Positions 1 to 35,951 of a stretch of DNA of 35,951 bases are shown here, piece after piece. The first letter of the stretch is position 1, and the number at the start of each line of letters is the position of its first letter. The DNA comes from an uncultured Pseudomonadota bacterium (GTDB lineage Bacteria; Pseudomonadota; Alphaproteobacteria; UBA9219): the NCBI GenBank assembly GCA_903824505.1, contig CAIJXG010000037.1, positions 1 to 35,951 of the forward strand, read 5' to 3'. Made by a program: the position numbers and the translations under genes. The notes beneath the pieces were generated by a model. It was not told the origin of the DNA and did no database searches. It saw nothing but the letters and a program-made list of their open reading frames with translations.

Positions 1-166
1 ACGTCCTAAGTTAGCCTTTTGTGCCCCGAGCGGTTGCGACAGGATTGCAGTGCGCCGGACATGAAAAGATGAAGTAAAGTAACGACCAAGTCCGGCCAGC
101 GGTCCTCAGGACGCAGAGCGCGTGGTGTCGAGCAAAAAGTTGAAATTGTAACGTCTCGCAGTATAG
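1..166. repeat. 166-bp dispersed repeat, copy A
   Basis: This segment aligns without gaps to 22495-22660. I count 15 differences in 166 positions, about 91% identity. It begins at the window edge, so it may extend further left. Bases 54-60 (gccggac) can pair with 90-96 (gtccggc), and 2-7 (cgtcct) with 108-113 (aggacg). Five of the 15 differences fall in the loop at 61-89, while both arms of both pairings are identical in the two copies. There is no convincing reading frame. It may be a structured RNA or a small non-autonomous mobile repeat; the sequence does not decide between these. The following 100 bases up to the DUF2155 gene show no recognisable feature. Confidence 0.85.
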
Positions 167-266
167 CCTCTTGCCTAGAAGATCCCATAAAGGATGCGGG
201 GCTTTATTTTGCGCTTATACCAAGGGCCCTAAATTTTAACCCGTACAAGTATTTGAAATTTATGGA

Positions 267-638
267 TTAATCTTTGCAGCCAACGATCCACACATCGTAA
301 ATGGGGTGCTCCATGGCGGATAAAGCCGGGCTTGAGGCAAACATCCAGCCGTTAAAAACAGGCATTTCAACCTGCGCGCCGGCCTTAAACTCACTGACTT
401 CCAGATAAACGGCTGATTCAGCTGGGGTCTCTTCCGGCAAGGTCGTGCGGCACGCTTGGGCAATAATCGCTAGAGTTCCGAATTGGATTGTTTTGCCAAC
501 GGGAATCTCGAGCACCTCGACCCGTGCCGTCATTTTGTCTAGGGCGCGCAAAATGGCCACAGGCTTTTCTTGAGCCGGAACCATTGCCTGTGCCGTCCAC
601 GGAAACAGGATCAAAAGAAGGGGTAGAACGCGGCGCAT
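267..638 (-). CDS. DUF2155 domain-containing periplasmic protein
   Basis: The 123-residue product starts with a signal peptide (MRRVLPLLLILFPWTAQA, cleavage after about residue 18). A DUF2155 domain fills the rest. Its recognisable blocks are ILRALDKMTARVEVLEIPVG near residues 29-48, the GWMFASSPALSAMEHPIYDVW block near 97-117, and cysteines near 63 and 121. The function of the family is not established. In alphaproteobacteria it commonly lies beside the NDUFA12-like gene and mlaD, as here, one base downstream of mlaD and on the same strand. That spacing suggests one transcript and a possible envelope role (inference). The length is normal for the family. Confidence 0.88.
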   Translation of the reverse strand: MRRVLPLLLILFPWTAQAMVPAQEKPVAILRALDKMTARVEVLEIPVGKTIQFGTLAIIAQACRTTLPEETPAESAVYLEVSEFKAGAQVEMPVFNGWMFASSPALSAMEHPIYDVWIVGCKD

Positions 639-639
639 G

Positions 640-1152
640 CTACGGGTGCGCAGGGGCTGAGGATTTGTCAGAACCGGCCGCCGCCGAATCGCCGCGCTTA
701 TTGCTGTAAATCAACTGACCGATCAGATCATCGAGACGCAGCGGCGCTTGGGTACGCGTTACCCGCCCCGTTCCATCCATTTTAATCATGGTTTCATCGA
801 CGCCCGGCTCCAGCGACATATATTTGCCGCCGAGGAGACTCTCGGTCGATACCATGGCGATCGTGTCCGTCGGCAATTGAACGGAAGGGTTTAAGGTCAT
901 CGAAACCGTCACGAGATATTGGCTGGGCCCTTGATCTGTATTGAGCTTTAAGCTGGATACTGAGCCGATTTTCACGCCGTTGATCTTAACATCCGTGCCG
1001 TCTTTCACGCCGTCCACCATCGGGAAATTCGCCGTTAGAGTGTAGCCTTTTACTTTGTGCAGATCAGCGCTGGAATACGCAAAAACAAGAAAAAGCGCGG
1101 CAAGCGCCAGAACGACGGCCCCCAGAATGGTTTCAAACACATGATGCCCCAT
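640..1152 (-). CDS. mlaD: MlaD, MCE-domain lipid-binding subunit of the Mla phospholipid transporter
   Basis: MlaD is the inner-membrane-anchored periplasmic component of the MlaFEDB ABC transporter that maintains outer-membrane lipid asymmetry. The 170-residue product has one N-terminal membrane anchor (about residues 7-26) followed by a single MCE domain. Visible family blocks are ANFPMVDGVKDGTDVKINGVKIGSV (split near residues 41-65) and STESLLGGKYMSLEPG near 102-117. The C-terminal tail is polar and rich in Ser and Ala. An AAGGATC ribosome site lies about 8 bases before the ATG. It lies between the NDUFA12-like gene and the DUF2155 gene on the same strand. Its partners mlaE and mlaF are about 9 kb away on the other strand. 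Confidence 0.92.
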   Translation of the reverse strand: MGHHVFETILGAVVLALAALFLVFAYSSADLHKVKGYTLTANFPMVDGVKDGTDVKINGVKIGSVSSLKLNTDQGPSQYLVTVSMTLNPSVQLPTDTIAMVSTESLLGGKYMSLEPGVDETMIKMDGTGRVTRTQAPLRLDDLIGQLIYSNKRGDSAAAGSDKSSAPAHP

Positions 1153-1167
1153 GGGTACAGATCCTTT

Positions 1168-1536
1168 TTATTCGGGTTTCCACGCTTGGGCGCTTTGGCG
1201 CGTGTGGGTTTCAGGGAAGTCTTGCGGGAGCCACGCTTCTGCCGTGCCGGTTTTATTCGGCTGATGGGGTTTTTGCCAAGGCTGGCGCTGACTGTCTGGA
1301 ATCGGCGCGTCCGCTGTATGATGCAGCCAGATATGCCATTCGGGCGGGACTTTGCTGGCGTCCGGCTCACCTTTGTAAAGTACCCAGCGTTTTTCGCGCA
1401 CTCCCTTTAAGGAGCAGCCGCCGCGATAATAGCGATTGCCAAAAGAATCCGTGCCGATCCGTCGGCCGGTCAGCAAGGTCTGGATCCATGTGCCGAGTTG
1501 CGAAACACGCCGGATAAAAGAGAAGGAATCGACCAT
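1168..1536 (-). CDS. NDUFA12 family complex I accessory subunit
   Basis: The 122-residue product matches the NDUFA12/B17.2 family, an accessory subunit on the peripheral arm of respiratory complex I found in mitochondria and alphaproteobacteria. Diagnostic blocks are GTDSFGNRYYRG near residues 28-39, RRWVLY-like REKRWVLYKGEPDASKVPPE near 47-66, and WHIWLHHTADAPIP near 67-80. The C-terminal third is proline-rich and variable, which is normal for the family. It is the first gene of a same-strand run with mlaD (15-base gap) and the DUF2155 gene. This family is good support for an alphaproteobacterial origin. No strong ribosome site precedes the ATG. Confidence 0.93.
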   Translation of the reverse strand: MVDSFSFIRRVSQLGTWIQTLLTGRRIGTDSFGNRYYRGGCSLKGVREKRWVLYKGEPDASKVPPEWHIWLHHTADAPIPDSQRQPWQKPHQPNKTGTAEAWLPQDFPETHTRQSAQAWKPE

Positions 1537-1599
1537 GAGAAGAAAGCAAAAAACGGAAGGACGGGGAAGCCAGTGGGCACTATAGGACGAAGGAAAAGC

Positions 1600-1800
1600 C
1601 TAAGCAATAATATCAGGCAACAGCTTGCTTTCCACCCGCGTAATTTCATCTCGTAAAAGGAGTTTGCGCTTTTTCAGGCGCTGAATTTGGATCATATCGG
1701 GAATAGCCCGCTGGGAAAGCGCCATAATGGCATCATCCAGATCGCGATGTTCTGCTTTCAGATGAGTCAAAAGCTCCTGAAGCTTGTCCTGCTCATTCAT
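1600..1800 (-). CDS. YdcH/DUF465 family small coiled-coil protein
   Basis: The 66-residue protein is a short helical hairpin with a heptad-like pattern. The family block is AIPDMIQIQRLKKRKLLLRD at about residues 32-51, typical of DUF465 (YdcH-like) proteins, whose function is unknown. Full-length family members are 55-80 residues, so this copy is complete. It lies about 60 bases upstream of the NDUFA12-like gene on the same strand and could be the first gene of that transcript. The ribosome site is weak. Confidence 0.82.
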   Translation of the reverse strand: MNEQDKLQELLTHLKAEHRDLDDAIMALSQRAIPDMIQIQRLKKRKLLLRDEITRVESKLLPDIIA

Positions 1801-1884
1801 AGGGGGCCATTTCCGGATGCGCGTCGTGAAGTGATGGGGTTATACCAGAAAAAGGGCTGTCCTGCCAGTGCTGAGTAGACAAGC

Positions 1885-2478
1885 CTACGCAAGCGGCGGC
1901 GTGATCCCTAATGTCTGGATCATTCCATCGTAAATCATGGTGAGCGCGACATAGAGAACGATGGCAACCCCCATATAGCTGATGCGGGGATAACGCTCGA
2001 CAAGACGCGCGATATAGGTTGAGGCAATCCCCATCAAGAGAACGGACAAGACAAGCCCCATGACCAGAAGCGCGGCGTGATCCCGCGCTACGCCTGCCAC
2101 GCCTAAAACATTATCCAGCGACATCGATAGATCGGCAAAAACAATTTGCCAAATCACGGATCTGAAACTGACGGTCGTCGCCTGTTCAAGGTCTTTAGGG
2201 GTGTTTTTGTGGGTGCGAATCCCGTGCGCCATTTTCCAGCCGACCCACAAAAGCAAAATCCCACCTGCGACCAAAAGCCCTGTTATATGAAGCAATTGGG
2301 CGGCGAAAAAAGCCAAAAACACGCGCAAAAGAGTTGCGACCGCAATCCCTAGCACCAACGCACGCTTGCGGCTGGCCTCTGGCAAAACAGATACGGCCAT
2401 GCCGATGACAAGCGCGTTATCGCCGGCTAACGAGAGATCAACCAGAACAATTTGAAAAAGGTCAAAAAGATTGGACAC
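1885..2478 (-). CDS. TerC family (YjbE-like) integral membrane protein
   Basis: The 197-residue product is highly hydrophobic with about six to seven membrane segments. It carries the TerC signature twice: VDLSLAGDNALVIG near residues 13-26 and VFADLSMSLDNVLGVAGVA near 112-130, each with the membrane-buried DN acidic pair thought to bind a cation. YjbE-type TerC proteins have been linked to manganese or other metal export; the substrate here is unknown. I chose GTG at 2478 as the start. It lies three bases after the stop of the thioredoxin gene, so translation is probably coupled to trxA. Confidence 0.9.
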   Translation of the reverse strand: MSNLFDLFQIVLVDLSLAGDNALVIGMAVSVLPEASRKRALVLGIAVATLLRVFLAFFAAQLLHITGLLVAGGILLLWVGWKMAHGIRTHKNTPKDLEQATTVSFRSVIWQIVFADLSMSLDNVLGVAGVARDHAALLVMGLVLSVLLMGIASTYIARLVERYPRISYMGVAIVLYVALTMIYDGMIQTLGITPPLA

Positions 2479-2481
2479 AGC

Positions 2482-2808
2482 TCAGATATTCTCTTCAATC
2501 CAAGCTTGGAGCGATGCCTTTGGTGCGCCCCCAACCTTCGTCGCGACCAGCTCTCCCCCTTTGAAAAGCATCAAGGTTGGAATACTCCGCACGCCGTATT
2601 TTGTCGGGGTCACAGGGTTCGCTTCCAGATCCATTTTCGCGATGGTGACTTTTTCTTGCATTTCACCCGCCAGTTCCTCCAGAACAGGCCCCAGCATGCG
2701 ACAGGGGCCGCACCATTCAGCCCAAAAATCAACCAGAACGGGGCGGGAAGAGGCCAGAACGTCGGTCTCAAAACTGGAATCGGTAACCGCTTTGGAAGTT
2801 GCGCTCAT
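2482..2808 (-). CDS. trxA: Thioredoxin
   Basis: This is a cytoplasmic dithiol-disulfide reductant of 108 residues when started at 2808 (MSATSKAVTD). It carries the active site WAEWCGPCRM near residues 28-37, the cis-proline block RSIPTLMLFKGG near 73-84, and the usual C-terminal amphipathic helix. An upstream in-frame ATG at 2844 (MPDDSLLTRR) has a better ribosome site (AGGAGAG, 5 bases away) and would add 12 residues. I prefer 2808 because it gives the family length and N-terminus, but 2844 is a real alternative. It is followed after 3 bases by the TerC-like gene, so the two probably form an operon. Confidence 0.94.
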   Translation of the reverse strand: MSATSKAVTDSSFETDVLASSRPVLVDFWAEWCGPCRMLGPVLEELAGEMQEKVTIAKMDLEANPVTPTKYGVRSIPTLMLFKGGELVATKVGGAPKASLQAWIEENI

Positions 2809-2880
2809 GAGGGATCTCCGCGTCAGAAGTGAATCGTCAGGCATTATACTCTCCTCTCTCCCCCCCTCGCAAGGCAGATA

Positions 2881-3125
2881 AGATTGAGCCAGCAATTCTA
2901 ATTCCAGCCAAATTAAGTCCAATCCGTTGAATAGCATTGATATTTTTTATTTTTTGTTGGGGTTTATTTTTTACGCGCACTCCAAAAGTCAATAAATATG
3001 CGGGATTCCCTGATAACCGAGCGGATATAAAATCTGTGGATAAAAAGTTTCTTCGTTCTGTATCAGTATGTTATCTGTTAGTTTTTCTGGAATTAGAATT
3101 GCTCAGATTGAGCCAGCAATTCTAA
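2881..3125. repeat. AT-rich intergenic segment bounded by 21-bp direct repeats with internal inverted arms
   Basis: The 20-mer gattgagccagcaattctaa, part of a 21-base identical repeat, occurs at 2881-2901 and again at 3105-3125. Overlapping the left copy, agcaattctaattccag (2891-2907) is exactly inverted as ctggaattagaattgct at 3087-3103. The interior is T-rich with no credible gene. The arrangement resembles a small non-autonomous element or remnant between trxA and purL, but no transposase is present. The rest of the 2845-3190 gap shows nothing recognisable. Confidence 0.8.
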
Positions 3126-3190
3126 GTTCAGGCTATGCTCTGAGGAAGGGGGGAAAGGGGTGTTTATTCAAGAAGAGTTGAAGGGAGGGG

Positions 3191-5407
3191 TTACGCCCCC
3201 CCCATAAACGCAGGCAGCCACGATTCATGCGCTGTGCGGAGCGTTTCAACGGGAACACTCCCCACGCCCGACAGAGTCAGTGCCGTGCCACTCGTTACCC
3301 CGAGTTTGGTCACAAAAACCCCTGCAGCTGCGGCGCGTTGGTCGATCTCGGCCGGATTACGGGTTGTAAAAACATAGCGGGCCTGATCTTCACCAAACCA
3401 GAAGGACGCAGGACCTGTCTTTTCAATCCCTGCCCCAACGCCGCGCGCGATCACCATTTCGGCCAGCGCAATCAGCAAACCACCATCCGCCACATCATGG
3501 CAGGCGGTCAAAAGCCGCGCGTCGATCAGTGCCCGAATCCAGTCGCCATGCGCGCGCTCGGCCTTTAAATCCACGTCTGGCGGTGCGCCTTCTTCTTTGC
3601 CGAAAAGCTCACGCGCATAAAGCGACTGCCCCAAATGGCCTTTTGTTTCGCCAAGCAGATAGATCGTCTCTCCCTCGCTTTGAAAGGCCAGCCCAATGGT
3701 TTTTGAGACATCGGGCATCAACCCGACGCCCCCAATCGCGGGAGCAGGCAGAATAGGTGTGCCGCTTGTTTCATTATAAAGGCTGCAATTACCGGACACG
3801 ACAGGGTAGTCAAGAGCCAAACAGGCTGCGCGAATCCCCTGAATCGCCCCCACAAACTGCCCCATGATGCGGGGTTTCTCGGGGTTTCCGAAATTCATGT
3901 TGTCTGTAATCGCCAAGGGCTTGGCCCCCACCGCGCAGATATTCCGCCATGTTTCTACAACCGCTTGCATGCCCCCCCTGACAGGATCAGCGGCGCAGTA
4001 ACGCGGGGTACAATCGACCGTCATCGCCAAGGCCTTGGCGCTGTCATCCAACCGGACGACAGCCGCGTCTCCGCCCGGCCCTTGAGCCGTGTTGGCGCGG
4101 ACTAAACTGTCATACTGTTCCCAAATCCATCGGCGGGAACAAAGATCCGGCGTCGCGATAAGCTTCTGCAAAACGGTCAAAATCGTTTCGCCCTGCGGCA
4201 ACGGATAGGCGGAAGCGGAAATTTCAGGTTGAGCCGGCGTAGCCTCCCATGGACGGTCATAAACAGGCGCTTTATCAACCAACGGATCAACCGGCATATC
4301 AATTTCCGTCTTGCCGTTCCGTGTGCATACAATGCGCCCCGTATCGGTCAGCGTACCAATGACGGCGCAATCCAGCTCCCATTTTTTGAATACCGCTTCG
4401 GCTTGAGATTCACAGCCGGGCTTCAGAATCATGAGCATCCGCTCTTGGCTTTCCGAGAGCATGATCTCATACGCGCTCATACTTGCTTCGCGCAGAGGGA
4501 TTTTATCCAGATCCAGCACAATCCCCAGTCCGCCTTTGGAAGCCATTTCAACGGCCGAAGAAGTCAGTCCCGCCGCGCCCATATCCTGAATGGCAATAAT
4601 CGCATCGGTTGCCATAAGTTCCAGACAGGCTTCCAGCAAAAGCTTTTCGACAAAGGGGTCTCCTACCTGCACGGTAGGGCGCTTGCTGTCAGAATCTGCG
4701 TTAAATTCCCCGGAGGCCATGGTGGCGCCTTTGATTCCGTCGCGTCCGGTTTTGGATCCGACATAAACGACCGGATTCCCAAGCCCTGCGGCAGCCGAAT
4801 AGAAAATCCGGTTCGCATCCACAACGCCGACGGTCATCGCATTGACCAAACAATTTCCGTTATAGCTCGCATGAAAGTTCGTCTCGCCGCCGACAGTCGG
4901 CACGCCCATGCAATTGCCATACCCTCCAATGCCAGCAACGACTCCGGCGACCAAAGATTTCGTTTTCGGATGTGACGGATCCCCAAAGCGCAGCGCGTTC
5001 AGATTAGCCACCGGCCGTGCGCCCATCGTGAACACGTCGCGCATAATGCCGCCGACACCTGTCGCCGCCCCCTGATACGGCTCGATATAAGAGGGGTGAT
5101 TATGGCTCTCCATCTTGAAAACAGCCGCTTGCCCGTCCCCGATATCGATCACGCCCGCATTCTCGCCGGGCCCACAAATGACCTGAGGTCCTGTCGTTGG
5201 CAGAGTCTTCAGATGAATCCGCGTGGATTTGTACGAGCAATGCTCCGACCACATAGCGGCCGCCACGCCGAATTCGGCCAAAGAAGGCTCGCGCCCCAAA
5301 ATGCCCAGCAACGTGTCATATTCCCCGCGCGTCATGCCGTGCTCTGCCAGAAGCTTCAGCGTCACAGGCGACAGATCATTTTTAAGAGAAGCGGAAGAGG
5401 AGGACAT
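3191..5407 (-). CDS. purL: Phosphoribosylformylglycinamidine synthase subunit PurL
   Basis: PurL is the ATP-dependent synthase subunit that converts FGAR to FGAM in purine synthesis, taking ammonia from PurQ with help from PurS. The 738-residue length is that of the small, multi-subunit type. Visible blocks are [12 protein letters not shown] near residue 51, the ATP/metal block [20 protein letters not shown] near 98-117, [16 protein letters not shown] near 280, [11 protein letters not shown] near 504 and CHDVADGGL near 640. The open frame continues to another ATG at 5455, but 5407 ([11 protein letters not shown]) leads directly into the conserved region. No strong ribosome site marks either start. 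purQ and purS are not in the window; purC lies 14 kb away. Confidence 0.95.
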
Positions 5408-5543
5408 GAGGGGCGTGATCCCAAAGGGTTGACGAAAACACCTTCTGGTTAGCACCCACGGACGGGAGCTGCAAGGTTGGGAGGCACATGGATTTCTGGA
5501 ATCATAAAACGCTCCTTCTTTTAGGCATGAATAAGCAGCACAT

Positions 5544-5825
5544 TTAGCATACTGCGTTGTAGGGAGGCTCTGTGTCCGGATAAAGTCTTTCCCAGATCAA
5601 GCGAGCCGTTCTTTCATCACGCGCTGCGACAAAGCGAAGCGTAGGATCCTTGGAAGCCTGATAAAGGGGCTTGTTTTGTAACCATGCCCCGCCCGCTTCG
5701 CGCAGGAATAGGAAGGGAGCCGCAAAATCCCACTTGGTGATAAAGGCCTGATCGAAACTAATCCCATCAACAGATTCTCCACGCATCATCCGCAAGGTAT
5801 CCCCGCCCATGAGCCAAGAAATCAA
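5544..5825 (-). pseudogene. C-terminal fragment of an inositol monophosphatase family protein
   Basis: Only about 93 codons remain. They contain the C-terminal metal-site motif of the IMPase/histidinol-phosphatase superfamily, ITKWDFAAPFLFLREAGG near residues 29-46, where WD and EAGG are diagnostic. Family members are about 250-270 residues, so roughly two thirds, including the DPLDGT-type metal site, is missing. The frame opens at a TTG with no ribosome site. Another short open stretch in a different frame lies just upstream (ATG at 5859, beginning MKRSEWGLPN) and could be residual coding sequence from before a frameshift. The fragment directly adjoins the tRNA-Val hairpin, consistent with disruption near a tRNA gene. 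Confidence 0.7.
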
Positions 5826-5900
5826 GCAGATTCGGCAGCCCCCACTCGGAGCGTTTCATCGAGTTTTTGCGAGCTATGTGCTAGCTAGGCTATTTTTTTG

Positions 5901-5940
5901 AAATTCAAACCACCATCTAAGTCATTGACTTAAATGGTGG
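5901..5940 (-). terminator. Hairpin terminator overlapping the tRNA-Val 3' end
   Basis: On the minus strand CCACCAT (5934-5940) pairs with ATGGTGG (5910-5916), and between them lies the near-perfect palindrome taagtcattgactta (5918-5932). A moderately T-rich run (GTTTGAATTT) follows. The 5' arm includes the last acceptor-stem bases and the encoded CCA of the tRNA, so the hairpin would compete with tRNA acceptor folding until processing. Confidence 0.6.
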
Positions 5941-6009
5941 GCGCGACAGGGATTGAACCTGTGACCCCTACCATGTCAAGGTAGTGCTCTCCCGCTGAGC
6001 TACGCGCCC
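5938..6009 (-). tRNA. tRNA-Val (anticodon GAC)
   Basis: A full 72-base cloverleaf reads on the minus strand: acceptor GGGCGCG/CGCGCCC, D arm GCTCAGCGGGAGAGC, anticodon arm CTACC-TTGACAT-GGTAG with anticodon GAC, and T arm ACAGG-TTCAATC-CCTGT. The discriminator base is A, and CCA is genome-encoded at 5935-5937. Downstream is a terminator-like hairpin. Upstream, an ISAs1-type transposase remnant begins about 50 bases away. Confidence 0.97.
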
Positions 6010-6060
6010 CTAAAGGTGTTAGCCTTTTAGTTCGTCGAAAGGGGTTGGGCAAGTAAAAAG

Positions 6061-6382
6061 TCAGGGCGGTTCAGTGAAAAGGGGCCATGAGAGGAGTTTT
6101 ATGGCACGGGTTTTGTTGTCTTGAAAATAATCGAGGGCTTGGCTAGGCGCGGGTGAGATAGTTTTGACTGATTGTTAGCGTCAAGTTGTTCAGGACAAAC
6201 ATGGTATGAGGGGCGTTGTCCTTGCGATTGGTGCACCAATGTTCGTGCAGAAAGACGTCTTTGTTTCGATGCATGATTTCAATGCCCCAATGTTTACGAT
6301 TAAGGGACAGTAAGTCTTTCGGCGAGGCTTCTTCTGCCGACCGTCTTGTCACCAGATAGAGCAGATTTTCTTTTTCTGATAT
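6061..6382 (-). pseudogene. Frameshifted C-terminal remnant of an ISAs1-type transposase
   Basis: The open stretch from 6382 reads ISEKENLLYLVTRRS, then SLNRKHWGIEIMHRNKDVF, a match to the R-HW-IE-LHW-DV block at the C-terminus of ISAs1-family DDE transposases. This frame stops at 6143. A shift of one base near 6155 opens the continuation SPAPSQALDYFQDNKTRAIK and ends at a stop at 6061, which resembles the usual end of these proteins. Upstream, the frame is closed by a stop at 6383-6385. The catalytic DDE region and the N-terminus are absent. It is a dead insertion-sequence end, not a functional gene. Terminal inverted repeats were not identified. Confidence 0.82.
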
Positions 6383-6452
6383 TCATAACTGTTTTAATAC
6401 GCCGCTAAAACAAAACGCCTCTCAAGGGATCTGCGACCGCGCCATGGCGATT

Positions 6453-6537
6453 CAGTAAAATGACAGAACACACGGCAAAAACAGCCGTCATCCCGTCCCC
6501 GTGTTAAGCACGGGGCAGGCTCCAGACGGGATCCAGC
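6453..6537. repeat. Composite intergenic repeat with REP-like hairpin
   Basis: Positions 6453-6490 match 9379-9416 at 32 of 38 bases (cagtRaaatgacagaa... then gcaaaaacagccgtca). Adjoining this, tcccgtc (6491-6497) pairs with gacggga (6525-6531), and the inner stem ccccgtg (6497-6503) pairs with cacgggg (6509-6515). This makes a strong GC-rich hairpin just past the end of the asparaginase gene. Such hairpins are common dispersed palindromes in alphaproteobacteria and may also end or stabilise the asparaginase transcript. The rest of the gap from 6010 to 6561 holds the transposase remnant and nothing else recognisable. Confidence 0.75.
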
Positions 6538-6561
6538 GCGCGCGAATATGGGGATGAGCCC

Positions 6562-7800
6562 TTATTCTTTATAACGGGCAAGCCGCGCGGCGAAGCTCAA
6601 ACCTTCATTGGCGACGGCAGATTTTCCGAGTGAAGAAGGCTTTTGCGTTTTCTCAAGAATCTTCGGGAAGTCCACTTCATTCACAAAACTCGTCTGAATG
6701 CCGTTCACGAAACTCTCCAGATCTTTCACCAATCCGTTCGCAATTAGCCATTGGCTCTTTACGCAAATGGCGGGTTCCGTATAGTTGCTGGAGGGGATAA
6801 TGCCAGCCCGAATCGCCAGAACACCTGTTTCATCCTTGGTTTGAATGTTGCCCCCGATGAAAGAGGAGGTGATCATGACCGGAAGCCCATATTGCTGATA
6901 GGCATAGGTAATGACAGGCAGAAGAGGTCTTCCTTCGGTGCAGATATTGCCAGCCCCCAGCGAGCGGATAATGACGCAGACGACTTCGGGCTGATCCACA
7001 AGCGCCTTAAAAAGCAAAGGGCTGAGACCGGGTTGATAACTAATGGTCAACACGCTGATCCCTTGCGCGTTTTCATCTAGCCCGTTGCTCGGTTTATTGA
7101 TCGCGAAACGGCTTGTGGGCGCTGTTTTGCTGTTCTTGGATTGATAAATTTGTCGAATGAACATGCGCTCCCGCACATCGGGCATCCGAGCCAAAGGCGG
7201 ATTTTCAAGCCGCACCCCAGAAGCTAAAATGCGCCCAATCGTCGGAAAGGAAGGGGAGTGAAACGCGTCCAGCTCGACTTCCGATGTCTTGGTCGTTCGG
7301 GCCCCCAATAAAATACTCCGCCCAAAGACAATCAAAACATCGGCAATGCCTTTTTCGGCCGTGGAAACGCCGGTTTCGATGCAATTAGCCAAATTGTCGT
7401 CACCGTCACTTGTTGGACGGAACATTTCAATTTGGGCGCCCGTTAGAATGATCGGGATCAAAAGCTCGCTGGTTTGAATATCCGGATTGTAAAAAGCCAG
7501 CGCCAGCGCACAGGCCGTATGCGCCAGCGTATCGGTTCCATGCGCTACGATCACGGCATCGTATAAAAGCTGCTCGACATAAATCAGATCCGCAAGATTC
7601 TGCCAATCTTCCGGCTGCATGTTGGAGCTTTCTTTCGTCGTATAGAACTTGTAGCTGAAAGAAATGTCTTTATAGCTCGACGTGATTTTCTCAAGCGTTG
7701 CCGAGAAATCAGCATCCGACTCAGGGGGACGGCTGCATTTGCGGACAGGATCCCAGACTTGGCCGATCGTGCCCCCTGCATAGATGATAAGAATCTTCAT
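6562..7800 (-). CDS. Asparaginase family protein (type I-like, cytoplasmic)
   Basis: The 412-residue product has the two threonine motifs of L-asparaginases: IIYAGGTIGQV at residues 5-15 (nucleophile Thr in AGGTIG) and VAHGTDTLAHTA near 88-99. These enzymes hydrolyse asparagine to aspartate and ammonia. There is no signal peptide, so it should act in the cytoplasm. At 412 residues it is longer than the common 330-350 residue bacterial enzymes, with extra sequence near 215-245 and at the C-terminus. The C-terminal allosteric-type domain is recognisable (VCVIIRSLGAGNI, then MITSSFIGGNI). A tRNA-dependent amidotransferase relative such as GatD is a less likely alternative. It starts 29 bases after the SurA-like gene, with AGGAAA upstream of the ATG. 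Confidence 0.88.
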   Translation of the reverse strand: MKILIIYAGGTIGQVWDPVRKCSRPPESDADFSATLEKITSSYKDISFSYKFYTTKESSNMQPEDWQNLADLIYVEQLLYDAVIVAHGTDTLAHTACALALAFYNPDIQTSELLIPIILTGAQIEMFRPTSDGDDNLANCIETGVSTAEKGIADVLIVFGRSILLGARTTKTSEVELDAFHSPSFPTIGRILASGVRLENPPLARMPDVRERMFIRQIYQSKNSKTAPTSRFAINKPSNGLDENAQGISVLTISYQPGLSPLLFKALVDQPEVVCVIIRSLGAGNICTEGRPLLPVITYAYQQYGLPVMITSSFIGGNIQTKDETGVLAIRAGIIPSSNYTEPAICVKSQWLIANGLVKDLESFVNGIQTSFVNEVDFPKILEKTQKPSSLGKSAVANEGLSFAARLARYKE

Positions 7801-7829
7801 TTTCTTTTTTCCTTTCGGTGAGCTATTTT

Positions 7830-9098
7830 TTAAATTCTTACATCCACATAGGCGCTGCGGCGCAGGTCGCGCATCAGATGTTGGGCTTGGCGCTCAAGCT
7901 TTTCGGTGCCCAGCGAACGAACAATGCCCTCGCGGTCGATGTCACCGCCGTCAGTACGGGCGCAGACCATCAGCACGACAAGGCCTTTATCGGTGGTCAG
8001 TGGCGCACTAAGCCCCCCGACCGGAAGCGAGGCGATTTTGCCGGTGATCCAATCGGGCGCTTTGGACGGGTTCATGTCTCCCAAAGTCTGGCTTTTCCAT
8101 TTGGGGAAACGCGCCCCAAGATCCGACGCGCTCGCGCAGGATTTCAGCGTGCCACGAATCTTTTCGGCTTCCTCTTTAGCTGTTCCGGCTTCCTCAGCCC
8201 CTGCAGGACGAAAAAGCTGCAGCAAAGAAACTGTTGCTTTGTCGGGATCGCCCAGCGCAACGGTACGGGCCTCTCGCACGCCCAGAATATGATAGCCGCC
8301 CGGCGTTTGGATCGGATCGCTGATCTTGCCTTCCGCAATATCGGGCAAGACTTTGTTCAATTCAGGCGCAAGCTGTCCTTGCTGAATCCAACCGATATCG
8401 CCCCCCTGCGCCGCCCCCGCGCCTTGAGAAAACTGCCGCGCAACTGCGCCGAAACTCGCGCCACTGCGGATCTTTTGAACCATATCCTCGGCCACTTGCC
8501 GAACCTGATCGGAATCCTTTTGCTGATCCGTCGGCAGGAAAATTTCGCTGACCAGATATTCTCTTTTCCCTGCATTGGCGCGAATACGCTCAATTACCGC
8601 ATCGACCTCTTCATCGCTGACCTCGATCGAAGACCTGACCTCGCGCTGAATCACCTTGCTCCACAAAATGCCGTTGCGTACCTGCGCTTCCAACGCGCGA
8701 ACCGAGGCCCCCCGCGCCGTCACAAATGTCCGCATATCCCCTGTGATCTTGTTGTCCTTCCCGATTTTCTCCAGCGCATGATCCAGCTCGGCCGCCGAGA
8801 CGCTCAGCCCCAGCCGCTTAGCCTCTTGGGCCTGAAGCACCTCATCCAGTTGCGCCCGCAAAATCTGCGGAAATAAATGGCTGCGAACATCTTGCGTATC
8901 CGGCAAGCCCGAAGATAAAAGCGCCAGCCCCAGCCTTTGATCCAAATCAACCGTTGTAACGACTGTATCATTCACGACAGCCGCGATTTGGGCGCCAGAA
9001 TGGGCCGAAGGCGCAGCCGAGGCCGCATCCCCCACGCGCTGCGCCCAAGCGGGACAAGACAGAAGCAAAAACGGCACAAGCCAAAGAAGTTTTTTCAT
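7830..9098 (-). CDS. surA: SurA-like periplasmic peptidyl-prolyl isomerase/chaperone
   Basis: The 422-residue protein begins with a clear signal peptide (MKKLLWLVPFLLLSCPAWA). It then has a SurA N-terminal helical chaperone domain (about residues 35-170, starting IAAVVNDTVVTTVDLDQRL) and a parvulin PpiC rotamase domain near 175-280, marked by VSEIFLP, VARQFSQG, GGDIGWIQQGQLAPE and IQTPGGYHILGV. A second, less conserved rotamase-like region follows. SurA proteins escort unfolded outer-membrane proteins across the periplasm to the BAM complex. BamB is encoded about 5 kb away. The usual alphaproteobacterial neighbours lptD, pdxA and rsmA are absent. The asparaginase gene follows closely on the same strand. 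Confidence 0.88.
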   Translation of the reverse strand: MKKLLWLVPFLLLSCPAWAQRVGDAASAAPSAHSGAQIAAVVNDTVVTTVDLDQRLGLALLSSGLPDTQDVRSHLFPQILRAQLDEVLQAQEAKRLGLSVSAAELDHALEKIGKDNKITGDMRTFVTARGASVRALEAQVRNGILWSKVIQREVRSSIEVSDEEVDAVIERIRANAGKREYLVSEIFLPTDQQKDSDQVRQVAEDMVQKIRSGASFGAVARQFSQGAGAAQGGDIGWIQQGQLAPELNKVLPDIAEGKISDPIQTPGGYHILGVREARTVALGDPDKATVSLLQLFRPAGAEEAGTAKEEAEKIRGTLKSCASASDLGARFPKWKSQTLGDMNPSKAPDWITGKIASLPVGGLSAPLTTDKGLVVLMVCARTDGGDIDREGIVRSLGTEKLERQAQHLMRDLRRSAYVDVRI

Positions 9099-9805
9099 CG
9101 CACGACCTTGAGGATCAAGATTAAGGCTAAAACCGGAAAGGAATCCCCCCAGATATACTCGGGCTCCTTCGGAACCCTCACGTTTTGTCCGCGCAAAAGG
9201 CGCATCAGCTTCGCTGAGCGCGTGTTTTGCACGGAGCAGAATACTCGGCTTTCCAAGGAAACCGAGTATAGAGAAAAAGACGGGCGCGAGGGGGAACTCT
9301 CTTCCGATTTTAGCCTAAGGTCACCCTTATCACAAAAAAGACCGAGTCAACATCCCTGAGAGAAGGGATAAAGCGATACAGTGAAATGACAGAATATGAC
9401 GCAAAAACAGCCGTCACCGTCTGAAACCAACCCAACTGCGCTTTCGAAAAAAACACAATCTCTTCAACATCATCAAGCCCACAGAGCTGCCCCACAAACA
9501 ACACAAACAAAATCTCTGGCAAAATCTCTGGCAATGGGTGCACAACCCGAAACGGCAGACGAGGACCGGGTACATCCTCCATCCATGCCGTGCAAATTTC
9601 TTCCGTTGCTTGCTTTTTCTCCATCTTCGCCTCCCTGCTTGTTGTTGCGAGGCTTATGGAGAATCATACCTTTTGTTAATCTCACGAATCCTTCCGCTTT
9701 CCAAGGAAACCGAGTATAAATGATGAAAACACCCTGCACATAATCTTTGACAGACTTTCGGCGCTCCGATAGGGTTCAAAATCACCTTCTTTTTATGCGC
9801 TTTTC
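9099..9805. other. 0.7-kb repeat-rich gap upstream of mlaE, no convincing gene
   Basis: A 29-base near-palindrome spans 9241-9269 (arms atactcgg and ccgagtat). Its right part recurs as a 23-base direct repeat at 9248-9270 and 9696-9718 (ttccaaggaaaccgagtata shared). The segment 9379-9416 repeats 6453-6490. A short tandem of caaaatctctgg lies near 9510-9535. A minus-strand frame at 9310-9624 starts 5 bases after a GGGAGG site, but it runs through the shared repeat and resembles no family I know, so I do not call it a gene. Confidence 0.7.
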
Positions 9806-10582
9806 ATGAATCCTCTCGCCCTTATTGGCCGCACGCTGCTGGACTTTCTTGCTGCCGTCGGGCAGGTCGCATGGTTTGCGCTGTGCTCAACCCGCCATTG
9901 TTTCTTGCCGCCTTTTTATCTTAGGCAAGTCGCGCGGCAATTTGTGGATATCGGTTATTATTCGCTTCCTGTCGTAGGCTTGACCGCTCTTTTTACGGGC
10001 ATGGTGCTGGCGCTTCAAAGCCATACTGGCTTCGCGCGGTTTGACGCCGAAAGCGCTATTCCAACTGTCGTTGTCCTGTCGATCACGCGCGAGCTTGGCC
10101 CTGTCATGGCAGGGCTTATGGTTGCGGGGCGCATAGGGGCTGCCATTGCTGCAGAGCTAGGCACTATGCGGGTGACCGAGCAAATCGACGCGCTGACAAC
10201 CCTTTCAACGAACCCTTATAAATATCTAATTGTCCCGCGCCTTGTGGCTGGTGTTTTCGTCCTTCCTTTCCTTGTGTTGGTGGCCGATATCATTGGGGTT
10301 TTCGGGGGCTTTTTGGTCTGTGTCTATGATCTGAAATTCAACGCGGCGAACTATATCGCCCAAAGCTGGCAATATCTGGAACACCGCGATGTCGCCTCTG
10401 GCCTTTGGAAGGCCGCCGTTTTCGGCTATATCATCACGCTGATGGGCTGCTATCAGGGGTTTACCTCCAAAGGCGGCGCGCAAGGCGTCGGCGCCGCAAC
10501 CACCAATGCCGTCGTCACAGCCTCTATCCTTATCCTTGTCACAAATTACCTGATGACAGGGTTGTTCTTCGCCGGAAAATAA
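9806..10582 (+). CDS. mlaE: MlaE, permease of the Mla phospholipid transporter
   Basis: MlaE forms the membrane dimer of the MlaFEDB complex. The 258-residue product has about five to six hydrophobic segments and the MlaE/YrbE blocks GLTALFTGMVLALQ near residues 58-71, SITRELGPVMAGLMVAGRIG near 92-111, and AAELGTMRVTEQIDAL near 114-129. The C-terminal region GCYQGFTSKGGAQGVGAATT matches the family. The gene is followed after 3 bases by mlaF, an arrangement expected for the permease-ATPase pair. The first ATG gives the family N-terminus, although no strong ribosome site precedes it. Confidence 0.94.
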   Translation: MNPLALIGRTLLDFLAAVGQVAWFALCSTRHCFLPPFYLRQVARQFVDIGYYSLPVVGLTALFTGMVLALQSHTGFARFDAESAIPTVVVLSITRELGPVMAGLMVAGRIGAAIAAELGTMRVTEQIDALTTLSTNPYKYLIVPRLVAGVFVLPFLVLVADIIGVFGGFLVCVYDLKFNAANYIAQSWQYLEHRDVASGLWKAAVFGYIITLMGCYQGFTSKGGAQGVGAATTNAVVTASILILVTNYLMTGLFFAGK

Positions 10583-10585
10583 CCC

Positions 10586-11362
10586 ATGGCTCCCGTCCCC
10601 AAAATCGACCTTTCCGGCCTTGTAAAGGGTTTTGGATCGAAACCCGTCTTGCGCGGCATTGATTTAAGCGTCAATAAAGGCGAATCGCTTGTGATCATCG
10701 GCGGCTCAGGGACAGGAAAATCCGTGACCCTGAAATGCATTCTGGGGCTTTTGCGCGCGGATCAGGGAAAAATTCTGATTGATGGACAAGATACAACGCG
10801 GCTGCGTGGCGAGGCACTGGACGCCCATCAGGCAAAGTTCGGCATGTTGTTTCAGGGATCCGCTTTGTTCGACTCGCTGCCCGTTTGGAAAAATGTAGCT
10901 TTCAAACTGATCCAAGCCCAACATTTGCCCGCCAAAGAGGCAAAAGACCGCGCCATCGCGACGTTAGCCTCCGTCGGCCTGTCCCCAGAGATCGCTGATT
11001 TGTATCCGGCCGAACTTTCAGGCGGCATGCAAAAACGCGTGGCGTTGGCTCGGGCAATTGCGGCGCGGCCGGAGATTATTTTCTTTGACGAGCCGACCAC
11101 GGGTCTCGACCCCATCATGGCCGATGTGATCAATGAGCTGATCGTCAAAGGCGTGCGCGAAGTTGGCGCGACGGCGCTATCGATCACTCATGATATGGCC
11201 AGCGCGCGCAAAATCGCCGACCGGATTGCCATGCTGTATGAGGGGCGCATCATCTGGCACGGCCCCACACGAGATATCGACCACAGCGGCAATCCCTATG
11301 TGGATCAGTTTATCCATGGCCGCGCCGAAGGGCCCATTAAAATGCAAGTGCGCCGCGCGTGA
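10586..11362 (+). CDS. mlaF: MlaF, ATPase of the Mla phospholipid transporter
   Basis: This 258-residue ABC ATPase energises the Mla lipid transporter on the cytoplasmic face. Walker A is GGSGTGKSVTLK (about residues 38-49), the Q-loop lies in FGMLFQGSALFDS, the signature is LSGGMQKRVALARA near 146-159, Walker B is IIFFDEPTTGLDP near 168-180, and the H-loop is SITHD near 202-206. The FQGSALFDSL and GGMQKR wording is characteristic of MlaF-type rather than generic ABC proteins. It begins 3 bases after mlaE and overlaps the DUF167 gene by 4 bases, so the three genes probably share one transcript. Confidence 0.95.
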   Translation: MAPVPKIDLSGLVKGFGSKPVLRGIDLSVNKGESLVIIGGSGTGKSVTLKCILGLLRADQGKILIDGQDTTRLRGEALDAHQAKFGMLFQGSALFDSLPVWKNVAFKLIQAQHLPAKEAKDRAIATLASVGLSPEIADLYPAELSGGMQKRVALARAIAARPEIIFFDEPTTGLDPIMADVINELIVKGVREVGATALSITHDMASARKIADRIAMLYEGRIIWHGPTRDIDHSGNPYVDQFIHGRAEGPIKMQVRRA

Positions 11363-11664
11363 GGGGAGATGTTCTAACGGTTTTTGACGGCGGTGTTCGG
11401 CTGAGCGTGCGCGTCAAGCCGGGATCTAAACGCCTTACCCCTCTGCAAATCGTGGATATTGGCGAGGGCCAAAGGGCGTTGGAGGTTGCGGTGGCAGCCG
11501 CGGCTCAGGACGGCAAAGCCAACCGCGCCGTCATCGAGCGTCTGGCTGCCCTTTGGGGTCTTCCCAAAAACAGGGTGCGGATTAAGTCCGGCACCAACGG
11601 GCGGCTAAAGATTCTAGAAATTGCAGGGGACCCGATCCTGTTAAGAACGCGGCTTGGTTTTTAA
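11359..11664 (+). CDS. DUF167 (YggU) family protein
   Basis: The 101-residue product belongs to the DUF167/YggU family, small proteins of unknown function. Family blocks are LSVRVKPGSKR near residues 15-25, AAAQDGKANRAVIERLA near 47-63 and VRIKSGTNGRLKILEI near 73-88. I use the GTG at 11359, which overlaps the mlaF stop codon in a GTGA arrangement and implies translational coupling. The gene often travels with unrelated housekeeping neighbours, so a link to Mla function should not be assumed. The following gap to the tRNA-Ser shows no terminator I can be sure of. Confidence 0.87.
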   Translation: MRGDVLTVFDGGVRLSVRVKPGSKRLTPLQIVDIGEGQRALEVAVAAAAQDGKANRAVIERLAALWGLPKNRVRIKSGTNGRLKILEIAGDPILLRTRLGF

Positions 11665-11791
11665 CGAGGATCCACACGATGCATGACTCCCAACGGCTCA
11701 ATCGAGAGACGATCCGCGCATAAAGGGGGGGAGAAGAACCCGAAGCAAATTTATAACATATTGAAATATAACACAAATATAAGATAAATGG

Positions 11792-11878
11792 CGGAGGGGA
11801 TGAGATTCGAACTCACGAAACGGTTACCCGTTTACACACTTTCCAGGCGTGCGCCTTCAACCGCTCGGCCACCCCTCC
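11792..11878 (-). tRNA. tRNA-Ser (anticodon GGA)
   Basis: The minus strand folds as a class II tRNA of about 87 bases. The acceptor stem is GGAGGGG/CCCCTCC, the anticodon loop CTGGAAA gives GGA, and there is a long variable arm around GTAAACGGGTAACCGTTTC. The T arm GAGTTCGAATCTC is canonical, the discriminator is G, and CCA is encoded at 11789-11791. It lies downstream of the icmD-icmJ pair on the same strand, separated by about 290 bases. Confidence 0.97.
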
Positions 11879-11895
11879 TATTGGAATAAAAACCA

Positions 11896-12013
11896 TGAAT
11901 CAGTGATTCTAGAAGCAGGAAGAGACCAAGCTGTTGAAAGGCTCGCGAGGGGGGGGACTCAGAAGCTCTCCCCTTGCACCCTCTCCATTCTCTACTTTCA
12001 GAACTACTGAATC
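11896..12013. repeat. Inverted intergenic repeat of the ttcagcaattct family
   Basis: The plus strand at 11896-11925 (gaatcagtgattctagaagc...) and the minus strand at 11983-12013 (gattcagtagttctgaaagt...) are imperfect inverted copies. The right arm resembles the plus-strand sequence at 35827-35858 near the window end (ttcagcaattctaaaagtag, then a G/A-rich tail with gatggag). The rest of the gap 11879-12168 shows no gene and no remnant of icmB. Confidence 0.5.
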
Positions 12014-12168
12014 TTGGATTTCGCCTTTTAAATTCTCTCTTCTCAACCCCGATTCACTCAAGGCGAGGCGGTTATACCCCGCTTTACCCGCCAAGAAAAC
12101 AGAAAAAGCGTGCACGAAAAACGCCGTTTTCTTTGAGAAGATTGAGAAGGAAAAGACCCAACGGTCGG

Positions 12169-12822
12169 TCACGCCGCGATCTTGTCGAGCCATTCGCGCC
12201 AAGAGTCGGGCTGTAAATCGGCGAAGGGGCCTTGGGCAGAGCGCCAGAATTTAACGATCTGCGGAAAGATATTTGTTTCGCCCTGACGTCCGTGAATCCA
12301 GTATTTATCAAGCGGCATAAGCCGCACGCCCTCAAGCTTGCGTACCGCGTCGGCCCGCTGAGGCTCGGTCAAATTTTCTTGAAGAACAGTCGCAAGAAGA
12401 AGCGGGTCATCGCTGCCTAAGCGTTTCTTGGCATCGGTGCGACGCGCCATTAACGCGTCAAGGGCGCGGGTCGCAGCGTCAAACATCTCCCCCGCTTCAT
12501 CCGCCCGTGCGACATAAATAGCCCGCGCCATGTGATGAAGGTCGGTTTGAGAAATCTCTGGCAGCCAGATCAAAACGCCACTTCCGGCCAGCCCAGCACG
12601 ATCCAACGCCACAACTTGCTCGCAGAAGCTGCAGGCTGTGACGGTATCCCCTTCGTAGGGAACACAACGCTGATATTGGATCGACCGGAAGCCGCAAAAC
12701 CTGCATGTAAACTGATCGCGCTGGAAAATCTTTTCCATATGCGCTTTCGACAGGGTTTTCGGCCTTCCGCCCTCGGTGGCGGACGTAGATCCGACACCGA
12801 GGGTTAACGGAAGAAAAGTCAA
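12169..12822 (-). CDS. icmJ: IcmJ/DotN-like component of a type IVB secretion coupling complex
   Basis: In Legionella, DotN (IcmJ) is a zinc-binding protein of the DotL-DotM-DotN coupling complex that receives effectors for the Dot/Icm channel. I start at TTG 12822 with GAGG 8 bases upstream, giving 217 residues against about 208 in Legionella. Blocks resembling IcmJ are FQRDQFTCRFCGFRSIQYQR, ending near residue 46, with the first Cys-X2-Cys, a second pair in TACSFCEQVVALDRAGLAG near 55-73, and WLPEISQTDL near 79-88. The end (WRSAQGPFADLQPDSW) also resembles IcmJ. The open frame runs further upstream through icmD, but that part is an overlap shadow. It follows icmD by 10 bases, the same gene order as Legionella icmD-icmJ. 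The expected next gene, icmB, is absent. Confidence 0.85.
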   Translation of the reverse strand: MTFLPLTLGVGSTSATEGGRPKTLSKAHMEKIFQRDQFTCRFCGFRSIQYQRCVPYEGDTVTACSFCEQVVALDRAGLAGSGVLIWLPEISQTDLHHMARAIYVARADEAGEMFDAATRALDALMARRTDAKKRLGSDDPLLLATVLQENLTEPQRADAVRKLEGVRLMPLDKYWIHGRQGETNIFPQIVKFWRSAQGPFADLQPDSWREWLDKIAA

Positions 12823-12832
12823 AGAACGAGCC

Positions 12833-13222
12833 TCAGAAGGTGATGCCGGAGCCAAAAGTTGGTGTCCCCCCCTGCAGCGTGCCGGATCCCGTATGCTGCA
12901 ACATACCAACAAGAGACGGTGCCGTGATAAAGGCCGCGCTCGCGCCGATACGTCCCAAAGGTGGGCCAATCGGATTGCTGCCCGGATTGTCCGAATGCTT
13001 CTTCAGACCGGCAATGCCAGCGACACCCATGACCGTCCCCAAGCCGTAACTGACATAGCTGACGACTTTAATAAAAGGCTGAGCAATGGAGGTCTGTGCA
13101 GCATCCACAGAGCCCTGCAACTGTGCCATCGCATCCGTTGGGATGATGAGGGCGAAAGCCGCCGCGACCGTCAGGCCGAGCATGACGTCTTGGGCCAGCT
13201 TAGTTTTCAAGATGTTCTTCAT
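12833..13222 (-). CDS. icmD: IcmD/DotP-like type IVB secretion membrane protein
   Basis: The 129-residue product has a cleavable-looking N-terminal hydrophobic segment ending in AMA (about residue 33) and two further membrane segments, near residues 50-72 and 92-112. The central block SYGLGTVMGVAGIAGLKKHS followed by DNPGSNPIGPPLGRIGA (about residues 57-92) resembles IcmD/DotP of Legionella, which has KAHKDNP and a similar length of about 132 residues. IcmD is an inner-membrane component of the Dot/Icm apparatus with an undefined role. A good ribosome site (GGAGG, 7 bases) precedes the ATG. It is the upstream partner of icmJ. The short, simple sequence makes the family call less secure than IcmJ, but the conserved neighbour supports it. 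Confidence 0.78.
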   Translation of the reverse strand: MKNILKTKLAQDVMLGLTVAAAFALIIPTDAMAQLQGSVDAAQTSIAQPFIKVVSYVSYGLGTVMGVAGIAGLKKHSDNPGSNPIGPPLGRIGASAAFITAPSLVGMLQHTGSGTLQGGTPTFGSGITF

Positions 13223-13518
13223 AGGTTTTCCTCCGTTGGGTTTCAGGGTTTAAATGGTTCAACTTTTAGCCTCACTTAAGGAATATACTACATTTTCCCC
13301 CTTAATAAAAGGTTAAAAACAGTGACTAACTTACCCTGTTTTTGAACTTTGACATCACTTTTTTGAAAACCCTTTTGAATCAAGTGGATGCATGAAAAGA
13401 TTCTCTCTCTAACGCGGAAAGGGCGGTTTCAAAATGAGTTAAATTATGCGCGGGCGCAGTATAAATCGCCCTACGTCCCTTCTTGCATCTCTTCTTCTAA
13501 GCCCCTATCTTGCGGGGC
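13223..13518. promoter_or_regulatory. Divergent intergenic region between icmD and the TPR-bamB operon
   Basis: This 296-base gap separates two divergent units and is notably AT-rich in its icmD-proximal half. A TATAAA box lies at 13460-13465, about 54 bases before the plus-strand TPR gene. On the minus strand a TATATT box lies about 60 bases before icmD. Neither has a strong matching -35 element, so the positions are only suggestive. No open reading frame or repeat was recognised. Confidence 0.4.
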
Positions 13519-14187
13519 ATGACAGATCCTAACGCTTCTCTTCTCCAAGAAATTCAGGAAGACCTGAACCGCCAGAGGCTCCAAGCCTTTTGGACGCGGT
13601 ATGGGATCGGACTTGGCGCCGTTGCTTTGGCCCTTGTTGTGGCAACGGCGGGGGTGAGCGTTTGGCATGGACAGAAGCTTAAAAACGAGCAACGCCTGAC
13701 AACCGATCTTCTGACAACGGCAAAGTCTGAGAGCGCATCGGCCGCATCTCTCGATGCGCTGGCCGCTTTTGCGTCTAAGCCCGAGAACATAGCCTCAACC
13801 CAAGCCGCCATTGCCTTACTTCAGGCAGGCGCGATGGCGGTTGAGCAGAATGATGTCCCCAAGGCGGTTCGGCTTTTTGACCAAGTCGCCCAAAACCCCA
13901 AGACAGACTCTGCCTTTCGGCAATTGGGGGATTTGCTCTCGGTGCAAGCCCAATTGGATTGGGGCGATGCCGCTGCTTTATCCTTGCGTTTACAGCCCTT
14001 AACGCTTGAGGGCAGACCGTGGCGTTTTTCCGCATTAGAGGCACAGGGATATTTGGCTTTGCGCATGGGCGATGCCGAACGCGCCAAACAGATTTTCCGC
14101 GATTTGTCCCAAGACGCCCGTGTTCCCTCCACGATGGGCGCGCGCGCGACCGATATTTTGCACGGCTTAAAAGGAGCGGGCGGATGA
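13519..14187 (+). CDS. YfgM-like membrane-anchored tetratricopeptide protein
   Basis: The product starts at ATG 13519 (MTDPNASLLQEIQEDLNRQR) and has about 222 residues. It has a short cytoplasmic head, one membrane anchor near residues 28-47 (YGIGLGAVALALVVATAGVS), and a periplasmic helical region with degenerate TPR repeats. The repeats are clearest at AVRLFDQVAQNPKTDSAFRQ and LALRMGDAERAKQIFRDL. Proteins of this architecture precede bamB in many alphaproteobacteria and resemble YfgM, which interacts with periplasmic chaperones. Here it overlaps bamB by 4 bases (ATGA), so the two are translationally coupled. The function is inferred from architecture and neighbour only. Confidence 0.8.
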   Translation: MTDPNASLLQEIQEDLNRQRLQAFWTRYGIGLGAVALALVVATAGVSVWHGQKLKNEQRLTTDLLTTAKSESASAASLDALAAFASKPENIASTQAAIALLQAGAMAVEQNDVPKAVRLFDQVAQNPKTDSAFRQLGDLLSVQAQLDWGDAAALSLRLQPLTLEGRPWRFSALEAQGYLALRMGDAERAKQIFRDLSQDARVPSTMGARATDILHGLKGAGG

Positions 14188-15503
14188 CACGGCACGCCTC
14201 TTGGCTTCTTGTTGCGTCCCTTTTGTTCCTTGCGGCATGCAGTGATTCGGCTAACAAAATCGGCTCGACTCTCAAAGGGGATCGAGTCCCCGCCATCCAA
14301 GCTACCCATGAAATCCAGCCGGATTCGGCCCTGAAAGACTCAAAGCCTTTGCTGCCACCTTCTGTGGTGACCCAATCTTGGCCTCAAGCAGGGTATGACA
14401 CCCTTCATGTGCTGCCCGCGTTGGACGCCGCTTCCTCTCCCCATCTTTTGTGGCGCGACTCCATCGGGGCTGGGTCTGGGTCGGATCAGAAGCTTCTCGC
14501 TTCGCCAGTCGCAGGGCGCGAGTCTATCTATGCGATGGATGCCAAGGGCGTTGTCTCGGCACTCGATCTTGAAACCGGACACAAGAAATGGACGTTTGAT
14601 ACGACTCCTAAAGAGCGCGATGATCCCGCGATGGGGGGCGGTTTGGCGCTGGACGGTCCTACGCTTTTTGCAACAACGGGCTTTGGCGAGGTTCTGGCCA
14701 TAGATGCCGGAACAGGGGTTTTAAAATGGCGCAAAGCCCTTCTGAACCCCTTGCGTGCTGCGCCAACGGTCGCGGAGGGCCGCGTCTATGCCCTGAGCAT
14801 CGCAAATGATCTGAATGCGCTGGACGCGGAAACGGGTGAGATTTTGTGGCATCAGGCGGGGGCGAGCGAGAGCGCGACTTTGATGGGGGCCTCAAGTCCT
14901 GCTGTCATTGAGGATACTGTCATTGCTGCCTACAATTCCGGTGAAATTTTTGCGCTGCGCGCTCAAAATGGACGGGCCTTATGGAATTATATGTTGGCCG
15001 CACCGGCTTCCGTCGGCGCGTTGCCTGCGATTGCGGATATCAGAGGCCTTCCGGTTGTTGATCGCGGTGCCGTCTATGCCATTAGTCATAGCGGCCGGAT
15101 CGCGGCGATTGACCAACGCACGGGCGAACGTTTGTGGGAATCCGATATTGGCGGCATCAACACGCCTGTTTTGGCCGAAGACGCTCTTTTCCTTTATGGG
15201 GGCGATCATCAGCTTATGGCGCTTGCGCGCGTGAATGGCCGCGTGATGTGGATCCGGTCTTTGGATAAACGTGAAAAACCCGAGGAGCCAGATTCTGACC
15301 CCTTAGTTTGGACAGGACCTCTTTTGGCCCATGATCGGCTCTGGATGGTGAATTCGGCTGGATTTCTCATCGCTTTTTCGCCCGATGACGGTGCGCCGCT
15401 TGAGCGGATCGAGTTGGGTTCCCCGGCTTACCTCTCACCTATTCTTGTCAACAAGACCCTTTACATTCTGACGGATGAGGGGAAACTTGTGGCCCTCAGG
15501 TAA
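14184..15503 (+). CDS. bamB: BamB-like outer-membrane assembly lipoprotein (PQQ-type beta-propeller)
   Basis: BamB is the beta-propeller lipoprotein of the BAM complex that assembles outer-membrane proteins. The ATG at 14184 overlaps the preceding stop and has AAGGAG 8 bases upstream. The 439-residue product begins with a lipoprotein signal and lipobox LAAC (Cys19). Repeated propeller blades follow, each with the AxDxxTGxxxW pattern: ALDLETGHKKW, AIDAGTGVLKW, ALDAETGEILW and AIDQRTGERLW. In many alphaproteobacteria the next gene is der; here kdpC follows after 24 bases. The longer open frame upstream of 14184 is the TPR gene read in another frame. Confidence 0.9.
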   Translation: MTRHASWLLVASLLFLAACSDSANKIGSTLKGDRVPAIQATHEIQPDSALKDSKPLLPPSVVTQSWPQAGYDTLHVLPALDAASSPHLLWRDSIGAGSGSDQKLLASPVAGRESIYAMDAKGVVSALDLETGHKKWTFDTTPKERDDPAMGGGLALDGPTLFATTGFGEVLAIDAGTGVLKWRKALLNPLRAAPTVAEGRVYALSIANDLNALDAETGEILWHQAGASESATLMGASSPAVIEDTVIAAYNSGEIFALRAQNGRALWNYMLAAPASVGALPAIADIRGLPVVDRGAVYAISHSGRIAAIDQRTGERLWESDIGGINTPVLAEDALFLYGGDHQLMALARVNGRVMWIRSLDKREKPEEPDSDPLVWTGPLLAHDRLWMVNSAGFLIAFSPDDGAPLERIELGSPAYLSPILVNKTLYILTDEGKLVALR

Positions 15504-15527
15504 GGTTTTAGACCAAAAGGTTTTCCC

Positions 15528-16109
15528 ATGTTTTCCCATCTCCGCGCCTCGTTCGCTCTCCTTTTGTTCTTGTCTTTGGTAACGGGGGCGCTTTATCCGG
15601 CCGTCGTGACCGCCGTTGGTCATTCGTTTTTTCCCGAGAAATCCGACGGAAGTCTTGTGATGAAAGACGGTCATGTGCTGGGATCCGAATGGATCGGGCA
15701 AAATTTTACAACAGACCTCTATTTTCATCCGCGTCCGTCCGCGGCGGGCAGCGGTTATGATGCGACAAATTCCTCGGGCAGCAATCTGGCCCCTACGGCC
15801 CCCGACCTTGTGCGCACCATCACGCAACGTGTCGAGGAACTGCGCGTAACAAACGCGACGGACAAGATCCCTGTCGATTTGGTTACAACGTCCGGCAGTG
15901 GGCTCGATCCCGATCTGTCGGTGGATTCTGCTTTTTTTCAAATCAAGCGGGTAGCGGCGGCGCGGCAAATGGATGAACACGCGCTGCGCAATCTTGTTAT
16001 GGATCTGACAACACAGCGCAGCTTTGGGATTCTGGGCCAAGATCACGTGAATGTGTTAAAGCTCAATCTCGCGCTTGACGGGATCGCGCCGCGCGCTTCC
16101 GCCCCATGA
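15528..16109 (+). CDS. kdpC: KdpC, small subunit of the Kdp potassium-transporting ATPase
   Basis: KdpC is the single-span subunit that supports nucleotide binding by the KdpFABC potassium pump. The 193-residue product has an N-terminal membrane segment (about residues 8-28) and the full set of family blocks: SLVTGALYPAVVTA, HVLGSEWIGQNF, the RPSAAGSGYDATNSSGSNLAP block, TSGSGLDPDLS and HVNVLKLNLALD. All look intact. AAGG lies about 9 bases before the ATG. It overlaps kdpD by 4 bases. No kdpA, kdpB or kdpF precedes it; bamB lies 24 bases upstream, so KdpC would need a pump encoded elsewhere or is a remnant. Confidence 0.94.
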   Translation: MFSHLRASFALLLFLSLVTGALYPAVVTAVGHSFFPEKSDGSLVMKDGHVLGSEWIGQNFTTDLYFHPRPSAAGSGYDATNSSGSNLAPTAPDLVRTITQRVEELRVTNATDKIPVDLVTTSGSGLDPDLSVDSAFFQIKRVAAARQMDEHALRNLVMDLTTQRSFGILGQDHVNVLKLNLALDGIAPRASAP

Positions 16110-18811
16110 ACGAAGCAAATCGCCCCTCGCCGGACGCTTTGCTGGCAGAGGCCAAGCAGGAACAACGCGGTCGGTTAAAAGTCTTTCTGGGGGCCGCGCC
16201 GGGTGTCGGAAAAACTTATGCGATGTTGGGCGCGGCCCAAACAAGGGTTGCAGAAGGCGTTGATGCGGTCATCGGTATTGTAGAAACCCATCGCCGACAG
16301 GAGACGGAAAATCTCGCAGAAGGGATTGAGATCATCCCAAGGCAAAAAATCGATTATCGAGGACTTCCCTTTGAGGAAATGGATCTGGATGCGATTTTAC
16401 GGCGCAAACCCGCTTTAGTTCTGGTCGATGAGCTGGCGCATACTAATGTCCCGGGCGTGCGTCATGCCAAGCGATACCAAGATGTGCAAGAACTGCTGGA
16501 AAACGGCATCGATGTCTATACGACTTTGAACGTCCAGCATATCGAAAGCCTGAACGATATTGTCACGCGCATTACAGGCGTGACGGTGCGCGAGACCGTG
16601 CCGGATTCCATCGTGCGAAACGCCCAAGCGATCGAGTTGATCGATTTGCCTCCGGAAGAGCTTCTCCAACGCCTAAAAAACGGAAAAGTCTATATTCCCG
16701 AGCAAGCGCGTTTAGCGGTCAATCGTTTCTTTTCGCCGGGCAATCTGACTGCTTTGCGTGAACTGGCTCTCCGTCAAGCTGCCGACCGCGTGGACGAGCA
16801 AATGACGAGCTATATGCGCCGTCACGCGATTACGGGACCTTGGCCGACCAGCAATCGGGTCATGGTGTGCGTCTCGGATGATGGGCAAGCAGCGGCTTTG
16901 GTTCGGGCAGCGCAGCGCAACGCCGAACGGCGGCAAGCCCCTTGGCTTGTTTTGTATATCGAAACGAGCCGTCACCGCCTTATGAGCGCTGCCGCGCGGA
17001 ACGACATTGCGCAGGCGATGCAAATCGCAACCCATATGGGCGCGGAAACACTCACGACAGCAAACGAAGACGCGGCCGTCGAGATTCTGCGCGTCGCTCG
17101 GGAACACAATGTCACCACGATTGTGATTGGCAAAACGCTCCGCTCGGCCTTGTCGCGAGCCTTCAGACCATCAGTGTCTTCCGCTGTGATTGAACAAGCC
17201 GACGGTTTTGATGTGCTGCTTGTGAATAACCGCGAGACTCTGCGCCCCCCCCCGGGGAGTGAATCCCGAAAGCTTCAAGGGGCCCCTGAGAAAAAGCCCC
17301 TGCGGGTTTTATGGCCAAGTTATGCCACGGCCGGACTTGTCATGATCTGCGCGACTCTGATCGTTTGGGGGCTTCAGTTTCTTGGTCTGGCAGCGTTTTT
17401 TCCTTTTCTTTATATGATTACCTTTCTTGGAATCGTCGTTGATTTTGGGGTGGGGCCGTCTCTTTTTGCCATCCTTGTGTCCGCCGTGACGTTCGATGCG
17501 CTGCTGACCGCCGGAACGCCTTTTCTTATTCCCCAAAGGCAAGAGGATTGGCAGCTTCTGATTCTGGTGCCCCTTTTCGGATTCTTCGTGACGTTGATTG
17601 GCGAAAGGCTGCATCGGCGCATTGCCATCCTGCGCACCAATGCTGAACGCACCCAATCTTTGTATGATTTCACAAAAAGTGTCGCGGCTGCCGCAAACAT
17701 TACCGACATTGCGCAAGCAACTGTTCGGCGGATCGCAACGGCTTTGGGCGTACGCACCCTTCTGCTTCTTCCCCATCACGAAAGGTTAGAGACGGCAGCT
17801 GCGGTTCCGGCGGATTTACGCCTCGATGTTGCCTCGGCGGCGGCAATGGATTGGGTCTGGACGCATAAAAAACCGGCAGGCTGGCGGTCCGAGACTTTGC
17901 CAAGCGCGAGCTTTTATGGGCTTCCGCTTCAATCGGGGGGGAAGATGATCGGCGTTTTGGCTCTCCGCGCGGAAGATCAGGGGTCTCTTTCGCTGGAACA
18001 AGAGCGTTTTCTCGCGAGTCTCGCGGCACAGGCGGCAACCTCGATTGAACGAGCGCAGCTGGTCACGGATATCACGCAAGCGCGGCTGCAAACAGAGGCG
18101 GAAAAACTCCGCACGAGCCTTCTCTCCTCGACCAGTCGCAATTTGCGGGAGCCGCTAGATGCGATTCTTCAGGCTCTTGGCAGGCTGAAGCAGGATGCGC
18201 CGGACTCGTCCCCCGAGATCCGACATCAACAGCTTGATCTTCTGACCAGCGAGGCGCACCGGCTCGACCGCTTTATTGAAAATTTCTTGGATATGACCGA
18301 GATCGTCACAGGGAATATCCGCCTGACAGTCCAGCCTGTGGCGCTGAAACCTTTGATTGAGGAAGCGCTGGGGCGTCTGGGTGCCGTGACGAAAGGCAAG
18401 ACCATCCAATTTGATTGTCCCGATGATTTACCCCTTCTTTCGGGCGATCCCAAAGCGCTGCGCAGCGTTTTTGTGAATCTGATCGAAAATGCGTGTCTTT
18501 ACGCGCCTGCCTCTGAGCCTATTACCCTGAAGGCTGAACGGCGCGGGACTTCCGTACGCGTGACTCTCACAGATCGAGGAATTGGCATTCCGGAAGCCGA
18601 GCGAGAGCGGGTTTTTGATATGTTCTACCGGATCAAACAAGGCGCGGCGGACAGCGCATCCGGGCGCGGAGCCGGCGGGACGGGACTAGGTCTGTCCATT
18701 TGCAGGGGCTTTGTCGAGGCGCATCACGGCCGCATCTTCGCACGCGCAGGCACAGACGGAATTGGGACAAGCATTACAGTTGTTCTGCCGATCGAAAAAA
18801 GTTCAGCCTGA
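16106..18811 (+). CDS. kdpD: KdpD-like sensor protein with a substituted phosphoacceptor site
   Basis: The 901-residue product has the complete KdpD layout: an N-terminal KdpD domain with Walker A GAAPGVGKTYAM (residues 29-40) and ELAHTNVPG near 111, a universal-stress-like domain near 250-370, a DUF4118 membrane block near 397-500, a GAF-like region near 520-650, and a C-terminal HATPase with N-box NLIENACLYAP near 790, G1 DRGIGIP near 824 and G2 GTGLGLSI near 860. In the dimerisation helix the normal S-H-D-L-R-T-P-L reads S-R-N-L-R-E-P-L. The phosphoacceptor histidine is therefore Arg678 (codon CGC at 18137-18139). Autophosphorylation is not expected. No kdpE follows. A run of nine C lies near 17245-17253. 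Confidence 0.92.
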   Translation: MNEANRPSPDALLAEAKQEQRGRLKVFLGAAPGVGKTYAMLGAAQTRVAEGVDAVIGIVETHRRQETENLAEGIEIIPRQKIDYRGLPFEEMDLDAILRRKPALVLVDELAHTNVPGVRHAKRYQDVQELLENGIDVYTTLNVQHIESLNDIVTRITGVTVRETVPDSIVRNAQAIELIDLPPEELLQRLKNGKVYIPEQARLAVNRFFSPGNLTALRELALRQAADRVDEQMTSYMRRHAITGPWPTSNRVMVCVSDDGQAAALVRAAQRNAERRQAPWLVLYIETSRHRLMSAAARNDIAQAMQIATHMGAETLTTANEDAAVEILRVAREHNVTTIVIGKTLRSALSRAFRPSVSSAVIEQADGFDVLLVNNRETLRPPPGSESRKLQGAPEKKPLRVLWPSYATAGLVMICATLIVWGLQFLGLAAFFPFLYMITFLGIVVDFGVGPSLFAILVSAVTFDALLTAGTPFLIPQRQEDWQLLILVPLFGFFVTLIGERLHRRIAILRTNAERTQSLYDFTKSVAAAANITDIAQATVRRIATALGVRTLLLLPHHERLETAAAVPADLRLDVASAAAMDWVWTHKKPAGWRSETLPSASFYGLPLQSGGKMIGVLALRAEDQGSLSLEQERFLASLAAQAATSIERAQLVTDITQARLQTEAEKLRTSLLSSTSRNLREPLDAILQALGRLKQDAPDSSPEIRHQQLDLLTSEAHRLDRFIENFLDMTEIVTGNIRLTVQPVALKPLIEEALGRLGAVTKGKTIQFDCPDDLPLLSGDPKALRSVFVNLIENACLYAPASEPITLKAERRGTSVRVTLTDRGIGIPEAERERVFDMFYRIKQGAADSASGRGAGGTGLGLSICRGFVEAHHGRIFARAGTDGIGTSITVVLPIEKSSA

Positions 18812-18873
18812 TAAGGGATTCTCCCCTCTTTTTTTGACTCCGTTTTTCCGTTCTTCCTTGCTATAAGCACTGC

Positions 18874-18967
18874 GGGAGGTCGGCATGGACGGGTCCGATG
18901 CCAATCCGGTCAGGGTCGAAAGGCAGCAGCCGTAACATTTTTGATCCGGGTCGCTGTCCGGTCTCCC
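18874..18967 (+). ncRNA. ffs: 4.5S signal recognition particle RNA
   Basis: The central hairpin ggtcagggtcgaaaggcagc with the following agcc is the conserved SRP domain IV that binds Ffh, including the GNAR-type tetraloop and the asymmetric AGCAGCC loop. The outer stem pairs GGGAG (18874-18878) with CTCCC (18963-18967). A TATAAG box lies at 18862-18867 and a TTGACT at 18834-18839, but their 22-base spacing is long. A T-rich run (tttcttttttg) follows the 3' arm. The ends are estimates to within a few bases. Confidence 0.92.
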
Positions 18968-18991
18968 ACTTTCTTTTTTGTGTGACAGAAC

Positions 18992-19975
18992 ATGACTTTT
19001 GCCCGCCTTGACTCCTATCTTGACACGGCGATAGACGAGGCGCGGATCCCTGAACTGCCGCATTATTATCGCGGCAAGGTGCGTGACAATTATGATCTGC
19101 CCGACGGACGCAGGATTATCCTCGCCACAGACAGGATCAGCGCGTTTGATAAGATTCTGGCCGCTATTCCCCTGAAAGGCCAAGTTTTAACCCAGACAGC
19201 ACGTTATGGGTTTGAGCAAACGCGCGACATCTGCCCCAATCACATTCTGGCCTATCCGGATCCCAATATTGTCATCGCAAAGCGGGTGAAAATTCTGCCC
19301 GTTGAGATGGTCGTGCGTGATTACTTGGCGGGCAGCACCTCGACCTCGATCCTGATGCCCTATAAAGCCGGACAACGGACGATATATGGCGTTCGTCTGC
19401 CGGAGGGTCTGCGCGACAACGAAAAGCTCCCGCACACGATTTTGACTCCCACGACAAAGGCGGATTACGGGGCCCATGATATGCCCCTTTCGCCGCAAGA
19501 GATCTTGGAAAAAGGCTTGGTAACCGAGGCGCAATGGGCGCAGCTTTCCGCCTATGCCTTGGCTCTTTTTGCGCGAGGGCGCGATCTGGCCCGGGCGCGG
19601 GGTTTGATCCTTGTAGATACAAAATATGAATTTGGCGTGACGGAAGATGGGACGATTCTTTTGGCCGATGAAATTCATACGCCCGACAGCAGCCGCTATT
19701 GGCGCGCGGAAAGTTACGATCTGCTTTTCGCCCAAGGCAAGAAACCGGAAAGCTTCGATAAGGATTTTATCCGAAATTGGGTCGTCGCGCGGTGTGATCC
19801 GTACAAAGACCCCATTCCCAAGATCCCATCCGAATTTATTCTTCAAACGGCTCAGGTCTATATCGACGCTTTCGAAACCATCACGGGACAGAGCTTCGCC
19901 TACCCGCCTTCGGACGAAAACCCCGTGGAGCGGATGACGCGGACTCTGCAGCGTTTTCTGAAAGCAGGGCACTAG
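18992..19975 (+). CDS. purC: Phosphoribosylaminoimidazole-succinocarboxamide synthase
   Basis: PurC joins aspartate to CAIR to give SAICAR in purine synthesis. The 327-residue product is the longer form found in some alphaproteobacteria and fungi, rather than the roughly 240-residue enterobacterial form. Blocks include [18 protein letters not shown] near residues 25-42, ATDRISAFD near 46-54, [16 protein letters not shown] near 105-120, and [20 protein letters not shown] near 208-227 followed by [11 protein letters not shown]. All substrate-binding blocks look complete. It lies 24 bases after the SRP RNA and may share its promoter. No strong ribosome site precedes the ATG. Confidence 0.95.
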
Positions 19976-20062
19976 GGGCCTCCTTCCGTCAATCTAAAGC
20001 CGTGAGACAAGAAGGAATCAGCGAAGAAAATCTCTCACCACACATTGATGCACAGGCTCTGT

Positions 20063-20809
20063 ATGTCTCTTCCTTCCCCTCTCCTTTCCGTTGTCATTCC
20101 CCTGCTTAATGAATCCGGCAATGTCCTGCCTTTGGTCAAAGAAATCGTGGCCGCGTTGACAGCGCATCCTGTCGTGGGCGCCGCTTTTGAGATTCTTTGC
20201 GTCGATGATGGCAGCACGGATTCGACCTCAACCGAGATTCAGCACGCGCAGCTCGACCATCCGCAGGTGCGGCTCATCCGCCATTCCCGCTGTTTGGGGA
20301 TGAGCGCGGCCATTCGCAACGGAGTCCGCCGCGCCCGCGCCGTTTGGATTTTGACCATCGATGGAGACGGGCAGAACGATCCTTCGGATGCGCCGCGTCT
20401 GATTGATCTGGCATGGATGAAGGGGCCAGACACAAAAATCCTTGTGGCCGGAATCCGAATCAACCGCCGCGACACGCGTGGCAAACGCCTCGCCAGCCGT
20501 TTCGCCAACAAGATTCGCAAGGCGTTTTTGAACGATAATTGCCCTGATACGGGCTGTAGTTTGAAATGTTTTCCTCGAGACTCCTATTTGGAATTGCCTT
20601 TTTTCACAGGTCTTCACCGCTTTATGCCCGCGCTGATGAAGCTCTACGGGCATGAATGTCTGTTTACGCCCGTGAATGACAGGCCGCGCCAGCATGGCGT
20701 CTCAAAATCGGACTTTCTTGGCCGCGCCCTTCGCGGCGCGTATGATTTGATCGGTGTCATCTGGTTGATCCGGCATACACCCGCGCCGGAGCGGGGTGAG
20801 GAAACTTAA
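20063..20809 (+). CDS. Family 2 glycosyltransferase (dolichol-phosphate-mannose synthase-like)
   Basis: Started at ATG 20063 (MSLPSPLLSVVIPLLNESGN), the product has about 248 residues. It carries a GT-A fold: SVVIPLLNESGNVLPLV near residues 9-25, CVDDGSTDST near 50-59, and the metal-binding DGDGQNDP near 99-106. The GCSLKCFPRD and LHRFMPALMKLYGHE blocks resemble dolichyl-phosphate mannosyltransferase-type enzymes, which transfer a sugar from a nucleotide to a polyprenyl phosphate. No C-terminal membrane segments are present. Acceptor and sugar are unknown. The open frame extends to a TTG at 20045 and an ATG at 20048, which would add five or six residues with no homology signal. Confidence 0.85.
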   Translation: MSLPSPLLSVVIPLLNESGNVLPLVKEIVAALTAHPVVGAAFEILCVDDGSTDSTSTEIQHAQLDHPQVRLIRHSRCLGMSAAIRNGVRRARAVWILTIDGDGQNDPSDAPRLIDLAWMKGPDTKILVAGIRINRRDTRGKRLASRFANKIRKAFLNDNCPDTGCSLKCFPRDSYLELPFFTGLHRFMPALMKLYGHECLFTPVNDRPRQHGVSKSDFLGRALRGAYDLIGVIWLIRHTPAPERGEET

Positions 20810-20861
20810 AACGGATGTTCCCCCTGAAAAACTGAGGGAGTACAGGTGGCTCGATTTAGCC

Positions 20862-20875
20862 TGTAACGTCTCGCA
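20862..20875. repeat. 14-bp fragment shared with the 166-bp repeat
   Basis: The sequence tgtaacgtctcgca is identical to 147-160 in repeat copy A. Copy B has one difference there. It lies between the converging glycosyltransferase and scpB genes, next to a small hairpin (tacagg at 20841 with cctgta at 20860). It may be the decayed end of a third copy. Confidence 0.45.
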
Positions 20876-20912
20876 TTCTGCCCGTTTTTGAGGACCCCAG
20901 CGCGCGCGGCCA

Positions 20913-21581
20913 TCACGCACTCTCTGCCGTGTTGACGGCGCCCTCTTCTTCTCTTAACCACGCGCTGAACTCGCTATCTTCCTCTGGAACTTCAGAATCT
21001 GTGGAGGGGTCGTCTTTCTCACGAGGAAGTGTCGAAAGAACAGGGCGCGGATCCAAAAGGCCTGAGGCTTTCAGCTCCTCAAGCCCGGGCAGATCGCGCA
21101 AGGTTTCCAGATTAAAATGACTAAGAAAGTCGGGCGTTGTCTGCCATGTCAGAGGCCGTCCTGGCGTCTCGCGCCTTTTGCCCGGGCGGATCCAGCCCAA
21201 TTCCAAGAGCAAATCCAGCGTCCCTTTGCTGGTATCCACGCCGCGAATGCTTTCAACTTCCGCGCGGGTGACAGGCTGGTGATAGGCGATGATAGCCAAA
21301 ACTTCTGCAGCCGCGCGGGGCAGTTTGCGGCGCGGCTGGCGCGTCAGGATCATCTGCGGCGCAAGATCGGGCGCGGTGCGAAAGCTCCAATTACCGCCCG
21401 TCTCGACCAAGTTGACTCCGCGCGGTTGATACAGAGCCTTCAGATCATAAAGGATTTCCAGCACATTCGTGGTCGGCGGCACTTGCTTCATCAGCACATC
21501 CACCGTCACAGGCTCGGCACTGGCGAACAGCACCGCTTCGATCAACCGATGTTCAGGGGAGAGGAGGGTGATGTCGGTCAT
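20913..21581 (-). CDS. scpB: Segregation and condensation protein ScpB
   Basis: ScpB is the kite subunit that binds ScpA in the Smc-ScpAB complex for chromosome compaction and segregation. The 222-residue product has two winged-helix regions: HRLIEAVLFASAEPVTVDVL near residues 11-30, and LPRAAAEVLAIIAYHQPVTR near 88-107 followed by AEVESIRGVDTSKGTLDLLLELGWI. The acidic C-terminal tail (about residues 185-222) is variable, as in the family. It overlaps the end of scpA by 4 bases, so the pair is coupled. smc is not in the window. Confidence 0.94.
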   Translation of the reverse strand: MTDITLLSPEHRLIEAVLFASAEPVTVDVLMKQVPPTTNVLEILYDLKALYQPRGVNLVETGGNWSFRTAPDLAPQMILTRQPRRKLPRAAAEVLAIIAYHQPVTRAEVESIRGVDTSKGTLDLLLELGWIRPGKRRETPGRPLTWQTTPDFLSHFNLETLRDLPGLEELKASGLLDPRPVLSTLPREKDDPSTDSEVPEEDSEFSAWLREEEGAVNTAESA

Positions 21582-22411
21582 GGTGATTCAAGCGTATCTT
21601 GGGTTTCTGAAACAATCCGTTCTCGCCGCCGCAAATAGATCGGCCCGAAAAGCCTGTCCTGCCGCAGTTCCAATTCGCCGTTTTTCACAAGCTCCAACGT
21701 CGCCGCGAAGGTGGAGGCCAAAGCCGAGCGGATTTCAAGCGTTTCCTCCAGCGCTTCAGCCTCGGGCAGCCAGGCGCTCAGCGTGTCCCAATCCGGCAGA
21801 GATCCAAGCAAGCGGCGCAGACGATGCACGCTTTCCTCAAGACTATAAAGCCGTGTTTGACTGATCGTATAACTGTCGGGTTTCAGACGGCGCAACGGTG
21901 CGGCGACGGCAGCCAGCAAATCTTGCAGGGGCAAATAATAAATGGGCGCTTCCGTGACCCGAAGCGGCTCGGGCTGACCGCGCAGGAAAATATCGGTGCC
22001 CAGCTGAGGCCTGTCTTGAATTTGCTGTGCAGCTTTTTGCATCGCTTCCAGCCTCAAAAGCTGGAATTTCAGGGCTTCGGCCATCAGAACGGGGTCTTGC
22101 TCGCCCTTGACCTGTTCCGGCTCGGGCAACAAAAGACGCGATTTCAGAAAAGCCAGCCAAGCCGCCATCACCAGATAATCGGCGGCCACCTCCAGCCGTA
22201 AGCGGCGCGCTTCCGCGATATAGGTCAGATATTGCTCGGCTAACGGCAAAATCGCCAGCTTGGTGAGGTCGAGTTTCTGTTCCCGCGCGAGGCTGAGCAA
22301 CAGATCGATCGGCCCGTCAAACCCATCCAAAGACACGACCAGATCAGCCGTCGGCTCCTCGGTACGGTCGAGCAGGGGCAAAAGCGTCTTATCTTCAGAA
22401 ACAAGAGTCAT
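21578..22411 (-). CDS. scpA: Segregation and condensation protein ScpA
   Basis: ScpA is the kleisin that bridges the two heads of the Smc dimer. The 277-residue product starts with the typical N-terminal domain: FDGPIDLLLSLAREQKLDLT near residues 31-50, then ADYLVMAAWLAFLKSRLLLP near 78-97. A charged, glutamate-rich linker follows, and then a C-terminal winged-helix region near 215-270 that contacts the Smc head. Length and order fit alphaproteobacterial ScpA. It is the upstream partner of scpB. The usual upstream nagZ and SPOR-domain genes are missing; the region before the start instead holds copy B of the 166-bp repeat about 85 bases away. Confidence 0.94.
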   Translation of the reverse strand: MTLVSEDKTLLPLLDRTEEPTADLVVSLDGFDGPIDLLLSLAREQKLDLTKLAILPLAEQYLTYIAEARRLRLEVAADYLVMAAWLAFLKSRLLLPEPEQVKGEQDPVLMAEALKFQLLRLEAMQKAAQQIQDRPQLGTDIFLRGQPEPLRVTEAPIYYLPLQDLLAAVAAPLRRLKPDSYTISQTRLYSLEESVHRLRRLLGSLPDWDTLSAWLPEAEALEETLEIRSALASTFAATLELVKNGELELRQDRLFGPIYLRRRERIVSETQDTLESP

Positions 22412-22494
22412 CAGCCAAAAGGGAAACGGAACGCGGAATCGACAGGATAAGCCTTTTCTATCAGGTCATGGGGACTTTGTGAATATACAGCACC

Positions 22495-22660
22495 ACGTCC
22501 TAAGTTAGTCTTTTGTGCCCCGAGCGGTTGCGACAGGATTGCCGCGCGCCGGACAGGAAAAGATGAAGCAAGACAACGACCAAGTCCGGCCAGCGGCACT
22601 CAGGACGCAGAGCGCGTGGTGTCGAGCAAAAAGGTCAACCTGTAAAGTCTCGCAGTATAG
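22495..22660. repeat. 166-bp dispersed repeat, copy B
   Basis: This is the second copy of the repeat at 1-166, same orientation, ungapped, about 91% identical. The conserved blocks correspond to copy-A positions 16-48, 81-102 and 105-139. The arms that could pair (gccggac with gtccggc, cgtcct with aggacg) are unchanged, and several differences fall in the intervening loop. It lies between scpA and dotM, which diverge from this region. No reading frame supports a protein. Confidence 0.88.
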
Positions 22661-22871
22661 AAGGCCTAAAAGCGCCCTGCATAAAGAGTCTCAAACTTGT
22701 GCAACGCCCCCATTGCGTCATTCTTATCTTTCAGGCAAAATCATTTTAGACAGCAGGAGAGCATCCTTTAAAAAAGGAAGGGAACTGGCTTTGGTTAAAC
22801 GAGCGGAGCCGTTCCAGAAAATGTCGTTCCAGAAAATTCAGGTCTGTTAGCTCTTTAGGAGGAGTTTGAAA
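22661..22871 (+). promoter_or_regulatory. Leader region upstream of dotM
   Basis: No gene is visible between copy B of the repeat and dotM. A short direct repeat of gttccagaaaat occurs twice near 22812-22836. The strong ribosome site AGGAGGAG at about 22857-22864 lies 7 bases before ATG 22872, which decides the dotM start over the TTG at 22866. No clear promoter hexamers were identified. Confidence 0.55.
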
Positions 22872-24113
22872 ATGAGTGGTGGTGGTGGAAATAATCAAGG
22901 CGAACCCGTTATCGCCCTTTTCCTTTTTCTGACGGTTTTTGCGGTGATGGGCTGGCTTCTTTGGCACAGCACGCGGGAGTTTTGGCTCGACCATCTCTTT
23001 CGTTGGATGCGCTATGGTGAGCTGTGGAGCGTCAATCTTTTCTCGCACCGCTACGATGCCTGCCTTGACTGGATGCGCCTTGCGCCGGCCGGAGGGGCTG
23101 TGCCGCCCCCTGCTCTTGTGAATGCGGCCGGCCATTGTTTCGGGGCCGACTATCTCGCCCGCCTTCCGGCTGAGGAACGACCTTTTTATTACAACCTGTC
23201 AATGACCTCGATGAATATCGTGGCCTCAGAGGCCGAGCGTTATTACAGGTGGATTTTAGCCTTTGCGCTTACCGCGGTGGGCTTGCGCGTTCTCTTCTTC
23301 TCGTCTCAAAATAAATTCATGACGAAGCACACGCTGGAGTCGCTGATTAAAGTACAGTCACGGATGTGGCCGATTATTATGCCCATCGTGAAGTTCAATC
23401 CGTCCAAGACGGGACGCGTTCTGGGCGATAAGGTGCCTGAGAAACTTCCTCTTTTTGCCGAAGCTCTGTCGCCCGAAGAATGGATTTCTTGGAGCCGTGT
23501 GCCCGTCGTGGCGGGCATTCCTGACCGCGATGTCGTCCGGCGCGCCTTTATTCAGCAACTCGGTCCCCGTTGGACGGGAATCGACAAGGCGCCCGCTTAT
23601 ATACGCGCCCTCTACGCCGCTTTTGCCTTGAAAGGCGCCCAAAAGCGTGATGAAAGCGATGGGCTTTTGGGGGAAATCGCCCTGTGCTGGGATCCGAAGG
23701 GGGGACTTAAATTACCTTTCGCGCTTCTGGGACGGATCGACAAGATTATTCACGATCCCAATCTGGGCGGAAAGGTTACCGCAGCAACGGCCCATCACGC
23801 GTGGCGCACAACGGCGATGCTGGGTGTGTTGCACTGGGCACGGTCCCAAGGCGGCGTTTTGGCCCCGGCTCAGTTCCTTTGGCTAAGAGCTGAAGATCGC
23901 GCTTTGTGGTACCCTTTGAACAATATGGGGCGGCGTTCCTTCCACACTGAAGGAGCGGGGGCTATGGCCCATTATATGGCGGAACGGGCAGCGCAGAAGC
24001 CTCTGCCCGTCCCGCGAGTCGAAACGGCAGTGGTGACATTGAATGCCTATCTCCATGATCCCGAAAAGCGCCCTATCCCTATTCCGGAACGGCAGGAGAC
24101 TGTGAAGGCGTAA
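22872..24113 (+). CDS. dotM: DotM/IcmP-like component of a type IVB secretion coupling complex
   Basis: DotM (IcmP) partners the DotL ATPase in the Dot/Icm coupling complex and helps recruit effectors at the inner membrane. From ATG 22872 the product has 413 residues, close to Legionella IcmP. It has an N-terminal membrane segment at about residues 11-31 (PVIALFLFLTVFAVMGWLLW), a second near 120-140 (RWILAFALTAVGLRVLFF), and a large cytoplasmic C-terminal domain. Blocks such as HTLESLIKVQSRMWPIIMPI, LWYPLNNMGRRSFHTEGAGA and MAHYMAERAAQKPLP resemble the DotM/TrbA group. In Legionella icmP is next to icmO (dotL); here dnaQ follows and no dotL is present. Confidence 0.85.
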   Translation: MSGGGGNNQGEPVIALFLFLTVFAVMGWLLWHSTREFWLDHLFRWMRYGELWSVNLFSHRYDACLDWMRLAPAGGAVPPPALVNAAGHCFGADYLARLPAEERPFYYNLSMTSMNIVASEAERYYRWILAFALTAVGLRVLFFSSQNKFMTKHTLESLIKVQSRMWPIIMPIVKFNPSKTGRVLGDKVPEKLPLFAEALSPEEWISWSRVPVVAGIPDRDVVRRAFIQQLGPRWTGIDKAPAYIRALYAAFALKGAQKRDESDGLLGEIALCWDPKGGLKLPFALLGRIDKIIHDPNLGGKVTAATAHHAWRTTAMLGVLHWARSQGGVLAPAQFLWLRAEDRALWYPLNNMGRRSFHTEGAGAMAHYMAERAAQKPLPVPRVETAVVTLNAYLHDPEKRPIPIPERQETVKA

Positions 24114-24150
24114 TCTCAAGGGCCTTTTTGAGCGGTGAGAAAATCTAGAA

Positions 24151-24849
24151 ATGCCTGAAAATTCCCTCTTGCGTGAAATTGTTCTTGATACCGAAACGAC
24201 GGGGCTTGATCCGCTGCAAGGTCACCGCATCGTTGAAATCGGCTGTGTCGAGCTTTTCAACCATATCTCGACGGGCAAGGTTTTCCATGCCTATCTCAAT
24301 CCCGAACGTGACGTGCCGGCTGAAGCAACGATCATTCACGGAATCACGGATGCATTTTTGGCTGACAAGCCTGTCTTTTCGGAACAGGTGGACGAATTTT
24401 TGACTTTTATTGGCAACGCGCCGCTTGTGATTCACAATGCGGGATTCGACATGAATTTCATCAATGCCGAGCTGACGCGTTGCGGCTACCAACGTCTGCC
24501 GAGCGCGCGGGCGATTGATACGGTTTTGATGGCGCGCAAGAAATTTCCGGGCGCACCCGCCTCTCTGGACGCTTTGTGCAAAAGATTCAGCGTCGATTTG
24601 TCCAGCCGCAAACTGCATGGCGCTCTGCTCGACGCGCAATTACTCGCCGAAGTGTATCTGGAACTTCGCGGTGGGCGTCAACCCGATTTGGCTATTGGCG
24701 CGGCAGAGATCACGCTCGAATCCTTGGTCGAGAGCCGCACCCGTGAACACCGCCCCCCACGTCCGCATGCGCCAAGCACCGAAGAATCCGTCGCGCACGA
24801 GACTTTTCTGGCAAGCTTGAAAGATCCGTTATGGAAACGCGTCTCATAA
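24151..24849 (+). CDS. dnaQ: DNA polymerase III epsilon subunit (3'-5' proofreading exonuclease)
   Basis: The 232-residue product is a DEDDh exonuclease. Exo I is VLDTETTGLDP (Asp13, Glu15), Exo II is IHNAGFDMNFIN near residues 91-102, and Exo III is HGALLDAQLLAEVYLEL near 155-171 with the catalytic His and Asp. The YQRLPSARAIDTVLMARKKFPG-type region and the SLDALCKRF block match bacterial DnaQ. A polar C-terminal tail, which in DnaQ binds the alpha subunit, follows. It overlaps the acetyltransferase gene by 19 bases. Its place directly after dotM is unusual. Confidence 0.95.
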   Translation: MPENSLLREIVLDTETTGLDPLQGHRIVEIGCVELFNHISTGKVFHAYLNPERDVPAEATIIHGITDAFLADKPVFSEQVDEFLTFIGNAPLVIHNAGFDMNFINAELTRCGYQRLPSARAIDTVLMARKKFPGAPASLDALCKRFSVDLSSRKLHGALLDAQLLAEVYLELRGGRQPDLAIGAAEITLESLVESRTREHRPPRPHAPSTEESVAHETFLASLKDPLWKRVS

Positions 24850-25277
24850 CTTTGGCGGATGCTCAGAAGTTAGCCGCGCTGCATCAGGTCAGTTTTGCGG
24901 AAAGCGCATGGACGGCAGCGCAAATTGCCGGCAGCCTTGTCCAACCCTCAACGCGCGGCTGGGTAAGCGAAGAAGAAGGGCGACCCGTCGCTTTTATTTT
25001 GTTTCAAATCACCCAAGACGAGGCCGAAATCCTAACTTTTTGCGTTGCGCCTACGCATCGACGCAAAGGTCTGGGCGCGACGCTTTTAGAAACAGCCTTC
25101 GGGCAGATGAATACCGGCCGTATCTTTCTAGAGGTCGCCGCTGATAACGTCGCCGCCGTGCGGCTTTACGAAAAAGCCGGATTCCGCCTCAACGGGCGGC
25201 GCAAAGCCTATTATCCTCATGGGACAGGGGCAGTTGATGCCGTGATGCTTGTTTGGAAGAGGTCCAATCGCGCTTAA
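24831..25277 (+). CDS. rimI: GNAT acetyltransferase, RimI-like
   Basis: The 148-residue product is a GNAT-fold N-acetyltransferase. Motif A is ILTFCVAPTHRRKGLGATLLE near residues 66-86, with the R-x2-G-x-G acetyl-CoA pyrophosphate loop. Motif B includes IFLEVAADNVAAVRLYEKAGF near 98-118 and ends with GRRKAYYPHGTG. This EVxxxNxxAxxLYEKxGF wording is typical of RimI, which acetylates the N-terminus of ribosomal protein S18. It overlaps dnaQ by 19 bases. The usual neighbour tsaB is absent, so the exact substrate is not assured by context. It converges on the DotB-like gene with a 4-base overlap. Confidence 0.86.
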   Translation: METRLITLADAQKLAALHQVSFAESAWTAAQIAGSLVQPSTRGWVSEEEGRPVAFILFQITQDEAEILTFCVAPTHRRKGLGATLLETAFGQMNTGRIFLEVAADNVAAVRLYEKAGFRLNGRRKAYYPHGTGAVDAVMLVWKRSNRA

Positions 25278-26293
25278 AACTTCTTCCCCGAGATAGGATC
25301 AAGGCCTTTTTGAAGATTGAGCCGCGCGATTTGTTTGTCGATATAGCTGTTGATCATGCCAATTTTGTTTTCGCGGATCAGGGCGCGGATCGGATCGCCG
25401 TTATTGTTTTCTTCGGTGAACACATAGCGAAGATAGGGGCCTGAGGCGTTCAGCGTTTGATGCCATGCCGCCGTTAACCCTTGCGCCAACATAAAGGCCG
25501 CCGCCCCGCCAATCGCCTGATCTGCCAGATGGATCAATCCCATTAGACTTTCCTCAACGGATCCGGCATGGATGGTAGTCATCACCAAATGGCCTGTCGT
25601 GGCGGCTCTTAGAATTTGCTCGGCCGCGCGAGGGCTACGTACCTCGCCGACAAAAAGATAGCGCGGAGTCCAGCGCAAGGCGCGTTTCAAGGGGGTCGCC
25701 CAATCCTCCTCATTCTCTTGATCCACTTGAATCTGATAGCAATAGCCATATTCGCCGACAGCCCCGTCCAACATATACTCGACAGGATCCTCGACCGTAA
25801 TAGCAACGCCGCCATAGCGGCGAAGATAATCGGCCAATAAGGCGAAAGAGGTGGTGGTCTTCCCATGCCCCGTAGGCCCTGAGATCAAAATCAACCCGTC
25901 GCGGCGGCCAAAACGCTGAAGCGGATCCAGCAAATGAGGGGAAATGGACAAATCTTCAAGATTCGGCACGACGTTGTTAATACGCCGCAAAATGACCCAT
26001 CCTTGTCCGTTTGCCGTACGTTGATAGGAATGCCGAAACCGCATCCCGTCATATTCAAAAGAGGAATCGGGATGGGTAAGAGTCTTAAGCAACGCCTCGC
26101 CAAGCTGATCGGCCTCCGCGCGGTAGACGGGCGGCAAAACGCGGCTCCAATTATTGCTGATGTCGCGCCCGGGGGATCGATACCGCGCCATGCCTTTGCC
26201 GCCGGCATCCAAACGAATATACAGATCCATAAAGGGGAGATCGCGCAGCCGCGTCCCTGTTGCCTCTGTCCCCTGAAGATTAAGCGGTTTCAT
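25274..26293 (-). CDS. dotB: DotB-like type IVB secretion ATPase, downstream paralogue
   Basis: The 339-residue product is a PilT/VirB11-superfamily hexameric ATPase resembling DotB, which energises the Dot/Icm channel from the cytoplasm. Walker A is GPTGHGKTT (residues 139-147), the Asp box is VEDPVEY (167-173), the Walker B-like strand is FVGEVR (214-219), and the His box is TGHLVMTTIHAG (233-244). After GEVR the usual D is S. An N-terminal PAS-like region precedes these. It overlaps the preceding paralogue by 4 bases, so the two are coupled. A conjugative TraJ-type or type IV pilus ATPase is the alternative, but the linked icm genes favour DotB. Confidence 0.86.
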   Translation of the reverse strand: MKPLNLQGTEATGTRLRDLPFMDLYIRLDAGGKGMARYRSPGRDISNNWSRVLPPVYRAEADQLGEALLKTLTHPDSSFEYDGMRFRHSYQRTANGQGWVILRRINNVVPNLEDLSISPHLLDPLQRFGRRDGLILISGPTGHGKTTTSFALLADYLRRYGGVAITVEDPVEYMLDGAVGEYGYCYQIQVDQENEEDWATPLKRALRWTPRYLFVGEVRSPRAAEQILRAATTGHLVMTTIHAGSVEESLMGLIHLADQAIGGAAAFMLAQGLTAAWHQTLNASGPYLRYVFTEENNNGDPIRALIRENKIGMINSYIDKQIARLNLQKGLDPISGKKF

Positions 26294-27264
26294 GTCCGTC
26301 CTCCCATCATGGGGTTGCCAACCCCTGTCATGAGGCGCGCTGCCGTGCGATCCACATAAGTGGACAACATGCCGATCTTGTTTTCCCGCACACAGGAGCG
26401 CACCGGATCGCCGGGCGAATTTTCTTCCGTATAAAGATATTTCACATTCGGCCCCGTATCCTTCATCGTCTGGTGCACAATCGCCGTCAACCCCGCCGCA
26501 AGCATGCTATGCACGCCAGATCCCATGGATTGCTCGGCCAAAAAGATGACCCCCATCAACGCTTCCTCAATCGCGCCTGCGTGAACGGTCGTGATCACAA
26601 GATGTCCCGTCGAGGCGGCCCGCAAAAGCTGCTCGGCCGCTTTTGGTGTGCGAATTTCGCCCACGTAAATATAGCGTGGAGCCCAGCGTAACGCGCGTTT
26701 CAGACAAATGGCCCAATCCTCTTCTTTTTCGACTTCGATTTGGAAACATTGCCCTCCCTCTCCGTGACGGCCGGCCAGCATGAATTCGCACGGATCTTCG
26801 ATCGTCAGCGCCGTTCCTCCATAGGTTTTAAGAAAATGCCCCAAAAGCCCGACGGCCGTCGTTGTTTTACCCTGCCCCGTCGCGCCGCACACAAGGAACA
26901 GCCCATCGCGTTTCCCTAGAGACAATAAATGATTGATGAATTGAGGTTGGTGTCCAAGCTTCGTGATATCCGGAATCACCGAGTTAATCCGCCGCGCGCA
27001 TACCCATTGAGTCCCGTCAGACATCTTTTGGCGAGACAGGCGACAACGAACGCCGTCCACTTCGATTGATCCGTCATGCAGCTCATGAAGCTTGGCCACA
27101 ACGGCCGTCATAAACCGATCAATGCAAAGCTGAAATTCCGATGGAACAAACTGGCTGATCGTACTCAAAGACCGTACGCTGGAACGGTAATAGGCCTGAT
27201 CTGGCTTGTCTAAGCGCACATAAAGGTCAATGAAAGGCAGATCGTTAAGGCTTGGGGAGGACAT
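26290..27264 (-). CDS. dotB: DotB-like type IVB secretion ATPase, upstream paralogue
   Basis: The 324-residue product is a clear paralogue of the next gene, with matching blocks throughout. Its N-terminus SLNDLPFIDLYVRLD parallels RLRDLPFMDLYIRLD in the partner. Walker A is GATGQGKTT (residues 127-135), the Asp box is IEDPCEF (155-161), the Walker B-like strand is YVGEIR (200-205), followed by T in place of the usual D, and the His box is TGHLVITTVHAG (219-230). A weak AAAGG site lies 7 bases before the ATG. Both copies look complete, so a mixed hexamer or divided roles are possible (inference). Legionella has a single dotB. Confidence 0.86.
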   Translation of the reverse strand: MSSPSLNDLPFIDLYVRLDKPDQAYYRSSVRSLSTISQFVPSEFQLCIDRFMTAVVAKLHELHDGSIEVDGVRCRLSRQKMSDGTQWVCARRINSVIPDITKLGHQPQFINHLLSLGKRDGLFLVCGATGQGKTTTAVGLLGHFLKTYGGTALTIEDPCEFMLAGRHGEGGQCFQIEVEKEEDWAICLKRALRWAPRYIYVGEIRTPKAAEQLLRAASTGHLVITTVHAGAIEEALMGVIFLAEQSMGSGVHSMLAAGLTAIVHQTMKDTGPNVKYLYTEENSPGDPVRSCVRENKIGMLSTYVDRTAARLMTGVGNPMMGGRT

Positions 27265-27352
27265 GATGAACCTTTGGAAAAGAGAAACTCCCTCTCTTTT
27301 TAGTCTATTTTTCTTAAAATCAGATTAACGAAAAGAAAGTCGGGGCGTTTTT

Positions 27353-28300
27353 TTAACGAAAGGAGAACCTGTTAGCCGAAAGACCCGCCATGCTGGCTTT
27401 AAGGCGCTTTTCCTTTGCGGTGTCATAATCTTCAGGCTTTTGACAATAGACAGGCAAGACGACCCTTTGCCATCTTCCTGTGTAAAGTTGATGCAGAACA
27501 ACCGCGAAGGAGGCGTCTTTATCGTTGTCCCCCAAAAGCTGATTGGAACGGACAGAAAGTTTGCAAGAACATTCCCTCATCGAGATGCTCTGAGGCAAAT
27601 CCTTGATACGTTCGCAGAGCGCCCTGAAATAAATAGCTGGGTTTCTAAGACTTTCTGCTGGTGTTTCAGCATCGCCACAGGGAATTTGAGGCAAAGCGCC
27701 TCGTGATCGCGCCAGAGACTGCCGATGTTCTTCAATATCAGCCTTTAAGAATCTGGCCCTCTCTTCAAACAAATAGACTGCGAAGGCATCCCTCATTCCC
27801 TCTTCTGTCGGGGAAAGGCAGAGGAAGGAGGGATTTGTGAACAAAAGAGAGGTTTGTTGGACATCCCTAATGATTTGCCCCTTCTGCAGAGCAGACCCAA
27901 AAGAAGTTTTCCATGCCTCCTGTACTGTAAGAAGCGCACAGGTCTCAGTTGCCCCATTTTCCCAAAGGTCAGGGCTGTTTAAGCAGTTTGTGAGTCTTTC
28001 AGGAGCGGCAAATAGGACGCGAAGAAGCTCGGAATTGCCCGTTTTTTCATCTTGCCCTATGGCAGGATAGTCAAAGGGAACGACCGCTGGCAATTTGGCC
28101 AGAATCTCAGCCTGAACATAGGCCCAAAGCGCCTCAACTGAGGGAGACAGAGTCTTTTCCCAGCCTGAGACACATCTGATTTGCGGGTTCACAAGATCGA
28201 CAAACCGGTTAAGGCGGGTCTGAGCTTCGATACGCCTCTCTGCCGTCCGGCGTCGCGCCTTTTGTTCTTCTTCAACAAAAGATTTTAAAAACGCCAACAT
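27353..28300 (-). CDS. Hypothetical protein upstream of the DotB-like pair
   Basis: The 315-residue product resembles no family I recognise. It is soluble, with no signal peptide or membrane segment. The N-terminal 35 residues are strongly charged and probably helical (FVEEEQKARRRTAERRIEAQ). The middle is a mixed helical pattern with scattered cysteines, and the C-terminus is basic and polar (KASMAGLSANRFSFR). It lies 88 bases upstream of the two ATPase genes on the same strand and ends in an AT-rich gap. A secretion accessory protein or a Dot/Icm substrate are both possible; neither is shown. The ribosome site is weak. Confidence 0.7.
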   Translation of the reverse strand: MLAFLKSFVEEEQKARRRTAERRIEAQTRLNRFVDLVNPQIRCVSGWEKTLSPSVEALWAYVQAEILAKLPAVVPFDYPAIGQDEKTGNSELLRVLFAAPERLTNCLNSPDLWENGATETCALLTVQEAWKTSFGSALQKGQIIRDVQQTSLLFTNPSFLCLSPTEEGMRDAFAVYLFEERARFLKADIEEHRQSLARSRGALPQIPCGDAETPAESLRNPAIYFRALCERIKDLPQSISMRECSCKLSVRSNQLLGDNDKDASFAVVLHQLYTGRWQRVVLPVYCQKPEDYDTAKEKRLKASMAGLSANRFSFR

Positions 28301-28461
28301 TTCTATCTATCTTTCTGTCCTACTCACGCCTTCATCAAAAGACCTCTTTCCTATAAAAGAACAGGATCAAAAACTCAAGAACTTTGCTGTTTTTGACTTG
28401 TAGGACCCCTTCGAGGTTTAACTTGTTTCGATGATGCCGAACGGTGTCGGTCAAAAAATGG

Positions 28462-28544
28462 TGCCCCAGGAGGGACTTGAACCCCCACATCCTTGCAGAT
28501 AGCAGATTTTGAGTCTGCCGCGTCTACCATTCCACCACTGGGGC
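28462..28544 (-). tRNA. tRNA-Leu (anticodon CAA)
   Basis: The minus strand folds as a class II tRNA: acceptor GCCCCAG/CTGGGGC, D arm GTGGAATGGTAGAC, anticodon arm GCAGA-CTCAAAA-TCTGC with anticodon CAA, a long variable arm around TATCTGCAAGGATG, and T arm GGGGGTTCAAGTCCC. The discriminator is A and CCA is encoded at 28459-28461. Confidence 0.97.
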
Positions 28545-28699
28545 CTTTGTATGAACAGGGAAAATACCCTGCCCAAACCGCACAACTTCAGCATCTAAAA
28601 AGTGGTGGGAATGTTAGCCATAATACCATCCACGTCAACCCCCTATCGATATCCCCCATAGATACAGTCGTTTTCTGTTGTTTTTGCTTTTTTCTACCC

Positions 28700-28729
28700 T
28701 TGCCAAGCTCTGAAAATTCAGCTTAGGTA
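28700..28729 (+). promoter_or_regulatory. Candidate promoter of the HU gene
   Basis: TTGCCA (28700-28705) and TAGGTA (28724-28729) are separated by 18 bases. The spacer contains the near-palindrome ctgaaaattcag. The position, about 40 bases before the ATG, is suitable, but the -10 match is poor. The remaining gap from 28545 to 28766 shows nothing else. Confidence 0.3.
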
Positions 28730-28766
28730 AAAACAGTTTCAACCCCAAGACCTAACGGAGCCATCA

Positions 28767-29066
28767 ATGGCCACAGAGCAAACCACTGTCACTTTAAAGC
28801 AGATAGCCGCCGACCTTGCGGAAAAGCATGATCTGTCGAAGAAGCTGATGAATGAAATTCTCAGCGCCGATTTGGTCGGTCTTCTTGTCAAGAACCTGAA
28901 GAAAGGCAACCGCGTTCGTATCGCCGGACTTGGCATTCTTCAAGTCAAGAAGCGCGCCGCACGCACGGGCCGCAATCCCGCGACGGGCGAAAGCATTCAG
29001 ATTCCCGCCAAGAAAAAAATTGCTTTCCGCGCCGCGAAAGAACTGAAAGAAGCTGTCGGCAAGTAA
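28767..29066 (+). CDS. HU family DNA-binding protein
   Basis: The 99-residue product is a small basic nucleoid protein of the HU/IHF family. It has an N-terminal helical dimerisation region (LKQIAADLAEKHDLSKKLMN) and the beta-arm DNA-binding block GNRVRIAGLGILQVKKRAAR near residues 47-66, followed by GRNPATGESIQIPAKKKIAFRA. The family proline at the arm tip is in the NPATG stretch. It is a few residues longer than typical HU (about 90), mainly at the N-terminus. GGAG lies 8 bases before the ATG. It is a single-gene unit, closed by a strong terminator. Confidence 0.95.
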   Translation: MATEQTTVTLKQIAADLAEKHDLSKKLMNEILSADLVGLLVKNLKKGNRVRIAGLGILQVKKRAARTGRNPATGESIQIPAKKKIAFRAAKELKEAVGK

Positions 29067-29087
29067 AGCCGCCGCTTACGCAAAAGA

Positions 29088-29117
29088 AAACCCGCCCCCA
29101 AAGGGCGGGTTTTTTTG
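29088..29117 (+). terminator. Rho-independent terminator of the HU gene
   Basis: AAAACCCGCCC (29088-29097 region) pairs with GGGCGGGTTTT (29103-29113) across a short CCAAA loop, and the 3' arm runs into seven T residues. It lies 22 bases after the HU stop and just before the hydrolase start, separating the two units. Confidence 0.94.
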
Positions 29118-29130
29118 ATGGCAAAAAGGC

Positions 29131-29835
29131 ATGACAGACAAAACTCCCCTTCTTTTGGTTCCGGGCCTGCTCAGCGACGCTGCCCAATGGCGTCCTCAAA
29201 TCGACGGGCTGAAAGATATCGTGGAAAGCACGGTCTGTGATACGACCGCGCAGGAAGATATGGAAAGTCTGGCTCGGACTCTTTTGCGCGAAGCGCCGCC
29301 GCGCTTTGCCTTAGCGGGCACCTCGATGGGCGGCTATGTCGCCTTTGAAATCCTGCGCCAAGCGCCCGAGCGTGTGACGCGTCTTGCGATTCTGAACAGT
29401 ACGGCACGCGCGGATACGCCCACACAACAGGCCAAACGCCGTCTTTTGGTTGGCATGGCGCGCACGGGGGCGTTCAAAGGGGTAACGCCGCGCCTTCTGC
29501 CTCAACTGATCCATCCGGATCATCTGAAAGATGCCGCCCTGACGCGCTGTGTGACCGAGATGGCCGCCCGAGTCGGGCGCGATGCCTTTGAACACCAACA
29601 AAAAGCCATCATGAACCGGATTGATAGTCGTCCCTTTTTGCTCTCTATTGCCTGTCCAGTCCTGCTGATCGGCGGGCAGCAAGATAGGATCACCCCACCG
29701 CCTTTGATCGAGGAAATGGCGGATCTGATTCCCCATGCGCGGATAGCGCTTCTTGATCCCTGCGGTCACCTGTCAACGCTCGAGCAGCCCGATGAGGTGA
29801 CCCGCTTGATGCGCAGCTGGCTGGAAGATACTTGA
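29131..29835 (+). CDS. Alpha/beta hydrolase
   Basis: The 234-residue product has the alpha/beta-hydrolase fold. The oxyanion strand is LLLVPGLLSDAAQW near residues 7-20, the nucleophile elbow is GTSMGGYVA near 66-74 with catalytic Ser, the acid is in LLIGGQQDRITPP near 178-190, and the His is in DPCGHLSTLEQP near 209-220. There is no signal peptide. The substrate is unknown; the fold includes esterases, lipases and many others. An AAAGG site lies a few bases before the ATG, immediately after the HU terminator. The next gene follows after 40 bases. Confidence 0.88.
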   Translation: MTDKTPLLLVPGLLSDAAQWRPQIDGLKDIVESTVCDTTAQEDMESLARTLLREAPPRFALAGTSMGGYVAFEILRQAPERVTRLAILNSTARADTPTQQAKRRLLVGMARTGAFKGVTPRLLPQLIHPDHLKDAALTRCVTEMAARVGRDAFEHQQKAIMNRIDSRPFLLSIACPVLLIGGQQDRITPPPLIEEMADLIPHARIALLDPCGHLSTLEQPDEVTRLMRSWLEDT

Positions 29836-29875
29836 TTTTCTTGACTCTTGATTTTTCGGAAAATAGGATCCCCGC

Positions 29876-30544
29876 ATGCTTACAGACACGGCACAAGAAA
29901 ACGCTCTCGACACGCAAGAAGAAGCCGTCGCTTGTTTTGTCGAAAGCCTTGTTGATGCCACATATAACAGAGTCCCCTGCGATCATTGGCTTTTGGAAAA
30001 CGCGCTGCCGGAGCCAATGCTTGACGCCCTGAGGAAGCTCGATTTCAATAAAAGCAGTGAAGAGGCGCAGGATTCCCCCATTTATTTTTCAGGCAAAACG
30101 CTGCGTCGAGATCCCGTCTGCCGCGCCGTCGCGGATCTTTTTACCGATCCGATAGTTCTTTCGGCGCTTGAGGAAGTGACCGGCGCGGATCTTTCAGAAA
30201 GTTTGTTACGCCTTCAATATTGTGTGGATGCCTTGGAGGCGGGACCTTCTTCCGATCTTTCGCTTCAATTTCTGACCATCGTGATTGGCCTGTCCGCCCA
30301 TTCGACGATCATGGATCCAGACACGGATCTGTGCGCTACCGAAACGCCTGATGACTCTGGAGGCGTGCTGCCCGATGGCAAGGGAAAGGCGCTGATTTTT
30401 ATTCCAACACCCCATGCTCTGAAGGGGCTTTTCAAACATCCCGTCAACAGGATTCAGAAATCCCTGAGTGTCACCTATGTCTCGCCCGCTTGGCGCCGTG
30501 TGCACGAGCTGGTCACCGATGAATTCCCCTTAACCGAAGAGTAA
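29876..30544 (+). CDS. 2OG-Fe(II) oxygenase-like protein lacking expected metal ligands
   Basis: The 222-residue protein has the outline of a short alphaproteobacterial 2OG-Fe(II) oxygenase family: LLRLQYCVDALEAGP near residues 110-124, GKALIFIPTPHALKGLF near 170-186, and SLSVTYVSPAWRRVHEL near 196-212, which in the family I recall reads LRLQY, GLIFIP-WHG and NYV-PEWRARHEL. Where the family has the iron ligands H-x-D and a distal H, this protein has S125-S-D127 and K183. If the alignment is right it cannot bind iron normally. The assignment is from remembered family wording, so it is tentative. It ends 3 bases before pgk and is probably co-transcribed with it. Confidence 0.5.
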   Translation: MLTDTAQENALDTQEEAVACFVESLVDATYNRVPCDHWLLENALPEPMLDALRKLDFNKSSEEAQDSPIYFSGKTLRRDPVCRAVADLFTDPIVLSALEEVTGADLSESLLRLQYCVDALEAGPSSDLSLQFLTIVIGLSAHSTIMDPDTDLCATETPDDSGGVLPDGKGKALIFIPTPHALKGLFKHPVNRIQKSLSVTYVSPAWRRVHELVTDEFPLTEE

Positions 30545-30547
30545 CCC

Positions 30548-31771
30548 ATGTCTGATTTTCTGACTCTCGACACCCTGCCTGTCTCCGGCAAAAAAGTCTT
30601 GCTCCGCGCGGATCTTAATGTGCCGATGAAAGACGGCACCGTCACCGATACGGCGCGGCTGACGCGGCTTTTGCCGACCTTAAGGGACTTGGCTCAAAAG
30701 GGCGCAAAGATCATTATTTTGTCCCATTTCGGGCGACCGGATGGCCAAAAAAATACCAAATACTCGCTACGCCCCATTGCGGCGGCGCTTGAAACGCTGT
30801 GGGGACAAAAGATCTCTTTTGCGGAAGATTGTGTCGGACCCGTTGCGGGTGCGGCGATCGAGTCTTTGTCTGCGGGTCAGATCCTTGTGCTTGAAAACAC
30901 CCGTTTTTATGCGGGCGAGGAAGCCAATGATCCCGCCTTTGCCGCGCAGCTCGCGGCCTTGGGCGACGTGTATGTGAATGACGCGTTTTCGGCCGCGCAC
31001 CGCGCCCATGCCTCAACGGAAGGGCTGGCGCATCTTCTGCCCTGCGCGGCCGGACGCCTGATGCAGACAGAGCTGACCGCGCTGGAAAAGGCCTTAACCC
31101 ATCCGCAGCATCCGGTCATGGCCTTGGTCGGCGGGTCAAAAATTTCGACCAAGCTCGATCTGTTGGAAAATCTGGTGGCGAAAGTCGATCTTTTGGTTCT
31201 GGGCGGTGGGATGGCGAATACGTTCTTGGCCGCACGGGGCGTCAAAGTTGGCAAATCTTTGCACGAAAAAGACATGCTAGAGACGGCGCGCGCGATTGAA
31301 ACACGCGCCGCCATACGGCATTGCCGGATTGTTCTGCCCCAAGATGCTGTTGTAGCGACGGTTTTAGAATCCAACATCCCCACAGAAACCGTTTCTGTGA
31401 CAGAGATTCCGGAAAACAGCATGATGCTGGATATCGGGCCTGAGTCAGTCAAGGAAATCGCGGCCCTTCTACAGACATGTCAAACAGTCGTGTGGAACGG
31501 CCCCTTGGGCGCGTTTGAATTCCCGCCCTTCGACCAATCGACAACGGCGGTGGCGCAAAGCGTCGCGCGTTTGTCTGAGCAAGGAAAGCTCCTATCCGTC
31601 GCAGGGGGGGGGGATACCGTCGCGGCTCTGTCCCATGCCGGAGTCATGGAAAAATTCGGCTATGTTTCAACGGCAGGCGGCGCGTTCCTCGAATGGCTGG
31701 AAGGCAAAACCCTGCCCGGCGTCGCGGCCCTGTCCTGCGCGAAAGGAACGGCGTGCAAGAAAAGCGCGTGA
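30548..31771 (+). CDS. pgk: Phosphoglycerate kinase
   Basis: Pgk transfers phosphate from 1,3-bisphosphoglycerate to ADP in glycolysis. The 407-residue product contains the N-terminal signature KVLLRADLNVPM near residues 15-26, LSHFGRPDG near 58-66, LENTRFYAGE near 117-126, the hinge/ATP block ALVGGSKISTKLDLLENL near 194-211, and VWNGPLGAFEFPPF near 315-328. The C-terminal loop AGGGDTVAAL near 354-363 is encoded across a run of ten G residues (31614-31623). The C-terminal tail (KGTACKKSA) is slightly extended. It follows the oxygenase-like gene after 3 bases, with a purine-rich stretch before the ATG. Confidence 0.96.
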   Translation: MSDFLTLDTLPVSGKKVLLRADLNVPMKDGTVTDTARLTRLLPTLRDLAQKGAKIIILSHFGRPDGQKNTKYSLRPIAAALETLWGQKISFAEDCVGPVAGAAIESLSAGQILVLENTRFYAGEEANDPAFAAQLAALGDVYVNDAFSAAHRAHASTEGLAHLLPCAAGRLMQTELTALEKALTHPQHPVMALVGGSKISTKLDLLENLVAKVDLLVLGGGMANTFLAARGVKVGKSLHEKDMLETARAIETRAAIRHCRIVLPQDAVVATVLESNIPTETVSVTEIPENSMMLDIGPESVKEIAALLQTCQTVVWNGPLGAFEFPPFDQSTTAVAQSVARLSEQGKLLSVAGGGDTVAALSHAGVMEKFGYVSTAGGAFLEWLEGKTLPGVAALSCAKGTACKKSA

Positions 31772-31788
31772 GGGACTTAGTCTTTTCA

Positions 31789-33675
31789 TTATCTTAAAGC
31801 GTTTAGCGCCTCTTTGACGTGCACGACAACCTCCTCCCACGCGCCGGGTCTTTTTTGTCCAAAGACTCGCGCGGAAGGGTACCACGGGTTATCCGGCCTG
31901 TTTTGAAGCCACCGCCAACAGGCGTCGAAGCGGGAGAGCACCCAAACGGGTTTGCCCAGACCTCCGGCCAGATGGACAACCGAGGTATCTACCGAGATGA
32001 CAAGATCCAGCCGCTCGATCAGCGCGGCGGTGTCCTCGAAATCTTGCACCTCTCCCATGAAATCGATTAAGGGAAGGCCGCTTGCGGTTCTTTGCGCAGA
32101 AGCCGCCCCCATTTGAAGCGTGTAAAAATGGATTGAGGGAAGGTCAAAAAGGGGCCGCAGCGTTTCAAGGCTCAGGCTCCGCCGCCGATCAATCATATGG
32201 GCGTTCAACTGATGCGGGCGCGGATTTCCGGCCCAAACCAAACCGACTTTCAGCCCTGTTTCCGGCATCTCTTTCTTCGCCCAGCGCGCGCGGGTTTCGG
32301 GACTGACAAACAAATAGGGAATCGGAGCCGGAATCGTCTCAATCCGCGTGTCAAAAATATGCGGCAGGCTCATCAAGGGCGCTTGAAGATCATAATCGCT
32401 TTCCAAGGCCTGTGCGGGCAGCGCGTCAATGAAGGGGCAGTTTTTCAAAAGCCCCCGCAAGGGAGGTGGACAAAGCACATGCACCTTGCCGCCGCGCTCC
32501 GTGCACAAGGCAGCATAGCGCACGAAGTGCAGCGTGTCGCCGAAGCCTTGCTCGCTCCATAAAAGCAGGCGTTTACCTGTCAACGAGTCACCTCGCCATT
32601 GTCGTTCGGGGGACGGGCATTCGCCCCGCATATGGGCAATGCCAAGCCCGACTTCGTGTAGCCTCCACCCGGGAGCATAGTCCCCCAGCGCAAGCAGCGA
32701 CAACGATTTGTTCCACTGCGCGTCAATCGAGGAGGGTTTAAGCGCCAAAGCCTCATCGAACGACACAACGGCTTCTTCATGCCGTGAGAGATCCTGAAGA
32801 AAGGTCCCGCGATTGATCCGCGCATCGGCAGAATGGGGTTCTAGCCGCAGGGCTTCAGCTGAGGCCTCTAGCGCTTCCTCCAGCAAATTCAGATCGCGCA
32901 GACTGGTAGCAAGATTAATAAGGGCTTGAGCATAGGTAGGTTTAAGGCGCAACGCCTCTCGATAATAGGCGACCGCTTCTTCGGGCTTTCCCGTTTGGCG
33001 CATGACATTGCCCATATTGTTCAGCGCGACGATGTTGGCAGGATCCTCCTTCAGGGCTTTTTCGAACCATGTTTGGGCAATGCCCAACCATTGACGCGAG
33101 TCGCTGCCTTGACCCGTCTGACACAGAGCCACCCCCAGATTGACCATCGCATCGCAGTAATCGGGCTTAAGCCGCAGCGCGTTTTCGTAATGAGTCATCG
33201 CCTCGCGCGCTTTTCCGGCAACATACAGAATGTTTCCGCACTGGAAATGCGCGACGGGATTTTCTGGAGACAGCTGCAAAATACGTCCGTAAAGCTCCGT
33301 CGCCTCGCTCAGATTCCCCGTATCCTGAAACAGGCTTGCTAAATGGGTCAACGCAGGAACATAGTCCGGCTGAAGCGCACGCGCTTGTTCATAACGCGCG
33401 CGGGCTTTGTCCGTTTGTCCGAGATAACGCAGCGCAAGCCCTAGATTCGTTAGGGTTTCGGGGTCAACCTCTGTCTGCCGCGCCGCTTTTTCCAGCACCT
33501 CGATAGCGAATTCCATCCGCCCCGTCTGCACATAAAGACCGCCCAAAAGCCGCAGCCCGTTGAGATCCGCCGGCGCAACGCGCAGAAGTTTACGATAGGC
33601 TTTTTCGGCCTCTGCCATCCGGCCGGACTGGTGGTGCGTGATGGCGGCATCAAGAAGGCGGGCGGTATGAGACAT
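31789..33675 (-). CDS. Tetratricopeptide protein with C-terminal glycosyltransferase-like domain
   Basis: The 628-residue product has about nine TPR repeats over residues 1-310, with typical copies AEKAYRKLLRVAPADLNGLR, AMTHYENALRLKPDYCDAM and AVAYYREALRLKPTYAQALI. A C-terminal domain of about 300 residues resembles GT9/GT41-type glycosyltransferases. It begins at RLLLWSEQGFGDTLHFVRYA and ends with the donor-site block ISVDTSVVHLAGGLGKPVWV near 556-575. Such TPR-GT proteins are commonly annotated in alphaproteobacteria and may modify proteins or envelope glycans; the substrate is unknown. It is the last gene of a same-strand run after galE (53-base gap), whose product could supply UDP-galactose. 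Confidence 0.85.
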   Translation of the reverse strand: MSHTARLLDAAITHHQSGRMAEAEKAYRKLLRVAPADLNGLRLLGGLYVQTGRMEFAIEVLEKAARQTEVDPETLTNLGLALRYLGQTDKARARYEQARALQPDYVPALTHLASLFQDTGNLSEATELYGRILQLSPENPVAHFQCGNILYVAGKAREAMTHYENALRLKPDYCDAMVNLGVALCQTGQGSDSRQWLGIAQTWFEKALKEDPANIVALNNMGNVMRQTGKPEEAVAYYREALRLKPTYAQALINLATSLRDLNLLEEALEASAEALRLEPHSADARINRGTFLQDLSRHEEAVVSFDEALALKPSSIDAQWNKSLSLLALGDYAPGWRLHEVGLGIAHMRGECPSPERQWRGDSLTGKRLLLWSEQGFGDTLHFVRYAALCTERGGKVHVLCPPPLRGLLKNCPFIDALPAQALESDYDLQAPLMSLPHIFDTRIETIPAPIPYLFVSPETRARWAKKEMPETGLKVGLVWAGNPRPHQLNAHMIDRRRSLSLETLRPLFDLPSIHFYTLQMGAASAQRTASGLPLIDFMGEVQDFEDTAALIERLDLVISVDTSVVHLAGGLGKPVWVLSRFDACWRWLQNRPDNPWYPSARVFGQKRPGAWEEVVVHVKEALNALR

Positions 33676-33728
33676 GCCTTTGTTGTATGCTTACCCGCTC
33701 AGGGCGGCAAGATGTCTGCGGCCACGGA

Positions 33729-34721
33729 TCACTGAAAATCGTGGAGCGCCTTCTTCTCCCATGCCAGCGCATGCGCGATGATTGTCGGCAGATCGTCGAA
33801 TTTGGGCGTCCAGCCTAATTCTTTCCGCAACCAATCGGCCTGAGCCACGAGCGCCGCGGGATCTCCCTCGCGGCGAGGGGATTCCACCATAGGCAAGGGT
33901 TGACCCGTAACGGCTTCCACGGCTCGCAGGACTTCGCGCACCGAAAAGCCGTGCCCATAGCCGCAATTCACGGCGCGGCTCGCGCCCCCTGCGAGCAAAT
34001 AGCGGATCCCCCGCACATGGGCATCCGCCAGATCGCTGACATGGATATAATCCCGGATGCAGGTGCCGTCAGGCGTGGGGTAATCCGTGCCGAAAATCTC
34101 CAGCTGCGGAAATTCACCCAGATACACCCGCAACGCGCGCCGGATCAGATGGCTGACGAAAGGAATGACCTGCCCTGCCCGCGCATCTGGATCAGCCCCT
34201 GCCACATTGAAATACCGCATAGAGAGGGCGCGCAGCCCATAAGCCATGCTGGCATCCTGCAGCATCATCTCGGTCATCAACTTCGACCGCCCATAGGGGT
34301 TCACAGGATTTAGCGGCGTTTCTTCGAGAATGGGAATCTCGGCCGGATTTCCATAAACGGCGGCTGTCGAGGAAAAGAGAAAAGACGGAATTTTTTCCGC
34401 CACGCAGGCCGCAATCAGATTCCGGCTGACCAGCGTATTCCCCTGATAATACAGTAAAGGATCACGCACGGATTCATCGACCCGAATGCGTCCGGCGCAA
34501 TGGATCACGGACACAATTCCCTCGCGCCGCAACAAAGGGCGGATCAGCGCCTCGTCCCCACAATCGCCTTCCGTAAAAGGAACCTCCGCAGACACAAGCT
34601 CCCGCCGTCCCGAGGATAAATCATCCACAACAACAGGCCAAAACCCCTCGCGCCGCAGAGCCAACACAATATGGCTGCCGATATACCCCGCGCCACCGGT
34701 CACAAGAATGGAAGAAGACAT
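33729..34721 (-). CDS. galE: UDP-glucose 4-epimerase
   Basis: GalE interconverts UDP-glucose and UDP-galactose using bound NAD. The 330-residue product is an extended short-chain dehydrogenase: Rossmann motif VTGGAGYIGSHI near residues 7-18, FSSTAAVYG near 116-124 with the catalytic Ser/Thr, and NPYGRSKLMTEMM near 144-156 with the Tyr-x3-Lys pair. GalE blocks MRYFNVAGADPD and GTCIRDYIHVSDLADAH are present. Length is normal. It lies between the SPFH gene (51 bases upstream) and the TPR-glycosyltransferase gene on the same strand. Confidence 0.95.
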   Translation of the reverse strand: MSSSILVTGGAGYIGSHIVLALRREGFWPVVVDDLSSGRRELVSAEVPFTEGDCGDEALIRPLLRREGIVSVIHCAGRIRVDESVRDPLLYYQGNTLVSRNLIAACVAEKIPSFLFSSTAAVYGNPAEIPILEETPLNPVNPYGRSKLMTEMMLQDASMAYGLRALSMRYFNVAGADPDARAGQVIPFVSHLIRRALRVYLGEFPQLEIFGTDYPTPDGTCIRDYIHVSDLADAHVRGIRYLLAGGASRAVNCGYGHGFSVREVLRAVEAVTGQPLPMVESPRREGDPAALVAQADWLRKELGWTPKFDDLPTIIAHALAWEKKALHDFQ

Positions 34722-34772
34722 GGAAAAGATGCTTTCAGGAGAGGTCCAAAGGAATGGGAAAAAATACCGCCT

Positions 34773-35738
34773 TTACTTTGACCCCGAAAAATTTCCGGGC
34801 ATAGGGATAACTAAAGTCGATGCGCTGCCGCCGCTGCCTGACATGACTTGGGGCATTTGACCGTTCCATTGCAAAGAGGCTTTAGCTTGTAAATATTGGA
34901 CATAGCGTTCGGGAGAACCGAAAGGCTTGATTTCGGCTTCGATCAAGGCCTCTTGTCCCGCGCCTTCCAAAGTTAGCCTTGTTTTGTTGGCTTCCGCTTC
35001 CAAACGGACGGATTCTGCTCGCCCTCGGGCGGCTTCAATCGCGGAATCCGCAGCGCCTTTCGCTTCGATGACGTTTTGGTCAGCTTCGAACTGCTTGGTG
35101 CGTTTGGTATTCTCAGCGGCAACGGCTTCGTTCTTGGCACGAACCGCCGCTTCGTTGGAAGCCATAAAAGCGTCGGAAGGTTTGATGCTGGCGATCTGCA
35201 AGCTATGGGGTTGAATGCCAAAAAGCTCTTCGACCGATTTTGAAATAGACTCTTCGATTTGGGTCTGAATATCAATGCGGTTCATATTAACCGACACCAT
35301 GTTTTGCGACGCAAAAACGCGCGAGGCGCGGTCTTTGGCAACGGGGATAATCTGGCTTTCAATATCGGCATTTCCCGCACGTCCGATTTCATACATGACG
35401 TGGTTCACTTTATCGTCCGGAACTGTGTAATTGAAATTCAAGTCAAGCGTGACTTTCTGATTATCGACGGTCGTAACATCAAAAGGCGGAATATGCAGCG
35501 TGGTCAAACTGACTTGCACCTTATCGACGGTATCGATCAACGGAATCTTGAAATGAAGTCCGGGCATAATCGGATTCGTTTGCTGCACAACGCCGAAACG
35601 TCGAACATTTCCCCGTTCCGTTGGATTGATGGAATAGACGGAATTGGACATCAGAAGAAGGGCGATAAGGGCCAGAGCGCCGAACCTTGCGGATGTGACG
35701 AATTCAGATTTTTGAGGAAAAATGTTTTGAGGAGGCAT
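34773..35738 (-). CDS. SPFH/band 7 (prohibitin-like) membrane protein
   Basis: The 321-residue product has one N-terminal membrane segment (about residues 18-36) followed by an SPFH/band 7 domain: INPTERGNVRRFGVV near 37-51, PIMPGLHFKIPLIDTVDKV near 56-74, and TVDNQKVTLDLNFNYTVPD near 90-108. A long alanine- and glutamate-rich helical region near 190-260 (AAVRAKNEAVAAENTKR) should form the coiled coil by which such proteins oligomerise. Related proteins organise membrane microdomains or control FtsH-type proteases. Which role applies here is unknown; no ftsH or hflC neighbour is present. AAGGAAA precedes the ATG. It is the first gene of the run with galE. Confidence 0.9.
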   Translation of the reverse strand: MPPQNIFPQKSEFVTSARFGALALIALLLMSNSVYSINPTERGNVRRFGVVQQTNPIMPGLHFKIPLIDTVDKVQVSLTTLHIPPFDVTTVDNQKVTLDLNFNYTVPDDKVNHVMYEIGRAGNADIESQIIPVAKDRASRVFASQNMVSVNMNRIDIQTQIEESISKSVEELFGIQPHSLQIASIKPSDAFMASNEAAVRAKNEAVAAENTKRTKQFEADQNVIEAKGAADSAIEAARGRAESVRLEAEANKTRLTLEGAGQEALIEAEIKPFGSPERYVQYLQAKASLQWNGQMPQVMSGSGGSASTLVIPMPGNFSGSK

Positions 35739-35826
35739 GGATTTTCCTTTGAGACGGCGAGGGCGGTTCGTTTGCGCCTGAAGATTAGCGTTAACAAAGT
35801 TTCAGAAAAAATCAATAGCGTGTCCT

Positions 35827-35858
35827 TTCAGCAATTCTAAAAGTAGGGTGATGGAGGG
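35827..35858 (+). repeat. Copy of the ttcagcaattct intergenic motif
   Basis: The stretch beginning ttcagcaattctaaaagtag shares cagcaattctaa with 2890-2901 and 3114-3125, and resembles the minus strand at 11983-12013. It lies between the SPFH gene and the window edge. The rest of 35739-35859 shows no other feature. Confidence 0.5.
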
Positions 35859-35859
35859 T

Positions 35860-35951
35860 TTAGCATGAGGTTGTTTGGATTTTAAGGAGGTTATCTGGGA
35901 TTTTGAAGGTCGTGAGGGTGAGGAGGAAAGTGTCCCAGTCGGGGAAGATGG
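35860..35951 (-). CDS. Possible 3' end of a gene leaving the window
   Basis: An open minus-strand frame enters from the right edge and stops at 35860. Its last residues read FPDWDTFLLTLTTFKIPDNL and then a short basic tail. The DWDxF-FxIPD pattern recalls the C-terminal tail of VapB-type antitoxins, but with only 29 codons this is weak. It could equally be chance. Confidence 0.3.
   Translation of the reverse strand, partial: IFPDWDTFLLTLTTFKIPDNLLKIQTTSC

What the first reader, a model, noticed from the sequence alone, without database searches (positions are those of the whole stretch)
18137..18139. KdpD has arginine in place of its phosphoacceptor histidine
The H-box reads S-R-N-L-R-E-P-L where KdpD has S-H-D-L-R-T-P-L. 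The codon is CGC at 18137, one base from CAC. The ATP-binding N, G1 and G2 boxes and the N-terminal Walker A remain. Together with the missing kdpE this points to a sensor that no longer signals by phosphotransfer and may act through its N-terminal nucleotide-binding domain or as a phosphatase-like or scaffold protein.
Basis: partly seen in the sequence, partly recalled or inferred. Interest (0 to 1): 0.7.

Follow-up and report, generated by a model that had tools for sequence, protein, structure and literature searches.

The report
KdpD without its signalling histidine
This bacterium and its relatives carry a potassium-sensor protein that has lost the histidine and the partner gene it needs for classical signalling but keeps intact the front part that in E. 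coli switches the potassium pump off directly, so it probably survives as a stand-alone brake on the pump.

Summary
KdpD (window 16106-18811) has Arg678 (CGC, 18137-18139) where the phosphoacceptor His belongs. It is not a sequencing slip: all six kdpD-bearing genomes of this lineage lack the His (five Arg, one Tyr). A same-family genome has Tyr, and other alphaproteobacterial KdpDs have Arg, Lys, Gln or Asp. The adjacent phosphatase residue (H+4 Thr) is lost too, which argues against the 'phosphatase-like' reading. No kdpE exists in this 98% complete genome; the best hit is CtrA-like. In 66 full-length KdpDs scored for both traits, 50 have His plus adjacent kdpE, 7 His without, 9 neither, and none kdpE without His. 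The N-terminal Walker A/B domain is untouched: 80 of 80 conserved positions kept. In E. coli this domain is an atypical serine kinase that inactivates the pump at KdpB-Ser162, works in an H673A mutant and needs no KdpE (PMC11018627). KdpB keeps that Ser. Best explanation: a full-length KdpD reduced by point substitution to a serine-kinase off-switch for KdpFABC. Truncated HK-less KdpDs without KdpE are already published; new here are inactivation by point change, its recurrence, and a selectively kept CA nucleotide pocket (20 of 21 positions). Function is inferred, not tested.

The parts
16106..18811 (+). kdpD, full-length (901 aa): KdpD-NTD, Usp, four TM helices, GAF, DHp without His, CA
18137..18139 (+). 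codon CGC = Arg678 in place of the phosphoacceptor His (E. coli H673)
18149..18151 (+). codon GAG = Glu682 in place of the conserved H+4 Thr (phosphatase residue)
16163..16792 (+). KdpD N-terminal domain (PF02702), atypical serine kinase domain by homology; 80 of 80 conserved positions kept in the lineage
16190..16216 (+). Walker A GAAPGVGKT (residues 29-37)
16427..16432 (+). Walker B Asp108-Glu109 (E. coli D109/E110)
16853..17224 (+). Usp domain (residues 250-373)
17321..17632 (+). transmembrane (DUF4118) region, strongly diverged: 27.9 bits, just below the Pfam cut-off
17699..18052 (+). GAF domain (residues 532-649)
18092..18325 (+). DHp (HisKA) helices without His; relaxed (58% identity within the lineage vs 77% in matched His-bearing pairs)
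18407..18796 (+). CA (HATPase_c) domain with N, G1, F, G2 boxes intact; 20 of 21 conserved positions kept
15528..16109 (+). kdpC, overlapping the kdpD start by 4 bp
14184..15503 (+). bamB-like gene 24 bp upstream of kdpC (kdpAB are on another contig, C89); likely co-transcribed, inferred
18874..18970 (+). small SRP RNA (RF00169) downstream of kdpD, where kdpE would be expected

Best explanation
It is a KdpD whose histidine-kinase output has been switched off by point substitution after its response regulator was lost, and which is kept for its other, N-terminal activity: an atypical serine kinase (Walker A/B) that phosphorylates the KdpB A-domain Ser of TGES (E. coli S162) and shuts the KdpFABC pump when K+ is plentiful. 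Shown here: His replaced, phosphatase Thr replaced, kdpE absent, the mapped serine-kinase residues and the KdpB target Ser retained, and the lineage-wide pattern. Inferred by homology: that the N-terminal domain phosphorylates KdpB in this organism. Inferred: that pump expression no longer depends on K+ sensing (kdpCD lie directly behind bamB; no TrkH or Kup was found, so the pump may be needed all the time), leaving the post-translational brake as the control that matters. The CA domain probably still binds nucleotide, in a structural or allosteric role; this is inference.
For: (1) Literature: E. coli KdpD H673A and a DHp-CA deletion still phosphorylate KdpB S162, Walker A/B mutants do not, KdpE is not needed; KdpDs without HK domains go with absence of KdpE (PMC11018627). 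(2) The residues mapped there are present: G36/K37/T38, D109, E110, R190; W39 is Tyr/Phe here as in all 79 wider KdpDs; KdpB ITGES is kept in this genome and in the other His-less genomes where the motif was matched (G002, G006, G007, G009, G013, G023). (3) NTD conservation is 80/80 while DHp loses H, D(+1), T(+4), G689 and two more conserved positions. (4) kdpE absent genome-wide; no second DUF4118 kinase in the window genome. (5) His and kdpE in 66 full-length KdpDs: 50 both, 7 His only, 9 neither, 0 kdpE only; kdpE changes 8 times and His 4 times on the tree, consistent with kdpE going first. (6) No diadenylate cyclase, so the c-di-AMP input of short KdpDs is unlikely.
Against: No biochemistry on any member. 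The paired phylogenetic test is too small to be significant (median p 0.25 for full-length, 0.06 with truncated forms). The TM region, which is linked to K+ sensing, is very diverged (9 of 110 columns invariant in five congeners), so K+ control of the serine kinase is uncertain. If only the N-terminal half mattered, selective retention of the CA nucleotide pocket is unexplained. G001 and G006 carry a KdpE-like paralogue elsewhere (264 and 277 bits).
Confidence: 0.66

Rival explanations
1. Passive decay: once kdpE was lost, the whole histidine-kinase half drifts; the serine-kinase half is kept, and what remains of DHp-CA is slow-to-vanish baggage with no role.
For: DHp and TM are clearly relaxed; a decay series exists: His kept but +4 Thr changed (G018, G021, G022, G310), His lost with CA kept (this lineage), His and CA boxes both lost (L197), DHp-CA gone (G011, G138).
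Against: 20 of 21 conserved CA positions are kept in five species that share only about 61% of CA residues (P 3e-7 against the domain's own background); all six genomes of the lineage keep an open kdpD frame (in G001 split over two contigs).
Confidence: 0.22
2. DivL-like repurposed pseudokinase: the His-less DHp-CA binds a phosphorylated response regulator, or heterodimerises with another kinase, and feeds that signal into KdpD.
For: DivL of Caulobacter, also an alphaproteobacterium, has Tyr at this position and senses DivK~P (PMC4211667); Tyr is found here in G007 and G013; the DivL structure 4q20 is among the PDB matches.
Against: Response-regulator docking depends on the DHp surface, which is the relaxed part; the replacing residues differ (Arg, Tyr; Lys, Gln, Asp elsewhere); no partner is linked.
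Confidence: 0.07
3. KdpD is now a pure phosphatase, or remains a kinase using another residue.
For: ATP-binding boxes intact.
Against: The H+4 Thr, needed by HisKA phosphatases (general knowledge), is lost in all six aligned His-less relatives; no KdpE in this genome; no one conserved nucleophile replaces H678, since Arg and Tyr alternate.
Confidence: 0.03
4. Sequencing or assembly error.
For: CGC is one base from CAC.
Against: Five other genomes of the lineage with Arg or Tyr at the same site, codons CGC, CGA and TAT, and Tyr (TAC) in G013.
Confidence: 0.01

Closest known systems
E. coli KdpD, tandem serine-histidine kinase (PMC11018627)
   Same: Same domain order; serine-kinase residues G36 K37 T38 D109 E110 R190; kdpC next to it; KdpB ITGES target; CA boxes
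   Different: No phosphoacceptor His, no H+4 Thr, no kdpE; TM region strongly diverged; W39 is Tyr (as in most KdpDs)
HK-less KdpD versions (truncated DHp-CA in Campylobacterota and Archaea; short KdpD/Usp form of Deinococcus geothermalis; NCBIfam KdpD_non_kinase NF038185)
   Same: Serine-kinase domain kept, histidine kinase lost, KdpE absent
   Different: Here lost by point substitution inside a full-length protein with an intact CA pocket; NF038185 score 383 is below its cut-off of 550; no diadenylate cyclase, so not the c-di-AMP-controlled type
DivL of Caulobacter crescentus (PMC4211667)
   Same: Pseudo-histidine kinase with the His replaced (Tyr, as in G007 and G013) and the DHp-CA fold retained
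   Different: DivL is a DivK~P sensor in cell-cycle control; no link to a response regulator was found here, and the DHp surface is relaxed

Membership tests
KdpD (sensor of the Kdp system) | KdpD N-terminal domain PF02702 with Walker A/B | tested here: met
   2.8e-98, residues 20-229; residues aligned
KdpD (sensor of the Kdp system) | Genomic link to kdpC and presence of kdpA and kdpB | tested here: met
   kdpC overlaps kdpD; kdpAB on contig C89
KdpD (sensor of the Kdp system) | DUF4118 four-helix TM region | tested here: inconclusive
   27.9 bits vs cut-off 28.4; four helices in the model
Functional HisKA histidine kinase | Phosphoacceptor His in the H box | tested here: not met
   Arg678
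Functional HisKA histidine kinase | H+4 Thr/Asn for phosphatase activity | tested here: not met
   Glu682
Functional HisKA histidine kinase | N, G1, F, G2 boxes of the CA domain | tested here: met
KdpDE two-component system | kdpE in the genome | tested here: not met
   best hit 166 bits, CtrA-like by sequence, vs 333-355 for kdp-linked KdpE
KdpD atypical serine kinase | G36 K37 T38, D109, E110, R190 and KdpB E161-S162 | tested here: met
KdpD atypical serine kinase | Phosphorylation of the KdpB Ser | not testable with these tools
   needs biochemistry
NCBIfam KdpD_non_kinase (NF038185) | Score over the curated cut-off of 550 | tested here: not met
   383 bits
DivL-type pseudokinase | Binding of a phosphorylated response regulator | not testable with these tools
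   needs binding assays; no linked response regulator was found

The most novel reading that the evidence does not exclude
The dead histidine-kinase half has been converted into a nucleotide-responsive allosteric module: its conserved CA pocket binds ATP/ADP and gates the N-terminal serine kinase, so pump inhibition reports cellular energy as well as (or, given the decayed TM region, instead of) K+. That would be a histidine pseudokinase regulating a serine kinase within one chain.
Probability: 0.2. Interest if true: 0.72.

Novelty: new variant of a known kind. Interest (0 to 1): 0.5.

Why it matters
The 2024 report that KdpD is two kinases in one chain leaves open which activity selection values more and how the serine kinase is controlled. 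These proteins are natural separation-of-function versions: full-length, sensor domains present, histidine kinase inactivated by substitution. They support the view that pump inhibition is the more durable function, and they would be counted as intact histidine kinases by a survey based on domain presence, as the published one was. They also supply proteins in which serine-kinase control can be studied without histidine-kinase activity.

Tried and rejected
Sequencing error: rejected by independent genomes. A kdpE elsewhere in the genome: rejected by profile search; the best hit looks like CtrA. A separate KdpD-type histidine kinase as in Deinococcus or Anabaena: no second DUF4118 match in the window genome, and its other kinases match only the transmitter region. 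c-di-AMP control: no diadenylate cyclase. A riboswitch near kdp: none at Rfam thresholds in the loci searched. One shared His loss for genus g1 and G013 could be neither shown nor excluded (AU p 0.10). Phylogenetically independent pairs: too few for significance.

Full report
Observation. The window carries kdpC (15528-16109) and kdpD (16106-18811, 901 aa). The H box reads SRNLREPL with CGC at 18137-18139, residue 678. Pfam finds the KdpD N-terminal domain (2.8e-98), Usp, GAF, a weak HisKA below its cut-off, and HATPase_c.

Not an error. The order holds only 33 genomes, 18 of them with KdpD. In the window's genus, G001, G002, G006 and G009 have Arg and G007 has Tyr; same-family G013 has Tyr; codons are CGC, CGA, TAT, TAC. 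G012 and G019 (same family, another genus) have SHDLRTPL. G003 (same genus) has a distantly related, His-bearing kdpD (38% identity) with an adjacent kdpE. All 79 wider KdpDs fetched from public genomes have His.

kdpE. In relatives with His the kdpE gene follows kdpD directly (G012, G003, G031, G036, G046, G058). After the His-less kdpDs there is none in the window, G002, G007, G009 or G013; in G006 the contig ends. A KdpE profile search of whole genomes gave 333-355 bits for kdp-linked KdpE; a KdpE-like paralogue at 236-283 bits that G003 and G012 carry in addition to their kdp-linked one and that G001, G005, G006, G018 and G022 also carry; and only 166 bits in the window's genome, a protein that reads as CtrA. 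So KdpE was not found in a 98.5% complete assembly. No second DUF4118 kinase exists there either.

Class survey. Of 289 alphaproteobacterial genomes sampled, 55 have the KdpD domain over the cut-off. Reading 52 loci gave three more full-length His-less proteins: L209 (Arg, CA intact; sister to the window's clade, from an assembly with 10% contamination that also holds a second, kdpE-linked KdpD), L203 (Lys) and L197 (Gln, CA boxes lost), plus truncated forms; none of the three is followed by kdpE. In the order, G023 (Asp, degenerate box) and G011 (stop after GAF) are further cases. Counting full-length proteins with both traits known (66): His with kdpE 50, His without 7, neither 9, kdpE without His 0. 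The tree needs 4 changes of His and 8 of kdpE. Of the 7 His-bearing proteins without kdpE, 5 have already changed the +4 Thr (Gly, Lys, Lys, Ala, Ser). This suggests an order: kdpE goes first, then the phosphatase residue, then His. The strict pair test has too few pairs to be significant, and whether genus g1 and G013 lost His once or twice is unresolved.

What is kept. Among positions at least 95% conserved in His-bearing KdpDs, five His-less congeners keep 80 of 80 in the N-terminal domain, 9 of 10 in GAF, 12 of 18 in DHp, 20 of 21 in CA and 0 of 2 in the TM region. The three positions changed in all six aligned His-less proteins of the family are H678, T682 and G689. Against His-bearing pairs matched on N-terminal identity, DHp identity is 58% versus 77%, TM 35% versus 61%, CA 61% versus 70%; these controls come from other alphaproteobacterial lineages and some other phyla, so the comparison is approximate. 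The predicted structure has four TM helices, two DHp helices with residue 678 in the first, and a complete CA sandwich with a disordered lid (mean pLDDT 78.6, pTM 0.39, so domain arrangement is not informative).

Mechanism. In E. coli the KdpD N-terminal domain is an atypical serine kinase that phosphorylates KdpB S162 and inhibits KdpFABC at high K+. It works in H673A and in a DHp-CA deletion, needs Walker A, D109, E110 and W39/R190, and does not need KdpE. KdpDs lacking HK domains go with absence of KdpE (PMC11018627). These residues are present here (W39 is Tyr, as in most KdpDs), and KdpB keeps ITGES. The simplest reading is a KdpD reduced to the serine-kinase brake. No TrkH was found in the genus and no Kup in this genome, so KdpFABC may be the main K+ uptake route, which would make K+-dependent transcription dispensable (inference). 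kdpCD lie 24 bp behind bamB, and kdpAB sit on another contig, consistent with the loss of a dedicated kdp operon promoter (inference). No diadenylate cyclase was found, so control would have to come through the TM/GAF sensor or something else.

What stays open. If the histidine kinase is dead, why is the CA nucleotide pocket conserved? Either it is decaying slowly or it still acts as a nucleotide-dependent module. This is the most novel possibility and is testable. A precedent for a repurposed His-less kinase is DivL (PMC4211667), but no partner is evident here.

Verdict. The reading as a non-signalling sensor acting through its N-terminal domain is well supported by homology; the phosphatase reading is not. 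It is a new variant of a known kind: HK-less KdpDs are published as truncations, while full-length point-inactivated ones were not described in the papers read.

Noticed in passing
G000 contig C89 (L062:3683-9219) and window 15528-18811: The kdp operon is split in this genome: kdpA and kdpB lie on C89, separated by about 1.8 kb holding a 419-aa antisense ORF with no Pfam match, while kdpCD sit behind bamB. In the relatives whose loci were read, kdpABC and kdpD are contiguous. C89 ends about 220 bp after kdpB.
   Followed up: partly
window 9153-9287 and 9685-9718; L062:3410-3542: A roughly 135-bp repeat (90% identical) occurs in the window and just upstream of kdpA on another contig, with shorter copies near window 9245-9270 and 9692-9718; looks like a dispersed intergenic element.
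   Followed up: no
L067/L013 (G012 kdpD): The His-bearing kdpD of G012 has one in-frame TAG; its adjacent kdpE is intact.
   Followed up: no
G006:C94, G001:C15, G005:C56, G012:C10, G003:C1, G018:C27, G022:C167: A second KdpE-like regulator (236-283 bits) not linked to kdp; in G006 it lies near a KdpD-like kinase fragment with SHDLKTPL.
   Followed up: partly
whole genomes G000, G002, G007: No TrkH/KtrB or Kup found at Pfam level, so KdpFABC may be their only recognisable bulk K+ importer.
   Followed up: partly
window 25274-26293 (-): ORF resembling a DotB/PilT-type secretion ATPase, judged by reading the translation only.
   Followed up: no
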